Assembly (NCBI GenBank): GCA_029624815.1
Contig: JARSSH010000010.1
Coordinates: 94,685 to 157,399, forward strand
Reading direction: 5' to 3'
DNA length: 62,715 nucleotides
Origin: Candidatus Competibacter sp.
GTDB lineage: Bacteria > Pseudomonadota > Gammaproteobacteria > Competibacterales > Competibacteraceae
The notes beneath the pieces were generated by a model. It saw only the letters and a program-made list of their open reading frames with translations, was not told the origin of the DNA and did not search any database. Made by a program: the position numbers and the translations under genes. Of this stretch, positions 1 through 62,715 are shown piece after piece (position 1 is the stretch's first letter; each line of letters begins with the position of its first letter).

Positions 1-328
1 CCCACCGCCGTGTCCCGCGCCGTCGTGGCCGCGTCGTTGACCGCCACCAAGGGCGGCGCGGTCGCCGTCACCGTCACCGTCACCGTGGCGCTGGCGGTTT
101 GGCCGAGCGTGTCCCGCGCCGTGTAGCTGAAACTGTCCGCGCCGACGTAGCCCGCCGCCGGGGTGTAGGTCACGATCCCCCCGCCGATCACGGCCGCGCC
201 GTGCGCCGGGGAACCCACCGCTTGAATGCTCAGCGGCGGCGCGCCGCCCGTGTCGTTGGCCAGCACGGCGATCCCCACCGCCGTGTCCCGCGCCGTCGTG
301 GCCGCGTCGTTGACCGCCACCAAGGGCG
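1..328. repeat. 273-bp period direct repeat inside the Ig-like gene
   Basis: Bases 1-55 and 274-328 are identical over 55 bases, a period of 273 bp (91 codons), and mark the start of successive Ig-like units. Perfect identity at DNA level points to recent duplication or homogenisation. More units probably lie beyond base 1. Confidence 0.9.
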
Positions 329-798
329 ATGTTCCAGCACCGGCTCCAACACCGGCCAGATTCGCAATCAGCGTCCCGCTTGGATTAACCTCGCCGGGCG
401 GCGGCGGGGGTAATACGGTATCCCAATCGACGCTCAGGGTTCCGCCCTGACTCCCGGCGCTGACCGGCGTAAAGCTGACTTGAACGGTGCAGGACGCTCC
501 GGGGGCTAGAACGCCAGGACAGCCATTGACGGCCGAAAACGGCGCGGTCGTTTGAACGCTGGCGATCGACATATTGGTCAATAACGAGTTGTTGACCGTA
601 AAGACGACGGGGCCTCGGGTATTGCCGACGGTAACGGTTCCGAAGTGATGGCTGGTTGGCGATAAAGTCGGCAATACAGTTTGCGCCTTTGGCGCATCTC
701 CCCAGTCTGGCCATAGCGCCAAGAGCAAACCGGCAACGGTCAAGGCGACAATCTGAACCCAGAATCCGGAGTTACGATGAAATAGCCAAGGCTTCATG
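1..798 (-). CDS. secreted protein with repeated Ig/cadherin-like domains (3' end outside window)
   Basis: The minus strand is open from an ATG at 798 to the window edge, so the C-terminus is missing. The first 40 or so residues hold a hydrophobic stretch (VALTVAGLLLALW) that looks like an export signal. Next comes a domain with SPTSHHFGTVTVGN and CPGVLAPGASCTVQVSFTP, typical of choice-of-anchor/ASPM-SPD2-Hydin Ig-like folds, then a proline-rich linker. After that, a 91-residue unit begins VAVNDAATTARDTAVG and contains VTYTPAAGYVGADSFSYTARD, the pattern of bacterial cadherin-like/Big_9 tandem domains. A second copy of this unit starts just before the edge. The gene starts 68 bp downstream of the CHAT lipoprotein gene on the same strand, so the two are probably co-transcribed. 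An extracellular adhesion or matrix role is inferred from domain type only. Confidence 0.8.
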
Positions 799-866
799 GT
801 CGAACCGTCCTGATTGAATTGCATATATCGGGTAAGCGAGCGACAACCTTTTCCGCCAGCAAGGCA

Positions 867-3848
867 TCATGGCGGTGGGCTACTTTCACCAATCAGGGTA
901 AACGCCGCCCAGAAGATCGGATGCGACCGGTCCGGCTGGTCCATCAACGCCAGTTGCGCCTGGCGCAGCGCCTCCGCCCGTCCCCGACCTGGCGCTTTCC
1001 GATATGCCTCGAACGTCCGGGTGGTTAAAAAGACCGTGGGTTCCGAAACCACGTTCCAGTGCGAAGCCAGCAGCGCCCGACTACCCGCGTAAAGGAACAT
1101 GGTGGCCAAACCGGATAATCCCTCGCCGCGCAGACCGCCTCTCCCTCCGGCGGTATTGCAGGCCGACAGCAACACCCATTCCGCGTCCAGCTTCAGGTCG
1201 GCGACGGCGCTGGCGGTTAGCAGGCCGTTGTCGCCCGACTTGGCCCCGGCCTGGGGCGTCAACACCAAAGCCGGTTCCGCCAGACAGTCCAGTTCTCCCG
1301 GTAACAAAGCGTGCGTGGCGAACGCGACGATGCGGTAATTTCGCAGAGCGCTGGTCTGAACCGCGGATACCGTCGCCTGGCGGCCCAACACCACGCTGCT
1401 CGGAGCGGCGCCCAGGGTGCGGGCCAGCGTTCGCAACTCGATCGCGGTTTCCGGAAGAGGCGGCAAGCGGCCGAGACTCTCGGCGGCCAATGGACAACTC
1501 TGTCCGACTGGGGCGGCGGCGCCGTCGCCAGGCGCAGCGCCGGCTTGCTCGGTAAAGAGGGGATTGCCAAATCCGATGAAGGGCTGGCTGGCCCGCGAAG
1601 CCTCGGCTACCTGACGGAATTGCTCCAAGGCCACCACCGATGGCAATAAACTGAGCGCCATGTCGCGAATCAGCCACCCTGCCCCGCGATAGTCGCGGGA
1701 ATCCGCCGGGGGCCGGCGCACCAGCAGCGCGGGCGGCAGACTCAGTAGCGCCCCTTCCGGCACAACGATCAGGTGCTGGACACCGGCCAACGCCGATTCC
1801 ATTGGCCCCAGCAGTTGCCGGTACAGCGCATGGGCCCGCGCCAAATCGAAATCGGGAAGCTGGCCGGAGCCGCCGTCCACGCCAGTCCGCAGCCACTCGA
1901 CCTCCGTGGTCAATTGCGCCGCCGACAGCTTCAAAGCCGCGCCGCGCAAGGTTCCATCCGTCTTGACAAGAAACACCCAGGTGGCATTTTTACCCGGCAG
2001 GATTCGCAACAACGCCTCGTCGCGCCCCAGCAGTTTGGCGACGGCCGCCGCGTTCAGCGGGGTTGGCGTCACCAGGCGGCCATAACGCGGAAACTGAATC
2101 TGCAAACGTTCTTCCCGCTGCCGATAGTCCGCCGCCGCCGCCCGCAGCCTGGCTTTGAGCGCTGCCTCCCGGGCGGCGTTTCGCGCCGCGACCGGCTTGC
2201 CCTGCTCCAGACCCAGCTCATATTGAGTGTCCTGGCGAATCCTCAACGCATCCTGCAACGCTCGCGCGGCCTCCCGCACCGCCGGATCGGACTCGGCCAG
2301 CCGCGCCGCCGCCTGGGTGACCGCGCGCCCGGCGGCTGGCGCTTGCCCCAACTGCGAAACCGCGAAGGCTTCGTCCAGCAATGCGTTGCCGTCCGTGGCC
2401 GCATCGGTTTCCGCCAGATCGAACAGCAAATCCAGATAACCCTCGATGTCCTCGGTGCGCAATTGCGCCAGCGTGGCCCGATCGTTCGATAGCATGTCCC
2501 GAGCCGTGCGCCACAACGCCAACGCCTGCCGAGCTTGGCCCGCGTCGCGCTCGATGGCGGCCTGAACCATCAGCGCCTCGGCCAGCGCCCGCCCCTCGCC
2601 GAACAGAGCGCGTTTCAGATCCACCGCCGCCTGGGCTTGAGCGCGGGCCGACCCAAAGGCCTGCTGGCGACGATAAACCTCGGCCAGGCGTTCGTGACTT
2701 TGCCCGACCCAGTGATAGTCGCCGCCCCGCGCCGCGTCGAAAATTTTGAGCGCCTGTTGATAAGCGGACTGGGCTTCCGCCAGCTTGCCCAGTTCGACAT
2801 ACACGTCCCCCACCCCGATCAACGAATGCGCGATGCGCGGATTCCGCTCCCCTTGCCGGGATCGCCCCGCCGCCGCCCGACTCAATTCCCAGGACTCGGT
2901 TGCATCCCGATCGGCTTGCGCCCGATTGCCCCGGCTCAATTCATGCCAGGCCCGGTAGACCAGAAACTCCGGGCGATCCGCGGGGTTGGCCGACGCTTGA
3001 ACCAATCGCTCGGCGCGCTGGAACATGGCGTCGGCGGCCCCCGGTTGCAGGCGGCTCAGTTCGCGGGCGATCCGCGCCGCCAGGTAGCCGGCGCCGGCGT
3101 CGTTCGCCCCCTTGATGCGTTCGTGAACTTCCAGCGCTCGCTGAGCCAGTTCCAGCGCCCGTTGGTGATTTTTCGCCGAGTTGTACAGGGTGCTGAGTTC
3201 GTCCAGCGCGACGAACTGCCCCATGTCCTCCAGGCCGATGGCCTGGCCTTTGGCCAAGATGGCCTGCTCGGCCAGCGCGATCAGTTGGGATTGCGTGCCG
3301 GCCAGTTTGACCTGGCCCGCGCCGGGGCGCGAACTCAGGATAAAGCCCTCGAACAGCGGCGCCAGATGCGCCGGCCCCCAGAGCACGAAGGTCTGGTTGT
3401 CGCTCCCGGCAACGATGAGCAGATAGGGGAAACCGCCGTTGTGGGTGACGCAGCGGCGCAGGCTGGCGGGTTGGTCGTCGAGAACGCGGGTCGATTCGGA
3501 CGCGCCGCAGTGTGCTTCCGCCTCAATGGACTGGGCCAGGTCGCTGTTGTCCAGAAAGCGCTGTTGCCAGTTGATCGCCGGGCGCGACAGGGCGCCGCGC
3601 CACACCTGCCCGGCGGGACGTTCCCAACCGGGACAGCGAATTTCGAATTGCTCCAGGTTCTGCTTCTCGCCGGCCTTGTAGAATTCGCAGGCGACATCGC
3701 CCAGCGCCTTGATGTTTCCGGGCAGACTAATCCGGGAACCGATAGGCAATTCTCCCGGCGCCACACTTTGCTTGGCCGCGCATCCCCCCAGCGCCAGCAG
3801 CATGATCAGCGGAAAGACAACGCCCTGCCGACGCGCGTCGTGAATCAT
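867..3848 (-). CDS. TPR lipoprotein with C-terminal CHAT protease domain
   Basis: About 993 residues. The ATG at 3848 is preceded by a GGGGGAA ribosome-binding site and begins a lipoprotein signal with lipobox LALGGC, so the protein is probably anchored in a membrane facing the periplasm or outside. An upstream ATG at 3950 would hide this signal and is not preferred. Residues of roughly 180-500 contain TPR-like helical repeats (for example VYVELGKLAEAQSAYQQALK). The C-terminal third is a CHAT (caspase HetF-associated with TPRs) peptidase domain with catalytic His846 (FATHALLP) and Cys897 (LLSACNTAGG), followed by the usual GLATMFLYAG and HWNV motifs. CHAT enzymes cleave partner proteins; the substrate here is unknown, and the Ig-like protein encoded immediately downstream is the obvious candidate partner. 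Both catalytic residues are intact. Confidence 0.9.
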   Translation of the reverse strand: MIHDARRQGVVFPLIMLLALGGCAAKQSVAPGELPIGSRISLPGNIKALGDVACEFYKAGEKQNLEQFEIRCPGWERPAGQVWRGALSRPAINWQQRFLDNSDLAQSIEAEAHCGASESTRVLDDQPASLRRCVTHNGGFPYLLIVAGSDNQTFVLWGPAHLAPLFEGFILSSRPGAGQVKLAGTQSQLIALAEQAILAKGQAIGLEDMGQFVALDELSTLYNSAKNHQRALELAQRALEVHERIKGANDAGAGYLAARIARELSRLQPGAADAMFQRAERLVQASANPADRPEFLVYRAWHELSRGNRAQADRDATESWELSRAAAGRSRQGERNPRIAHSLIGVGDVYVELGKLAEAQSAYQQALKIFDAARGGDYHWVGQSHERLAEVYRRQQAFGSARAQAQAAVDLKRALFGEGRALAEALMVQAAIERDAGQARQALALWRTARDMLSNDRATLAQLRTEDIEGYLDLLFDLAETDAATDGNALLDEAFAVSQLGQAPAAGRAVTQAAARLAESDPAVREAARALQDALRIRQDTQYELGLEQGKPVAARNAAREAALKARLRAAAADYRQREERLQIQFPRYGRLVTPTPLNAAAVAKLLGRDEALLRILPGKNATWVFLVKTDGTLRGAALKLSAAQLTTEVEWLRTGVDGGSGQLPDFDLARAHALYRQLLGPMESALAGVQHLIVVPEGALLSLPPALLVRRPPADSRDYRGAGWLIRDMALSLLPSVVALEQFRQVAEASRASQPFIGFGNPLFTEQAGAAPGDGAAAPVGQSCPLAAESLGRLPPLPETAIELRTLARTLGAAPSSVVLGRQATVSAVQTSALRNYRIVAFATHALLPGELDCLAEPALVLTPQAGAKSGDNGLLTASAVADLKLDAEWVLLSACNTAGGRGGLRGEGLSGLATMFLYAGSRALLASHWNVVSEPTVFLTTRTFEAYRKAPGRGRAEALRQAQLALMDQPDRSHPIFWAAFTLIGESSPPP

Positions 3849-4058
3849 AAAATTCCCCCTATGCTTCCGAACCCCAAGCGCCCTTACCGCAAGCGCTCGC
3901 TGAAGACCGTCTGTCCGGATGTTGAACACCTGCGGCGGCCTACGGGGCATGTATCCCGAAAGGAAATAAATATTATTTATTAATCAACATGCTACGATTT
4001 TAACTGTGTAACCTGTATAAAAGTTACGCGGTTGAAGTCATAGCCCTAATAGTTTGGC

Positions 4059-4064
4059 TATAAT
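4059..4064 (+). promoter_or_regulatory. candidate -10 box (TATAAT)
   Basis: A perfect TATAAT lies in the 475-bp gap between the CHAT gene and the LuxR-type gene, pointing toward the latter. No good -35 box sits 16-18 bp upstream; TTGAAG at 4032-4037 is 21 bp away. Without a mapped transcript start this is only a candidate. The rest of the gap has an AT-rich stretch at 3961-4020, which could hold the promoter of the CHAT gene. Confidence 0.35.
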
Positions 4065-4075
4065 GTTAAAAATGC

Positions 4076-4095
4076 TGTCCCCTGGGCAGGGGACA
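4076..4095. promoter_or_regulatory. 20-bp palindrome just downstream of the candidate -10 box
   Basis: TGTCCCCTG GG CAGGGGACA is a perfect palindrome with 9-bp arms and a 2-bp centre. It starts 12 bp after TATAAT, where an operator would cover the transcription start. The centre is too short for a normal RNA hairpin, so a dimeric DNA-binding protein site is more likely than a terminator. The binding protein is unknown; LuxR autoregulation is one option. Confidence 0.45.
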
Positions 4096-4241
4096 TTTGA
4101 GAAGAGTTACAACAGAGCGGATGCGAGCGGACGCGATCGAAAAGGTGGAAAGAGTGATCGAATACGGGCGCCGCAAGTAATCGGCGCCGCCGCTGTTGTC
4201 ACAAGGGGGGATGGCGTCTTGGGAAGCAACCCGTTGCTAAG

Positions 4242-4280
4242 CTCCCCCTTCCCTTGCGGGAGGAGGTTGGGGGAAGGGGT
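4242..4280. repeat. REP-like interspersed repeat, copy A
   Basis: A C-rich then G-rich element containing CTTCCCTTGCGGGAGGAGG and GGGGGAAGGGG can fold on itself. A diverged relative lies between nirB and nirD (50943-50980), sharing the CTTCCCTTG...GGGAG core followed by GTT and GGG. Such short GC-rich elements are usually dispersed through a genome outside genes. Confidence 0.6.
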
Positions 4281-4323
4281 GTGAACGGTTACCGCCCGGT
4301 TAACCCACGGCTTGGATTAAACG

Positions 4324-5448
4324 ATGAAACGCGCCAAGGCTCTCGCTTCTCTTCGTCAATTATGCTGCCTCGGTCTCACCCGGGAGGTTCTGATTCCGGA
4401 ATTGCTGCGCGCCTTGCACGCGATCATTCCTTCGGAAAACAATGTATTTAATGGGGTCAACGAACATCTGCTACCGACGTTCGTGATTCCAGAATTTGTG
4501 ATTCCAGAAGTGGTGGAAACAGTCCAAAACGAGTGGAATCGACTCTATGTCAAGCCATTTCACGCACGGGCGCTTGATTGGTACAACCGCCATCGCGTGA
4601 TGCCGGACGTGCGTATTCTGGATGAACGGTTTTACCACAGCGATTTTTATCATGTGGTGTTCCGACCCTATAACCAGCACTACAGGATACAGGCGGTGCT
4701 CGAAAGTAATGGCGTCAAGCTCGGCGGGATCTCGCTGGCCCGCTCCCAGCGCCAACGTCCGTTTGATGCCGAAGAAATCCAGCAACTCAAGCGTCTGCTG
4801 CCTTATTTGGAGCATGGCTTGCAAGCGCATGGCGAAACGATTACGGACTATGTGGACAGCGGCAGGACTGGATTGGTGATCCTGACGCGCGGTGGCTCGG
4901 TGGTCTATCTTAGCGATTCGGCGCGAAGCCTCCTGTTCATGGCCACCCATGGCGTTTTCCCGGTAGGACAAGGACATTTCAGCCCAACGGTTACGGTGCC
5001 ACCCGTATTGCGGCAACTCTGCGCCAATCTCGACGGAATCTTTCAGGGCTGGGAGGCTCCCCCGCCCAGCTTTTCTCACACCAACGGCAGCGGCCGGTTC
5101 GTCTTTCGCGCCTACTGGCTGCAATCGCCCACCACGGCTCGCCCGAGTCCGGATACCCTGGTTCATCCTCCAAGCGACAACGGTTTGATCGGCGTGCTGA
5201 TCGAACATCAGGAACCCTTGCGGCTCCAACTCCATCGCGGGTTGCAGGGTTGGCGCCTATCCCCTCGGGAGCAGGAAGTCGGCCTGGCGCTGGCCGAAGG
5301 TCTCTCGCAGGCGGCCATCGCGGCGCGGTTGAACATCGGCATTCAGACGGCAATCACCTATATACGTCGCCTGTATGCCAAGCTGGAAGTTCACAATCGT
5401 GCGGAATTGCTCGATAAACTGCGGACACCGACGTCGAATACCGTTTAA
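4324..5448 (+). CDS. LuxR-family transcriptional regulator
   Basis: 374 residues. The C-terminus (312-370) is a clear LuxR/GerE helix-turn-helix: LSPREQEVGLALAEGLSQ, then AAIAARLNIGIQTAITYIRR and LYAKLEVHNRAELL. The N-terminal 300 residues match no family I can name with certainty; the length and the ISLARSQRQRPFDAEEIQQL segment recall GAF-like sensory regions found in other LuxR regulators. No receiver domain is visible, so it is not an ordinary NarL-type response regulator. A short internal duplication occurs (FVIPEFVIPEV). It stands alone, transcribed toward the CheB-CheR gene but separated from it by a MITE-like repeat. Regulation of that gene is possible but unsupported. Confidence 0.85.
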   Translation: MKRAKALASLRQLCCLGLTREVLIPELLRALHAIIPSENNVFNGVNEHLLPTFVIPEFVIPEVVETVQNEWNRLYVKPFHARALDWYNRHRVMPDVRILDERFYHSDFYHVVFRPYNQHYRIQAVLESNGVKLGGISLARSQRQRPFDAEEIQQLKRLLPYLEHGLQAHGETITDYVDSGRTGLVILTRGGSVVYLSDSARSLLFMATHGVFPVGQGHFSPTVTVPPVLRQLCANLDGIFQGWEAPPPSFSHTNGSGRFVFRAYWLQSPTTARPSPDTLVHPPSDNGLIGVLIEHQEPLRLQLHRGLQGWRLSPREQEVGLALAEGLSQAAIAARLNIGIQTAITYIRRLYAKLEVHNRAELLDKLRTPTSNTV

Positions 5449-5477
5449 CATCCATAGGTTAGGGTTTCGCTGCGTGA

Positions 5478-5562
5478 GGACTATCGGACGAAACCCCCGA
5501 ACTTTCTTCTGCGTTCCGAGAAATCGTGAGTTTGTGAATCGGCGACGAGGTTTTGTCCGGAA
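5478..5562 (+). repeat. 85-bp MITE-like element, left copy
   Basis: This element matches the reverse complement of 9203-9287 at 74 of 85 positions by hand alignment, with the inner 31 bases identical. Its own ends are imperfect inverted repeats (ATCGGACGAAACCCC against GAGGTTTTGTCCGGA), giving the look of a small non-autonomous element. It fills most of the gap between the LuxR gene and the CheB-CheR gene, ending 13 bp before the latter's start. No target duplication is evident. Confidence 0.8.
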
Positions 5563-5575
5563 GTCTTTATAATCG

Positions 5576-8500
5576 ATGTTCGAATCCACCTTAGCCTCCT
5601 CGAACTCAAATCGGTTGATTTCAAAGATGCAAAACCCCGAGTCAACTCCCAAGCCCCAGACCCTGGACCCCTCGGCGCCTCTTTTCTACGTCGGCATTGG
5701 CGCCTCGGCCGGCGGCCTGGAGGCGCTGGAATCGTTTTTCTCACAGATGATGGCCGACAGCGGGATGGCCTTCATCGTCGTCCAGCACCTCTCGCCCCAC
5801 TACAAGAGCATGATGGTCGAACTGCTCTCCAAGCGCACCGCCATGCCGGTGCAACGGGCCGAGGAAGGCATGCGGGTCGAGGCCAACTCGGTGTACCTGA
5901 TCCCGCCCAAGAAGAACCTGTCCATCTTCCACGGCAAGCTGCTGCTGAGCGAATCGGACCACGCGCGCGGACTCAATCTGCCCATCGACGTGTTTCTGCG
6001 CTCGCTGGCCGACGACCAGGCGGAAAAATCGATCGGCGTGATCCTCTCGGGCACCGGCAGCGACGGCATGCGCGGCATCCGGGCGATCAAGGGAGCCGGC
6101 GGGATGGTGATGGTGCAAAGCGAGGAGTCGGCCAAGTTCGACGGCATGCCGCGCGCCGCCATTTCCACCGGGCTGGCGGATTTCACCTTGCCTCCCGACG
6201 AAATGCCCCAGAAGTTGCTGTCCTTCGCCCGCCATCCCTATGCGGTCAAAGTGGATCGCCCGCCAACCCTGCTGCTCGACGAGGACAATCTGGCCCGGAT
6301 TTTCGCCCTGTTGCGCGAACGTGCCCGGGTGGATTTCACGTTCTACAAACCCAGCACGGTGATCCGGCGCATCGAGCGGCGCATGACGGTGAACCAGGTT
6401 CACGATTTGCGCGATTACGTTCGCTTCATGGAAAACTACTCCGAGGAAGCGATGACCCTCTACCGGGAATTGCTGATCGGGGTGACCAGCTTCTTCCGGG
6501 ATCGGGAAGTATTCGAAGCCTTGGAAACGCAGTACCTGCCGGCGCTGTTCAAGCGTGTCACGGACTGGGAAATTCGGTTTTGGGTCGCGGCCTGTTCCAC
6601 CGGCGAGGAAGCCTATTCGTTGGCCATGCTAAGCCGCGAAGTCCTGGAGCACATCGACAAGCGGCTGGAAATCAAGATCTTCGCCACCGACATCGATCAC
6701 GACGCCATCCTGCGCGCCAGCAGCGGCCTCTATCCCGAAAGCATCGCCGCCGATCTGTCCCCCAAGTTATTGGCCAAATACTTTCACCGCCGGGACGATC
6801 ATTATCAAATCGACCGTTCGATCCGCGAAATGGTGGTGTTCGCCCAGCATAACCTGGTCAAGGATCCTCCCTTCACCAACATCGAGCTGGTCAGTTGCCG
6901 CAATCTCTTGATCTACCTGCAACCGGTGTTGCAGCGCAAGGCGATGGAATCGATCAACTTCTCGCTCAACCCTCAGGGTTTATTGGTGCTGGGGAGCAGC
7001 GAGACCACCGGCGAATTGGCCGATCTCTATGAACCGCTGAACCAGGGTTGCCGGATTTACGTTTCCAGGGGCAAACGCTATCCGAGCGGCGGATCGGATT
7101 TTTCCATCATGCCGGAGACGGTGCCCTGGCAGCATCGCACCCGGTCGATCCATGGCGTTTGGCCGCGTGGGCACGACGAGGACCGGTTCCTGAATCGCAT
7201 ACTGCAAGCGTTGGCGGGCGACTACATTCCCCTGATGGTGGTGATCAACGAGCAGATGGAGGCGTTGCACATCCTGGGGAACTCGGACGGTTATTTCCAG
7301 CGCCCTTCGGGTTTGCAGACCAATGACGTCACCAAGAATGTGGTGAAGGATTTGGCCATTCCCCTGGCGACCGGGTTGCAGAAAATATTCAAGACCGGCG
7401 AGGAACTGAAATACACCAACATTCGCATCCACTGGCGCGATGAATTGAAAACCGTGCAGATGCGGATTCGGTCGTTGCCCGGCAAGAAAGGACAAGAATC
7501 CCTGGCGGCGGTGTTCATCGAAGAGGTCAGCAACCCGCCTCGGGAAGCCGCCTCCGATGGCGCACCCGTCTACGATGTCGGTTTGGTGGCGGAACAACGC
7601 ATCCACGATCTGGAGCAGGAACTACAATTCTCGCGGGAAAATCTGCAAGCGACCATCGAGGAACTGGAGACCTCCAACGAGGAATTGCAGGCGACCAACG
7701 AGGAATTGCTGGCCGGCAACGAGGAATTGCAAAGCACCAACGAGGAACTGCAATCGGTCAACGAGGAACTGCATACGGTCAATACCGAGTATCAGAGCAA
7801 GATCCTTGAGTTGACCGAGCTCAACAACGATTTGGATAACCTGATCGCCAGCACCCGGATTGCCACGCTGTTTCTGGACGAGAATCTGGCCGTGCGTCGC
7901 TTTACTCCGGAGATTCGTCGGGCGTTCAAGATCCTGGACGGCGATATCGGTCGCCCGATCAATCACCTGACGCATGAGTTGGTGGATGTGGATCTTCTGG
8001 ATCTCGTGCGGAGCGTGGCGCGTCAAGGCCAAGAGCAAGAACGAGAGGTGCGCACCCGCAATGGCGATTGGTTTCAGATGCGCATCCTGCCTTACCACAT
8101 CAGCGCGACCTTCGTTTCCGGCGTGGTGTTGACCTTCATCGACATCGGTTTGTTCAAGGCCGTGCAAGACATGCTATCCGACCGCGAGACGCTGATTTCC
8201 AGCCTGTATCGCGCCGCGCCGGTGGGGATTAGCCGCATCGTCAATCGGACGTTCCTGGAAGTCAACGACCAACTCTGCCGGACGCTGGGTTACTCGCGGG
8301 AGGAATTGATCGGGCAAAGCGCGCGTCTGCTGTATCCCTCCACCGCCGAGTTCGATGCGGTAGGCCAAGATCTCTACCAACAGGTTCGCAAATACAGCGT
8401 TGGCACGATGGAGACCCGTTGGCGCCGCAAGGACGGCACGGTCTTTCCCGTGTTGCTGAGCGCTTCATCCCTGCATCCGGCCAATCCCGACGACGGCACG

Positions 8501-9199
8501 ACCTTCACCGCCCTGGATCTGTCCAGCCATGAACGGGAAGCCGCTCGGACTCAGGCCAGCGAGCAGCGTTATCGGCAATTGGCGGATAGCTTGGAAGAAG
8601 GGGTGGTGTATCAAAACTTCCACGGCGCGATCACCTTTGCCAATGCCGCCGCCGAGCGTATCTTGATGCTCGCCCAGGATCCGGAAAACGGGCGAATCGT
8701 CGCCAATCCGCATTGGAGCGCGCTCCGTGACAACGGACTGGAATGGCCAGCCGACCAACATCCGTCGATGATCGCTCTGCGAACCCGGTTGCCGGTCAAG
8801 GCGACGGTCATGGGTCTGCGCAATTCCCGGTCCGGTCAAACCCGCTGGCTACGCCTTAGCGCCATTCCGTTGCTTGAATCGGATGCGGAACAGTCGGCCC
8901 TCCAGGTTTGTTCGGTTTTCCACGAGATCACCGATATCGTGGAAACCGCGCGGCAACTGACCCATGTTCAGGAGGATCTGCGGCAATTGACGGCGCTTGC
9001 GCAACCAGCCTTGGTTGCGCTGACCGCGCGGATCGCCGCCCTGGAAGAGCGCGACACGGCGGATGGCGACACGGCGGATGGCGACTCGCCCGCTTGGCGG
9101 GATTGCGCCCACGAAAGTCTGAAGCTGTTTCAGGGTCTGGTCGGGAAAATCGCGGCCCTGTCGTCTTCTTCGGAACCGCCATCGTTATCGTCCCGTTAG
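5576..9199 (+). CDS. CheB-CheR-PAS fusion protein
   Basis: 1207 residues. Residues of roughly 35-215 are a CheB methylesterase domain with Ser44 ([10 protein letters not shown]), His71 (VVQHLSP) and Asp163 ([10 protein letters not shown]) intact and no receiver domain. Residues of roughly 225-500 are CheR: the N-terminal helical part, then the SAM-binding [16 protein letters not shown] and [10 protein letters not shown], and NLLIYLQ. A long heptad coiled coil ([20 protein letters not shown]) follows at about 680-760. Three PAS-like domains come after that. Unlike many relatives it has no histidine kinase domain; the C-terminus is low complexity with a 15-bp tandem repeat (DTADG twice). Expected activity is removal and addition of methyl groups on chemoreceptor glutamates, or a signalling role derived from it, in the cytoplasm. 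No chemoreceptor or cheA gene is nearby. The start could also be ATG 5627. The gene is bracketed by inverted repeats. Confidence 0.93.
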
Positions 9200-9202
9200 G
9201 AT

Positions 9203-9287
9203 TTCCGGACAAAACCTCGTCGCCGATTCACAAGCTCACGATTTTTCAGGGCGCGGCGGAAAGTTCAGGGGTTTTGTCCGATGGTCC
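9203..9287 (-). repeat. 85-bp MITE-like element, right copy (inverted)
   Basis: This is the reverse-oriented partner of 5478-5562, starting 3 bp after the CheB-CheR stop. Its ends share CGGACAAAACC as an inverted repeat. Bases 9236-9287 also encode the last 16 residues and stop codon of thiM, so the element has been taken up into that gene's 3' end. Confidence 0.8.
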
Positions 9288-10090
9288 TTGGCTTCTTCCA
9301 GCTTCAATCTTTGCGTCAAATCGTCTTGCGTCATCGTATGCAGCGCGTCCAGCAACGCCACCTGCAGACTCCCCGGCCCCCGCGCCTGCTCCGCCGCGAT
9401 TTCGCCCGCCACGCCGAACACGGCCAGTCCCGCCACCGTCGCCGCCAATGGATCGATCTCCACCGCCAGGAACGCCCCGATAACCGCCGTTGCCGAACAA
9501 CCCAGCCCGGTGACCCGCGTCATCAGCGGATGACCGTTGTGGATTTCCAGAACCCGCGAACCGTCGGTCACATAATCCACGGCCCCGGTCACCGCAATCA
9601 CTGCTCCGCTTTCCCCGGCCAGGCCCCGCGCCGCGTCCAGCGCCGCCTCCGAACCGTGCAGGCTATCGACCCCTCTGCCCTGCCCGACCCGCTCCTGCCG
9701 CGCCAAGGCCAGAATCTCCGAACCATTGCCTCGAATCACGCTTGGTCCCAATCGCGTCAAGGCCAGCGCCGCTGCTTTCCGGTACGGCGTGGCCCCCGCT
9801 CCCACCGGATCGAGCGCCCACGGTACGCCGGCTGCTTTCGCTCGGATTGCCGCCAGCTTACTGGCGGCAATTTGCTCCGAATACAGTGTGCCGATGTTGA
9901 TGACCAGCGCCTGGCTGAGGGCGACGAAGTCCTCCACTTCATCGCTGGAATGCACCATGGCCGGCGACGCGCCGAGGGCTAGCAGCGCGTTCGCGCTGTT
10001 GTTCGTCGCCACGAGGTTGGTGATGTTGTGAATGAGGGGCTGTCGCTTGCGGAGGGCGGTTAGCGATGTCCAGATCCTGTCGGCGATCAT
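9236..10090 (-). CDS. thiM: hydroxyethylthiazole kinase
   Basis: 284 residues. The enzyme phosphorylates 4-methyl-5-(2-hydroxyethyl)thiazole with ATP in thiamine salvage. Family landmarks are the start RQPLIHNITNLVATN, then GASPAMVHSSDEV, LDPVGAGATPYR, IRGNGSEILAL and the active-site region VTGLGCSATAVIGAF. The ATG at 10090 is chosen because the conserved N-terminus begins there; the frame stays open upstream to 10378 but that part overlaps malQ. It starts 5 bp after the malQ stop, so translation is probably coupled. It is slightly longer than the usual 260-272 residues because the C-terminal tail (after KDH) is encoded by the MITE-like repeat. No TPP riboswitch is seen, as expected for a gene inside an operon. 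Confidence 0.93.
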   Translation of the reverse strand: MIADRIWTSLTALRKRQPLIHNITNLVATNNSANALLALGASPAMVHSSDEVEDFVALSQALVINIGTLYSEQIAASKLAAIRAKAAGVPWALDPVGAGATPYRKAAALALTRLGPSVIRGNGSEILALARQERVGQGRGVDSLHGSEAALDAARGLAGESGAVIAVTGAVDYVTDGSRVLEIHNGHPLMTRVTGLGCSATAVIGAFLAVEIDPLAATVAGLAVFGVAGEIAAEQARGPGSLQVALLDALHTMTQDDLTQRLKLEEAKDHRTKPLNFPPRPEKS

Positions 10091-10095
10091 CGGGA

Positions 10096-11571
10096 TCAGA
10101 TGCGCCCGTACAGGTGCATGAGATGTTGGTAATGGTCGGCCACATGCGGTGCGATCTGCTCCCAGCGGAACCGCCAGCGCCAATTGCCCTCCGGTACGCC
10201 TGGCCGGTTCATGCGATCCTCGCTGCCCAGCTCCAACAAATCCTGCATCGGGATCACCGCCAGTCGCGCCACGGAAGCGAATACCGTTCGCACCAACAGA
10301 TCCGGCATCCGCTCCGGATCGCCGCCCAGGTAGTCGAACAGATGCGCCCGCGTCGGCTCGTCCAGTTGGCGAAACCAACCCATGGTGGTGTCGTTATCGT
10401 GGGTTCCGGTATAGGCCACCGCGTTGATAACGTGATTGTGCGGCAGGTAGGGGTTGTCGGCCCCGCCGCCGAAAGCGAAATGCAGAACTTTCATGCCCGG
10501 CAGGCCGTGGGTGTCGCGCAAGGCTTCGACTTCCGGCGTGATGATGCCCAGATCCTCGGCGACCAGCGGCAAGCGGCCAAATTCTTCCTGCAAAGCCTCG
10601 AACAGCGCATGGCCCGGCGCCTGCCGCCAACAACCCTTGATCGCCGTCTCGGCCGCCGCCGGTATCTCCCAGTACGCCTCCAGGCCGCGAAAATGGTCGA
10701 TGCGCAACAGGTCGAACTGGGTGAATTGGGTGCGAATCCGCTCCTTCCACCATGAAAACCCGTCGGCGCGCATCCGATCCCAAGCGTAATGCGGATTGCC
10801 CCAGAGCTGGCCGGTGGCGGAGAAATAATCGGGCGGTACGCCGGCGACGACTTTCCGCCGCCCTTCGCTATCCAGTTGAAAGGCATCGCGGCACGCCCAC
10901 ACATCGGCGCTGTCGTAGCCGACGAACAGCGGAATATCGCCGAAGATCAGGATGCCGCGGTCATTGGCGAAACGTTTGAGGGATTCCCATTGCCGATAGA
11001 ACAGGAATTGTTCGAACTTGCACTGCTCGAAGGCAACCCCATACTGTTGCCGCGCCGTCGCCAACGCTTTTGCATTGCGGTCGCGCAGCTCGACGGGCCA
11101 ATCGAACCACGCCTGCCGCTGGTGAGCCGCGTGGATGGCTTGATAGAGCGCATAGTCGTCCAACCAATATGCGTGCTGGCGCTGAAACGCCGCGTAGGCA
11201 TTCTGCTCGGCGCCGCCATGCCGCTGGAACCCCCGATAGGCTTCGCCCAGTCGCCGTTGGCGGTAGATCCAACCCTCCTCTCCCGCTTGCGGTCCTTGAT
11301 CCGCTTGTAGCCAACCGGCTTCGATTAACGGGTCGAGCGCGATCAGTCTCGGGTTCCCGGCGTGGACCGACTGTGCCGAATATGGGGAAAGATCGTCGTG
11401 GGGCGGTCCCAACGGCAGCGTTTGCCAAACGCTAAAGCCGCAGGCAGCCATGAATTCGACAAATCGATAAGCATCCGATCCCAGATCGCCGTTGCCGTGA
11501 CCTCCGGGTAGCGAAGTGGGATGCAACAGTAAACCCGCGCGCCGTTGGTCGAGTGGCGAACCCTGATTCAT
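10096..11571 (-). CDS. malQ: 4-alpha-glucanotransferase (amylomaltase)
   Basis: 491 residues, GH77 family. The enzyme moves alpha-1,4-glucan segments between maltodextrins, releasing glucose, in glycogen and maltodextrin turnover. Landmarks: RRAGLLLHPTSLPG and DLGSDAYRFVEFM near the start, QLWGNPHYAWDRM, the nucleophile region LLRIDHFRGLEAYWEIP, the acid-base region LPLVAEDLGIITPEV and the YTGTHDNDTTMGW motif. An AAGGAGA ribosome-binding site lies upstream of ATG 11571. It is followed directly by thiM and preceded 70 bp upstream by glgC on the same strand, so glgC-malQ-thiM may be one transcript. Confidence 0.95.
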   Translation of the reverse strand: MNQGSPLDQRRAGLLLHPTSLPGGHGNGDLGSDAYRFVEFMAACGFSVWQTLPLGPPHDDLSPYSAQSVHAGNPRLIALDPLIEAGWLQADQGPQAGEEGWIYRQRRLGEAYRGFQRHGGAEQNAYAAFQRQHAYWLDDYALYQAIHAAHQRQAWFDWPVELRDRNAKALATARQQYGVAFEQCKFEQFLFYRQWESLKRFANDRGILIFGDIPLFVGYDSADVWACRDAFQLDSEGRRKVVAGVPPDYFSATGQLWGNPHYAWDRMRADGFSWWKERIRTQFTQFDLLRIDHFRGLEAYWEIPAAAETAIKGCWRQAPGHALFEALQEEFGRLPLVAEDLGIITPEVEALRDTHGLPGMKVLHFAFGGGADNPYLPHNHVINAVAYTGTHDNDTTMGWFRQLDEPTRAHLFDYLGGDPERMPDLLVRTVFASVARLAVIPMQDLLELGSEDRMNRPGVPEGNWRWRFRWEQIAPHVADHYQHLMHLYGRI

Positions 11572-11641
11572 GATTGATTATCTCCTTGAATTTATGAATT
11601 TTTATTCTGTGAAATCGGAAAGGGCGCAGTAAGTTGCCGGA

Positions 11642-12913
11642 TCAGCGAACGGGAGGGGATTCCTGGCCCAGCATTTCGCGAGCGACCAGGACCACGCCTT
11701 GTTCCGTGCGGTAGAACCGCCGGGCGTCCTCTTGCGGATTTTCGCCGATGACGGTTCCCGGTGGAATGATGCAGGCGCGGTCAATGATCACCTTGTGCAG
11801 TCGGCAATAGCGTCCGATATCGACGCCCGGCAGAACCACGGCATCCCGCAGCCGAACGTAGGAATGGACCTGGACCCCGGAAAACAGCAGGGAATGGTTG
11901 ACGTAACCGCCGGAAATGATGCAACCGTCCGCAATCATGGAATCCACCGCCATCCCGCGGCGACCTTCGTCGTCGAAGACAAACTTGGCGGGTGGCGATT
12001 GATCCTGATAAGTCCAGATGGGCCAATGCGCATCGTATAGATTCAGTTCGGGATCCACGCCGGCCAGCTCCATGTTCGCCCCCCAGAACGCATCTACCGT
12101 TCCTACATCGCGCCAGTAGCTTTGTTCCTTGGTTTGGACGTCGCGAAACGGATAGGCGATCACCCGATGCCGACCGATCAGGCGGGGCACCAGATCCCGG
12201 CCAAAATCATGGCTGGAGTCCTCGATATTGGCGTCCTCGATCAGTTTCTCGAACAGAAACCGAGTATTGAATACATAAATGCCCATCGAGGCCAGTGTGA
12301 CATTGTGCTGCCCCGGCAGGGTTTCCGGATTCTGCGGTTTTTCCACGAAACGGATGATTTCGTTATGTTCGTTGACCGTTAGCACCCCGAATTCATGAGC
12401 TCGTTCGTGGGGAACCTCAATGCTGCCGACCGTGACGTCGGCCTTGCTTTCCACATGCTGCGCCAACATGGGGCCGTAGTCCATCTTATAGATGTGGTCG
12501 CCAGCCAAAACAAGAATGAATTCAGGAGAATGTGTTCTGATGATATCTATATTTTGGTAAACCGCGTCGGTGGTGCCTTTATACCACGAGGATTGGTCGA
12601 TCCGCTGTTGGGCCGGTAGCAATTCCACGAATTCGCCAAACTCGCCTCGCAAAAACCCCCAACCGCGTTGAATATGTTGGATCAGGGAATGAGCCTTGTA
12701 TTGGGTGAGTACGCAAATTCGTCGAATGCCGGAGTTGATGCAGTTGGATAAAGGAAAATCGATGATTCGATACTTGCCACCGAAAGGGGTCGCCGGTTTG
12801 GCGCGCCATAGGGTGAGGTGCTTGAGCCGGCTGCCCCGGCCACCCGCGAGAATCAGCGCGAGAGTCTCCCGGGTCAGGCGACTGACGAAGCGTGAGGTGA
12901 TGGCTGCGCTCAT
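11642..12913 (-). CDS. glgC: glucose-1-phosphate adenylyltransferase
   Basis: 423 residues, the usual bacterial GlgC length. It makes ADP-glucose from glucose 1-phosphate and ATP, the committed step of bacterial glycogen synthesis. It shows the nucleotidyltransferase signature [17 protein letters not shown] followed by [38 protein letters not shown], the sugar-binding [13 protein letters not shown] and a C-terminal left-handed beta-helix ([18 protein letters not shown]). It is divergent from glgB, with 220 bp between them probably containing both promoters. Glycogen synthase (glgA) is not in the window. Confidence 0.97.
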
Positions 12914-13133
12914 GCGTTGGATTTCTCTCTCTGTTATGATTTCCCTTCACGGGTTCGAGATTCCGATGAATGTGGCGGGTCGCTTCCAGGTCGGAGCCCA
13001 CATACGGCGGATAGGCGATGTACGATCTCCAAACGAATTATAGTAGGTCTCGAATGCAGCTTTTTGCCACTTGTAGCGCTCTGGTTCGGGTTGCTGGAAG
13101 GCGATTGGGAACGAGAGCGCTTGACTTTCCCCG

Positions 13134-15359
13134 ATGACCCATCCTGACCACGAAAGCATCCAGCGGCATTGGACTTCCCTGGCTGACATCCCCATGATCG
13201 ACCATGCCGTTTTGCTGCAAGCAGGGCGACATCCGGACCCTGGAGCGGTGCTCGGACGTCATGGTCGCGGCGAACGCATACAGATCCGAGCGTTCCTTCC
13301 CGGCGCCCGCCAGGTCGGCCTGGTTGGCATCGAACAACCGCTGTTGCGGTTGGCTGATACCGACTTATTCGAATGGCATGGTTTGCTCGACATGCTGCCG
13401 GCTTACTATCAATTGAATTGGCTGGATGCCGAGGGCAATCGGCGTGTTGCCTACGATCCTTATGGTTTTGCGCCGCAGTTGAGTCTGTACGATTTGCACC
13501 TATTCAACGAAGGGCGTCATATGCATGTCTACCGCGTGCTGGGGGCGCATCTGCGCGTGGTGGATGGCATTGCTGGAGTTCTGTTCGCGGTTTGGGCGCC
13601 GCATGCCGCCTGTGCGAGCGTGGCCGGCGATTTCAACGAGTGGGAAGGCCGGTTTCATCCCTTGCGGCGGCGCGGTGAAGTTTGGGAACTGTTCGTGCCT
13701 GGCGTCACGGTGGGCATGCGCTATCGCTTCGATATTGTCGGTCGCGAAACCGGCGAGTTGCTTCGCAAGATCGACCCCTATGGTCGTGGTTTCGAGCGAC
13801 GGCCGGCCACTGCCTCGGTTGTTGTGGACAATACCCCCTATTCCTGGCGCGACGATCTCTGGGTGCGGCGGCGGCGACAGCGGGACTGGACCCGGTCTCC
13901 GCTATCGGTCTACGAAGTACACCTCGGTTCCTGGCAGCGCGACGAAGCTGGCGTTTATTTGTCTTACGAGGAGTTGGCAGCCCGTCTGGTCGCCTACGTT
14001 AGCTCCATGGGTTTTACCCATATCGAACTTATGCCGGTAACCGAGCATCCGCTGGATGCCTCTTGGGGCTACCAATCCACCGGTTATTTCGCGCCGACCA
14101 GCCGCTATGGCACGGCCGACGATTTCCGTTATTTGGTTGATTGCTGCCATCAGGCAGGCATTGGGGTGATCCTCGATTGGGTGCCGGGCCATTTTCCCAA
14201 GGATGCCCACGCCTTGGCGCGGTTTGACGGTGTACATCTTTACGAATATGCGGATCCCGCGCGCGGCGAGCACCGTGCTTGGGGCACGTTGGTATTTGAT
14301 TATAACCGCAATCAGGTTAAGAATTTTCTATTGGCCAGCGCCTGTTTTTGGTTGGAGGAATGTCATCTGGATGGATTGCGGGTCGATGCCGTGGCTTCCA
14401 TGCTCTATTTGGATTACGCTCGCGAATCGGGCGAGTGGGTACCGAATCCGTTTGGAGGCAATGAAAATCTGGAGGCGATTGCTTTTCTGCGTGAACTGAA
14501 TGAGGTCATTCATCGCCGTTATCCGGAAGTATTGATGATTGCCGAGGAGTCTACCGCATGGCCCTTGGTTACCCGACCGGTTTGGATGGGCGGTTTAGGT
14601 TTCGATATGAAATGGAATATGGGATGGATGCACGATATTTTGGAATATCTCTCGTTCGATCCAGCGCTGCGCCGCCATCATCACGAATTGCTGACGTTTG
14701 GTTTATTATATGCCTTCACCGAGAATTTCATGCTGCCCTTGTCTCATGACGAGGTTGTTCATGGTAAGGGCTCGCTGTTTGCCAGGATGCCGGGAGATCG
14801 TCGTCAACGCTTTGCTAATTTACGATTACTCTATGTTTATATGTGGATGTATCCAGGCAAGAAATTTCTGTTCATGGGTAATGAATTCGCACAAGAACGT
14901 GAATGGGACTGCGATGGCGTGCTAGATTGGGAGTTGCTGCGTTTGCCGGAGCATCGAGGTATGCAAAAACTACTTCGTGATCTTAATATGTTGTATCGTT
15001 CCATGGATAGTCTGTATAGCCTGGAATTTAGCCAGGATGGTTTTGAATGGTTGGATTGTCATGATGCGGCTCAGTCGATTGTGGTGTATTTACGCCGTAA
15101 TGATGGCGATAATCGACTTGTAGTGGTTGCATTGAATTTTTCGGCTATAGGCCGCTTTGGTTATCGTATTGGGGTTCCGGTATCGGGGTTTTACAGGGAA
15201 GTATTAAATTCTGATGCTGGTTGTTATGGAGGTAGTGGCTTAACTAATAATGCCAATGGGAGAGATATTCTTGCCGTGTCGGTTTTCCATATGGGACAAA
15301 CTTATTCATTAGTAGTGGATTTGCCTCCATTGGCGGGCGTGGTCTTTATGTCTTGTTAG
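13134..15359 (+). CDS. glgB: 1,4-alpha-glucan branching enzyme
   Basis: 741 residues, GH13. It introduces alpha-1,6 branches into glycogen. The N-terminal half carries the CBM48 region (GVLFAVWAPHAACASVAGDFNEWEG). The catalytic barrel has the nucleophile Asp in LDGLRVDAVASMLYLDY, the acid-base Glu in VLMIAEEST and the third acidic residue in LPLSHDEVVHGKGSL. ATG 13134 has only a weak ribosome-binding site; ATG 13194 is an alternative. Base composition changes inside the gene: bases 13561-13620 are 39/60 GC but bases 15241-15300 only 24/60, and the AT-rich style continues into the next gene. Reading frame and motifs are intact, so the gene looks functional. Confidence 0.96.
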   Translation: MTHPDHESIQRHWTSLADIPMIDHAVLLQAGRHPDPGAVLGRHGRGERIQIRAFLPGARQVGLVGIEQPLLRLADTDLFEWHGLLDMLPAYYQLNWLDAEGNRRVAYDPYGFAPQLSLYDLHLFNEGRHMHVYRVLGAHLRVVDGIAGVLFAVWAPHAACASVAGDFNEWEGRFHPLRRRGEVWELFVPGVTVGMRYRFDIVGRETGELLRKIDPYGRGFERRPATASVVVDNTPYSWRDDLWVRRRRQRDWTRSPLSVYEVHLGSWQRDEAGVYLSYEELAARLVAYVSSMGFTHIELMPVTEHPLDASWGYQSTGYFAPTSRYGTADDFRYLVDCCHQAGIGVILDWVPGHFPKDAHALARFDGVHLYEYADPARGEHRAWGTLVFDYNRNQVKNFLLASACFWLEECHLDGLRVDAVASMLYLDYARESGEWVPNPFGGNENLEAIAFLRELNEVIHRRYPEVLMIAEESTAWPLVTRPVWMGGLGFDMKWNMGWMHDILEYLSFDPALRRHHHELLTFGLLYAFTENFMLPLSHDEVVHGKGSLFARMPGDRRQRFANLRLLYVYMWMYPGKKFLFMGNEFAQEREWDCDGVLDWELLRLPEHRGMQKLLRDLNMLYRSMDSLYSLEFSQDGFEWLDCHDAAQSIVVYLRRNDGDNRLVVVALNFSAIGRFGYRIGVPVSGFYREVLNSDAGCYGGSGLTNNANGRDILAVSVFHMGQTYSLVVDLPPLAGVVFMSC

Positions 15360-15408
15360 CCATTATTCATAGTGGATTGGTTCGGCCAATTTTTGTTGGA
15401 GTTGCTTT

Positions 15409-16383
15409 GTGAAGTTGCAACAACTACGATACCTGATTGCGATTGTACGTAATAACCTGAATATTTCCGCTGCGGCCGAGAGTTTATATACTTCACAGCC
15501 AGGTATTAGTAAGCAACTGCGGTTGCTGGAGGAAGAACTAGGGGTTGATCTGTTTAGCCGAAATGGTAAACACTTGACTGAAGTGACTCCGATCGGCCGT
15601 TATATTATTGCCAAGGCAGAAAATATTCTGCGCGAAGTGAATAATATCCAGATCCTGTCGGAAGAATACCGTGATGATCGGCGTGGCAGCTTATCCATCG
15701 CGACTACGCACACGCAAGCGCGCTATGCCCTACCGCCGGTCATTAAAGTGTTTCGAGAACGTTATCCTGCGGTGACTTTGCAGATTCATCAGGGTTCTCC
15801 TGGGCAGATTGCCGAGTTGGTGCAATCGGGTAAAGTGGATTTTGCTATTGCTACCGAAGCCTTGGAGTTGTTTGAGGATTTGGTAATGATGCCCTGCTAT
15901 GTTTGGCAGCGTTGTGTTTTAGTACCGCGTGGTCATCCGTTGAGTGAATTATCTTGTCTGACTTTGCATGATGTTGCTCAATATCCGCTGGTCACTTATG
16001 TGTTTGGCTTTACTGGTCGCTCGCAGTTGGACGAAGCTTTCCGTAGCGTTCATATTAAGCCGAATGTTGCGTTTACTGCGACAGATGCGGATGTAATTAA
16101 AACTTATGTACGATTAGGCATGGGGGTCGGTATCGTTGCGCGGATGGCCTACGATCCATGTCAGGATAAAGATTTGGTTCAGTTGAATGCTGGGCATTTG
16201 TTTGCGGCTAATACAACCAAGATTGGATTTAGGCGAGGAACCTTTTTGCGTAGTTATATGTATGATTTTATTGAGCTTTTCTCTTTACATTTAACCAAGG
16301 AGCGTGTGCGGGAGGCGGAACGGGCCTCTTCCCCAGAGGAGGTGGCTGCTATTTTTAGTGCCTTGGAGTTGCCTTTATGGTGA
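15409..16383 (+). CDS. cysB: CysB-type LysR transcriptional regulator
   Basis: 324 residues, exactly the length of enterobacterial CysB. The N-terminal HTH (KLQQLRYLIAIVRNNLNISA, then SQPGISKQLRLLEEELGVDL) and the effector domain segments RYALPPVIKVFRERYPAVTL, GKVDFAIATEAL and YVFGFTGRSQLDEAF are characteristic of CysB/Cbl, which respond to acetylserine and thiosulfate or sulfate and control sulfur assimilation. The start is GTG 15409 with TTGGAG about 6 bp upstream. The gene sits 49 bp after glgB. It is AT-richer than most of the window, like the 3' half of glgB. No cysteine biosynthesis genes are adjacent, so a target cannot be read from context; Cbl-like specificity is possible. Confidence 0.9.
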   Translation: MKLQQLRYLIAIVRNNLNISAAAESLYTSQPGISKQLRLLEEELGVDLFSRNGKHLTEVTPIGRYIIAKAENILREVNNIQILSEEYRDDRRGSLSIATTHTQARYALPPVIKVFRERYPAVTLQIHQGSPGQIAELVQSGKVDFAIATEALELFEDLVMMPCYVWQRCVLVPRGHPLSELSCLTLHDVAQYPLVTYVFGFTGRSQLDEAFRSVHIKPNVAFTATDADVIKTYVRLGMGVGIVARMAYDPCQDKDLVQLNAGHLFAANTTKIGFRRGTFLRSYMYDFIELFSLHLTKERVREAERASSPEEVAAIFSALELPLW

Positions 16384-16408
16384 GGTTCCGTTTTTTTTGA
16401 ACATTTGT

Positions 16409-16425
16409 AGATGATGGTATAAAAG
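16409..16425 (+). promoter_or_regulatory. AGATGATGRTATAAAA motif, site 1 (candidate Tus-like binding site)
   Basis: AGATGATGGTATAAAAG lies 14-30 bp before the start of the Tus-like gene, where E. coli tus carries its autoregulatory TerB site. It matches site 3 at 15 of 16 positions. The link to the Tus-like protein is inference; the motif could instead be a promoter element. Confidence 0.3.
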
Positions 16426-16438
16426 AAAGGAAATGTGC

Positions 16439-17335
16439 ATGACAGCCCCATCGGCCATTATTCTGCGCCTCGCTTTGCTGGAACGATTCGAAACGTTAAT
16501 TCGGCGCTTGGATATATTTTGCACGGCGGTTCGGCGAGACGCGGCGTTGTCGTCCTGGGTATCGCGTACCGATCTTGAACTGGTGGCTAATCTCGACATG
16601 CGGCTGAAGGCCATTCAGCTTTATCGGGCGCTTTGGTATGAAGACGCCAAGGATGGCCGAGAAACCATCACCTGCCCTGGCATCGTCGGCGCGAGCCCCG
16701 AAACCTTGATCGCGGCGCAGGCCTGTAACGCTGCGAAAGATGGCTTCAAGCAAGCCGTGCTGGCTTTGAAGACGCTCGGCCGGATCGAAGCGAACGCCGC
16801 AATGGCCGACTTCCACCATCGTCAGGAATCGGTTGCGGCGGCAATGCGACGGATGGGGGCCGCTCGTCTGAACCTCAAGCAGGCATACCGACACCTCCCT
16901 CTACTTGAACGATGGCCGTTGAAAATTGGCTTCACTTGGTCCAAACAGGGCCGTGTAATCCAGCGCACCAGCGTGGCCGCAGCCCGCCGACTACTGGAGC
17001 AGCGGGTTGAAACCGAGCAGATCCGCCTGGAACTGCAACGGTTAACCGAAGTGCCCGTCGATGAAATGCTGGCGCGCGTGCGAAGCGTTTGCCCTCACCT
17101 GCGAGCCAATATCGTCTTTGCCGATCCTCAAGGCGCCGGGGTGCGGCGGCGCTTGATGCAGGTTCCCCTGCCGGTATTGATACCCTTGCGCCGCGATGAG
17201 CGCCTGCCGGAATTCGTGCCGGTCGCGCCTGAACCCGTTGCCAGTCCCCGCTTGCGGCGGGCCGATGTGCGGATTGAAGACGAGCCGTTTCTACCGTCGA
17301 TCCGTGTTCACCGCTACCGTCGTAACTATCGTTAG
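16439..17335 (+). CDS. Tus-like DNA replication terminus site-binding protein
   Basis: 298 residues from ATG 16439, which has AAAGGAA 6 bp upstream; ATG 16433 is too close to that site. By comparison with recalled E. coli Tus (309 residues), similarity runs over the whole length. ALLERFETLIRRLDIFCTAV fits the Tus start. ITCPGIVGASPETLIAAQAC and KDGFKQAVLALK fit the VRLPGVL...HINKLKTTF region. LNLKQAYRHLPLLERWPLKI with GFTWSKQGRVIQR fits LNAYRTLTVL...LRFGWANKHIIKN. VPLPVLIPLRRDERLPEF fits PTPLIALINRDNGAGVP, and PSIRVHRYR matches the end. Tus binds Ter sites and blocks replication forks from one side. The Phe/His pair that traps the flipped Ter cytosine in E. coli Tus is not obvious here. It sits between cysB and glgX, is GC-rich again and appears to be its own unit. 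Confidence 0.75.
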   Translation: MTAPSAIILRLALLERFETLIRRLDIFCTAVRRDAALSSWVSRTDLELVANLDMRLKAIQLYRALWYEDAKDGRETITCPGIVGASPETLIAAQACNAAKDGFKQAVLALKTLGRIEANAAMADFHHRQESVAAAMRRMGAARLNLKQAYRHLPLLERWPLKIGFTWSKQGRVIQRTSVAAARRLLEQRVETEQIRLELQRLTEVPVDEMLARVRSVCPHLRANIVFADPQGAGVRRRLMQVPLPVLIPLRRDERLPEFVPVAPEPVASPRLRRADVRIEDEPFLPSIRVHRYRRNYR

Positions 17336-17359
17336 GAGTTGAGGTGAGATTTATTGAAA

Positions 17360-17372
17360 AGATGATATAAGA
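17360..17372 (+). promoter_or_regulatory. AGATGATATAAGA, shortened motif, site 2
   Basis: A shortened relative of sites 1 and 3, placed 25 bp after the Tus-like stop codon in the 172-bp gap before glgX. The gap is AT-rich at 17341-17395 and probably also contains the glgX promoter. Confidence 0.2.
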
Positions 17373-17507
17373 TTATTTTATAGACATGCAAAACGAGCAC
17401 TTCGCGAGAAATGTCATACACTGTTTTCGAAGCGCCATGGGCGAGGGTTCGCCCAAACGCGCATCTTCGATTGCCATCACAAGACCTAACTCCCAGGAGA
17501 ACCCACC

Positions 17508-19649
17508 ATGTCATCGCGCGCCCGTGTGTGGCCAGGCAAACCCTATCCGCTCGGCACAACCTGGGATGGCAAGGGCGTCAATTTCGCGCTCTTTTCCGCT
17601 CATGCCGAAAAAGTCGAACTGTGCCTGTTCGACTCTTCGGGCCAGCGCGAGATCGAGAGACTGGTCTTGCCGGAAAATACCGATCAGATCTGGCATGGTT
17701 ACGTGCCTGGACTATGGCCGGGCGCCCTGTATGGCTATCGGGTGTTTGGTCCCTACGAACCGCAGATCGGCCATCGTTTCAACCATCACAAGCTGTTGCT
17801 TGACCCCTATGCCAAGCAGTTCTACGGTTCGCTGCACCTGCGCGACGAGCACTGTGGCTACCAAGTCGGTCATTCGAACGCCGATCTGTCCTTCGATACC
17901 CGCGACAACGCTCACGATATGCTGAAATGCGTGGTGGTGGACACCAGCTTCAATTGGGAAGGAGACCACCCTCCCGAAACTCCCTGGAATCGAACCGTCA
18001 TCTACGAAACCCACGTCCGCGGTTTCACCATCCGCCACGAGGGTGTGCCCCACCATCTGCGCGGCACTTTCGCCGGTCTGGCCCACCCCGAAATTATCAA
18101 GCACCTGCAGGCTCTGGGCATCACCGCCGTCGAATTGATGCCGGTCCATGCCTTTGTCGATGACCGGTTTCTTACCGATCGCGGCCTGCGCAATTATTGG
18201 GGGTACAACACCTTGTGCTTCTTCGCGCCGGAATCGCGCTATCTGAGCGGCGGCGATCTGGCCGAATTCAAGACCATGGTCAAGCGCTTGCACGACGCGG
18301 GCATCGAAGTGCTGCTGGACGTGGTCTATAACCACACGGCCGAAGGCAACGAGTTCGGCCCGACCCTCAGCTTTCGAGGTATCGACAACGCCTCCTACTA
18401 CCGGCTCCGGCCCGACGACCGCCGCTTCTACATCAACGACACCGGCTGCGGCAACACCCTCAATCTGATTCATCCGCGGGTGCTGCAAATGGTCATGGAT
18501 AGCCTGCGCTATTGGGTCAACGACATGCATGTGGACGGCTTTCGCTTCGATCTGGCGGTCACCCTGGGCCGGGAAGAATACGGCTACGACCGCTGGGGCG
18601 GCTTTTTCGACGCGATCCGCCAGGATCCGGCCCTATCGCGGGTCAAAGTCATCGCCGAACCCTGGGATATCGGTCCCGGCGGCTATCAGCTCGGCGGTTT
18701 CCCAGCCGGCACCACCGAATGGAACGACCGCTTCCGCGATACCGCGCGCCGGTTCTGGTGCGGCGATGACGGCATGTTGCCGCGCCTGGCCTCCAACCTG
18801 CTGGCGTCCAGCGACCTGTTCGATCACGACTGCCGGCGGCCTTGGGCCTCGGTCAATTACATCGCCAGCCACGACGGCTTCACCCTGGCCGACCTGGTCA
18901 GCTACAACGAACGTCACAACGAGGCCAACGGCGAAAACAACCGCGACGGCCATCCTTCGAATTTCAGCTACAACCAGGGCATCGAAGGATCCACCGACGA
19001 CCCGGCCATCCGGCAGTTGCGCCTGCGCTTGCGCCGCAACATGCTGGCCACCGTACTGCTGGCTCAGGGCACACCCATGTTGTTGGCCGGAGACGAATCC
19101 GGGCGCACTCAAAACGGCAACAACAATGCCTACTGTCAGGACAACGAGATCAACTGGCTGAAGTGGCACGATATATCCGCCGACGATCTGGAATTTCAGG
19201 ATTTCGTGCGCCGGTTGCTCCACCTGCGCCACGAACATCCGGTGTTGCGGCGATCGCGCTTCCTGCACGGGTTGCAGATTTCCAAAACCACGGGTTTGCG
19301 CGACATCGAATGGATCAGCCCCGGCGGCGGCATCATGAGCGATTACCACTGGCAGGAGCCCAAGGCCCGCTGTTTCGGTATGTTGCTGGCGGGAGATGCC
19401 GGCGAATGCTTCACACCGGACGGTTATCCGGAAACCGACGACACCCTGCTCGCCATCTTCAATGCCGGGAAAGCCGCCGTTCCGTTTCGCATGCCCGACG
19501 TTCGCAACGCCCGTTGCTGGCGCTGCCTACTCGACACCTCGCGACCCCAGCTTACGGTGGGTGAATTCCTGGTCGGTACCGGCGACGATTTCCAGATTGA
19601 ACCTCAGACCGTCACCGTGTTCGCCCTGACGATGGATGAAGCGGTTTGA
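17508..19649 (+). CDS. glgX: glycogen debranching enzyme
   Basis: 713 residues, GH13 subfamily 11 (isoamylase type). It hydrolyses alpha-1,6 branches of glycogen limit dextrins. CBM48 lies at the N-terminus (YPLGTTWDGKGVNFALFSAH). Catalytic landmarks are VELMPVHAFVDDRFL, LLDVVYNHTAEGNEFGPTLS, the nucleophile region MHVDGFRFDLAVTLGREEYG, the acid-base VKVIAEPWDIGPGGYQLG and IASHDGFTLADLVSYNERHN. ATG 17508 has an AGGAG ribosome-binding site 8 bp upstream. It is followed after 23 bp by the DUF1992 gene, probably co-transcribed. It acts with GlgB, MalQ and GlgC in glycogen turnover. Confidence 0.97.
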   Translation: MSSRARVWPGKPYPLGTTWDGKGVNFALFSAHAEKVELCLFDSSGQREIERLVLPENTDQIWHGYVPGLWPGALYGYRVFGPYEPQIGHRFNHHKLLLDPYAKQFYGSLHLRDEHCGYQVGHSNADLSFDTRDNAHDMLKCVVVDTSFNWEGDHPPETPWNRTVIYETHVRGFTIRHEGVPHHLRGTFAGLAHPEIIKHLQALGITAVELMPVHAFVDDRFLTDRGLRNYWGYNTLCFFAPESRYLSGGDLAEFKTMVKRLHDAGIEVLLDVVYNHTAEGNEFGPTLSFRGIDNASYYRLRPDDRRFYINDTGCGNTLNLIHPRVLQMVMDSLRYWVNDMHVDGFRFDLAVTLGREEYGYDRWGGFFDAIRQDPALSRVKVIAEPWDIGPGGYQLGGFPAGTTEWNDRFRDTARRFWCGDDGMLPRLASNLLASSDLFDHDCRRPWASVNYIASHDGFTLADLVSYNERHNEANGENNRDGHPSNFSYNQGIEGSTDDPAIRQLRLRLRRNMLATVLLAQGTPMLLAGDESGRTQNGNNNAYCQDNEINWLKWHDISADDLEFQDFVRRLLHLRHEHPVLRRSRFLHGLQISKTTGLRDIEWISPGGGIMSDYHWQEPKARCFGMLLAGDAGECFTPDGYPETDDTLLAIFNAGKAAVPFRMPDVRNARCWRCLLDTSRPQLTVGEFLVGTGDDFQIEPQTVTVFALTMDEAV

Positions 19650-19672
19650 ACTGAACTCTCCACCGAGACGAC

Positions 19673-20047
19673 ATGAACCCCATCGACCAGATCGCCGAGG
19701 CCCGCATTCGCGACGCCATCGAGCGCGGCGAATTGAGCGGCCTGCCCGGCGAAGGCAGGCCGCTGCAACTGGACGACGATTCGGCGATTCCAGAGGAGTT
19801 GCGCGCCGCCTACCGAATCCTGAAGAACTCCGGTTTCCTGCCGCCGGAACTCCAGTTGCGCAAGGAACTGCGCGATGCCGAACAGTTGTTGGGTCTACTG
19901 CCGGAAAGCGAACGCAGCCGGGCGCGGGTTCGCCTTGAATTATTGCAACTACGACTGGCCGCCAGCCGCTGCCAACCGATCAATCTGCTGCTGGAAGATC
20001 GCTACCGGCAATGCTTGTTGGATCGTCTTGACGGCGTGCAAAAGTAA
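19673..20047 (+). CDS. DUF1992 (DnaJ-homologue subfamily C member 28-like) protein
   Basis: 124 residues. The N-terminus MNPIDQIAEARIRDAIERGE followed by LSGLPGEGRPLQLDDD and AYRILKNSGFLPPELQLRKE is the DUF1992 signature, found in small proteobacterial proteins such as YhdN and in human DNAJC28, without the J domain itself. The biochemical function is unknown. It follows glgX closely on the same strand and has no membrane or export signals. Confidence 0.88.
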   Translation: MNPIDQIAEARIRDAIERGELSGLPGEGRPLQLDDDSAIPEELRAAYRILKNSGFLPPELQLRKELRDAEQLLGLLPESERSRARVRLELLQLRLAASRCQPINLLLEDRYRQCLLDRLDGVQK

Positions 20048-20055
20048 CGCTGTAA

Positions 20056-20073
20056 GATGATGATATAAAAACT
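20056..20073 (+). promoter_or_regulatory. AGATGATGATATAAAAAC motif, site 3
   Basis: Differs from site 1 by one base over the first 16 positions. It lies 9 bp after the DUF1992 stop, between two converging genes, where a promoter for either gene would make no sense. That placement supports a protein-binding or structural role rather than a promoter. Confidence 0.3.
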
Positions 20074-20091
20074 ATTTGAAAATTGCCATTG

Positions 20092-20111
20092 CCCGGCCAT
20101 TGTCGCCGGGC
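20092..20111. terminator. GC hairpin between converging genes
   Basis: GCCCGGC and GCCGGGC form a 7-bp stem with a 6-7 nt loop between the DUF1992 gene and the opposing DUF2058 gene. On the minus strand it is followed within a few bases by T-rich sequence, so it may end transcription of the DUF2058 gene. It is not a textbook terminator. Confidence 0.4.
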
Positions 20112-20125
20112 GCCTTGCCAAGGCT

Positions 20126-20659
20126 TCAATCTTCCCATTCGTCCTCGGTTTCGTCGAAGTCGCTTTCGGGGTACAACAACAACACGCGTTCGGGCATGAA
20201 TTGCGCCAGCTTATCGGCGGTTTCCCGAGGCACCAACGGGAAGTCAAATTCATCGCGGTCGCCGCGGACGATGGCCAGCCGCCCCCTGGCCAGCACCTTG
20301 CGTTGGGCGGACGTGACGCGGATGGCGCGGATAAAGCGACCGTCCCGAAAGTTGTAGATCGCCTCCGCCGACGGCTCGTTCAGCCGGTGGGCATCGATCA
20401 ACTGACGGGCTCGGGCGACCAACTCCCGAAGCTGCCTTTCTGCTTCGCGCTTCCGGTTTAGCTGTCGGTCCTGCTCGCGCTTGCGGGCGGCTTCGGCCTC
20501 GACGCGCTGGCGGGCTTCCTCGCGCCGCGCCTCCTCCGCGACGCCCAGCGCCTTGTTTTTCTTGCGCTGGTGCTCCTGCCGGCGCGTGTCCGAGTCCCGC
20601 TTTTTAGCCTGCTCGGAGGGAATCAGCCCCGCCTTTAACAACTCATCTCGCAACGACAT
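20126..20659 (-). CDS. DUF2058 nucleoprotein/polynucleotide-associated family protein
   Basis: 177 residues. The start MSLRDELLKAGLIPSEQAKK, a strongly charged Lys/Arg/Glu helix (about 20-95) and the globular C-terminal part YNFRDGRFIRAIRVT with LARGRLAIVRG are the DUF2058 (YaiL) pattern. The family is common in gammaproteobacteria and presumed to bind nucleic acid; a precise role is not established. It ends in an acidic tail. It is co-directional with serA, which lies 43 bp upstream on the minus strand. Confidence 0.88.
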   Translation of the reverse strand: MSLRDELLKAGLIPSEQAKKRDSDTRRQEHQRKKNKALGVAEEARREEARQRVEAEAARKREQDRQLNRKREAERQLRELVARARQLIDAHRLNEPSAEAIYNFRDGRFIRAIRVTSAQRKVLARGRLAIVRGDRDEFDFPLVPRETADKLAQFMPERVLLLYPESDFDETEDEWED

Positions 20660-20702
20660 CGCCTGTTGACCTCAGTGCCGCGCCTGCATTGGTCTTGCCG
20701 GT

Positions 20703-21941
20703 TTAGTATAGAATCCGGCTTCGAATCGTACCGTCCACTTCCTCCAACCGTTTCTTCAAATACAGCGTCTCGGCGCGTTCGTGGCTGTCCAGATCGATCA
20801 CCACGTAACCGATCCGGGCGTTGGTTTGCAGGTACTGCCCGGCGATGTTGATGCGCTGCTCGGAGAAAATGGCGTTGATCCGCGACAACACGCCCGGCTG
20901 ATTGCGGTGGATGTGCAGCAAGCGGTGCTTGCCGGGGTGTTCGGGTAGCGACACCTCCGGGAAGTTGACCGAACTGAGGGTCGAGCCATTGTTGCTGTAC
21001 TTGATCAACTTGCTCGCCACTTCCAGGCCGATATTCTGCTGGGCTTCCTCGGTGCTCCCGCCCACATGCGGAGTCAGCAGCACGTTATCGAAGCGGCGCA
21101 GCGGCGACACGAATTCCTCATCGTTGGCCTTCGGCTCCCTCGGAAATACGTCAATCGCCGCTCCGGCCAGATGTTTGGACTCCAGCGCCGCCACCAGCGC
21201 GTCGATATCCACCACCGTACCGCGGGCCGCGTTGATCAAGCGGGCGCCCGGCTTCATCCGCGCCAACTGTTCGGCCCCGATCATTCGAAAAGTCTGCGGG
21301 GTTTCCGGCACATGCAGAGTCACAACGTCGGCGAACTCCAGCAGCGCGTCCAGCGACGGCAGCGCCTGGGCGTTGCCCAGCGCCAGCTTGGTCTCGATGT
21401 CGTAAAACACCACCCGCATGCCCAGCGCCTCGGCCAGCAACCCGACCTGGATACCAATGTGGCCGTAGCCGACGATACCCAGACACTTGCCGCGCGCCTC
21501 GTGGGAACCGGTGGCGGTCTTGATCCAACCGCCGCGATGCGCCATGGCATTGCGCTGGGGAGTGCCGCGCAGTAGCAGGATGATTTCCGCCAACACCAGT
21601 TCGGCCACGCTGCGGGTATTGGAGAACGGGGCGTTGAACACCGGGATACCGCGTTCCTGGGCGGCATCGAGATCCACCTGGTTGGTGCCGATGCAGAAAC
21701 AACCGACGCCGATCAGGCGGGGAGCACGCTCGATGACGTCGGCGCCTAACTCGGTGGCCGAACGGATGCCGACGAAATAGGCGTCGCCGATCGATTCCAG
21801 CAACCGTGGTCCGGACAGCGCTTTCGGATGGACTTCGATATTGCTGTAGCCATCCGCCTGAAACGCCTCGACAGCGCTGGGATGGATGCCTTCCAGCAAC
21901 AGAATTTTGATCTTGCCCTTGTCGAGTGAGGTTTTGCTCAT
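20703..21941 (-). CDS. serA: D-3-phosphoglycerate dehydrogenase
   Basis: 412 residues from ATG 21941, close to the 410 of E. coli SerA. It oxidises 3-phosphoglycerate with NAD+, the first step of serine synthesis. It shows the NAD-binding loop GIVGYGHIGIQVGLLAEALG, the catalytic Arg region INAARGTVVDIDAL, LLTPHVGGSTEEAQ with the catalytic His and a C-terminal ACT domain (HRNQPGVLSRINAIFSEQRI) for serine feedback. The frame extends upstream to 22127, but that part overlaps the start of the divergent gene and lacks similarity. It is divergent from the D2HGDH gene with 109 bp between, an arrangement with biochemical meaning because SerA also reduces 2-oxoglutarate to D-2-hydroxyglutarate. Confidence 0.96.
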   Translation of the reverse strand: MSKTSLDKGKIKILLLEGIHPSAVEAFQADGYSNIEVHPKALSGPRLLESIGDAYFVGIRSATELGADVIERAPRLIGVGCFCIGTNQVDLDAAQERGIPVFNAPFSNTRSVAELVLAEIILLLRGTPQRNAMAHRGGWIKTATGSHEARGKCLGIVGYGHIGIQVGLLAEALGMRVVFYDIETKLALGNAQALPSLDALLEFADVVTLHVPETPQTFRMIGAEQLARMKPGARLINAARGTVVDIDALVAALESKHLAGAAIDVFPREPKANDEEFVSPLRRFDNVLLTPHVGGSTEEAQQNIGLEVASKLIKYSNNGSTLSSVNFPEVSLPEHPGKHRLLHIHRNQPGVLSRINAIFSEQRINIAGQYLQTNARIGYVVIDLDSHERAETLYLKKRLEEVDGTIRSRILY

Positions 21942-22050
21942 GGCTGCACGGAGTTTCGCCGGTGATAGAATGCGGTTGAACGAAGTCTGACCCTTAAATG
22001 GACGGATAACCTTACCCTCTTTTTTCCCGCGGCGACAACTGTTGACGACC

Positions 22051-23450
<1,400 letters not shown>

Positions 23451-23454
<4 letters not shown>

Positions 23455-24407
23455 TCCACCACCCCGAACACGCGCGCCCGCTCCAGCACCGCCGCCGCCC
23501 AGCGCCAGTGGGTGGCGGGCTCGCAAAACGTCTCGCGCAGCTTGAACACCGCCGCCGCGTCCGGCGCCAGCACCGCCACCGCCAGGTCGTAGTCCTCGCG
23601 CGACACCCGGTAGCAGCCCTCGATCACCGGAATCTGCGTCGGATGAATCGCGGTCTTGCCGGCCAGACCGTGCTGGAGATCCGCCTCCACCTCTCGCGCC
23701 AACACCTCGGGCGCATCCAGACGATCGAATACCGGCGCGCTGAGTCGATAGCCGGCCGGATGAAAGACGCAGGCCAGATCGGCGATCACCCCGCGCAGCG
23801 GCGTGTCGTACACCGTCGCGTCACGCGCCCGGCGGACGCCAAGCAGATTCAGCAAATCGTTGCCGCCGATACGTAGGCACAAGACTTGATCGCGCAGGCC
23901 GCTCTTCTCCAAGCGATCGCGCAACAGTTCCATTCGGCGACGGTCGAAGGCCGCGGCGGTCTCCAAAATCGGCATGAGATAATGACCGTACCGGTCATCC
24001 CAAGCCTTCAGCCAATCGCCCAGCGTATGCGGGTCGAATTTGGGCGGCGCGAAGCCCCGCACCCGCTCGATGCCCTCCATCCGCAACAGCCGCCGCAGCA
24101 CCGCCGGACTGCGCGGGCGGATAAACTTCAGCGGCGGTCCGGGGTCGAGTTGCGGCAGCAGCGCCGCCAGTTGGGCCAGCGCCCGCTCCAAATCCCGTTC
24201 GTGCACCGCATCCTCGGTGCAGAAAATCAGCGACCGGGCACCGGACCGCCGATGGTCGCGAGCGATGGCCGCCAAATCTGGCCGGCTGGCGGGTACGTAC
24301 AGCGTGGCGCCCAGCAGCGCCGCCGACAGCAGGGGCGCGTGTTCAACGCGAACGTGCTCCTGCCCGCCGGAATGCAAGGCGCACGCATCGAGGGGAATGA
24401 TGCTCAT
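23451..24407 (-). CDS. CitE-like HpcH/HpaI aldolase/lyase (ter-module type)
   Basis: 318 residues. It has CitE-family TIM-barrel landmarks in diverged form: GATLYVPASRPDLAAI, IFCTEDAVHE (usual LEDAV), FIRPRSPAVL, YLMPILETAAAFDRRR and LRIGGNDLLNLLGVRR, then GLAGKTAIHPTQIPVI. CitE-like enzymes cleave or form C-C bonds on acyl-CoA or keto acids using a divalent metal; the substrate here is unknown. It is the last gene of a five-gene operon, with an ATGA overlap with the StiP gene. The same set of families occurs as the biosynthetic module of tellurite-resistance loci, proposed to make a nucleoside-like metabolite. Confidence 0.85.
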
Positions 24408-25486
24408 GACAAATCCTCGATCAGGGCGGTGGCCTGGATGGGCATGGCCGGATCGATAACGACGGGAACCCGTTTCTCCTCCGCCAGCAAGCGCAGATGC
24501 TCGACATCGGGATGATCGGCCTCGCGCAACAGCAGCAGGCCCGGCAAGCGGCGAAGCAGCACCCGGGTCGCCTCGGCCACGCCCGGTTTGACGAAGTTGC
24601 GGTTTCTGACCCGGTAGCGAGCATGCAATCGGTTCAGAAAATCCGTCATCGCCTGACGCCGCTCCCGCCGTTCTCCCGGATCGCGGCGCGGCGGAACCGG
24701 TTCGGCGGCGGCGAAACAGCCGGCCACCCGGTCGAGAAACCAGCCGGACCGGTCGTGCGGCTCGAATTCCCGGTAGAACACGCAGCCGTGGAAATCGTCC
24801 GGGCCGATGGCGTCATTCAGGATCGAACGGCTGGTCAGCCCCGATACGGTGGCGTTCAAGATCCCGCTGGGGATGGCGTAATCGTCGTAGGTCGCCGTCA
24901 CGTCGGCAATGCCGCCGATGTCGGAGACCACATGCAGCGCCTCCTCCAAGGATTCGGGCTGGCGGGCGTTCCAATGCTTCAGCGCCCGGCGCAGCTCCTC
25001 GCCGATCACCCCCTTGGCGGTCCAGCCGTCCACGAACGCCAGCCCGGCCGGCTCGCGCCCCGCGCGGCGTAAGATAAACGCCAGAGCGTTTTCGTCGATA
25101 CCCCGGTCACGGATAATCGAAATCGAGTAATGGCGAACGTCGGTCCGCCCCAACCAGCGCAAGGCGCGCGCCAGCAAGGCGCCCACCGGTGTACCGGCGC
25201 GGGCCAGCGACACCACCGTCACCTGTCGGGATCGGGTCTCGGCCAGATAGCGCGCCAGCGCCAGGATCTCCGCCGCCAATCGCGGCGCGTAGCGCTCGAC
25301 CAACAGATCGAACAGCGTTAGATAGCGCGGGCTGGGCGCCTGCTCGGGAGACAACATTTCGCTGTAGTGACGCGCGCCGGACTGAATCAGCCGCTCCTTG
25401 GCGTTTACGTCCACCATCTCCAAGCACAGCGGCTTCAGCAGGAACACGGTATCTTCGGACCGGTAGCTGCCGGAAAAGGGGATCAT
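24404..25486 (-). CDS. StiP-family protein with C-terminal PELOTA RNA-binding-like domain
   Basis: 360 residues from ATG 25486, which overlaps the HAD stop as ATGA; TTG 25504 is a poorer start. The N-terminal and central part (MIPFSGSYRSEDTVFLLKPL, SPRYLTLFDLLVERYAPRLA, RAGTPVGALLARALRW, YSISIIRDRGID, LAFVDGWTAKGVIGEEL) is the StiP family, annotated as a putative cysteine protease but with a PRTase-like look in its GWTAKGVIGEEL loop. The last 90 or so residues (RVRNRNFVKPGVAEATRVLL, then LLLREADHPDVEHLRLLAEE and KRVPVVIDP) resemble the PELOTA/L7Ae-like RNA-binding domain linked to this family in ter loci. The active site was not identified by eye. Confidence 0.85.
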   Translation of the reverse strand: MIPFSGSYRSEDTVFLLKPLCLEMVDVNAKERLIQSGARHYSEMLSPEQAPSPRYLTLFDLLVERYAPRLAAEILALARYLAETRSRQVTVVSLARAGTPVGALLARALRWLGRTDVRHYSISIIRDRGIDENALAFILRRAGREPAGLAFVDGWTAKGVIGEELRRALKHWNARQPESLEEALHVVSDIGGIADVTATYDDYAIPSGILNATVSGLTSRSILNDAIGPDDFHGCVFYREFEPHDRSGWFLDRVAGCFAAAEPVPPRRDPGERRERRQAMTDFLNRLHARYRVRNRNFVKPGVAEATRVLLRRLPGLLLLREADHPDVEHLRLLAEEKRVPVVIDPAMPIQATALIEDLS

Positions 25487-26223
25487 GGCGCATACTCGCG
25501 CCAAGTCTCCGTCTGAATCTGACTATCCCTGGGCACCAGCGCGAAATCGCAACCGCGCAGAAACGGGATATCGGTCAGGCTGTCGCCGGCGCCGATGGTG
25601 ACGATGGGTCCGTCCCGTCCCAGTTCCATCGCCACCCGCCGCACGGCATCGTGCTTCTGTACACCTTTGACGGTGATCGCCAGATTGTTCCCATTGTGGT
25701 GCAGCGCCAGCTCCTCCGGTAAACCGGTGGCAACCAGTCGTGTCCGCAGCTCGGTCAGCACGGCGTCGTCGCCGTTGGCCTTGACGGAAATATAGGTCAG
25801 CCATTCATCGATCGAGTGGCTGCGCACCCGATAACCACCCGCCGCCGCGCCCCGCTCCAGGCTGGCCGCGCACTCCCAAAGCAGCGGTTGCGCCGCCACC
25901 AGCAACGGCCGGATCTCGTCATGCCACCAAGCCGGCAAATACCCATCGGGCCGGCGAATCACGGCGCCATGATGAGTGATGCGCCAAGATTCGAATTTCA
26001 GCGTCACCCGCGCCAACGCTTCATCGGTGCGTCCCGTGACTGGAATCACCGTGCCCCGCTCCAGCCAAAACCCCAGCAGCCGTTGTTGGGCGCGGGTCAT
26101 GAACGACAGCGCCCGCCCCGCTCGGTCCACCGCCGCCGGCTCCACCGGTTCGGAGGGCGGGCATTTCGGCGCGGTCTGCAAGATCGTGTCGTCGAGATCG
26201 AGAAAGATCACGATGCGCGGCAT
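25483..26223 (-). CDS. HAD-superfamily phosphatase (ter-module type)
   Basis: 246 residues. HAD motif I is IFLDLDDTIL, motif II is VIPVTGRTDEAL and motif IV is IGAGDSLTDIPFLRGCDF; HNGNNLAITVKGVQKHDAV supplies motif III. The cap arrangement resembles the Cof/sucrose-phosphatase group, which remove phosphate from small molecules. Its start lies 16 bp inside the end of the PRTase gene and its stop overlaps the StiP start, so translation of the operon is tightly coupled. Its probable job is dephosphorylation of the intermediate made by the neighbouring PRTase, inferred from context. Confidence 0.88.
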   Translation of the reverse strand: MPRIVIFLDLDDTILQTAPKCPPSEPVEPAAVDRAGRALSFMTRAQQRLLGFWLERGTVIPVTGRTDEALARVTLKFESWRITHHGAVIRRPDGYLPAWWHDEIRPLLVAAQPLLWECAASLERGAAAGGYRVRSHSIDEWLTYISVKANGDDAVLTELRTRLVATGLPEELALHHNGNNLAITVKGVQKHDAVRRVAMELGRDGPIVTIGAGDSLTDIPFLRGCDFALVPRDSQIQTETWREYAP

Positions 26224-27365
26224 GACTCCTCCACGGCGAAAGCCAAACCGCCCAGCAGGCCGGGCAGCGCATGCGCGGCCGGCATGGTGGCATGTTCGTA
26301 GATGATGACCGGCAAGCGGCCCGCATCGAGGTTATAGAGATAGTTGGGGATGCCGTCGCCGTGATGGTCGGGAAATTCGCGGCGGCTGGCGATGGCATCC
26401 CCGACCATGATCGGCGAGCGGGTGGTGGACTGGAAGCGCACGTCGTATCCCGCCTCTTCCAGCGCCAGCGCGACACGAAACGGCGTATAGGCATACTCGC
26501 CGGTGCCGATGACCGCCAGCGGGCGATCCGGCGGTGGATTCCCTCGACCCGGAACCCAGGGGAACGTGGATTCGACAGGCAGACGCCAGCGACCGGCGAG
26601 CACGCCAGTTCGGGCGGGGTCCGTCACCATGCCGTCGTGCGCGCGATCCGCGCCCGCACGAACCAGCGGCAACGCGGGCGGAGAAAAGTCAGGGTCGGGT
26701 TCGAACTGGAAATCCCCTTCGATCAGCGCCGGGAAGCATACCGGCCGCCCCAGCAACAGCGCCAGCTCCCGCCGCCGGTCTTCATCCAGCCAGTTGGCGA
26801 TGCTGGCCAGCGCGATCCGTTCGAGCCGGGGATTAAATCGCAGATAGGCGCGCGCCAGCTCCACCAAAGTGCGGCCCGTGGAAATTTCATCGTCCACCAG
26901 CACCAGGCTCCGCGCCGCCCGAAACAGCGGTTGCAACTCCGGATCGGGCAGATAGACCGCATGGTCCGGGGCATGACTGTGGCATTCGTCGAAAGCGAAC
27001 GCCAGCGGACCGGACAAGCGACAACGGGTGGTTTGCAGATATACGACATCGTCGCGCCCCGCTCGCGCCGCCGCTTCCTCCGCGACCCCGCGCCCCAGGG
27101 CAGTCGCGGTTTCCGCCATCCCCATCACCAGCATCGGCCCCGGCAACGCGGCGATCCTGGCCGCCAGCCGAACATGAACGTCGTGCATGACGCTGGGCCG
27201 CACCGGCCAGTGCTTGCCCAACACCTTACTGACGAACAGATATAAACGCCGGGGGTTCTGGCGGGTGGCGTAGGTCAGGCAGCGCTCCACGGGCCGATCC
27301 TCGCGCCGGACAGTCAGGATCAGCCGCCCGGCCCGGATCGGCGCCGTTAGAATTCTGCACGTCAA
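26208..27365 (-). CDS. phosphoribosyltransferase with C-terminal TRSP domain
   Basis: 385 residues. Residues 155-166 (VLVDDEISTGRT) are a textbook PRPP-binding loop of type I phosphoribosyltransferases, after GMAETATALGRGVAEEA. The C-terminal half (LAVIGTGEYAYTPFRVALAL, FQSTTRSPIMVGDAI, DGIPNYLYNLDAGR) corresponds to the TRSP domain that accompanies these enzymes in ter loci. The start is a TTG at 27365 supported by GGAG 8 bp upstream; no ATG or GTG fits the conserved N-terminus. Expected chemistry is transfer of a ribose phosphate to or from a base-like acceptor. It lies 16 bp after the glycosyltransferase gene. Confidence 0.87.
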   Translation of the reverse strand: MTCRILTAPIRAGRLILTVRREDRPVERCLTYATRQNPRRLYLFVSKVLGKHWPVRPSVMHDVHVRLAARIAALPGPMLVMGMAETATALGRGVAEEAAARAGRDDVVYLQTTRCRLSGPLAFAFDECHSHAPDHAVYLPDPELQPLFRAARSLVLVDDEISTGRTLVELARAYLRFNPRLERIALASIANWLDEDRRRELALLLGRPVCFPALIEGDFQFEPDPDFSPPALPLVRAGADRAHDGMVTDPARTGVLAGRWRLPVESTFPWVPGRGNPPPDRPLAVIGTGEYAYTPFRVALALEEAGYDVRFQSTTRSPIMVGDAIASRREFPDHHGDGIPNYLYNLDAGRLPVIIYEHATMPAAHALPGLLGGLAFAVEESCRAS

Positions 27366-27381
27366 ACCGTCGTCTCCACGC

Positions 27382-28386
27382 TCAAAAACCCAAATCGTTC
27401 AGTATGGCGGTAATCCGATGCGCGTAGGTATGTTCGGCCAGCACCCGCCGTCGGCCCGCCGCCGCCACGCGATCGGCGAATTCGGGTTCGCGCCGCAGTC
27501 GGGCGATCAGGGCGTTTAACTCATCGGCGTTACGATAAACCAGAATCTCCCGTCCAGGCTCGAAACAGCGCGGCAAGTCGACCAGATCGTCGTTCAGCAC
27601 CACCGCGCCGCACGCCGGTGGTTCGAAGCTGCGCTGGTTGAGACCGTGCTCGACATTGGCCTCGTTACGCGCGTTCAGCACCGCCACATGCCGCTGATAA
27701 AGCCGGACCAGCCGGGCGCGACCGATCTTGCGGTTGCGCACTCGGTGAAAATCCTCGCGCGCCAGATCGCTCCAGTCGGTGCCGACGATTCGGGCGGGCG
27801 CCTCCAGACCGCGCACCACGGTTTCGCGGAACGCGGTGCGGCTGGCCACGAACAACACCTCGGGCTGGCGCGCGGCGTGGGCCGGATGGAACAGTTCCGG
27901 GTCGGCCGCCAGCGGCAGGTAGCGACCCCCGGTGGTAAAACCGGCGGCCTTGGCATCCTTGAAAAACCGGGTGTCGGTATAATAAAGCCGGTCGCAGCGA
28001 TCGGCGCGCGCCCGGCTGTCGGCCGCGGGAAAGCGGTCGCCCACCAGACCGGCGATCACGGGGCGCCGCGCCTGGGCGTACAGCAGCCGATAATAGTCCA
28101 GCGGCACGCCGAACACGCCCGCCACCAGCACCAATTCCGGGCGAAAACGCGCCAGCGCCCGCTCGAAGCGGGCCAACATCCATTCCGAACCCCCCGCGGT
28201 ATGCTCCTGCCACTTGGCCCACAGGCTTGACAGCGGGGTGTTGCCGTTGATGGCGAAAACCTGTGTGGGATGCTCCAGCCGAGCACAGGCGCGGTACAAG
28301 TTCTCCAGCCACAGCACCAGGCTACCGCGCTTGCCAAGCAATAGGATGCGGGCAGACGGTCTGGCGGTCCGCCGCCCTGCCGCCAT
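27382..28386 (-). CDS. CgeB-like glycosyltransferase
   Basis: 334 residues from ATG 28386 (GTG 28389 is also possible). The N-terminus ARILLLGKRGSLVLWLENLY is a GT-B style Rossmann start. The C-terminal part has YQRHVAVLNARNEANVEHGL followed by NQRSFEPPACGAVVLNDDLV, FEPGREILVYRNADEL and RRRVLAEHTYAHRI, the signature of the CgeB/Glyco_trans_1_2 group. It is the first gene of the operon with PRTase-TRSP, HAD, StiP and CitE-like genes. That position suggests it glycosylates the product of the pathway, which is inference. Donor and acceptor are unknown. No signal peptide is evident, so it is cytoplasmic. Confidence 0.8.
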   Translation of the reverse strand: MAAGRRTARPSARILLLGKRGSLVLWLENLYRACARLEHPTQVFAINGNTPLSSLWAKWQEHTAGGSEWMLARFERALARFRPELVLVAGVFGVPLDYYRLLYAQARRPVIAGLVGDRFPAADSRARADRCDRLYYTDTRFFKDAKAAGFTTGGRYLPLAADPELFHPAHAARQPEVLFVASRTAFRETVVRGLEAPARIVGTDWSDLAREDFHRVRNRKIGRARLVRLYQRHVAVLNARNEANVEHGLNQRSFEPPACGAVVLNDDLVDLPRCFEPGREILVYRNADELNALIARLRREPEFADRVAAAGRRRVLAEHTYAHRITAILNDLGF

Positions 28387-28867
28387 CACAACGCCACCGC
28401 TGGTTCACTTTCAGGTGCGCGCCGGAGGCTTCCCCCAACTGAACGGCCCTTGCAAAAACGGCGACGACGGCATCGTTCGCCGCGATGCCTCACTTCGATC
28501 GGGCAGGACGCCTGCTGGCGCCGCCACCCCGGCGGCCCTCCGCAAACGGTGCAATTATTCTTAGGCAAATGCGATTTTCCCACACCGCGCATGGCATCGA
28601 TACCCTCTCAAAATCAGCAATCCTCCGCTCCCACAGCCGGCGGCGGAGCACCACCCTTCAATATGTTGCGATGACTCTATAACAGCAAACAGCATCCCCG
28701 CCACCTCTTTACGACGACAGAAACGAGATAACGGCACGCATTCTGCAAAACAGATTCGATGTCTTCCTTCCCAACTACAGGATTCATCGTGGTTCTACTA
28801 CCCTTGTCAATAATCGGTTAAGCGAACCAACAACGATTTTCGTCCCACCCATACCCAGGAGGCATCC
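28387..28867. other. intergenic region between divergent operons
   Basis: 481 bp without a convincing gene. It must contain the promoter of the minus-strand biosynthetic operon and that of aapJQMP. A strong ribosome-binding site (AGGAGG at 28857-28862) precedes aapJ. Short frames here are Arg-rich and look like chance. No RNA gene was recognised. Confidence 0.6.
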
Positions 28868-29890
28868 ATGAACGGGCGAACTCTCACCGCCACTCTCGTC
28901 ACCACCGTGCTGCTGGCGACCACCAGCGGCGCCTACGCCGGCACAACCCTCAACGCCGTCAAGGAGCGCGGTTATGTTAAATGCGGCGTCAGCGATGGCC
29001 TGCCCGGCTTCTCCTACGCCGACGAAAAGGGCAAATTCAGCGGCATCGACGTGGACCTGTGCCATGCCGTCGCCGCCGCGGTATTCGGCGATTCCACCAA
29101 GGTCAAATTCACCCCGCTGACCGCCAAGGAACGCTTTACCGCCTTGCAAACAGGCGAGATCGACGTGCTGTCGCGCAATTCCACCTGGACCTCCAGCCGC
29201 GATTCCGCGCTAGGGCTAAATTTTACCGGCGTAACCTACTACGACGGCCAGGGCTTTCTGGTGAACAAGAAACTTGGCGTCAAGAGCGCCAAGGAACTGG
29301 ATGGCGCCACCGTGTGCGTGCAGGCCGGCACCACCACGGAACTCAATTTGAGCGACTACTTTCGCGCCCACAAAATGAAGTACACCCCGATCACCTACGA
29401 CAAGTCCGACGAAAGCGCCAAGGCGCTGGAAGCCGGCCGCTGCGACGTGCTGACGTCCGACCAGTCGCAGCTCTACGCCCAGCGCATCAAGCTGGCCAAG
29501 CCGGGCGATTATGTCGTACTGCCGGAAGTCATCTCCAAGGAGCCGTTGGGCCCGGTGGTCCGCCATGGCGACGACGACTGGTTCGATATCGTCAAGTGGA
29601 CGCTGTTCGTCATGGTCGACGCCGAGGAACTCGGCATCGACTCCAAGAACGTCGAGGAAATGAAGAAGTCCACCAACCCCGATATCAAGCGGATGCTGGG
29701 CGTCGAAGGCGACAAGGGTAAGGATTTCGGCTTGGCCAACGACTGGATGGCGGTGGTGGTCAAACAGGTCGGCAACTACGGTGAAATCTTCGCCCGTAAT
29801 GTCGGCAAGGGTAGCCCCTTGCAGATCGAACGCGGCCTGAACGCGCTGTGGACCCAGGGCGGCCTACAGTACGCGCCGCCGGTCCGGTAA
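28868..29890 (+). CDS. aapJ: general L-amino-acid ABC transporter, periplasmic binding protein
   Basis: 340 residues. A typical signal peptide ends near GAYA|GTTLN. The mature part has the SBP_bac_3 pattern of AapJ/BztA: VKERGYVKCGVSDGLPGFSY, FSGIDVDLCHAVAAAVFGD, VDVLSRNSTWTSSRDSALGL, CVQAGTTTELNLSDYFRAHK and EVISKEPLGPVVRHGDDDWF. It captures a broad range of L-amino acids in the periplasm and delivers them to AapQM. It is the first gene of aapJQMP, with a strong ribosome-binding site, and is followed by a hairpin that could favour its own expression over the downstream genes. Confidence 0.95.
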   Translation: MNGRTLTATLVTTVLLATTSGAYAGTTLNAVKERGYVKCGVSDGLPGFSYADEKGKFSGIDVDLCHAVAAAVFGDSTKVKFTPLTAKERFTALQTGEIDVLSRNSTWTSSRDSALGLNFTGVTYYDGQGFLVNKKLGVKSAKELDGATVCVQAGTTTELNLSDYFRAHKMKYTPITYDKSDESAKALEAGRCDVLTSDQSQLYAQRIKLAKPGDYVVLPEVISKEPLGPVVRHGDDDWFDIVKWTLFVMVDAEELGIDSKNVEEMKKSTNPDIKRMLGVEGDKGKDFGLANDWMAVVVKQVGNYGEIFARNVGKGSPLQIERGLNALWTQGGLQYAPPVR

Positions 29891-29907
29891 GCGGTCAACA
29901 AAAGCTC

Positions 29908-29940
29908 AAGGGGGGCGGGACGCGATACCCGTCCCTCCTT
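29908..29940 (+). terminator. intercistronic hairpin after aapJ
   Basis: AAGGGGGG then CGGGA can pair with CCCGTCCCTCCTT with one wobble pair and a small internal mismatch, in the 71-bp gap between aapJ and aapQ. Such hairpins after binding-protein genes usually act as partial terminators or 3' stabilisers, giving excess binding protein over permease. Confidence 0.5.
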
Positions 29941-29961
29941 CTTCGCCATCACGAGATCCGC

Positions 29962-31143
29962 ATGGCCGCATACACACTCACGCCAGCCAGGCCGTCGTTC
30001 TGGAACAACCCGGAAATTCGGGCCATCGCTTTTCAGATCGTCGCCCTCGCCGCTACCGTCGCCTTTGGGTATTACCTCTTCGAGAATACCCAAACCAACC
30101 TGCGGCGGCTGGGCATCGCCTCCGGTTTCGACTTTCTCTCTTCGTCCTCGGGCTTCGGCATCCTGCAAAGTCTCATTCCCTACTCCGAAACCTCAAGCTA
30201 CGGCCGGGTATTCTGGGTCGCCCTGCTGAACACCCTGCTGGTTTCCGCCCTGGGCATCGTGCTCGCCACCCTGCTCGGCTTCGTCATCGGCATCGCCCGG
30301 CTGTCGAAAAACTGGCTGATCGCCAAACTGGCTCTGACCTACATCGAGACTTTCCGTAATATTCCGCTGCTCCTGCAAATTTTTTTCTGGTACTTCGCGG
30401 TGCTGCGGGCGATGCCCTCGCCGCGCCAGAGCCTGAGCGTGGGCGAAGCCGTATTTCTGAACATTCGCGGGCTGTACCTGCCCGCGCCACAGCTTCAACC
30501 CGGATTCGGCTGGGTACTGGCCGCACTCGGCCTTGCTCTCGTTCTGGTCGCCATCCTGGTGCGCTGGGCCCACCGCCGACAACTGGGCACTGGTCGGCAG
30601 TTCCCCGCGATCTCGGTCTCGCTGGCGCTGCTGCTCGGCCTGCCGTTACTGGCGTTTTGGCTAACCGGCTCACCGCTGGTCTGGCAAGTCCCGGAGCTGC
30701 ACGGTTTCAACTTTCAGGGTGGCCTGGCGATCATCCCGGAGATGGCCTCCCTGCTGCTGGCTCTGTCGATCTATACCGCCGCCTTCATCGCCGAAATCGT
30801 CCGCGCCGGCATCCAGGCCGTCAGCCACGGCCAGACCGAGGCGTCGTTCTCGCTCGGCCTCAACCCCAGCCTGACGCTGCGGCTGATCATCCTGCCGCAG
30901 GCGCTGCGGGTGATCATCCCGCCGCTGACCAGTCAGTACCTGAACCTGATCAAGAACTCCTCGCTGGCCGCCGCCATCGGCTACCCGGATCTGGTGGCCG
31001 CCTTCGCCGGCACCGTATTGAATCAGACCGGCCAGGCCATCGAGTGCATCGCCATCACCATGGCGGTCTATCTGACCATCAGCCTGCTGATATCGCTGTT
31101 GATGAACGGGTATAACCGGCGGGTCGCCCTGGTGGAGCGTTGA
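29962..31143 (+). CDS. aapQ: amino-acid ABC transporter permease
   Basis: 393 residues from ATG 29962. It is an inner-membrane permease of the HisM type with the long inserted region typical of AapQ/BztB. It starts [20 protein letters not shown]; the transport core has [40 protein letters not shown] and the EAA loop region [20 protein letters not shown], followed by [20 protein letters not shown] and [17 protein letters not shown]. It pairs with AapM to form the channel. It overlaps nothing and ends 3 bp before aapM. Confidence 0.94.
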
Positions 31144-31146
31144 ACG

Positions 31147-32253
31147 ATGGCCGAAGCACATCCATCTCGTTCCGAACCACCACCGGCCAGCACCATCGGC
31201 GCGTTCGGTTGGCTGCGCCGCAATTTGTTCTCCTCGCCGTTCAACATCGCCCTGACGGTGCTGGCGCTGTACCTTCTTTACCTCGCCGTCCCACCCCTGC
31301 TGCGCTGGGCGCTGCTGGACGCCACCTGGAGCGGCGACAGCCGCGAAGCCTGTCGGGCCAACGGTGGCGCCTGCTGGGTGTTTATCCGGGTCAACTTCGA
31401 GCAGTTCATATATGGCTTCTACCCGGAAGCGCAGCGCTGGCGGGTCAATACCGCTCTGCTGCTGCTGATCCTCGGCGCGGCGCCGCTGTTCGCGCGCGCG
31501 GTTCCCGTCAAATTCAAGGCACGACTGGGGCTCGGGTTGCTGGTGATCTATCCCCTCATCGCCTTCGTGCTGTTCAAGGGCGGGCTGTTCGGCTTGCGGG
31601 TGGTGGACACCAGCCGTTGGGGCGGGCTGCTGCTCACCCTGGTCATCGCCGGGGTTGGCATGACCGCCGCCCTGCCGCTTGGCGTATTGCTCGCCCTGGG
31701 CCGGCGCTCGCGGATGCCGGCCATTCAGACCCTGTGCGTGACCTTCATCGAGCTGTGGCGCGGCGTGCCATTGATCACCGTGCTGTTCATGTCCTCGGTG
31801 ATGCTGCCGCTGTTTCTGCCGGCGGGGATGAACTTCGACAAGCTGCTGAGGGCGCTGATCGGCGTCACCCTGTTTCAGTCGGCCTATATGGCGGAGGTGG
31901 TGCGCGGCGGTCTGCAAGCCATCCCCAAGGGCCAGTTCGAGGCCGCGGCGGCGCTGGGGCTGGGGTACTGGAAAACCATGGCGCTGATCGTGCTGCCGCA
32001 GGCTCTGAAACTGGTCATCCCCGGCATCGTCAATACCTTCATCGCCTTGTTCAAGGATACCTCGCTGGTGCTGATCATCGGCCTGTTCGATCTGATGAAC
32101 ATCGTGCACAACGCCACCACCAATCCAGCCTGGCTGGGTTTCTCCACCGAAGGCTACGTCTTCGCCGCCACCGTCTACTGGCTGTTCTGCTTTGGCATGT
32201 CGCGCTACAGCCAGAACCTGGAAAAACGCCTGCATACCGGCCACAAGCGTTAG
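31147..32253 (+). CDS. aapM: amino-acid ABC transporter permease
   Basis: 368 residues. Second permease of the AapJQMP system. It shows several hydrophobic helices, [20 protein letters not shown], the EAA loop [20 protein letters not shown] with [20 protein letters not shown], and [19 protein letters not shown]. It starts 3 bp after the aapQ stop and its stop is 11 bp before aapP, so the genes are co-translated from one message. A longer open frame on the same strand (from 31140) overlaps it but is out of frame with the conserved residues. Confidence 0.94.
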
Positions 32254-32264
32254 GAAACCGATCG

Positions 32265-33032
32265 ATGAACGAACCCTCTCCCGCGCCGCTGTCCGAGCAA
32301 GAGATGATCCGCATGGAAAAGGTGCACAAGTGGTACGGCGCCTTCCACGTCCTCAAGGACATCAATCTGATCGTCCGCAAGGGCGAGCGCATCGTGGTCT
32401 GCGGCCCGTCCGGCTCCGGCAAGTCCACCGCTATCCGCTGCATCAACCGGCTGGAGGAATACCAGCGCGGCCGGATCGTGGTCGATGGCCACGAACTCGG
32501 CAACGACGTGAAACAGATCGAGCAGATCCGCCGCGAGGTGGGCATGGTGTTTCAGCACTTCAATCTGTTCCCGCACCTGACCGTGCTGGAAAATTGTGTG
32601 CTGGCGCCGATTTGGGTGCGCAAGCTACCGCGCCGGCAGGCGGAGGACATCGCCATGCAGTATCTGGAGCGGGTCAAGATTCCCGAACAGGCTGGCAAAT
32701 ACCCAGGGCAGTTGTCCGGCGGTCAGCAGCAACGGGTCGCCATCGCCCGCAGCCTGTGCATGAATCCCAAGATCATGCTGTTCGACGAGCCGACCTCGGC
32801 GCTGGATCCGGAGATGATCAAGGAGGTGCTCGAAACCATGGTAACGCTGGCCGAGGACGGCATGACCATGATTTGCGTCACCCACGAAATGGGTTTCGCC
32901 AAGACCGTCGCCCATCGGGTGATCTTCATGGACGGCGGCGAAATCATCGAGGAAAACACCCCGGAGGAGTTCTTCACTCATCCTCGATCGGATCGGACCC
33001 AGTTATTCTTGAGTCAGATTTTGCATAATTAA
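32265..33032 (+). CDS. aapP: amino-acid ABC transporter ATP-binding protein
   Basis: 255 residues from ATG 32265 with TAGGAAA upstream. It is a polar amino-acid ABC ATPase with Walker [12 protein letters not shown]-loop [14 protein letters not shown], signature [15 protein letters not shown], Walker [16 protein letters not shown] and switch His in [12 protein letters not shown]. It is the last gene of aapJQMP; its end overlaps the converging esterase gene by 4 bp, leaving no room for separate terminators. Confidence 0.97.
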
Positions 33033-33925
33033 GCCTCACCCGCGCTCTCCGAGTCCGTCCCTCCCAGAAGAAACCCCAGAGGAACATCGACCCGTTGCCG
33101 CCAGGCCCGCTCCGAATGTTCGGCCCCGACGAACTTGCGGGTCAACCAATCCCGACCTTCCCGGTAACCCGCGGCTCGCGCGAATCCATCCATCCGCCGC
33201 TGCCACGGCTCGTAATCGGCATCCAGCGTCTCGGTGCCGAAATCGAAATACAGCCGATGCCGACCTGCCCTTGGCAGGGCCGCGCCCAAACCGTCCACCA
33301 GTACTTCTTCCCCAATTGGCCAATGGGTGGACAGACAGCCGGCGCCGCCAAACACCTCGGGATATTCGGTCAAGGCGTACAGCGAAATCAGCCCGCCCAT
33401 GCTCGATCCCATCACCCAGGTATGCGCGCGGTCCGGCAAGGTGGGATAGGCGGCGTCGATAAACGGTTTGAGTTCCTCGATCAGAAACTTCAGATACCGG
33501 TCCGACAACGGTTCTCCTCCCGTCTGCTCGATAAATCGGCTCAGGATGCCTTGCCCCAAGGAGGAAATCGGCGGCTGTTGCGGCATGTACTCCCGTAAAC
33601 GCAGCGGACTGTTCCAAATCCCCACGATGATTGCGCCGGAATGGCGACCCTCGCGAATCAGACGCATTACCGCCTCGTCCATGCCCCAATCAACGCCAAT
33701 GAAGGACAGGGCCGGATCGAATAGATTTTGGCCATCCTGCATGTAGACGACGGGGTACCGGGTTTCCGAACCCGTTCCGTCTTCTGGCGGACACCACACA
33801 TCGACATGCCGGGGCACGATATGGCGGGATGGGAAATCGGCATGGCGGTCGATGACGCCGGTCCCATCGGAAAGCGTTAACATGGCGCCAGTAGAGACCT
33901 TGGGCTTGGGTTCAAATCCGGGCAT
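33029..33925 (-). CDS. alpha/beta-hydrolase of the putative esterase (Fes/esterase D) family
   Basis: 298 residues. The fold shows [20 protein letters not shown] near the start, the nucleophile elbow [16 protein letters not shown], a candidate acid in [12 protein letters not shown] and a catalytic His in [11 protein letters not shown]. No signal peptide is visible, so it is probably cytoplasmic. Family members hydrolyse enterobactin-like siderophores, S-formylglutathione or carbohydrate esters; nothing in the neighbourhood points to one of these. It converges with aapP with a 4-bp overlap. The small secreted-protein gene lies 27 bp upstream on the same strand. Confidence 0.88.
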
Positions 33926-33952
33926 GGATGCGCACAGCGGGACATGTCCGGC

Positions 33953-34264
33953 TCAACTCCCCTTGGCGCATTGCGCGGGACCGCGAGTCATGAATGTACC
34001 GGCTTGCGTCATTTCCTGAATCGTCATTTCGGTGCGCAACTTCGCCGTCACCCGATCATCCCGACGAAGTGTGGCGATCACAAAATCAAATCCCTTGGGC
34101 GAAAGCTCCCGTTTTGCCTTTTGAGCGGTGCATTCACAAATCGGCCGATCAATATTGCTCGACGACAAACAGGCTTCGACAAAAGCATCCACATCGTCGG
34201 CGAACACTTGATTCGTTGAAAGAAACGCATTCAGCGCGACGATGACGAACAACGATTTTCGCAT
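33953..34264 (-). CDS. small exported cysteine-containing protein, unknown function
   Basis: 103 residues from ATG 34264 (ribosome-binding GAGGA 9 bp upstream). A signal peptide is clear (MRKSLFVIVALNAFLSTNQV, cut near VFA|DDVDAF), leaving about 80 periplasmic residues with four Cys: EACLSS, ICEC and AQCAKG. I do not recognise the family. The Cys spacing suggests disulfides. It is preceded directly by a decayed GGDEF fragment and followed by the esterase gene. Confidence 0.7.
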   Translation of the reverse strand: MRKSLFVIVALNAFLSTNQVFADDVDAFVEACLSSSNIDRPICECTAQKAKRELSPKGFDFVIATLRRDDRVTAKLRTEMTIQEMTQAGTFMTRGPAQCAKGS

Positions 34265-34268
34265 GGCT

Positions 34269-34370
34269 CTATCCTCGTGATTGTGTATCGAACGCCACCG
34301 CATCCTTGCCCTGACTCTTGACCTGATACATCAGATGATCGGCCGCTTTGACTGCCTCGTCCGCGATAGC
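34269..34370 (-). pseudogene. C-terminal remnant of a GGDEF (diguanylate cyclase) gene
   Basis: The minus strand reads ADEAVKAADHLMYQVKSQGK, then DAVAFDTQS and a stop at 34269-34271. This is the end of a GGDEF domain (usual form: LLKRADQAMYxAKxxGRN). An in-frame TAG at 34371-34373 cuts it upstream, and no GGDEF motif or start is present, so only about 34 codons survive. The rest was probably lost in a deletion next to the large hybrid kinase gene. Confidence 0.65.
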
Positions 34371-34429
34371 CTAGCCGGGGTGTTTCTCTGGATAAACATG
34401 CCTTCCGCTGTCCGTCCAGTCCTTTCGGG

Positions 34430-37400
34430 CTAGGATTCGTCCAGTTCCGGCTGGCTGGCGCGCACCTCCCTCAGGACGAGCAATGCCCGCTCGTAATCGA
34501 AATTGTCGATCCACCGCGCCAAGTCGTCGGCCCTCTCTCCCAGCGCCGCCTTCAGCGGCGCCGCCGATCCCCGGAACACCGCGTTAGCCTCGATGTTGGC
34601 CTGCGCCAACAGGGTTTCCAGTCGGGCCAGCGCCGCGCGGACTCGCGGCCAATCCACCTCGACGGAAGGAGTCGCCACCGCCGGCAGCGCCGCCCGCAGC
34701 GCGGCGACCAGCATCTCCTGCTCCGCCTCCAACGCCGCCACCCGCCGCTCGATCTTCTCCGCCGGCTCCCCGTCGCGCAGCGCCGCCTCCAGTTCGGCGG
34801 CCAACACCTGCACCCGAACCGCGCCCAGCGTGCCCGCCACCCCCTTGAGGGTATGGGCGAGCCGGCGGGCCGCCGGCTCATCCCCGGCGTCGCGGCATTC
34901 GCGCAGCGCGGCTCCATCGCCAGCATGGTCGGCCGCGAACTTCCGCAGCAGCCGGATGTAACCGGCGACTTGCCCGCGCATCCTCCATAAACCCACCTCC
35001 GCGTCGAGACCGGGGATTGCCGCAAGGCACGCCGGGTCCAGGTCGGCGACCTCTTCCGCCGGCGCCCAGACCGGCGGCGACCCAGACGACCGGCTCGGCA
35101 CGGGGGGCAACCATTTGAGCAGGGCGGCAAACAACGCGGCCGGTTCGACCGGCTTGGCGACGAAGTCGTTCATCCCGGCCTCCAGGCAGCGCGCCCGGTC
35201 ATCGGCGAAAACATTGGCGGTCATCGCCAGGATCGGGGTGGTCTCCCGGCCCGGAATCCGCCGGATTTCCGCCGTCGCTTCCAGCCCGTCCAGATCCGGC
35301 ATCTGCACGTCCATCAGGATCAGGGCGTAGACGGTGGCGCCGGCCTTGGCCACCGCCTCCCGCCCATTCGTCGCGGTATCGACCGCCAACCCCACCGCAT
35401 CCAGCAGGGCCAGCGCCACTTCCCGGTTGACGGCGTTGTCTTCCGCCACCAGCACCCGAGCCCCCACCGCCCGCCGCCGCAGCGCGTCCTCGGCCGTCGC
35501 CCGGCGCGGCGCGGCGGCTGCCGCCTGGGCCTGCCCCCGCTTCAGCCGGGCGGTGAACCAGAAGGTGCTCCCCTCCCCCGACCGGCTTTCCACCCCGACC
35601 TCGCCCCCCATCAGCTCGGCCAGCCGTCGGGTGATTGTCAGCCCCAGCCCCGTGCCCCCATATCGCCGCGTGGTCGAGACATCGGCTTGCGCGAAGGCGT
35701 TGAAGATCCGGCTGGTCTGATCCTGGGTCAGGCCAATTCCAGTGTCTCCCACTTCAAACCGCGCCACCACTTCGTTGTCCCGTTCGTCCACGAGTCGCGC
35801 CCGCAGCGTGATCCCACCCCGTTCGGTGAACTTGACCGCGTTGCCGGCGTAGTTCAACAACGCCTGGCGCAGCCGGGGCGCGTCCCCCCGCAGCCAGACC
35901 GGCGCCACTCCCTCGTCCACCGTCAGCGTTAGCCCCTTGGCCCGCGCCGCCTCGGCTATCAGCGAGCGTGCCTGGTCCAGCAGCGCCGGCAGGTGAAAAT
36001 CGGCTTGTTCCAACTCCAGCTTGCCGGCCTCGATCTTCGACAGGTCGAGAATGTCGTTGAGTAGCGTCAGCAGATGATGGGCGGCGGCGTCGATTTTACC
36101 CAGCCGCTCGGTCTGTTCCGCCGTCGGCTTCTCCCGCCTCAGCAAGTGGGTCAATCCGACAATGGCGTTCAGCGGCGTGCGAATCTCATGGCTCATGTTG
36201 GCCAGAAACGCGCTCTTGGCCCGGTTGGCCTGTTCCGCCGCCTCCTTGGCGGCCTCCAGCGCCACTTCGGCCCGGCGGCGCATGACAATCCGCCACAGGT
36301 CGGAGCCGAGGAGTTGCAACTCGTGCTCGTCCGACTCGTCGTAGTCGGTCGGCTTGTTGCCCACCCCCAGCAACAGCCGCACCTTATCCACTTCCACCAC
36401 CGGCACCCCCAAGTGGCGGATCAGGTGGGCGTGGCCCGCCGGGTAGCCCTTGCGATCGGGGACGTTCTGGTAGTCGTTGTGGACGACCGGGCGACGTAAT
36501 CGCACCGTATCCGCCCATACCCCGGCCATGGACATCGGGTAATGACTGTCGTAGACGGCGGTACATTGCTTGAGGGTATCGGCCGACCAGGCGAAGAGTT
36601 CGATGGTTTTCTGGTCGTCGTCGAACAGATGCAGGTAGCCGATCGCGCTGTCGGTCAGGCGCACGGCTTCCTCGATGCCGCGATGCAACAACTCGCGCTC
36701 GTCCATCCTGTCGACCTGCTGACTCATCTCGAACAGCGCCTGGAGCCGCAGATCGCTGACCCGCAATTGCCGGTTGGCCGCTTCCAGTTCCGCCGTGCGC
36801 ACGGCCACGCTTTCCTCCAGATGGTGGCGATACCGCTCCAGTTCGTCGACCATCCGCTTTTGCTCGGTGATGTCGCGCCAGATGCCGAGCAAATAACTCC
36901 GGCCGCGCAGTTGGATGACCCGCACGGTGACTTGCGCATCGAGAACGCCGCCGTCCTTGCGGCGGTGTCGGGCCTCGAAACGGGCGCCGCCGGTCGCCAG
37001 CAACCGGACGCACATCGCCTTGAGGTCGTCTTCGCTCAGATCCGCCTGAATCGCCGCCATGGGTAACCCCAACAGCTCGTCGTGGCGGTAGCCCAGCATC
37101 CGGCACGCCGCCTCGCCAACCTCGACGAAGCGCAGGGTTTCGGCGTCCACCAGATCGATGGCCTCGCCGGCCTGATTGACGAGGGTGCGATACAGTTCTT
37201 CCCGTTCCTGCAACGCCTCCCGCGCCCGCTTTTGTTCGGTGATGTCGCTCCACACCGCAAGGATCCGTTCCCGTCCCCGAAAATCCATCAAGCGCAGGGC
37301 GAGCTGGCTATCGATCACATGGCCATCCCGCCGCCGATGTTGCATTTCCAGGGAGATTGTCGCGATCCGACGCAATTCAGCCAATGTTTCCCGGAATACC

Positions 37401-40400
37401 CCCTCGAAAATCCCGGCTGGCAAGGCTTGGATGTCCGGCAGCCGCAATTGGGAAAATTCCGCCTCGCTGTAACCGAGCAGGGTGTGGGCGGCCCGGTTGA
37501 ACCGGACGAAGCGCTGAGTCTCCACGTCCACCAACTCGATACCGACGCTGACCTGGTCGAAAATGGCCACCAACAGGGCTTCGCGTTCTTCCAGGGCGCG
37601 TTGCTGGGCCTTGCGGTCGCCGATGTCGCGAGTGATGGTGATAAAAACGCTGCGCCCGCCGATACGGAACCCTCTGATGCTGACCTCGGCATCGTACAGC
37701 GTGCCGTTCTTGCGGCGATGGCGGCTTTCGAAAGTGGTGTTGATCGCGAGGATATCGCCGAACCCGGCGCGGATGTCCGCCTCGGTCATATCCGCGTCCA
37801 CATCCCAGGAATAGAGGTCGAGCATTTCTTCCGGCGTGTAGCCCATCATTTCGGCAAAGCACCGATTGGCCTCGATGATCCGATGGTTCTCGCCGAAAAT
37901 GGCGATGCCGTCGCGGGAATTCTCGATCAGCGCCCGGCGCCATTCGGCTTCGTTCGCCAACGCCATCCGACCCGCCTTCTCGGCGCCGATGTCACGCCAA
38001 ACGGCCACGCAATAATCCCGGCCGCGCAGGTGAATGATCTGGACGCTAACCTGGACCTCAAGGATGCCGCCATCCTTGCGGCGATGCCGGTTGTCGAAGC
38101 AGGCGCTGCCCGTCATTTGCAACTGTGCAACGTGCGCGCGCAAACTCGCCTCGTCCAGGTCGGCTTGAGTATCCGGCAGGGAAAGTCCAAGCATTTCCTC
38201 GCGGCTGTAGCCCAGCATCCGACAGGCCGCGTCGTTGACCTCGACAAAGCGCAAGGTTTCCGCGTCTATCAGTTCGATGCCGTCCGCGGCTTGATCGACG
38301 ATGGCGCGATAAAGTTCCTCGCGCTCGCGCAGCGTTTCGGCCGCGCGCTGTTGCTCGGTGATGTCATACCAAATCCCCACGAGATAATTCCGGCCTCGAA
38401 TCTCGACGATTCGATTGGCAACGCGCACGCAACGGGTATCGCCGTTCTTACAGCGTTGCACGTTTTCGAATATGCCTCCGCCTCGTTCGAGGAGGGACGA
38501 TACTCGCTCGGTCACTTGCGCCGGGGTCAGGACTCCCTGAATGTCGTTGAGAGTGAGCTGGGCAAACTCCTCGCGGGTATGACCGAGTCCGTGGCAGGCC
38601 GCCTCGTTGAACTGGGCGAAGCGCAGCGTTTCGGCGTCGATCAGCACGATTCCGTTAGCGGCCTGGTTGAAGATGGCGCCGTAGATTTCTTCCCGTTCCC
38701 GCAGCGCTTCCTGTGTCGCCCGCGCCGCCGTGATATCGCGGGCGATACCGAGCACGCCGATCAGTCGTCCGTCGGCGCCACGCATGGGGGTCTTGATGGT
38801 TTCGAATAGCCCCCGATAACCATCGCCGGCAAAGGTGAGCCACTCTTCGTTGACGCGCGGCCCGCCCGCCGCGGCGGCGGCACGATCGTTCGCCCGGAAA
38901 AAATCGGCCAGTTCCGCATCGACGAAATCGTAGTCGGACTTGCCGACGATCTCCGCCTCGCTGGCTCCGTACAAGCGTTCGAAGGGCGGATTGCAATTCA
39001 GGTAGACCCCCTCGGGGTCTTTCAGCCAAACCAGATCGGGAATGGTCCGTACCAGCGTTTGCAATCTGGCGCGTTCGATTTCCAGCGTGCGCTGCGCTTT
39101 CCTTTCCTCGGTGACATCGCGGAAACTCCAGAGACGCGCTTGCTGGTCACCCAGGGCAATCGTCCGGGCGAATCGCTCGAAAATCCGGCCATCCTTGCAT
39201 TGCAAAACATCCCGGCGGATCTCGTCCGTCTGGCAGCGTCGCCGCGTGTCTCGCAGGAAACCCTCGGGATCGGATAACTGGTCGCGCATGTATCCGAGCA
39301 ACGGCTCGTCTTGCCCGGCGGCGATCAATTCGCTCGGTATTCGCCACAATTCCCCAAGGTTGCGGTTGGCAATCAACACCGAGTGATCGTCGCCGACCAC
39401 CAGGATGCCGTCGGCGGTTGAATCCAGAGTGGCGCGTAAAAGGGTTTCGCCGCGCTGCAAGGCTTTCCGCTGGCTAACCTGCTCCGCGATGTCGCGCGAC
39501 ACGCCGATGATCGCCGACCGACCGTCCCAGTGGCCGATCGCCACGCGGGTATCCACCAAAACGCGCCCGCCGTCGGCCTTCAGCAGGGGTAGCGAGTAAC
39601 TCGCCCGGGTTCCGGCCCGTATCTCGGCGATCACGCGCCGGGCCTCGTCGTGGGTCTCGGGCGGATGAATGGTCCAGACCGGCCGACCGAGCAGCGCGTC
39701 GCCATGGCCCAGCCCCACCGCCACCGCCGGGTTGTAGTGCAGGACATGCCCTTCCAGATCGAGGACGAACAGATAATCGTCGATGGCGCCGAACAGCCCC
39801 GCCAGATTTTGCCGCTGGTTTACGGCTTTTTCCTGGGCCAACAGCCGTTCCAAGGCTTGGGCGAAGTGCCGCGCAAGCGTTTCCAGGGCGATGACGGTCA
39901 GCCGTCCGACCACCCCCATTTGCTTGCTGGCCAGATTGAGACAGGCGAGGGGTTCGCCACCGACGTGAATCGGCAACACCACCAGCGAGCGGATGCCTTC
40001 TTCGACCGACACGGGTTCCAAAACCAGCGGGGAATCGGTGCAATGATCCTGCAAAGGCGTACAACCGCACTGTAGCCGGCCTTGCCGGACTATTTCCGCC
40101 TGGGGAGACTCCGCCGCCCGGTAAGCAACCTGGGCGCAAAACGTTTCGGACAAGCCCCGCTGGACCGCCATGCGATAGCCGCCATCCGGTTCGCGCCAAT
40201 ACAGTCCGCCGCCGTCCAGTTCGGGCAGACTTAGCGCGCTGTTCAAAATGGCTTCCAGCAATTGCCGTCGATCCGGCTCCCTGGCCAGTATCGCGGAAAA
40301 CTCGTGCTGCGTCCGCACCAGCAACTCGGCGTGCTTGCGCTCGGAGACATCCAGCAGGGTTCCCACGGTGAGCAGTGGCCGACCGGCCGCGTCCCACCGC

Positions 40401-40774
40401 ACCACCCGGCCCCGTTCATTAAACCAGACCCACCGGCCGTCCGCCACGCGCAGGCGATATTCGGACTCGTACCGCGGATCGTCCTGCGCCAGCGCCGCCG
40501 CGACGCGGGTTTTCATGTCTGGCAGGTCGTCGGGGTGGATCAGGTCGAACCAGGCCGAGAGACTGGATAAGGGCTGCTCGGCGCCGTAACCCATCAGGGC
40601 GCGGGCGGAAGGACTCCAGAAAAGCCGGTCGGCGGCGTTGTCGTATTCCCAGATGCCGATGCCGGCGGCATCCAGCGCCGACTCCAGGTGGGATTGCGAC
40701 AACGCGAGTTCCCGCCACGGCGTTCCCCGCGTATTCACGGCGCCGGAATGATCGGGATTAATGGACGTGTTCAC
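34430..40774 (-). CDS. multi-PAS/GAF hybrid histidine kinase with receiver and Hpt domains
   Basis: 2114 residues, start GTG 40774, no transmembrane segment, so a cytoplasmic sensor. Domain order by eye: PAS (30-150), GAF (155-325), eight further PAS domains (about 330-1350; repeats with [18 protein letters not shown]-like cores), a short coiled coil, a GAF_2-type domain (about 1360-1500), HisKA with His1529 ([11 protein letters not shown]), HATPase ([23 protein letters not shown]), receiver with Asp1822 ([10 protein letters not shown]) and Hpt with His1974 ([14 protein letters not shown]). All phosphorelay residues are present. The conserved Cys/His cluster [10 protein letters not shown] in the first GAF could bind a metal or cofactor. 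No response regulator is adjacent, so the output is unknown. Several PAS repeats are close copies, showing recent internal expansion. Confidence 0.93.
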
Positions 40775-41307
40775 ACGGGAGATCTCGGTTTAAGGCGGTC
40801 TTGTTGGGTTAGGCGCCGCGCGCCATCTCGACCCACATCCATGACCGATCCAGGATTGCCATGGGTATGATACTCGCTTGGCACATTGGGATGTGCGCTT
40901 GTCGACTCAGGCTTATCGACTCAGGCAACGGTAGCGGCGATCCTGTCCCGAAACATGGCCAGATCGCTCTTCAGCGATTCGTCGCTGCCGCCATGATGCT
41001 CGCGTCATTCAGCCCGCGGGAAGACATTGCTCATAAAACTCGCCCGGCGCCTTGGCGCCTGTCTATCCGTCGGGTAACCGGGATGGCATCGAACGGAAAA
41101 TCCCGCGGCCACAGAGAACCGCCTGAACCGGCCCAGTCGTCACGGCGAACGGCCTGGCGGGCTCCAGCCAGTCAACAATAATTTCAACCATAAATTATTT
41201 TGCAATCCGCATCCAAACGCGGGATGGAAGCGCATTAGCAAGGGAAGCAGCGCTTCACTCATCCGGCGACCCTGTCGCCACCACCCCGTTCGCAGAGGAG
41301 GATTGTC
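40775..41307. other. intergenic region between the hybrid kinase and DUF4331 genes
   Basis: 533 bp between divergent genes. A plus-strand frame (40861-41181) and short minus-strand frames have no recognisable similarity. Bases 40921-41006 on the minus strand read GSDESLKSDLAMFRDRIAAT-like peptide to a stop, with an in-frame stop upstream and no start, possibly a gene remnant. The DUF4331 gene has GAGGAGG at 41296-41302 as its ribosome-binding site. No RNA gene was seen. Confidence 0.5.
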
Positions 41308-42864
41308 ATGCCCCGCCCATTTTCCCGCACCTGTCTGAGTCTGGCCCTGACCTTGGCGACCACCCTCGGCCACGCCGCCAATCACCGCGAAGCACCGCTG
41401 ACCGCCCTCGATCCCAAGGCCGACGTTACCGACTTCTTCGCGTTCGTTAGCTACGACGATCCCGGCAAGGTTACCCTGATCCTGGACGTCGATCCGCTGC
41501 TGGAGCCCAGCAACGGCCCCAACTACTTCCCGTTCGATCCGGAAATCCTGTACGCCATCCGCATCGACAACAATCACGACGCCGTCGAGGACTTGCGCTT
41601 TGAATTCCGCTTCAATACCGAAATCCGTGCGCCCGGCGTGTTCACCGGCTTCGTCGGCGCCGGGGACGGCCTGAAAGCGCCGGCCAATTCGCCCTCGCCG
41701 GTGGCGCCCGGCACTCCCCTGATCCCGCCCGCCATCACCGCGCTGGACGGACCCGGTTCCGCGGGCCTCAGCCTGCGCCAGCGCTATACGGTCACCCTGG
41801 TGCGCGGCAACCAGCGCACCGATCTGGCCAACGGTCTGATCGCGGTGCCCACCAACGTCGGACCGCGCACCATGCCCGATTACGCCGGTCTGGTCGAACA
41901 GGGCGTTTACGATCTCGGCGGCGGCATTCGCGTATTCGCCGGCACGACGGACGACCCGTTCTGGATCGACTTGGGCGCGGCCTTCGACTCGCTGAACTTC
42001 CGGACGCTGCCCGGCGGCAGCGGCATCCCCGGCGTGCTTTCCGCCGCGCAGGACGCCGCCGACGACCGCAACTTCGCGCCCGACGACGTGGCCGGCTTCA
42101 ACGTCAACGCCATTGCCATCGAGGTTCCCGTCACCCTGCTGACCCGCGACGGCCGACCGCACGCCGCCAACGAACCGCTGGCCACCCTCGGCGCCTGGGG
42201 CACCACCTCCCGCCCGCAGGCCAAGATTTACCGCGGTCCCAGGGAAACCCCGGTGCTCTCCAACCGCTTCATCCAGATTCAACGCATGGGCAACCCGCTG
42301 TTCAACGAGCTGATCATCGGCACCGGCGACAAGGACAAATTCAGCATGAGCCAGCCCAAGGACGACGCCCAGTTCGCCAGCTACGCCCTGGACCCGCTCC
42401 TGGCTCGGGCGCTGAACGCCATTTACACCGACGCGCTGCCGATCCCGACGCCGCCACGCGCCGACCTGCTGCCGCTGGTGACCTACGCCGCGCCGATCGC
42501 CGCGCCCGGCACGCCGGCTGGTCCGGTGGCCGACCTGTTGCGCCTCAACACTGGGGTGCCCGCCACGCCCGCCGCGCAGCGCAAGCGAATGGGTCTGCTG
42601 GCTGGCGATCCAGCCGGCTTTCCCAACGGCCGCCGGCTGTCGGACGACGTGACCGACATCGCGGCGCGGGCCGTGGTCGGCGTGCTGGCCGGCGGCAAGT
42701 TCGCCAGCTTCCCGCACAACGCCATCGGCGACGGCGTCAACGCCAACGACGTGCCCTACCGGGAGAGTTTCCCCTATCTCGGATTGGCGCATTCCGGCCG
42801 CAACAGCCGCCATGTGGACCCGGGCGAGCCGGATTGCGACAGCGGCGACTGCCCGATCGACTAA
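41308..42864 (+). CDS. exported DUF4331 family protein
   Basis: 518 residues. The signal peptide ends near LGHA|ANHREAP. The mature start ANHREAPLTALDPKADVTDF and FFAFVSYDDPGKVTLILDVD, the IRIDNNHDAVEDLRFEFRF segment and the C-terminal NEPLATLGAWGTTSRPQAKI are typical of DUF4331, a periplasmic or extracellular family of unknown function found in many environmental bacteria. The Asp-rich IDNNHDAVED loop may bind metal ions, which is inference. It heads a co-directional block with a TPR protein and a HupE/UreJ-like membrane protein, followed by an ECF sigma/anti-sigma pair. Confidence 0.88.
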   Translation: MPRPFSRTCLSLALTLATTLGHAANHREAPLTALDPKADVTDFFAFVSYDDPGKVTLILDVDPLLEPSNGPNYFPFDPEILYAIRIDNNHDAVEDLRFEFRFNTEIRAPGVFTGFVGAGDGLKAPANSPSPVAPGTPLIPPAITALDGPGSAGLSLRQRYTVTLVRGNQRTDLANGLIAVPTNVGPRTMPDYAGLVEQGVYDLGGGIRVFAGTTDDPFWIDLGAAFDSLNFRTLPGGSGIPGVLSAAQDAADDRNFAPDDVAGFNVNAIAIEVPVTLLTRDGRPHAANEPLATLGAWGTTSRPQAKIYRGPRETPVLSNRFIQIQRMGNPLFNELIIGTGDKDKFSMSQPKDDAQFASYALDPLLARALNAIYTDALPIPTPPRADLLPLVTYAAPIAAPGTPAGPVADLLRLNTGVPATPAAQRKRMGLLAGDPAGFPNGRRLSDDVTDIAARAVVGVLAGGKFASFPHNAIGDGVNANDVPYRESFPYLGLAHSGRNSRHVDPGEPDCDSGDCPID

Positions 42865-42893
42865 CGGCTGACACCCCTCGCGTGAGAGCGACC

Positions 42894-44141
42894 ATGAACA
42901 CACTCCTTGCCTTTAGTGCGCTACGCGAGGGCGCCGGCCGCGCCGCGCCCCGGCGCGGCGGGTTCGGCCTGCTGCTCGGCGCGCTGCTGACCGCCGCCGC
43001 TCCGTTGCCGGCGGCCCCCTTTCTCCCCACCGACCCTAACCAGGTGCTGGAACGGCTGCCGTTGGCGGCGGCCGATGCCCAAACCCAGGAACTGCGCGAG
43101 CTGCGCCGCCAACTGGCGGACCGGCCCGACGATTTGGAATTGACGCTCCGCTTCGCCCGCCGCAACCTGGAAATCGGCCGCGCCGAAGCCGATCCCCGCT
43201 ACTACGGCTACGCCCAGGCGGCGCTGGCCCCCTGGTGGGACCGGGTTCCGCCGCCGCCCGAAACCCTGCTGCTGCGCGCCGTGCTGCGGCAGAACCGCCA
43301 CGACTTCGACGGTGCGCTGGCCGATCTGCGCCAAGTGCTGGCGGCGCGGCCCCGCCACGCCCAGGCCTGGCTCACCCAAGCGGTGATCCAGCAGGTGCGG
43401 GGCGAACCGGCGACGGCGCTGCGCGCCTGCCTGGCGCTGCGACGCTTGACCGACACCCTGCTATTCAACGCCTGCCTGAGCGGCGCGCTGAGCCGGGCCG
43501 GGCAAGCCGGATTCGCTCAGGCTAATCTGGAGCGGGCGCTGGAAGCCCGACCCGAGACACCCGACGAGGATGAAGCGCGGTCGTGGGCACTGACCGTGTT
43601 GGCGGAAATCGCCGAACAGATCGGCGACGCGCTGGCCGCCGAACGGCATTACCGCGAAGCCCTGGCGCTGGGCCGACGCAACGTCTACCTGCTCGGCGCC
43701 TGGGCCGATTTCCTGCTCGACCGCAACCGTCCCGCCGAGGTGCGCGAACTGCTCCGCAACGAGCAGCGCGCCGACGGTCTGCTGCTGCGGCTGGCGCTGG
43801 CGGAACGACGGCTGGACGACCTCGCCTGGATCAGCCACACCGAACTGCTGGAGGCGCGCTTCGCCGCCGCCCGCCAGCGCGGTGACCACACCCATATCGC
43901 CGCCGAGGCGCGGTTGCGACTGGATCTGCGCCGGCAACCCCAAGCGGCGCTGGCGCTGGCCCAACGCAACTGGGCGCAATGGCAGCGCGAGCCCCGGGAC
44001 GCCCGCCTGCTGCTGGAAGCGGCGCTGGCCGCCGGTCAACCGGAGGCGGCGCGCGAGGTGCTGGACTGGCTGGAGCGGACCAAGCTGGAGGATGAGCGGC
44101 TGGCCGACCTGGGCCGGCGCTTGCGGGAGACAAAGTCATGA
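42894..44141 (+). CDS. exported TPR-repeat protein
   Basis: 415 residues from ATG 42894. A hydrophobic segment GFGLLLGALLTAAAPLPAAP near residues 22-41 looks like an export signal with a long basic lead. The rest is helical repeat: FDGALADLRQVLAARPRHAQ, AERHYREALALGRRNVYLLG and others, consistent with tetratricopeptide repeats over residues of roughly 130-400. It is presumably a periplasmic scaffold. It starts 29 bp after the DUF4331 gene and its end overlaps the HupE/UreJ-like gene by ATGA, so the three products are probably made together. Confidence 0.8.
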   Translation: MNTLLAFSALREGAGRAAPRRGGFGLLLGALLTAAAPLPAAPFLPTDPNQVLERLPLAAADAQTQELRELRRQLADRPDDLELTLRFARRNLEIGRAEADPRYYGYAQAALAPWWDRVPPPPETLLLRAVLRQNRHDFDGALADLRQVLAARPRHAQAWLTQAVIQQVRGEPATALRACLALRRLTDTLLFNACLSGALSRAGQAGFAQANLERALEARPETPDEDEARSWALTVLAEIAEQIGDALAAERHYREALALGRRNVYLLGAWADFLLDRNRPAEVRELLRNEQRADGLLLRLALAERRLDDLAWISHTELLEARFAAARQRGDHTHIAAEARLRLDLRRQPQAALALAQRNWAQWQREPRDARLLLEAALAAGQPEAAREVLDWLERTKLEDERLADLGRRLRETKS

Positions 44142-45367
44142 TCGCCGGCCTGAACGGAAAACCAGACCTGACCCGCGCCGATGGAGAATCGCCATCCGAC
44201 CCGAAGCGGGTCAATCGCTGGTTGGTCCCCCTGACGCTATTGTTCACCCTGCTCGCGCTTCTGCCGGGTCTCATACCCAACGCCTTCGCCCACAAACCCA
44301 GCGACAGCTATCTCAGCCTGACGCCGCGCCCCGACGGCTGGGATGCGCGCTGGGACATCGCCCTGCGCGATCTGGAATACGCGCTGGGTCTGGACGACAA
44401 CGGCGACGGCGCCATCACCTGGGGCGAACTGCGGGCGCGGGAAAGCGCCGTGACGGCTTATGCCCTGGAACATCTGAGCCTGCGCGTCGGCGCGGCCCGT
44501 TGCGACCCGCAACCGGGCCCGATGTGGGTCGCCGACCACAGCGACGGCGCCTATGCCGTGCTCGATTTCGCGCTGATTTGTCCGGCCGGAAGCGCGCCGA
44601 CGCTGGACTACCGGCTGTTCTTCGCCCTCGATCCCTCCCATCGGGGACTGTTGCGGGTAGACGCGCCAAGCGGCGTGACCACCGTCGTGCTGTCGCCCGA
44701 TCGGCCGCGCCATGTGCTGAATGCCGCGTCCGCCGGCGGCTGGCGGCAGTTCGCGAGCTACTGGAAAGAAGGGGTCTGGCATATCTGGATCGGCTTCGAC
44801 CACATCCTGTTCCTGTTGGCTCTGCTCTTGCCCTCGGTGTTGTGGTGGGAAAACGGCGGCTGGCGGCCAGCGGCGGCGCTGCGGCCGGTGATGCTGGACA
44901 CCGCCGCCATCGTGACCGCCTTCACCCTGGCCCATTCGTTGACCCTGACCCTGGCGGTGCTGGGCGTGGTCAATCTGCCCAGCCGGCTGGTGGAATCGAC
45001 CATTGCCTTCACCGTGGTGCTGGCGGCGCTCAACAACCTGTTCCCGGTGGTCAAAACCCGGCGCTGGGCATTGGCGTTCGCGCTGGGGCTGGTCCACGGC
45101 TTCGGCTTCGCTAGCGTATTGCGAGATTTGGGACTGCCCGCCGATGCCTTGGCGCTGGCGCTGGCCGGTTTTAATTTGGGCGTGGAAACCGGACAACTGG
45201 CCATCGTTGCGACCGCGCTGCCGCTGGCCTTTCTGGTCCGGCGAACCTGGCTGTATCGGCGCCTGGTGCTACCGGCGGGTTCGGCCCTCGTCGCCTCGCT
45301 GGCCCTGGTCTGGTGTCTGGAACGCGGTCTGAACCTCCGGCTGCTCGCGCTGGCTGGCGGGAGCTGA
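44138..45367 (+). CDS. HupE/UreJ-like membrane protein with an EF-hand loop
   Basis: 409 residues. A hydrophobic leader ends near NAFA|HKPSDSY. The periplasmic part (residues of roughly 50-210) contains a canonical 12-residue EF-hand calcium loop at 86-97 (DDNGDGAITWGE) with acidic or amide residues at positions 1, 3, 5 and Glu at 12. The C-terminal half has about six membrane helices with the HupE/UreJ_2 pattern: GVWHIWIGFDHILFLLALLL, TAFTLAHSLTLTLAVLGV and FALGLVHGFGFASVLRDLGL, rich in His and Asp within helices. HupE and UreJ are linked to nickel uptake; this two-part branch is not characterised. It overlaps the TPR gene by 4 bp. Confidence 0.85.
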   Translation: MIAGLNGKPDLTRADGESPSDPKRVNRWLVPLTLLFTLLALLPGLIPNAFAHKPSDSYLSLTPRPDGWDARWDIALRDLEYALGLDDNGDGAITWGELRARESAVTAYALEHLSLRVGAARCDPQPGPMWVADHSDGAYAVLDFALICPAGSAPTLDYRLFFALDPSHRGLLRVDAPSGVTTVVLSPDRPRHVLNAASAGGWRQFASYWKEGVWHIWIGFDHILFLLALLLPSVLWWENGGWRPAAALRPVMLDTAAIVTAFTLAHSLTLTLAVLGVVNLPSRLVESTIAFTVVLAALNNLFPVVKTRRWALAFALGLVHGFGFASVLRDLGLPADALALALAGFNLGVETGQLAIVATALPLAFLVRRTWLYRRLVLPAGSALVASLALVWCLERGLNLRLLALAGGS

Positions 45368-45422
45368 CGCAGCCATGCGCGCACGGCCTTGTTGTTTTTC
45401 CGGCGACCACCGCCGGCGCGCA

Positions 45423-45451
45423 TTGTCGCCACGAACGGCGACCGCTAGAAT
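45423..45451 (+). promoter_or_regulatory. candidate sigma70-type promoter for the ECF sigma gene
   Basis: TTGTCG (45423-45428), a 17-bp spacer and TAGAAT (45446-45451) lie 36 bp before the GTG start of the ECF gene, matching consensus at 4/6 and 5/6 positions. Supports separate transcription of the sigma/anti-sigma pair. Confidence 0.45.
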
Positions 45452-45486
45452 TTGGGCAGGTCATCACCAGGGACAGGCAACGTACC

Positions 45487-46071
45487 GTGAACCACGCCCC
45501 ACCATCGCGACCTTCCGCCGAACCTCCAGCGTCCCCACCCATCGAAGACCTACTGGCGGCAACCGCCCGTGGCGACCGGCCGGCCTTCGCCGCGCTGTAC
45601 CGGCTCACGCACCGTCGGCTGTACGCCATTGCCCTCGTGCTGCTGCGCCGACCGGAAGCAGCCGAAGACGTGCTGCAAGAAACCTACCTGGCGGTCTGGC
45701 GCACCGCCGGCCAGTATCAGCCGGGACGCGCGCCGGCCCTGATCTGGCTGATGGCAATCGTCCGCCACCGGGCGATCGAGCAATTGCGCCAGCGCCGTCG
45801 CCGGGCCTTGGAGACCTTCGCCGAACCGCTGGACGAGGAAGCCTTGCAGATACCCGATCCCGGTCCGTCGCAGGCGGTGGATCACTTGGCTCATGCCATT
45901 CAGGAGTGCCTGCGGCGCCTGTCCGCCGAACAGTCCCGAGCCATCGCGCTAGCCTTTTTTCATGGGCTGAGCCACGAGGAACTGGCCGCGCATTTGCGAA
46001 CACCACTCGGCACGATCAAAAGCTGGGTGCGACGGGGCTTGCTGCAACTCAAGGGGTGTCTGGAATCATGA
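45487..46071 (+). CDS. ECF RNA polymerase sigma factor
   Basis: 194 residues from GTG 45487, the usual ECF length; a frame open from 45313 adds an unrelated N-terminus. Region 2 is visible as AFAALYRLTHRRLYAIALVL with RPEAAEDVLQETYLAVWR; region 4 as LSAEQSRAIALAFFHGLSHE with ELAAHLRTPLGTIKSWVRRG. The pattern is that of the SigK/RpoE-ChrR type group. It directs RNA polymerase to stress promoters and is held by the anti-sigma factor encoded next, with an ATGA overlap between the two genes. The target promoters may include its own and the upstream DUF4331 operon, which is inference from position. Confidence 0.93.
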   Translation: MNHAPPSRPSAEPPASPPIEDLLAATARGDRPAFAALYRLTHRRLYAIALVLLRRPEAAEDVLQETYLAVWRTAGQYQPGRAPALIWLMAIVRHRAIEQLRQRRRRALETFAEPLDEEALQIPDPGPSQAVDHLAHAIQECLRRLSAEQSRAIALAFFHGLSHEELAAHLRTPLGTIKSWVRRGLLQLKGCLES

Positions 46072-46622
46072 ACCGCAACGAAGCCGAAAGCCTGGCGGGC
46101 GACTACGTGCTCGGTGCGCTGAGCGGGCCGGAACTGGCGGAATTCGAGACCGTCCTGGCCGCCGATCCGGTGCTGCGCCAGCAAGTCTCGGCCTGGGAGC
46201 GGCGGCTGACCCCCCTGGCGGCGACGCTGCCCGAAGCGACGCCGCGCGCCGCGCTGTGGGACGCCATCGAAGCCGCGCTGGACGCCGACGGTCCGCCCGC
46301 CACGGTGACCGTGCGCGAACGGGAAGGCGAGTGGCGGACCCTGACGCCGGGACTGGAAATCAAGCTGCTGCTGGTGGACCGGCAGGCCGGCTTTCAATCC
46401 TTCCTGCTGCGGCTGGCGCCGGGTTGCCAGCTTCCGGCGCACGATCACGACGCGCTGGAGGAATGCCTGCTCCTGGAAGGCGACATGCTGATCGGCGACC
46501 GGGCCTACACAGCGGGCGATTACCACGCGGCGCTGCCCGGCTCGCGCCACGACCCCATTTCAACCCGCAACGGCGGCGTGGTGTTCCTGCGCAGCCAGTT
46601 GCGGCCGGAATTGTGCGGGTGA
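46068..46622 (+). CDS. cupin-domain anti-sigma factor (ChrR/RskA-like)
   Basis: 184 residues from ATG 46068. The N-terminal 70 residues (ESLAGDYVLGALSGPELAEF) are the sigma-binding domain as in RskA-type anti-sigma factors; the zinc-binding His/Cys set of ChrR is absent. The C-terminal 100 residues form a cupin with a metal-binding signature (LPAHDHDALEECLLLEGDML and YHAALPGSRHDP), as in ChrR. No membrane segment, so it is a soluble cytoplasmic sensor. ChrR releases its sigma factor on singlet oxygen or peroxide signals; the signal here is not known. Confidence 0.88.
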   Translation: MNRNEAESLAGDYVLGALSGPELAEFETVLAADPVLRQQVSAWERRLTPLAATLPEATPRAALWDAIEAALDADGPPATVTVREREGEWRTLTPGLEIKLLLVDRQAGFQSFLLRLAPGCQLPAHDHDALEECLLLEGDMLIGDRAYTAGDYHAALPGSRHDPISTRNGGVVFLRSQLRPELCG

Positions 46623-46673
46623 GTCCCCTCGTTTCCTTGAACCGGAATGATCCGCCCCCTCGGCGCGGTCTGC

Positions 46674-47861
46674 TCAATACAGCAACACCTCCCGCCGAAT
46701 CGCCTCGAACCCCGCCCGCTCTTGCGCCCACTGGCTGGTCAGCTCGTTCAGATCGGCGTTCGACTCCAGCGCCAGCCGCAACCGCTCATCTCCCGCCAGC
46801 AGATCGATGGCGGGAATGTCGGCCACGAATTCGTAGGGTTTCGCCCGCCAGGCAAAGGCTTCCGGGGCGACCCGTTTCACGCTGCGCAGGAAGGCCACTC
46901 CAGTGACGCAGGAATCGAAAGATCGACGGTCGGTGACGTGAATCTGCACGCCCCCGCACGTACCGCCGGCGTGCTTCTGAAACTTGGGCCGAAAATAGAG
47001 CGGACGAAATCGGCAGCCGGGGAGCTTCCGGCGGGACAGATCGGCGGCGAGGGCTTCGGGATCGATGCCCGGCGCGCCGACCACCTCGAACGGCCGGCAG
47101 GTGCCGCGTCCCTCCGATAACTCGGTCGCTTCCACCAAACACATGCCGGGATAGACCCGCGCGGTATCGACCGTGGGCATATTGGGCGAGGGATAGACCC
47201 AGGGCAGACCGGTGTCCTCGAAGAACATCTCGCGCCGCCAGCCGCGCATCGGCAGCACCTCCAACTCGCATCGGATGCCCCGTTGATCCTGAACGTAGCG
47301 GGCGATCTCGCCGGGCGTCAACCCGTGCCGATTGGGCAACGGATGCAGGCCGACGAAGGACTCGAAGCCCGGCTTGATCAAATTGCCTTCGGTGGTCACT
47401 CCGTCGATGGGATTGGGACGGTCACAGACCAGCACCCGTACCCCGGCTTTGCCCGCCGCTTCCATGCACAGCGCCATGGTCCAAACGAAAGTGTAATAAC
47501 GCGCGCCCACGTCTTGCAGGTCGATGACCAGCGCATCCAGACCCTCAAGCTGTTCCTGGCGTGGAGTCAGGCTGTCGAAGGTCGCGCCGTACAGGCTATG
47601 CACCGGCACCCCGAGCCGGGGATCGAGCGGCAGATCCTCGACATCCTCCATGTCCTGCGCCTCGCCCCGCGCGCCGTGCTCCGGGCCGAAAATAGCGACG
47701 ATTCGAGCGCCGGCCGCTTGTAATAGATCCAGCGCGTGGCGCAGTTCGGCATCGACGCTGGCGGGATGGCAGACCACCCCGATCCGGGCGCCGCGAATTT
47801 TTTCGGGAAAATCGTTGATGAGCGTTTCGAGGCCGGTCTGGACGCGGGACATCGGGATCAT
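46674..47861 (-). CDS. DUF1343/NamZ-type exo-beta-N-acetylmuramidase-like protein
   Basis: 395 residues (start ATG 47861 or 47852). Landmarks: RIGVVCHPASVDAELRHALD, IFGPEHGARGEAQDMEDVED, VHSLYGATFDSLTP, LVIDLQDVGARYYTFVWTMA, VCDRPNPIDGVTTEGNL and PSPNMPTVDTARVYPGMCLV. These define DUF1343, whose founding member NamZ releases terminal N-acetylmuramic acid from peptidoglycan fragments. No signal peptide is seen, so it may act on internalised muropeptides. It starts 30 bp after nasA on the same strand and could ride on the nitrate operon transcript; there is no known functional link. The AmpG/MurQ/AnmK recycling genes usually found near NamZ are absent here. Confidence 0.88.
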   Translation of the reverse strand: MIPMSRVQTGLETLINDFPEKIRGARIGVVCHPASVDAELRHALDLLQAAGARIVAIFGPEHGARGEAQDMEDVEDLPLDPRLGVPVHSLYGATFDSLTPRQEQLEGLDALVIDLQDVGARYYTFVWTMALCMEAAGKAGVRVLVCDRPNPIDGVTTEGNLIKPGFESFVGLHPLPNRHGLTPGEIARYVQDQRGIRCELEVLPMRGWRREMFFEDTGLPWVYPSPNMPTVDTARVYPGMCLVEATELSEGRGTCRPFEVVGAPGIDPEALAADLSRRKLPGCRFRPLYFRPKFQKHAGGTCGGVQIHVTDRRSFDSCVTGVAFLRSVKRVAPEAFAWRAKPYEFVADIPAIDLLAGDERLRLALESNADLNELTSQWAQERAGFEAIRREVLLY

Positions 47862-47891
47862 CGCTCCTTGGTGGTTGCGGGAGCGTCGATT

Positions 47892-50558
47892 CTAGCCCTG
47901 CGCGATCAGTTGGCGTAGTTCCGGCACGCAGGAACCACAATTGGTGCCGGCTTTGAGCGTCTCGCCAATCGCTTGTGGCGTGGCCAAGCGCTGTTGACGG
48001 ATGGCGGCGGTCAGCGTGTTCAAGCCCACCCCGAAACAGGCGCAGACGATGCGGCCACTATCGCGCTGGCCCTGTCCGGGTCGCCCAGCCAACAGGCTGG
48101 CGCGCTCGGCGGAACCGAGTTCCTCGGCGGCAAACAATCCAGCCAGCCAGCCGCGCAGCGGTAATTCATGGTTGGGCGCGACGAACAGGCAAGCGTGCAA
48201 CCGTCCACTTACCAGCACCGCGCCCCGGTAGCGGCCCGCGCCAATGTCGGCGAATTCCAGCCATTCCCAACCGGGCTCATCGCCGAGCAAAACGCGAGCC
48301 CAAGCCGGCCAATCGTCAACCGACCCTTCTCCCGCCAGCTCGTAGCGCCAACATTCCCGGTCGCGCACGCTGACGCGATATTCGACCGCCGGTGGCTCGA
48401 TAGCCGCGCGTGACAGCAGGAATCCATGCCAGCGGGGGCGATATGCCTGCACCCGCACCGGGGTATGCTTCGATTCCGGTTGGCCGGACACAGGATCGAC
48501 CGCCGGATTGACCGCCGCGTTGACCCGGCCGCGCGGCGCCAGCGGCGACCCCCAGTGCATCGGCACAAACACGCTGCCCGGCTGTTGCTCCGGACTGGTG
48601 CGCACCCGGACAATTATTTCACCCCAGCGGCTATGCACCCGCGCCAGCGCATTCTCGCTGACGCCACAGGCCAGCGCGTCCACCGGATGAATCTCGACAT
48701 AGGGCTCGGGAACATGACCGGTCAGCCGCGCGGTTTTGCCGGTGCGGGTCATGGTGTGCCATTGATCGCGAACCCGCCCGCTGTTGAGAACCAGCGGGAA
48801 ACTGTCATCGACCGCATGGGTGGGCGCTCGCTCGCCGACGGCGACGCAACGGGCCTTGCCATCGGCGGTGAAGAAGCCGCCCTCGCCGAACAAGCGCGCC
48901 GCGCCCGTCGTCGCGCCGCGCGGCAAAGGCCATTGCACGGGTTGCAAGGCATCGTAATCGGTATCCGAGAGGTCGGCGAGCGCGGAAATATCGAAATCGC
49001 GGCGACTCTGCCCCTGGTTTTCGAAACCCGACAAAGCGGCGTGTTCGCGGAAAACGGCCGCCGTCGATTCGAAGGGAAACTGGTCGGCGAATCCCAACCG
49101 TTGGGCCACTTGGGCCATGGCCCACCAGTCGGGCTTTGCTTCGCCCGGTGTCGGCAGAAAGGTCCGCTGGCGGGAAATCCGCCGCTCGGAGTTGGTTACC
49201 GTGCCTTCCTTCTCGCCCCAGGTCAGCGCTGGCAGCTTGACGTGCGCCAAGCGCACGGTGTCGGTATCGGCCACGGCATCGGATACGATCACCAGTGGAC
49301 AGCGCCGCAAGGCATCGCGCGCCGCATCAGCATCGGGCAAGCTGACCACCGGATTGGTGCCCATGATCCACAGCGCCTTGATCCGGCCGTCCGCGACCGC
49401 CTGAAACAGCTCGACCGCTTTCAAACCCGGACGGGCGGCGATGGCCGGCGCTTGCCAGAAACGTCTTACCCGTTCAACATCGTCCGGCGCGAAGCCCATG
49501 TGGGCCGCCAGTTGGTTGGCCAATCCGCCGACCTCGCGTCCACCCATCGCGTTCGGCTGACCGGTGATCGAGAACGGTCCCATGCCGGGCTGGCCAATCC
49601 GTCCAGTGGCGAGATGGCAATTGACGATGGCGTTGACCTTATCGCTACCGTGGGCGGATTGGTTGACGCCTTGCGAGTAAACCGTCACCACCTTGCGGGT
49701 GCGGCCCCACAAGCCGTAAAACTCGGCAATGTCGCTTTCCGCCAAGCCAGTCTTGGCGGCGACGGTGGGAACGTTGGATGCAACCTCTTTCGCCGCTCGA
49801 TAGGCCGGCCAGAATTCAGCGACATGCCGTTCCAGAAACTCCGGGTCCAAGCGGTCCTGCTGATAGAGATGCACCAGCAAGCCGTTAAACAACGCGGTGT
49901 CGGAACCGGGTTTGAGCGGTAAATGGGTTTCGGCGGCGTCGCAGGTGGCGGTGCGACGCGGGTCGATCACCACCAGTTTCGGCTTGCCTTCGCGCCGTGC
50001 CCGCGCGGCGAGGATGCGTTGATACAGTACCGGATGGCACCAGGCCAAGTTGGAGCCGACCAGCACCACCAGATCGGCTTCCTCCAAGTCCTCGTAACAA
50101 CCGGGCACGGTGTCCGACCCGAAGGCCCGCTGGTGACCCGCCACCGAGGACGACATGCATAGCCGCGAGTTGGTGTCGATGTTGGCGCTGCCGAAACAGC
50201 CCTTCATCAACTTGTTGGCGACATAGTAATCCTCGGTCAGCAATTGCCCGGAGACATAAAAAGCCACTGCGTCGGGGCCGTGCTCCGTCAGGGTCTGGCG
50301 GAAACCGGCGGCGACCGCGTCCAACGCCTCGTCCCACGACACGCGCCGCCCGGCGATCTCGGGATACAGCAGGCGATCATCCAGGCTCAGCGTTTCACCC
50401 AACGCCGCGCCTTTGGAGCACAGTCGCCCGTAATTCGCGGGATGCTGCTCGTCGCCTTCCACCCGGACGGTCGCATCGGAATTCACCGTGACCTTTACGC
50501 CGCAACCGACCCCGCAATAGGGGCAAGTGGTGCGGATTGTTTCTCCAGAACCGCGCAT
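47892..50558 (-). CDS. nasA: assimilatory nitrate reductase, molybdopterin subunit with C-terminal BFD-like domain
   Basis: 888 residues from ATG 50558 (AAGGAG upstream; TTG 50579 also open). It reduces nitrate to nitrite in the cytoplasm. The N-terminal [4Fe-4S] motif is TTCPYCGVGCGVKV with the later LCSKGAALGETL; the Mo-bis-MGD part follows (LMKGCFGSANIDTNSRLCMS, VVTVYSQGVNQSAHGSDKVN, GPFSITGQPNAMGGREVGG). The last 55 residues are a [2Fe-2S] BFD-like domain (IVCACFGVGLNTL with NCGSCVPELRQL), as in Klebsiella NasA, which takes electrons from an NADH-linked partner. It is the third gene of nirB-nirD-nasA, 17 bp after nirD. A separate NasC-type diaphorase is not in the window, so NirB or a distant gene may supply electrons. 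Confidence 0.95.
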   Translation of the reverse strand: MRGSGETIRTTCPYCGVGCGVKVTVNSDATVRVEGDEQHPANYGRLCSKGAALGETLSLDDRLLYPEIAGRRVSWDEALDAVAAGFRQTLTEHGPDAVAFYVSGQLLTEDYYVANKLMKGCFGSANIDTNSRLCMSSSVAGHQRAFGSDTVPGCYEDLEEADLVVLVGSNLAWCHPVLYQRILAARARREGKPKLVVIDPRRTATCDAAETHLPLKPGSDTALFNGLLVHLYQQDRLDPEFLERHVAEFWPAYRAAKEVASNVPTVAAKTGLAESDIAEFYGLWGRTRKVVTVYSQGVNQSAHGSDKVNAIVNCHLATGRIGQPGMGPFSITGQPNAMGGREVGGLANQLAAHMGFAPDDVERVRRFWQAPAIAARPGLKAVELFQAVADGRIKALWIMGTNPVVSLPDADAARDALRRCPLVIVSDAVADTDTVRLAHVKLPALTWGEKEGTVTNSERRISRQRTFLPTPGEAKPDWWAMAQVAQRLGFADQFPFESTAAVFREHAALSGFENQGQSRRDFDISALADLSDTDYDALQPVQWPLPRGATTGAARLFGEGGFFTADGKARCVAVGERAPTHAVDDSFPLVLNSGRVRDQWHTMTRTGKTARLTGHVPEPYVEIHPVDALACGVSENALARVHSRWGEIIVRVRTSPEQQPGSVFVPMHWGSPLAPRGRVNAAVNPAVDPVSGQPESKHTPVRVQAYRPRWHGFLLSRAAIEPPAVEYRVSVRDRECWRYELAGEGSVDDWPAWARVLLGDEPGWEWLEFADIGAGRYRGAVLVSGRLHACLFVAPNHELPLRGWLAGLFAAEELGSAERASLLAGRPGQGQRDSGRIVCACFGVGLNTLTAAIRQQRLATPQAIGETLKAGTNCGSCVPELRQLIAQG

Positions 50559-50575
50559 CGCCCTACTCTCCTTAC

Positions 50576-50926
50576 TCAAGCGGTTTCGCGGGCGGCGGTA
50601 GGCAAACTGACCACGTTATTCAAGCCCAGCCAGATCCGCCCGTTTTCCTGCCGCACTGGGTAATGGGTCGCGCAACCCTCGTCCGGGGCTACCGCTTCGC
50701 CACTGGCCAATTCCAATACCCAGTTGTGCAACGGGCAGGTGACTCGATAGCCGTGGACGATGCCTTGCGACAACGGCCCACCCTTGTGGGGACAGCGGTC
50801 CCGCAGAGCGAATACCTGATCATCGGCGGCGCGGAAGATCGCGACATCGCCGTGCGGGGTTTGCACCACGCGCGAACCCAGACGGGGAATATCGTCCAGC
50901 GCGCCGATTTCGTGCCAGTCAACCAT
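50576..50926 (-). CDS. nirD: nitrite reductase (NADH) small subunit, Rieske type
   Basis: 116 residues. A Rieske-like ferredoxin fold with cluster ligands in DRCPHKGGPLSQG and CPLHNWVLELASG; the full C-x-H plus C-x-x-H set is kept, as in NirD forms that bind a [2Fe-2S] cluster (E. coli NirD lacks it). It partners with NirB in assimilatory nitrite reduction to ammonium in the cytoplasm. It lies between nirB and nasA; the 106-bp gap to nirB contains a REP-like repeat. Confidence 0.94.
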   Translation of the reverse strand: MVDWHEIGALDDIPRLGSRVVQTPHGDVAIFRAADDQVFALRDRCPHKGGPLSQGIVHGYRVTCPLHNWVLELASGEAVAPDEGCATHYPVRQENGRIWLGLNNVVSLPTAARETA

Positions 50927-50942
50927 GATGATTTTTCCTGGT

Positions 50943-51025
50943 TCTCACTCTTCCCTTGGGAGAGAGTTCGGGTGAAGACCTGCATGAGGCCCTCACCCCT
51001 GGCCCCTCTCCCAGAGGGAGAGGGG
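50943..51025. repeat. REP-like repeat, copy B, with a perfect hairpin
   Basis: Bases 50946-50980 resemble copy A at 4242-4280 (CTTCCCTTGGGAGAGAG). Next to it, 51003-51025 form a perfect 10-bp stem (CCCCTCTCCC and GGGAGAGGGG) with an AGA loop. It fills the nirB-nirD gap. As RNA on the operon strand it could stabilise the upstream nirB message or reduce readthrough; the T-rich stretch lies on the wrong side for a terminator of nirB. Confidence 0.7.
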
Positions 51026-51032
51026 AGTTTTA

Positions 51033-53468
51033 TTAACCGACTTGCCGCAAGGGCTGGAACTCGTGCGCATCCACCCGACCGCTGACGCGTTCCGCCCAGG
51101 GATCGACTTGCGCGTATTGTTGCGAGGCCAGAAACCGCTGATGCAACGACCTGCGGCCCTCGCCATCCTCGACGATATGCCGCTTGACGTAAGCCAGCCC
51201 AACCCGCTCCAGCCAGGGCGCGGTGCGTTCCAGATAGCGCCCTTCCTCACGGTAAAGCTGCATGAAGGCGCCGGCGTACTCCATCGCTTCTTCCTCGGTG
51301 GCGACCTTGCACAACAGTTCGGTGCCGCGCAACTTGATGCCGCCGTTGCCACCGACGTGCAATTCGTAACCGGAATCCACGCACACCACCCCGAAATCCT
51401 TGATCGTCGCCTCGGCGCAATTGCGCGGGCAACCGGACACCGCCATCTTGAACTTGTGCGGCGTCCACGAGCCCCAGGTCATCTTTTCCAACTTGACCCC
51501 AAGGCCGGTCGAGTCCTGGGTGCCAAAACGGCACCAATCGGAACCGACGCAGGTTTTCACCGTACGCAACGATTTGCCGTAGGCGTGACCGGAAACCATG
51601 CCAGCGGCGTTAAGATCGGCCCAAACTTTCGGCAGATCTTCTTTCTTGACGCCGAGCAGATCGATGCGTTGGCCACCCGTGACCTTGACCGTCGGAATTT
51701 GGAACTTGTCGGCGACATCAGCGATCGCGCGCAGTTCCTTGGGGTTGGTCAGGCCGCCCCACATGCGTGGCACCACGGAATAGGTGCCGTCTTTCTGAAT
51801 GTTGGCGTGAACCCGTTCGTTGATAAAGCGCGATTGTGAATCGTCTCGCGCCTCACTCGGCCAAGTGGCGATCAGATAGAAATTGATTGCCGGTCGGCAG
51901 GAATGACATCCGTCGGGCGTTTTCCACTCCAGGAAATCGAACACCGCCCGCAGGCTGGTCAGATGCTGCTCGCGAATGGTCTTACGCACATGATCGTGGC
52001 TGTACTCGGTGCAGGGACACAGGGGTTTTTCCTTGGAGGTCTTGGAGTAGTCGCCGAGCATCGCCGTCAGCAACTGCTCCACCAGCCCAGTGCAGGAACC
52101 GCAGGACGCCGAGGCCTTGGTGTGGGCGCGGACTTCTTCCAGGGTGAACAGCTTCTGCGTGGTGATCGCCTTGACGATGGCGCCCTTGCACACGCCGTTG
52201 CAACCGCAGATTTCCGCCTCGTCGGCCATGGCCAGCACGTTGTTGCCGCCGTGGCCTGCGTCGCCCAGATGCGCCTGGCCGAACAGGATGGAATCGCGGA
52301 AGCCGCTGACGTCGGTATTCTCGCGCAGCAGTTGAAAGTACCAATTGCCGTCGATGGTGTCGCCGTACAGCACCGCGCCCTGTACCCGGTTATCCCTGAC
52401 CACCAGTTTCTTGTACACGCCCCGCGCCTGGTCGCGCAGCACGATTTCATCGCAATCCGGGCCACCGCTGAAATTGCCGGCCGAGAACAGATCGATGCCG
52501 GTCACTTTAAGCTTGGTCGAGGTCACCGAACCGCGATAGCGGCTGATGCCATAACTGGCGAGATGATTGGCGCACACCCGCGCCTGCTCCCACAATGGCG
52601 CGACCAGGCCGTAGGTCTGGCCGCGATGCTGCACGCACTCGCCCACCGCATAGACGCGCGGATCGTAGGTCTGCATCGTGTCGTTGACCACGATGCCGCG
52701 CTCGCAGTGAATGCCAGACCGTTTAGCGAGATCGATGTTAGGGCGAATGCCGACCGCCATCACCACCAGATCGGCGGGAATTTCCAGTCCGTCCTTGAAG
52801 CGCACGCCTCGGACCCGCTCCTCGCCGAGAATGGCGACGGTCTGCGCGCCCATCAGGAAGCGCAAGCCGCGCTCTTCCAGACTGGCGCGCAACATCGCCG
52901 CTGCTTCGATGTCGAGCTGGCGCTCCATCAGCACGTCGAGCAGATGCACCACGGTGACTTCCATGCCCTGTTTCATCAGGCCGTTGGCGGCTTCCAGACC
53001 AAGCAAGCCGCCGCCAATCACCACCGCATGTTTCTTACCGGCGCGAGCCGCCTCCAGCATGGCATGGACATCCTGAATGTCGCGGAAGGTGATGACCCCA
53101 GATAGATCATTGCCGGGTATCGGAATCATGAAGGGCTGGGAGCCCGTCGCCAACAATAGCCGATCATAGGATACCGTCGTGCCGTCGGCGGTGATTGCCT
53201 GCCGGCGGGCGCGGTTGATGGTCACGACTTCCTTGCCGGCATGCAGGGTGATGTCGCGCTCGGCGTACCAATCCAGATCGTTGATCATGATTTGGTCGAC
53301 CGTCTTCTCGCCCGCCAGCACCGGCGACAGCAAAATGCGGTTGTAATTGCCGTAAGGCTCAGCGCCAAACACGGTAATGTCATATTTATCGGGCGCGATG
53401 GTGAGTAACTCTTCCAGCGTGCGCATCCCGGCCATACCGTTACCTATCAAGACCAGTTTTTCTTTCAT
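51033..53468 (-). CDS. nirB: nitrite reductase (NADH) large subunit
   Basis: 811 residues from ATG 53468. It reduces nitrite to ammonium with NADH. FAD/NADH domains: KLVLIGNGMAGMRTLEELL, LLLATGSQPFMIPIPG and HAVVIGGGLLGLEAANGLMK. Two BFD-type [2Fe-2S] segments follow: ICGCNGVCKGAIVKAI with CGSCTGLVEQLL, then CPCTEY. The siroheme-[4Fe-4S] domain has VKTCVGSDWCRFGTQDS and AVSGCPRNCAEATIKDFGVV. Upstream in-frame ATGs (to 53564) give an unrelated N-terminus and are rejected. First gene of nirB-nirD-nasA, divergent from the nitrate transporter gene. Confidence 0.96.
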   Translation of the reverse strand: MKEKLVLIGNGMAGMRTLEELLTIAPDKYDITVFGAEPYGNYNRILLSPVLAGEKTVDQIMINDLDWYAERDITLHAGKEVVTINRARRQAITADGTTVSYDRLLLATGSQPFMIPIPGNDLSGVITFRDIQDVHAMLEAARAGKKHAVVIGGGLLGLEAANGLMKQGMEVTVVHLLDVLMERQLDIEAAAMLRASLEERGLRFLMGAQTVAILGEERVRGVRFKDGLEIPADLVVMAVGIRPNIDLAKRSGIHCERGIVVNDTMQTYDPRVYAVGECVQHRGQTYGLVAPLWEQARVCANHLASYGISRYRGSVTSTKLKVTGIDLFSAGNFSGGPDCDEIVLRDQARGVYKKLVVRDNRVQGAVLYGDTIDGNWYFQLLRENTDVSGFRDSILFGQAHLGDAGHGGNNVLAMADEAEICGCNGVCKGAIVKAITTQKLFTLEEVRAHTKASASCGSCTGLVEQLLTAMLGDYSKTSKEKPLCPCTEYSHDHVRKTIREQHLTSLRAVFDFLEWKTPDGCHSCRPAINFYLIATWPSEARDDSQSRFINERVHANIQKDGTYSVVPRMWGGLTNPKELRAIADVADKFQIPTVKVTGGQRIDLLGVKKEDLPKVWADLNAAGMVSGHAYGKSLRTVKTCVGSDWCRFGTQDSTGLGVKLEKMTWGSWTPHKFKMAVSGCPRNCAEATIKDFGVVCVDSGYELHVGGNGGIKLRGTELLCKVATEEEAMEYAGAFMQLYREEGRYLERTAPWLERVGLAYVKRHIVEDGEGRRSLHQRFLASQQYAQVDPWAERVSGRVDAHEFQPLRQVG

Positions 53469-53826
53469 TGAATGGGTATCTCGCCTTGCAAATTCGGTTG
53501 GCGGCGCAGCGAAACCGGTGCCGCTGCACCATGATGGCATGGATATTTGCATAAAATGAGCCATAAATAAGCAATTTATTGATATTGAAAATAATTTATT
53601 TAATTTTTTGGAAAAAGACAGGCTACTATTCCCGGCGTCGCACTAAAAACGCCCACCCCGGCACGCTTTGGTCGCAAAATGGTGCGACGCAATACAAGCC
53701 TGATGCACTGTTTTGGAGTTTTTCCAATCAAAAATATTTAAAATAATAATAAACAATTGCTTATAACTATTGGATTGATTTTTGCTTACAGACCACCCTA
53801 CCTTCAACCCTATGGAGCATGGTCTT
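53469..53826. promoter_or_regulatory. divergent control region of the nitrate assimilation genes
   Basis: 358 bp, strongly AT-rich at 53555-53620 and 53700-53780, between nirB and the transporter gene. It contains an inverted repeat GTCGC-N8-GCGAC (53671-53688) and another GTCGCA at 53636. Both divergent promoters must be here. I could not identify a convincing sigma54, NtrC or FNR site by eye. Confidence 0.55.
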
Positions 53827-55293
53827 GTGAGCATTCCAAAACTCAACCTATTCTCTTTCAGCGGTAACATCCGCACCCTACACTTGGGATGGATCGCTTT
53901 TTTCATCAGTTTCTTCGTCTGGTTTAACCATGCGCCTTTGATGGCCTCAATCCGCGAGTCGCTTGGACTCAGCGATCAACAGGTCAAGGTGTTGCTGATC
54001 CTCAACGTCGCCTTGACGATTCCTGCCCGCATCATTGTCGGTATGTTGGTGGACCGCTTCGGGCCACGCATCATGTACTCCTTCTTACTGGCCATCTCCA
54101 GTGTGTTGTGTTTTCTGTTCGCCATGGCGAACAACTTCGAACAGATGGCGCTGGCTCGCTTTTTGTTGGGTTTCGTCGGCGCCGGTTTCGTTATCGGCAT
54201 TCGCCTGATTGGCGAATGGTTCCCGGCCAAGCAGGTGGGATTGGCGGAAGGCATTTATGGTGGCTGGGGCAACTTCGGTTCGGCGGGCGCCGCCTTGACC
54301 TTGCCCGGTCTTGCGTTGTTCTTCGGCGGCGCGGATGGCTGGCGCTACGCGCTGGGACTGACCGGCGTCATTGCGCTGGTTTATGCCGGCATCTTCTACC
54401 TGACCGTGCGCGATACCCCGAAAGGCTCGACCTACTTCAAGCCCAAGAAGATGGGCGCCATGGAAGTCACTAGCAAGAGTGACATGGTGTTGTACATCAT
54501 CATGAATATCCCCATGTACGCGACCTTGGCGCTGTTGACCTGGAAGCTGTCCCCGGCCAATCTGGGTTTGCTCAATACGAACGTCTCGATGGGTATCTAT
54601 ATCGCGCTGGTCATTCTGTTCGCCTACAATGTCTATAAAATCATTCACATCAATCGCGAGGCACTCGTCCAGCCCGTGCCGGAGATCCATCGTTACAAGT
54701 TCAAGCAGGTCGCGGTGCTGAACCTGGCCTATTTGGTGACGTTCGGCTCGGAGCTGGCGGTGGTGTCGATGTTGCCGCTGTTTTTCAAGGACACCTTCAA
54801 TCTATCGCTGGTCCAAGCGGGCCTGCTGGCTTCAGGCTTCGCCTTCATGAACTTGGCGGCGCGTCCGGGCGGTGGACTGATTAGCGATCATTTTGGCCGT
54901 AAGAAGACCTTGACGATCTTGCTTCTTGGTTTGGCTATCGGCTATTTCGCCATGAGCCAAATCAATTCATCGTGGCCATTAGCCATTGCCGTCATCACAA
55001 CGATGGCGTGCTCCTTCTTCGTGCAGGCGGGCGAGGGCGCGGTCTTCGCCATGGTGCCGCTGATCAAGCGCCGTCTAACCGGCCAGATCGCCGGTATGAC
55101 CGGCGCCTATGGCAATGTCGGCGGAGTACTCTTTCTTACGGTGCTGTCCTTCGTGGACGCTTCCATATTCTTCCTGGTGATCGCTGCTTCGGCGGTGGTG
55201 GTGCTCGGCATCACCCAATTGCTCGATGAACCCGCCGGCCAGATCGCCGAGATCATGCCCGACGGCACCGTGCAAATGATCGACGTTGCGTGA
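53827..55293 (+). CDS. narK: nitrate/nitrite MFS transporter
   Basis: 488 residues from GTG 53827, supported by GGAG 9 bp upstream and by the conserved start ([20 protein letters not shown]). Upstream ATG 53812 or TTG 53782 are possible but lack a ribosome-binding site. About twelve membrane helices; the nitrate signature regions are [20 protein letters not shown] followed by [20 protein letters not shown], and the second half [20 protein letters not shown] with [18 protein letters not shown]. It imports nitrate or exchanges it for nitrite at the inner membrane. It is followed after 8 bp by the PP2C-kinase gene. The gene is often called nasA or narK2 in nas operons. Confidence 0.94.
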
Positions 55294-55301
55294 AGGATGG
55301 C

Positions 55302-57026
55302 ATGACCCGCGCCCTGCAAATCCGCCTCGGTCAATTCTCCGACCGAGGCATCAAATCGACCAACGAGGATTTTCACGGTGCGCTCATCCCGGAAGGCGAA
55401 ACGCTGGCCCTGAAAGGAGCCGCTTTCGCCATCGCCGATGGGATGAGTTCCAGTGAGTTGGCCCGATTGGCGTCGGAATACGCCGTCAAGAACTTTCTCA
55501 ACGATTATTTCGCCACCCCGGATTCCTGGACCGTGCGGCACTCGGCTGAAAGGGTGCTGAGCGCGCTCAATCGCTGGTTGTGCGGACAGGGCGCGTCGCT
55601 GCACGACCCATCACGAGGCATGGTCACCACGTTCAGCGCCCTAGTGCTGAAATCCACCACCGCGCATGTTTTTCATATCGGCGACACGCGCATCTGGCAA
55701 TTGCGCGACACCACGTTGGAACCGCTGACGCAGGATCACCACAGTTGGGCCAGCGCCCAGCGGGTTTATCTGAACCGGGCATTGGGCATCGATACGCACC
55801 TGGAAATCGACTATCGCAACCTGCCGGTCGAAACCGGCGACCGGTACCTGTTCACCACCGACGGTGTGCATGAGTACGTGCCGCCCTTGCAGATCAAGCA
55901 CCTGATCAGCCAGCACAACGACAATCTTGATGCCGCCTGCCGCGCCTTGACTGCCGCCGCCCGCGCTGCCGGTAGCCCGGATAACTTGACCTGCCAATTG
56001 CTCTGCATCGACGATCTGCCGCTGCCGGACGCTGACTCGGTTTTCCGGGAATTGACCGAGTTGCCGTTTCCACCCGCGTTAGAGCCAGGCATGATCCTGG
56101 ATGGCTATCGCATCCTGCGGGAAATTCACGCCAGCCCGACCAGCCAGCTCTATCTGGCGCTCGATGAGGACTCCGGGAAACAGGTGGTGCTGAAAACGCC
56201 GTCGGTGAATTTCGAGGACGATCCAAGCTATTTGGAGCGGTTCCGGCACGAGGAATGGGTCGGTCGGCGTATCAATAGTTCCCATGTGCTGAAAGTGATC
56301 GAACCGGTGCGGCGGCGACGCTTTCTCTATCATATTCTGGAGCATCTGGATGGCCAGACCTTGCGGCAATGGATGGCCGATCATCCGCATCCCCCACTGG
56401 CTAAAGCGCGGGAGATTTTGCAGCAGATCGCCTGCGGTATCCGCGCTTTTCACCGGCTGGATATGCTGCACCGGGATTTGAAGCCGGAAAATATCCATAT
56501 CGATCGCCACGGCATCGTGCGAATCATCGACTTCGGTTCGGCGAAAATCGCCGGTATCGCTGAAATCGCCTCGCTGGTGACGCAGACCGATCTACTCGGC
56601 ACGAAGAACTATACGGCGCCGGAAGTATTGCGCGGTGAATCGGCCACCACCAGCACCGATCTGTTTGCCTTCGGGGTCATCGCCTATGAGCTGCTAACGG
56701 GCTGCTTGCCTTACGGCGAGCGATTGGGACGGGAGCTCAATGCGAAATGGATGGCCCGGCTGCGCTATGCCTCTGCACGAAACGCACGGCCGGATTTACC
56801 CGTCTGGGTGGATGGAGCCCTGGAGAGGGCCGTGCGCCTTGATCCAAAGCGCCGCTACGTGGTCGAGACGGAGCTGATCTATGATTTGCGTTATCCCAAC
56901 CCGGAGTTCATCGAGCACCCCGTCCGGCCTTTATTGGAGCGCAATCCGGTCGGCTTTTGGCGCGGCGTCGCCCTGCTTTCGCTGTTTGGGAATCTAGCGC
57001 TACTGTATTGGCTACGGCATGGCTGA
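55302..57026 (+). CDS. PP2C phosphatase-Ser/Thr protein kinase fusion of nitrate assimilation loci
   Basis: 574 residues from ATG 55302 (AAGG 5 bp upstream; GTG 55290 also open). Residues 1-240 are a PP2C phosphatase with metal-binding motifs DRGIKSTNEDFHG, AIADGMSSSE, HIGDTRIWQL and TTDGVHEYV. Residues of roughly 260-530 are a Hanks-type kinase with the ATP Lys in VVLKTP, the catalytic loop LHRDLKPENIHI, DFGSAK and APEVLRG; the glycine loop is degenerate (REIHASPTSQLYLA). One C-terminal membrane helix (GVALLSLFGNLALLYWL) anchors it. The same fusion lies beside nirB and the transporter in Pseudomonas. A switch controlling nitrate uptake or reduction by phosphorylation is inferred; the target is not known. 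Confidence 0.92.
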   Translation: MTRALQIRLGQFSDRGIKSTNEDFHGALIPEGETLALKGAAFAIADGMSSSELARLASEYAVKNFLNDYFATPDSWTVRHSAERVLSALNRWLCGQGASLHDPSRGMVTTFSALVLKSTTAHVFHIGDTRIWQLRDTTLEPLTQDHHSWASAQRVYLNRALGIDTHLEIDYRNLPVETGDRYLFTTDGVHEYVPPLQIKHLISQHNDNLDAACRALTAAARAAGSPDNLTCQLLCIDDLPLPDADSVFRELTELPFPPALEPGMILDGYRILREIHASPTSQLYLALDEDSGKQVVLKTPSVNFEDDPSYLERFRHEEWVGRRINSSHVLKVIEPVRRRRFLYHILEHLDGQTLRQWMADHPHPPLAKAREILQQIACGIRAFHRLDMLHRDLKPENIHIDRHGIVRIIDFGSAKIAGIAEIASLVTQTDLLGTKNYTAPEVLRGESATTSTDLFAFGVIAYELLTGCLPYGERLGRELNAKWMARLRYASARNARPDLPVWVDGALERAVRLDPKRRYVVETELIYDLRYPNPEFIEHPVRPLLERNPVGFWRGVALLSLFGNLALLYWLRHG

Positions 57027-57036
57027 TGTGTTCAAA

Positions 57037-57264
57037 ACCGGGAAGCTGCATCACACCCCGCACCGGTGGCTTGTCGGTTTCCGCCGTGCCGCGCCCACAC
57101 GCCCCTTTCAATCGCCGCCGCCGTCCGGGCCGCCCCGAGGCGCGAACCGGGTCCGGTTGGCTTTTGTGTCCCGCCGCCACATAAACCTCGTCGCACTCCA
57201 CAGTTGCTCGAAGAATCCGCCAGTACCATGAGCCTTGCGGAACATTTTTCCCCCTATTCGACAT
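57037..57264 (-). mobile_element. IS1595/ISXO2-type transposase remnant
   Basis: The minus strand encodes ATVECDEVYVAAGHKSQPDP, then GRPGRRRRLKGACGRGT and DKPPVRGVMQLPG. This is the catalytic-core start of IS1595-family (ISXO2-like) transposases, including the first DDE-type Asp region VECDEVYV. Only about 65 codons match; the frame then runs into the opposite strand of the kinase gene, and no N- or C-terminal parts or IS ends are seen. A dead fragment, marking an old insertion or deletion between the kinase gene and the next one. Confidence 0.75.
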
Positions 57265-57337
57265 GAATCAACAACGTGGTCTCAAATTCTAGGTTCCGTT
57301 GACATTGATCGGGAGTAATTACCTGGAAGTTTTCTAA

Positions 57338-57371
57338 CAATTCGCCCACCGTAATTGGTGGGCGCGAATTG
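57338..57371. terminator. long hairpin downstream of the minus-strand membrane-protein gene
   Basis: CAATTCGCCCACC pairs with GGTGGGCGCGAATTG (2-nt bulge, 6-nt loop), 18 bp beyond the stop of the gene at 57390. There is no clear T-run after it on the minus strand, so it may act as a weak terminator or mRNA-end stabiliser. Confidence 0.5.
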
Positions 57372-57389
57372 AAATTATGAACTGCGTTT

Positions 57390-58697
57390 TCAGTAAAGCA
57401 CCTGCGCCGAATCGATCTCGTTGGTTCGCAGGGACAAGGTCACGCTGCCGCCGGATTTGCGAATCTTGATCTTGACGATCCCTTCCGCGACCGCTTCCAA
57501 CTGCCCTCTGAAGGCGGCGCCGGTGACGGTTTTCAGCTTGGCGATTTTGCCGACGTATTGACCCAGCTCGCCGACTGGAGTCGGGTGGTAGCTTTTCTGG
57601 ATCATGACCACCTGTTCGGAGGGGGTCGGCGCGGCTTCTTCCACCGGTTCCTCTGGCGCCGGTTCGGCGCCCAGGGCGCGGGCCAGTTTGGCGCTATCCC
57701 AACTTGCGGACAGATCGGCAACCGCCTCGCCGTTGACCTGCATTTTCAGCCCCAGCAGTTTGACGATGTCTTCCGCGCTGTAGTACTGAAGCTCGGCGGG
57801 GTCGATGGGGGCGGGAGGCGTGGCGGTCAGAACGATCCGTCCGCCCTCGGACAAAAACCGCCGGTATGCCGCCATGAGTCCCGGACCCGGATTGACACCG
57901 TTGGCGTTCAGGCGCTCGGCCAGCAGCCGTACATGGTCGGCCAGATAATCGTCGATGGTTTTGCCGGCCTTGGCGGCGCAGTAATTGTTTCTGCGCCGGT
58001 TGAAACCGTCGTCCTGGATCGTGACGTTCAGGCTGGCCAGCTTGGGCTTGGCTTGGGCGGCCAGTTCCATGATGGATTGCGCGGAACCGGGGATCGCCAA
58101 ACCGATATCCATGTTCAGCGTCGCCCAATCCCGAGTATTGCTGTCTACTCGAAGCATCAATACGTTGCGAGCGTTGTCGAGGCGATAGCCGATTTCGATA
58201 TTGCCGATAAAGCGATCGTAACCCATCTCCTGCCACTCGGTGCCGCCAAAATGCGCGACCTGCCCGCACCCCAATGCATCCAGATCTCCAAGCGGCATGT
58301 TTTGCCGGGAGGAAGGTAGCGGTGCGCCGAGAATGCCGCCATGCAGGGGAACCTCGAATCCGTGCACGGAGAGCGACAGCGCGTCGGGCAGTTCCCCCCG
58401 CTCCAACTGCCAGCGGGTTTTCAGCAGCGCCAGAATATTGGGGGCATTGAATCGAACGGCGCCGATGGTGATCACGTCGTTCACCATGTGGGGTACGATC
58501 CGGAGTCGGTTGATGCCCAGCGATCCGGCCGGCGAGACCTCGACGCCGCCATAACTGATTTCGGCGAACGGTTTGGCCGCCATGACGAGCTGGTCGGCCT
58601 TCTGTTTGGTGTCGTACCACAGATACCCCCCCACACCGCCGCCGATCAGGATCAAGACGATGAGAAGAGCAGTCAGGATTTTCATCAGCTTGCGCAT
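57390..58697 (-). CDS. membrane-anchored periplasmic protein of unknown function
   Basis: 435 residues from ATG 58697 (AAGG 8 bp upstream); frames open to 58814 but without better sites. A single N-terminal helix (ILTALLIVLILIGGGVGGYL) probably anchors it with the body in the periplasm. The body has a repeating beta-rich pattern (FAEISYGGVEVSPAGSLGIN, NLRI-like strands, FIGNIEIGYRLDNARNVLML). A Glu/Pro-rich linker (EPAPEEPVEEAAPTPSEQ) precedes a C-terminal small barrel (GKIAKLKTVTGAAFRGQLEA with GGSVTLSLRTNEIDSAQVLY) that looks like an Sm/SH3-like fold. I do not recognise the family. It is divergent from the DUF1015 gene. Confidence 0.75.
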   Translation of the reverse strand: MRKLMKILTALLIVLILIGGGVGGYLWYDTKQKADQLVMAAKPFAEISYGGVEVSPAGSLGINRLRIVPHMVNDVITIGAVRFNAPNILALLKTRWQLERGELPDALSLSVHGFEVPLHGGILGAPLPSSRQNMPLGDLDALGCGQVAHFGGTEWQEMGYDRFIGNIEIGYRLDNARNVLMLRVDSNTRDWATLNMDIGLAIPGSAQSIMELAAQAKPKLASLNVTIQDDGFNRRRNNYCAAKAGKTIDDYLADHVRLLAERLNANGVNPGPGLMAAYRRFLSEGGRIVLTATPPAPIDPAELQYYSAEDIVKLLGLKMQVNGEAVADLSASWDSAKLARALGAEPAPEEPVEEAAPTPSEQVVMIQKSYHPTPVGELGQYVGKIAKLKTVTGAAFRGQLEAVAEGIVKIKIRKSGGSVTLSLRTNEIDSAQVLY

Positions 58698-58886
58698 GAC
58701 GGATACCTTGCGGGTTGTGGGTGGCGCGGCGGCCATGGATTCGATGATTAATAATACGCCGCCGCCGGCGACCTTGCCGCACGGCATGAGGATGGTTTGT
58801 TCGATTCCGACCATTTGTTAAGCTTGCGAAGGCGTTACTGGTGCGCCGACCGGGTTTGCCGCCGTCACCCACAAGAGAGGCCGTCC

Positions 58887-60230
58887 ATGAATTTCGCGCA
58901 GATCGCTCTACAGATTCCGACTCTCCTGTTGCCGCGGGCGGGTACGGACCTCACTCGCTGGGCGGTGGTCGCTTGCGACCAGTACACCTCGCAGCCGGAA
59001 TATTGGGCGCGGGTCGAAGCGCTGGTGGGCGAGGCGCCATCCACGCTGCGGCTGATCCTGCCGGAAGTTTATCTCGGCGCCGCCGATGAGACGCCGCGAA
59101 TTCAGGCTATTCAGGAGGCCATGCGCCGCTATCTGGCCGAGGGCGTGCTGGCGCCGCAACCGCCGGGCCTGGTGCTGGTGGAACGGGAAACCGTGCGCGG
59201 CCGGACCCGTCGGGGATTGATCGCGGCCCTGGATTTGGAGCATTACGACTTCAATCCCGGCGCCAAAACGCTGATTCGCCCGACCGAGGGCACCATCCTG
59301 GAACGCTTGCCGCCGCGGGTGCGGGTGCGCGAGCGCGCGCCGCTGGAGTTGCCGCACGTCATGGTGCTGATCGACGACCCCCAGCATCTGGTGATCGAAT
59401 CGCTGCACTCCGAGCCATTGGAGCCTCTGTACGACGTTCCGCTGATGCTGGATGGCGGCCGGGTGCGCGGCTGGCGGCTGGGGCATCCGATGCTGGTGCA
59501 GTGGGCGGTCGAGCAACTCGCGCGGCTGGCCGATCCGACGCTGTTCGCCGAGCGCTACGGGGTGGTCGACGAGCCTGTGCTGCTGTACGCCATGGGCGAC
59601 GGCAACCACTCTTTCGCCACCGCCAAGCAGATCTGGGAGAACCTCAAGCGCGCCGCGCCCGACCCGGCGGCGGTCATGAACCATCCCGCCCGTCACGCCC
59701 TGGTTGAACTGGTCAACCTGCACGATGAAGGTCTGGAGTTCGAGGCGATCCATCGAGTGGCGTTCGCGGTGGATGTCGAACATCTACTGGCGGCGCTGGC
59801 GGCGTTTTGCCAGACGCAAGGCTCGGCGCTGACACGGATCGAAAGCCCAAGCTGGGCGGCGGCGCGACAGCGCTGGGCGGAGATACGGCAGCCCGGCCGA
59901 CAGGCGATCGGTTTTGTGGCGGAGGGACGTTACGGCGTGCTCACGATCGAACGGCCGTCCCTGACCCTGCCGGTTGCCACCTTGCAAGCGTTCCTGGATC
60001 GTTATCTGACCGATCAGCCCAACGCCCGTTTGGATTACATCCACGGAGAGGACACCCTGGAGCGACTCGGCGTCCAGCCCGGCAATATCGGGTTCTATCT
60101 GCCGGCGCTGGCCAAGGACGACTTTTTCCGCACCATCATCCGCGACGGCTCCCTGCCACGCAAAACCTTCTCGATGGGCGAAGCCGACGAGAAGCGTTTT
60201 TATCTGGAGTGTCGACGGATCGTGCCCTGA
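58887..60230 (+). CDS. DUF1015 family protein
   Basis: 447 residues from ATG 58887. It has the DUF1015 layout: RAGTDLTRWAVVACDQYTSQ near the start, RGLIAALDLEHYDFNPGAKT, LIRPTEGTILERLPPRVRVR, VLIDDPQHLVIESL, YAMGDGNHSFATAKQIWENL and a C-terminal DYIHGEDTLERLGVQPGNIG. The family is widespread (often near serA/serC or in anaerobes), cytoplasmic and of unproven activity; the GDGNHS motif suggests a catalytic site. No clear functional link to its neighbours. The 100 bp after it hold the fusA ribosome-binding site. Confidence 0.88.
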   Translation: MNFAQIALQIPTLLLPRAGTDLTRWAVVACDQYTSQPEYWARVEALVGEAPSTLRLILPEVYLGAADETPRIQAIQEAMRRYLAEGVLAPQPPGLVLVERETVRGRTRRGLIAALDLEHYDFNPGAKTLIRPTEGTILERLPPRVRVRERAPLELPHVMVLIDDPQHLVIESLHSEPLEPLYDVPLMLDGGRVRGWRLGHPMLVQWAVEQLARLADPTLFAERYGVVDEPVLLYAMGDGNHSFATAKQIWENLKRAAPDPAAVMNHPARHALVELVNLHDEGLEFEAIHRVAFAVDVEHLLAALAAFCQTQGSALTRIESPSWAAARQRWAEIRQPGRQAIGFVAEGRYGVLTIERPSLTLPVATLQAFLDRYLTDQPNARLDYIHGEDTLERLGVQPGNIGFYLPALAKDDFFRTIIRDGSLPRKTFSMGEADEKRFYLECRRIVP

Positions 60231-60330
60231 TGGATCGGAGGCAAAAGGCGGAAGACAGGCGTGGATAGTTGAAGACTGGCATCCCACGCCTTGCTTCATA
60301 AGCTGACGCTTGGTTGACGAGGAATTTCCA

Positions 60331-62388
60331 ATGTCCAAGGCTCCGGACTTGAATTGGGTTCGCAACATCGGCATCGCCGCGCATGTGGACGCCGGCAAGA
60401 CCACGCTGACCGAGCGGATGCTGTACTACGCCGGCGCTTCCCACAAGATCGGCGAAGTCCACGAAGGCGCGGCCCACATGGATTACATGGCCGAGGAACA
60501 GGAACACGGCATCACCATCACCGCCGCCGTGACCAAGCTGCCCTGGCGGGATCACCTGATCCAGTTAATCGATACGCCGGGCCATGTGGATTTCACCATT
60601 GAAGTCGAGCGTTCGATGCGGGTGCTGGACGGCTGCGTGATCGTCCTGGACGGAGTGCGCGGCGTGGAGCCGCAGACCGAAACCGTCTGGCGCCAGCGCA
60701 CCCGTTTTCTCCTGCCGGCCCTGTTTTTCGTCAACAAGCTGGACCGGCCCGGCGCCGACTTCGACCGCGCCCTGGCGACGGTACGGGATCGCTTGGGCGT
60801 GGACGCGGTGGCGGTGACGGTGCCGCTACCCGATTACGACGGCACGGTCGTCCACTTGATCGACCGCACCCGGTTGCGCTTCACCGGCGAGCGTGGCGAA
60901 CAGGTGGAAATCGAAGTCTGCGACCCGGCGACCTGGGACTGGGCGCGACCCTGGCGGGAAAGCCTGCTGCTGGCGGCGGCGGAGATGGACGAAGCGCTGG
61001 CCGAGCAGGTGTTGACCGAGCGGGAGCCGGAGCCGGCGGCGGTGTGGGCGGCGCTGCGTCAAGCCACGCTGGCCGGCAAGGTCTGCCCCTGTTTCGCCGG
61101 CAGCGCTCTGCGCAACCAGGGCGTGCAACCCTTGTTGGATGGCGTGGTGCGGCTGTTGCCGGCCCCGCCCGAGCGGCCGCCAAGCCTAGCGCATCGCGCC
61201 GATGGCGGCGAGGAGTGGGTGGCGATGGACCCGGACGGATCGCTGGCGGCGCTGGCGTTCAAGGTGCAGATGTGGGAAGGCCGCCGCCATGTGTTCGCCC
61301 GCTTGTATCGAGGAACCTTGAAGGCCGGCGACGAGGTGGCGATTCCCGGCCCGGACGGCGCGGTGCGCCAGGAACGGGTGGCGCGGCTGTTCGAGGTGGA
61401 CGCCAATCACAAGGCGCGGCTGGATCAGGTGAGCGCTGGGCAGATCGTGCTGCTGGCCGGGCTGCGCTGGGCCACCACCGGCGATACCCTGTGCGCGCCG
61501 GACCACCCGCTGTGGCTGGAGCGCATCGAGACCCGCGAGCCGGTGCTGGGGCTGGCCATCGAGCCGCAATCCAGTTCCGACGAAGAGAAGCTGCTGGAAG
61601 CGCTGGACAAGTTGCAGCAGGAAGATCCGACCTTGCGGGTCGAGGAGGACAAGGAGACCGGTCAGCGGGTGCTGCGCGGCATGGGCGAGCTGCACTTGCA
61701 GATCGCCGGCGAACGGCTGCGGCGGGAGTTTCACGTCAACATCCGGGTCGGCCATCCCGATGTGGTGCTGCGCGAAACGGTCGCCCAGGCGGCCGAGGCC
61801 GATAGCCTGTTTCATCGGGCGATCGAACAGCCCGATGGCAAGAAGCTGGAACTGAAGGCATGGGCGCGGGTGGCGGTGGAGCCACTGCCGCGCGGGGCCG
61901 GAGCGACCGTTGCCGCCGAACCGCGCGTGCGGCCGGAAGGCGTTGAGTTAAACCCGGCCCAGCGCGAAGCTATTACCGGCGCCGTCGAGGATGTGCTGGC
62001 CAATGGTCCGACCACCGGAGCGCCCTTGCGGGATCTGGCGGTTCGGGTGCTGGACGTGGAACTGTTCGGCGCCCTGTCCGACCCGCGGGCGCTGCGAGTG
62101 GCGGTGGCGGAAGCGGCGCGCAAGGCGTTGGCGCGGGCCGGCGGATTGGTTCTGCGGCCGATCATGGCCACCGAGGTGGTGGTGCCGGAGGGCGACATCG
62201 GCGCGGTGCTGGGCGATTTACAGTCCCGCCGGGCGGCGATCCGGGATACCAGCAACTCGGGCGAACTGACGGCAATCCACTGCGATTGCGCGCTGGACCG
62301 CTTGCTGGGCTACATCACCGATCTACGCGGCATGACTCGCGGCCGGGGCCAGTTCACCATGCGCTTCGACCGCTTCGATGTCGGTTAA
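60331..62388 (+). CDS. fusA: stand-alone elongation factor G (EF-G paralogue)
   Basis: 685 residues from ATG 60331 with GAGGAA upstream, slightly shorter than the 700-704 of the main gammaproteobacterial EF-G. GTPase motifs are intact: G1 AAHVDAGKTTLTERM, switch II region LIDTPGHVDFTIEVERSM, G4 FVNKLDRPGADFDR. Domain II has AFKVQMWEGRRHVFARLYRG; domains III-V include ALDKLQQEDPTLRVEEDKET, GMGELHLQIAGERLRREF, the domain IV tip region and a C-terminal RGMTRGRGQFTMRFDRF. It is not in the usual rpsL-rpsG-fusA-tuf cluster. Position and divergence suggest an EF-G2-type paralogue used in translocation or ribosome recycling; which role cannot be told from sequence alone. Confidence 0.92.
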   Translation: MSKAPDLNWVRNIGIAAHVDAGKTTLTERMLYYAGASHKIGEVHEGAAHMDYMAEEQEHGITITAAVTKLPWRDHLIQLIDTPGHVDFTIEVERSMRVLDGCVIVLDGVRGVEPQTETVWRQRTRFLLPALFFVNKLDRPGADFDRALATVRDRLGVDAVAVTVPLPDYDGTVVHLIDRTRLRFTGERGEQVEIEVCDPATWDWARPWRESLLLAAAEMDEALAEQVLTEREPEPAAVWAALRQATLAGKVCPCFAGSALRNQGVQPLLDGVVRLLPAPPERPPSLAHRADGGEEWVAMDPDGSLAALAFKVQMWEGRRHVFARLYRGTLKAGDEVAIPGPDGAVRQERVARLFEVDANHKARLDQVSAGQIVLLAGLRWATTGDTLCAPDHPLWLERIETREPVLGLAIEPQSSSDEEKLLEALDKLQQEDPTLRVEEDKETGQRVLRGMGELHLQIAGERLRREFHVNIRVGHPDVVLRETVAQAAEADSLFHRAIEQPDGKKLELKAWARVAVEPLPRGAGATVAAEPRVRPEGVELNPAQREAITGAVEDVLANGPTTGAPLRDLAVRVLDVELFGALSDPRALRVAVAEAARKALARAGGLVLRPIMATEVVVPEGDIGAVLGDLQSRRAAIRDTSNSGELTAIHCDCALDRLLGYITDLRGMTRGRGQFTMRFDRFDVG

Positions 62389-62448
62389 TCCGGCCTGGCG
62401 TGGCAATTGGTCCCGTTGAGCCGGTTACCCCTCGTGGATTGTTCAAAA

Positions 62449-62715
62449 CCCCTTGTATGTTTTGAGTGAGGTAGAGTTTGGGTTGACGTGGTAGCGCGAT
62501 ACCCCTTGTATGTTTTGAGTGAGGTAGAGTTTGGGTTGACGTGGTAGCGCGATACCCCTTGTATGTTTTGAGTGAGGTAGAGTTTGGGTTGACGTGGTAG
62601 CGCGATACCCCTTGTATGTTTTGAGTGAGGTAGAGTTTGGGTTGACGTGGTAGCGCGATACCCCTTGTATGTTTTGAGTGAGGTAGAGTTTGGGTTGACG
62701 TGGTAGCGCGATACC
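62449..62715. repeat. perfect 53-bp tandem repeat, at least five copies
   Basis: Units begin at 62449, 62502, 62555, 62608 and 62661, are identical over all 53 bases and continue past the window edge. The unit starts CCCCTTGTATG and contains TTGACG, which lies 17 bp before TTGTAT of the next unit, so each junction resembles a weak sigma70 promoter. It also holds GGTA-GCGCGA-TACC, a small inverted repeat. The length is not a multiple of three and no frame is conserved, so it is noncoding. The 60 bp between the fusA stop and the array show no terminator. Confidence 0.95.

Follow-up and report, generated by a model that had tools for sequence, protein, structure and literature searches.

A conserved DUF4331, TPR-like and HupE/UreJ_2 module with a SigK-like ECF sigma factor and a predicted role in transition-metal handling

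Introduction

Do five adjacent genes of a Competibacter genome, three of which encode exported or membrane proteins and two a sigma factor and its putative partner, form one system, and what would such a system handle? The genes lie at 41308-46622 in a stretch of 62,715 nucleotides (here called the window) from Candidatus Competibacter sp. (Gammaproteobacteria; GenBank assembly GCA_029624815.1, contig JARSSH010000010.1, positions 94,685 to 157,399). They are co-directional on the + strand and encode a DUF4331 protein, a TPR-like protein, a HupE/UreJ_2 permease (HupE2), an ECF sigma factor and a cupin anti-sigma factor (Table 1). An earlier note, made from the DNA sequence of the window, had named these genes in this order; all five are present with the domains as named, except that the second can be called only TPR-like, since every Pfam TPR match of its product is below cut-off (the best, TPR_12, at 28.4 versus 30.1 bits). 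The same note held that none of the first three genes has a known role, which is outdated: HupE2 proteins with an N-terminal His have been described (PMC12537917). DUF4331 has a single match in the host genome, and no mention of it was found in the open-access literature searched. There PMC12537917 was the one paper found on PF13795 or anglerase proteins; papers on HupE/UreJ, nickel, copper or TonB in connection with ECF or anti-sigma factors dealt, judging by titles and opening lines of abstracts, with other subjects than such a module.

Table 1 Features of the locus in the window.
Feature	Position	Strand	Basis
ECF-type promoter-like site GCATCC-N16-CGCAT, degenerate -10	41209..41235	+	Upstream of DUF4331; place and element as in relatives
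DUF4331 protein, exported; predicted mature start Ala-Asn-His at 41377	41308..42864	+	PF14224 E 7e-113; N-terminus; model pLDDT 87
TPR-like protein, exported	42894..44141	+	Pfam TPR matches below cut-off; kept beside HupE2 in relatives
HupE/UreJ_2 permease, periplasmic N-terminal domain	44138..45367	+	PF13795 E 1.5e-47 (above cut-off), conservation, model, fold match
Predicted mature His1 of HupE2	44291-44293	+	Conservation
EF-hand loop of HupE2	44393-44428	+	Conservation
SigK-like ECF sigma factor, GTG start 45487	45487..46071	+	PF04542, PF08281; closest PDB chain SigK 4nqw; cysteine pair; tree
Sigma-factor cysteine codons	45907-45909 and 46057-46059	+	Alignment with SigK
Soluble anti-sigma factor, RskA-like sigma-binding domain and ChrR-type cupin	46068..46622	+	PF12973 (Cupin_7) E 8e-17; ASD similarity to RskA-type neighbours; ChrR alignment

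Results

Conservation of the gene neighbourhood

The five genes form a genuine module that is found widely. Of 274 genomes drawn evenly from the class, 25 have DUF4331 and 79 have HupE/UreJ_2; both the TPR-like gene and HupE2 were found beside DUF4331 in 17 of the 25, with the sigma pair also present at many loci. Counted by locus (n = 30, fragments, second copies and the window included), the TPR-like gene is present at 19, HupE2 at 17 and an ECF gene at 13. A contig scan for DUF4331 gave 544 relatives, 80 of them among the matches listed, and 78 of these were used, L117 and L123 being left out as they share contigs with L031 and L035. These 78 loci, among the matches listed, have the TPR-like gene in 32, HupE2 in 20 and an ECF gene within 6.5 kb in 32; the kind of ECF is not always the same. 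HupE2 without the TPR-like gene occurred once across the class-sample and scan sets, the latter again among the matches listed, and within the same limit many loci of the Actinobacteria and Chloroflexi have DUF4331 without HupE2. The order of the window, operon followed by sigma factor and anti-sigma factor, is repeated in L087 and L092, where RskA takes the last position. A further 21 loci were fetched later as an extra set, one of which (L258) repeats L092.

The earlier note had called for a neighbourhood survey and had named the lack of a conserved neighbourhood in other genomes as grounds for refutation; this did not occur, because the neighbourhood is conserved in other genomes.

The HupE2 permease

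Judged by sequence and predicted structure, HupE2 is of the published 'anglerase'-HupE/UreJ-2 kind with His1 (Cu/Ni), here in an EF-hand subfamily, and Cu/Ni binding is predicted. Ang-1, the domain carried by a HupE/UreJ-2 permease, binds Cu at 74 nM and Ni at 220 nM (PMC12537917). As there, the PF13795 permease of the module protein is preceded by a periplasmic beta-sandwich domain whose first residue, once the signal peptide is removed, would be His. His1 directly follows the predicted signal peptide in 36/36 module HupE2 proteins (in the window the predicted cut is between AFA and HKPSD). In mature numbering Asp27, His117 and the membrane residues H164, D170, H171, H215, E235, H269, E299 and Q302 are invariant, and Cys71 and Cys97 nearly so. 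The model of the window protein has a pLDDT of 91.8. Foldseek matched its periplasmic domain to ZrgA (8f1b), PA4063 (7bgo) and Cu-bound Ang-1 (9gce) at E 1.5e-5 to 3.8e-5, the match to Ang-1 being at E 3.8e-5 with a TM by target of 0.64.

Unlike the published anglerase permeases, the module HupE2 has a canonical EF-hand loop and adjoins DUF4331, a TPR-like gene and often an ECF sigma gene; the neighbours of Ang-1 named in the text of PMC12537917 are DUF4198 and others, not DUF4331, and its main text contains no DUF4331, EF-hand, TPR or sigma factor. The loop, DDNGDGAITWGE, occupies residues 86-97 of HupE2, exactly where the earlier note had placed it, and fits the EF-hand positions D1, D/N3, D/N5 and E12; Pfam EF-hand models gave no match to the window protein at E 0.001. 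A strict loop is present in 32 of the 35 aligned module HupE2 proteins, the window included (32/36 with L134, which was left out of the alignment and is without the loop), versus 1/40 HupE2 proteins not adjoining DUF4331; these 40 were hand-picked, mostly from the upper part of the list and many with short N-domains, so that the comparison is a subfamily contrast and not a random sample. The one exception among the 40 (L208) also adjoins a TPR partner. The loop was found again in 14/14 later loci with HupE2. Since the neighbourhood recurs and the loop separates module proteins from other HupE2 in this way, the grouping of the genes is more than chance. In the model the loop lies between strands 2 and 3 of the periplasmic domain, and Ca sensing there is no likelier than a structural Ca site.

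The N-terminus of DUF4331

When DUF4331 N-termini were compared, two residues were always seen between a plausible processing point and a conserved His. The motif H.[EDGA][ASGT]P is present in 112 rows, and all 111 untruncated ones have X-X-His at the predicted mature start; L093, cut by a contig end, was left out, and nine rows without the motif in the first 200 residues, mostly fragments, had been dropped. In 78 rows a hydrophobic stretch precedes the residue at -1, which is Ala (71), Gly (6) or Ser (1). In the other 33 the start codon itself is at -1, and removal of Met would expose Ser-Ser-His or Ser-His-His, as in L074, which starts Met-Ser-Ser-His. X-X-His is also present in 21/21 later loci, the repeat L258 included. 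A crude signal-peptide rule called 69 of 85 DUF4331 proteins and cut at X-X-His in 49 of these 69, and His occupies that position in 6/256 other exported-looking ORFs. DUF4331 proteins thus appear to mature exactly at X-X-His, an ATCUN-type Cu/Ni motif, through either signal peptidase or Met removal; with ATCUN (NH2-X-X-His) proteins they would share a free N-terminus two residues before His, as predicted from sequence. The pattern is a new observation and, like the module, solid as a fact of sequence.

Across 68 DUF4331 rows, His3 and Pro7 never vary, and Ser2, Arg4, Glu5 and Ala6 rarely do. Because residues 2-7 are invariant or nearly so, a structural role of the N-terminus is also possible. 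Cytosolic versions of DUF4331 occur, without HupE2. The AlphaFold model of the mature window protein has a pLDDT of 87 and a pTM of 0.90, the first ten residues being lower at 73. Foldseek searches with this model against the PDB and viral models gave no match below E 0.001. When the Foldseek list was re-examined with VIA-align, Ig-like entries and a single CBM9 entry reached Z 5-5.6, a likeness that may be just the common beta-sandwich arrangement. A new fold is not claimed.

The sigma factor and its partner

The closest PDB chain to the window sigma factor is SigK (4nqw, E 4e-24); both late cysteines align, the pair being 50 residues apart. The equivalent C133/C183 pair is kept in 94% of ECF18, 56% of ECF19 and <2% of other families (PMC7509140). 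For ECFs with E below 1e-55 at these loci, the pair is present in 21/21 with an RskA-type partner and missing in five of the six with a cupin partner, the exception being that of the window. In the tree the window ECF is placed inside a clade of RskA-partnered ECFs (97/97) and apart from the other five cupin-partnered ones (99/94), and two separate changes to a cupin partner are preferred over a single origin.

The window anti-sigma factor resembles two known types. Its N-terminal domain is RskA-like in its ASD similarity to the RskA-type neighbours, and its helix ESLAGDYVLGAL resembles the AS19-1 consensus HTLAGAYALDAL (PMC7406223). Its cupin aligns with ChrR, the ECF11 anti-sigma factor (2z2s and 3o14), at the ligands H-x-H-x3-E and H. 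It differs from ChrR in its sigma-binding half, where residues 1-75 have no Cys or His for a zinc site, and its TIGR02451 score of 34 bits falls below the ChrR cut-off of 124.5 bits. It differs from RskA, the type of partner found in 21 loci, in having the cupin in place of RskA_C: no RskA_C match was found in the window protein and no membrane segment by eye, and the RskA_C part is present in the anti-sigma factors of relatives such as L142. The genes under its putative control also differ from those of SigK-RskA (ECF18/19). As an RskA-like N-domain is joined to a ChrR-type cupin without RskA_C, the sensor half appears to have been exchanged while the sigma-binding half stayed.

A putative ECF promoter upstream of DUF4331

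The pattern GCATCC-N16-CGNAT occurs in 18/103 regions upstream of DUF4331 (the window included), whereas 100 shuffles gave 0.06 on average and never more than 1. Apart from two at N17, no other spacing of GCATCC and CGNAT was seen in the 103 regions. On the two strands of 1.68 Mb of loci there are 20 copies of the strict form (CGTAT or CGAAT): 17 upstream of DUF4331 (L040 included), one upstream of a sigma gene (L031) and two elsewhere. A leave-one-out PWM trained on 17 regions detected the element in 32/103 at p 0.005 and 44/103 at p 0.05, the chance expectation at the latter threshold being about 5. Among the later loci the strict element is present in 3/21 (2/20 without the repeat L258), which indicates that it varies or is absent in several clades.

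The earlier note had suggested searching for an ECF promoter shared by the DUF4331 and sigma genes. Upstream of DUF4331 in relatives such an element is found; the window copy has the expected position and an intact GCATCC, yet it is degenerate (CGCAT for CGTAT, PWM p 0.04), and no strict copy was found upstream of the window sigma gene. For these two reasons, we infer rather than observe sigma control in this genome. The host genome (3.6 Mb) has 18 exact matches to the relaxed pattern; two of these, other than the window copy, have CGTAT and are nearer the consensus than it. With up to one mismatch there are 330 matches versus 80 for the reversed control. Defining a regulon by pattern was given up. 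No M. tuberculosis SigK promoter for comparison was found in the open-access literature searched.

Metal-related neighbours and genome context

HupE2 is replaced beside DUF4331 and the TPR-like gene by a NicO nickel/cobalt transporter (PF03824) in four of eight acidobacterial loci (L060, L062, L065 and L120); two of the remaining loci are cut by contig ends. NicO is of a different membrane family from HupE2 and is not found in the window; like HupE2, the acidobacterial proteins appear to start with His after a signal peptide. Because they are closest to the RcnA-type efflux model, export is possible.

Urease is commoner in DUF4331 genomes (15/25 versus 56/249, p 1.6e-4) and more weakly so in those with the adjacent trio (8/17, p 0.049), both as raw counts uncorrected for genome size and kinship. 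NiFe hydrogenase showed no association (5/25 DUF4331 genomes versus 47/249 others), and a nickel link through hydrogenase was rejected. A family of TonB receptors, whose mean column identity is 59% across seven rows, is present in 8 loci; it was not found in the host genome at E 1e-100, and with 3/25 DUF4331 genomes versus 5/249 others having it, it was rejected as an essential part.

Discussion

The earlier note had offered a stress-controlled envelope or metal-handling system. Its metal-handling part is favoured by His1 of HupE2, the fold match to ZrgA, PA4063 and Ang-1, the NicO swap and X-X-His of DUF4331, from which metal binding is predicted. Metal capture is the reading that best connects the His1 permease of anglerase type with the NicO swap and an X-X-His carrier. 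On this proposal, whose chances we judge to be about even, the genes would form an envelope module that regulates itself and that captures and transports a transition metal, with Cu(II) or Ni(II) the likeliest candidates. Exported DUF4331, which in Rhodobacterales might leave through a type II secretion system, would bind the metal at the X-X-His end of the mature protein, while the TPR-like protein might hold metal-loaded DUF4331, or metal, near the membrane. The periplasmic domain of HupE2 would take over the metal through His1 and the conserved Asp and His, its EF-hand probably being a stiffening Ca site, and the metal would pass inward or outward through the HxxxGxDH permease. Transcription of the operon would start at the promoter upstream of DUF4331 and depend on the SigK-like ECF factor. 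This factor would be held by the anti-sigma factor, of RskA type in most relatives having one and here a soluble cupin fusion, whose cupin may sense a signal (metal or oxidant) in the cytoplasm.

The same parts could serve Cu/Ni detoxification, DUF4331 scavenging excess metal outside the cell or in the periplasm, the permease exporting it and the sigma pair answering metal or redox stress. ATCUN sites are able to buffer Cu, the NicO partner most resembles RcnA-type nickel/cobalt efflux transporters and the sigma factor has the SigK-type cysteine pair, all of which would suit this reading; we nevertheless consider it unlikely, as PMC12537917 describes HupE relatives as permeases that take up nickel and the TonB receptor of the 8 loci is an uptake device. 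Nor need DUF4331 be a metal protein: residues 1-7 could plug the structure or bind a partner, and the module could maintain the envelope or secreted proteins. The conservation from Ser2 to Pro7 exceeds what ATCUN chemistry needs, and the weak resemblance (Z about 5) to Ig domains and CBM9 and the cytosolic versions without HupE2 point the same way. This reading leaves unexplained why exported and cytosolic proteins alike have a predicted end two residues before His, and why two metal-permease families replace each other, and its probability seems low.

A system answering periplasmic Ca sensed by the HupE2 EF-hand, as the earlier note had thought plausible, appears very improbable. The canonical loop that it rests on is indeed conserved in the module and in the later loci, but sensing is not favoured: the loop is in the periplasmic domain of the permease and the window anti-sigma factor is soluble, HupE2 showed no link with the sigma pair, a lone EF-hand flanked by two beta strands suits a structural site, and Pfam recognised no EF-hand.

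Returning to metal capture, a broader form can be put forward more tentatively, at somewhat less than an even chance. DUF4331 would be a pan-bacterial family of N-terminally processed Cu/Ni proteins, with a confident model, no clear PDB fold match and a free NH2-X-X-His kept in exported and cytosolic members. In Proteobacteria it would be the extracytoplasmic carrier for an anglerase-type permease under a dedicated SigK-like ECF factor, and in this lineage the anti-sigma factor would have swapped the RskA membrane sensor for a cytosolic cupin with the sigma-binding half kept. If true, the newly described anglerase permeases gain a carrier protein and a regulator, and the locus provides an example of an anti-sigma factor changing its sensor. 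DUF4331 is widespread, and the invariant metal-type N-terminus, metal-permease partner and predicted promoter make this unknown family cheaply and concretely testable.

Among 12 plasmid regions, DUF4331 adjoins type II secretion genes in 5/5 records of Rhodobacterales plasmids, and a prepilin peptidase also adjoins it in four of the five. Since type II secretion genes adjoin it, DUF4331 of the Rhodobacterales may be carried outside the cell.

Gene neighbourhood of the DUF4331 module

In the window, a 2114-residue ORF lies immediately upstream of the DUF4331 module, on the opposite strand; inspection of its sequence by eye suggests a hybrid sensor kinase with numerous PAS-like repeats. Among the compared loci (L-numbers), seven from Gammaproteobacteria, chiefly Alteromonadales (L095, L106, L112, L128, L133, L138 and L142), encode a lipoprotein-like protein between DUF4331 and the position of the exported TPR protein, with a bacterial Ig/cadherin-like domain (domain checked in the L112 member). 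In L208, the TPR and EF-hand HupE2 genes form a pair with no DUF4331 beside it, and the DUF4331 search found none in the source genome.

DUF4331 is present as two or three adjacent pieces in L054, L056 and L059, which may represent either a broken gene or split half-domain genes. In 13 actinobacterial and Chloroflexi loci, the gene for a cytosolic DUF4331 protein is adjoined by one for a member of a family of small proteins, mostly of 103-165 aa; the single member searched (L078) had no Pfam match. Five loci (L076, L085, L091, L110 and L121) encode, upstream of DUF4331, a small protein whose N-terminus is twin-arginine-like, the one searched (L076) likewise lacking a Pfam match. On Rhodobacterales plasmids (L140, L144, L224, L225 and L226), DUF4331 is directly adjoined by compact type II secretion gene sets, placed as if it were their cargo.

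Coordinates of neighbouring features, within the window or the named locus
Feature	Source	Position	Strand
Putative hybrid sensor kinase	Window	34430-40774	-
Small protein beside cytosolic DUF4331	L078	2749-3114	
Small protein beside cytosolic DUF4331	L075	9581-9925	
TPR and EF-hand HupE2 pair	L208	1266-3721
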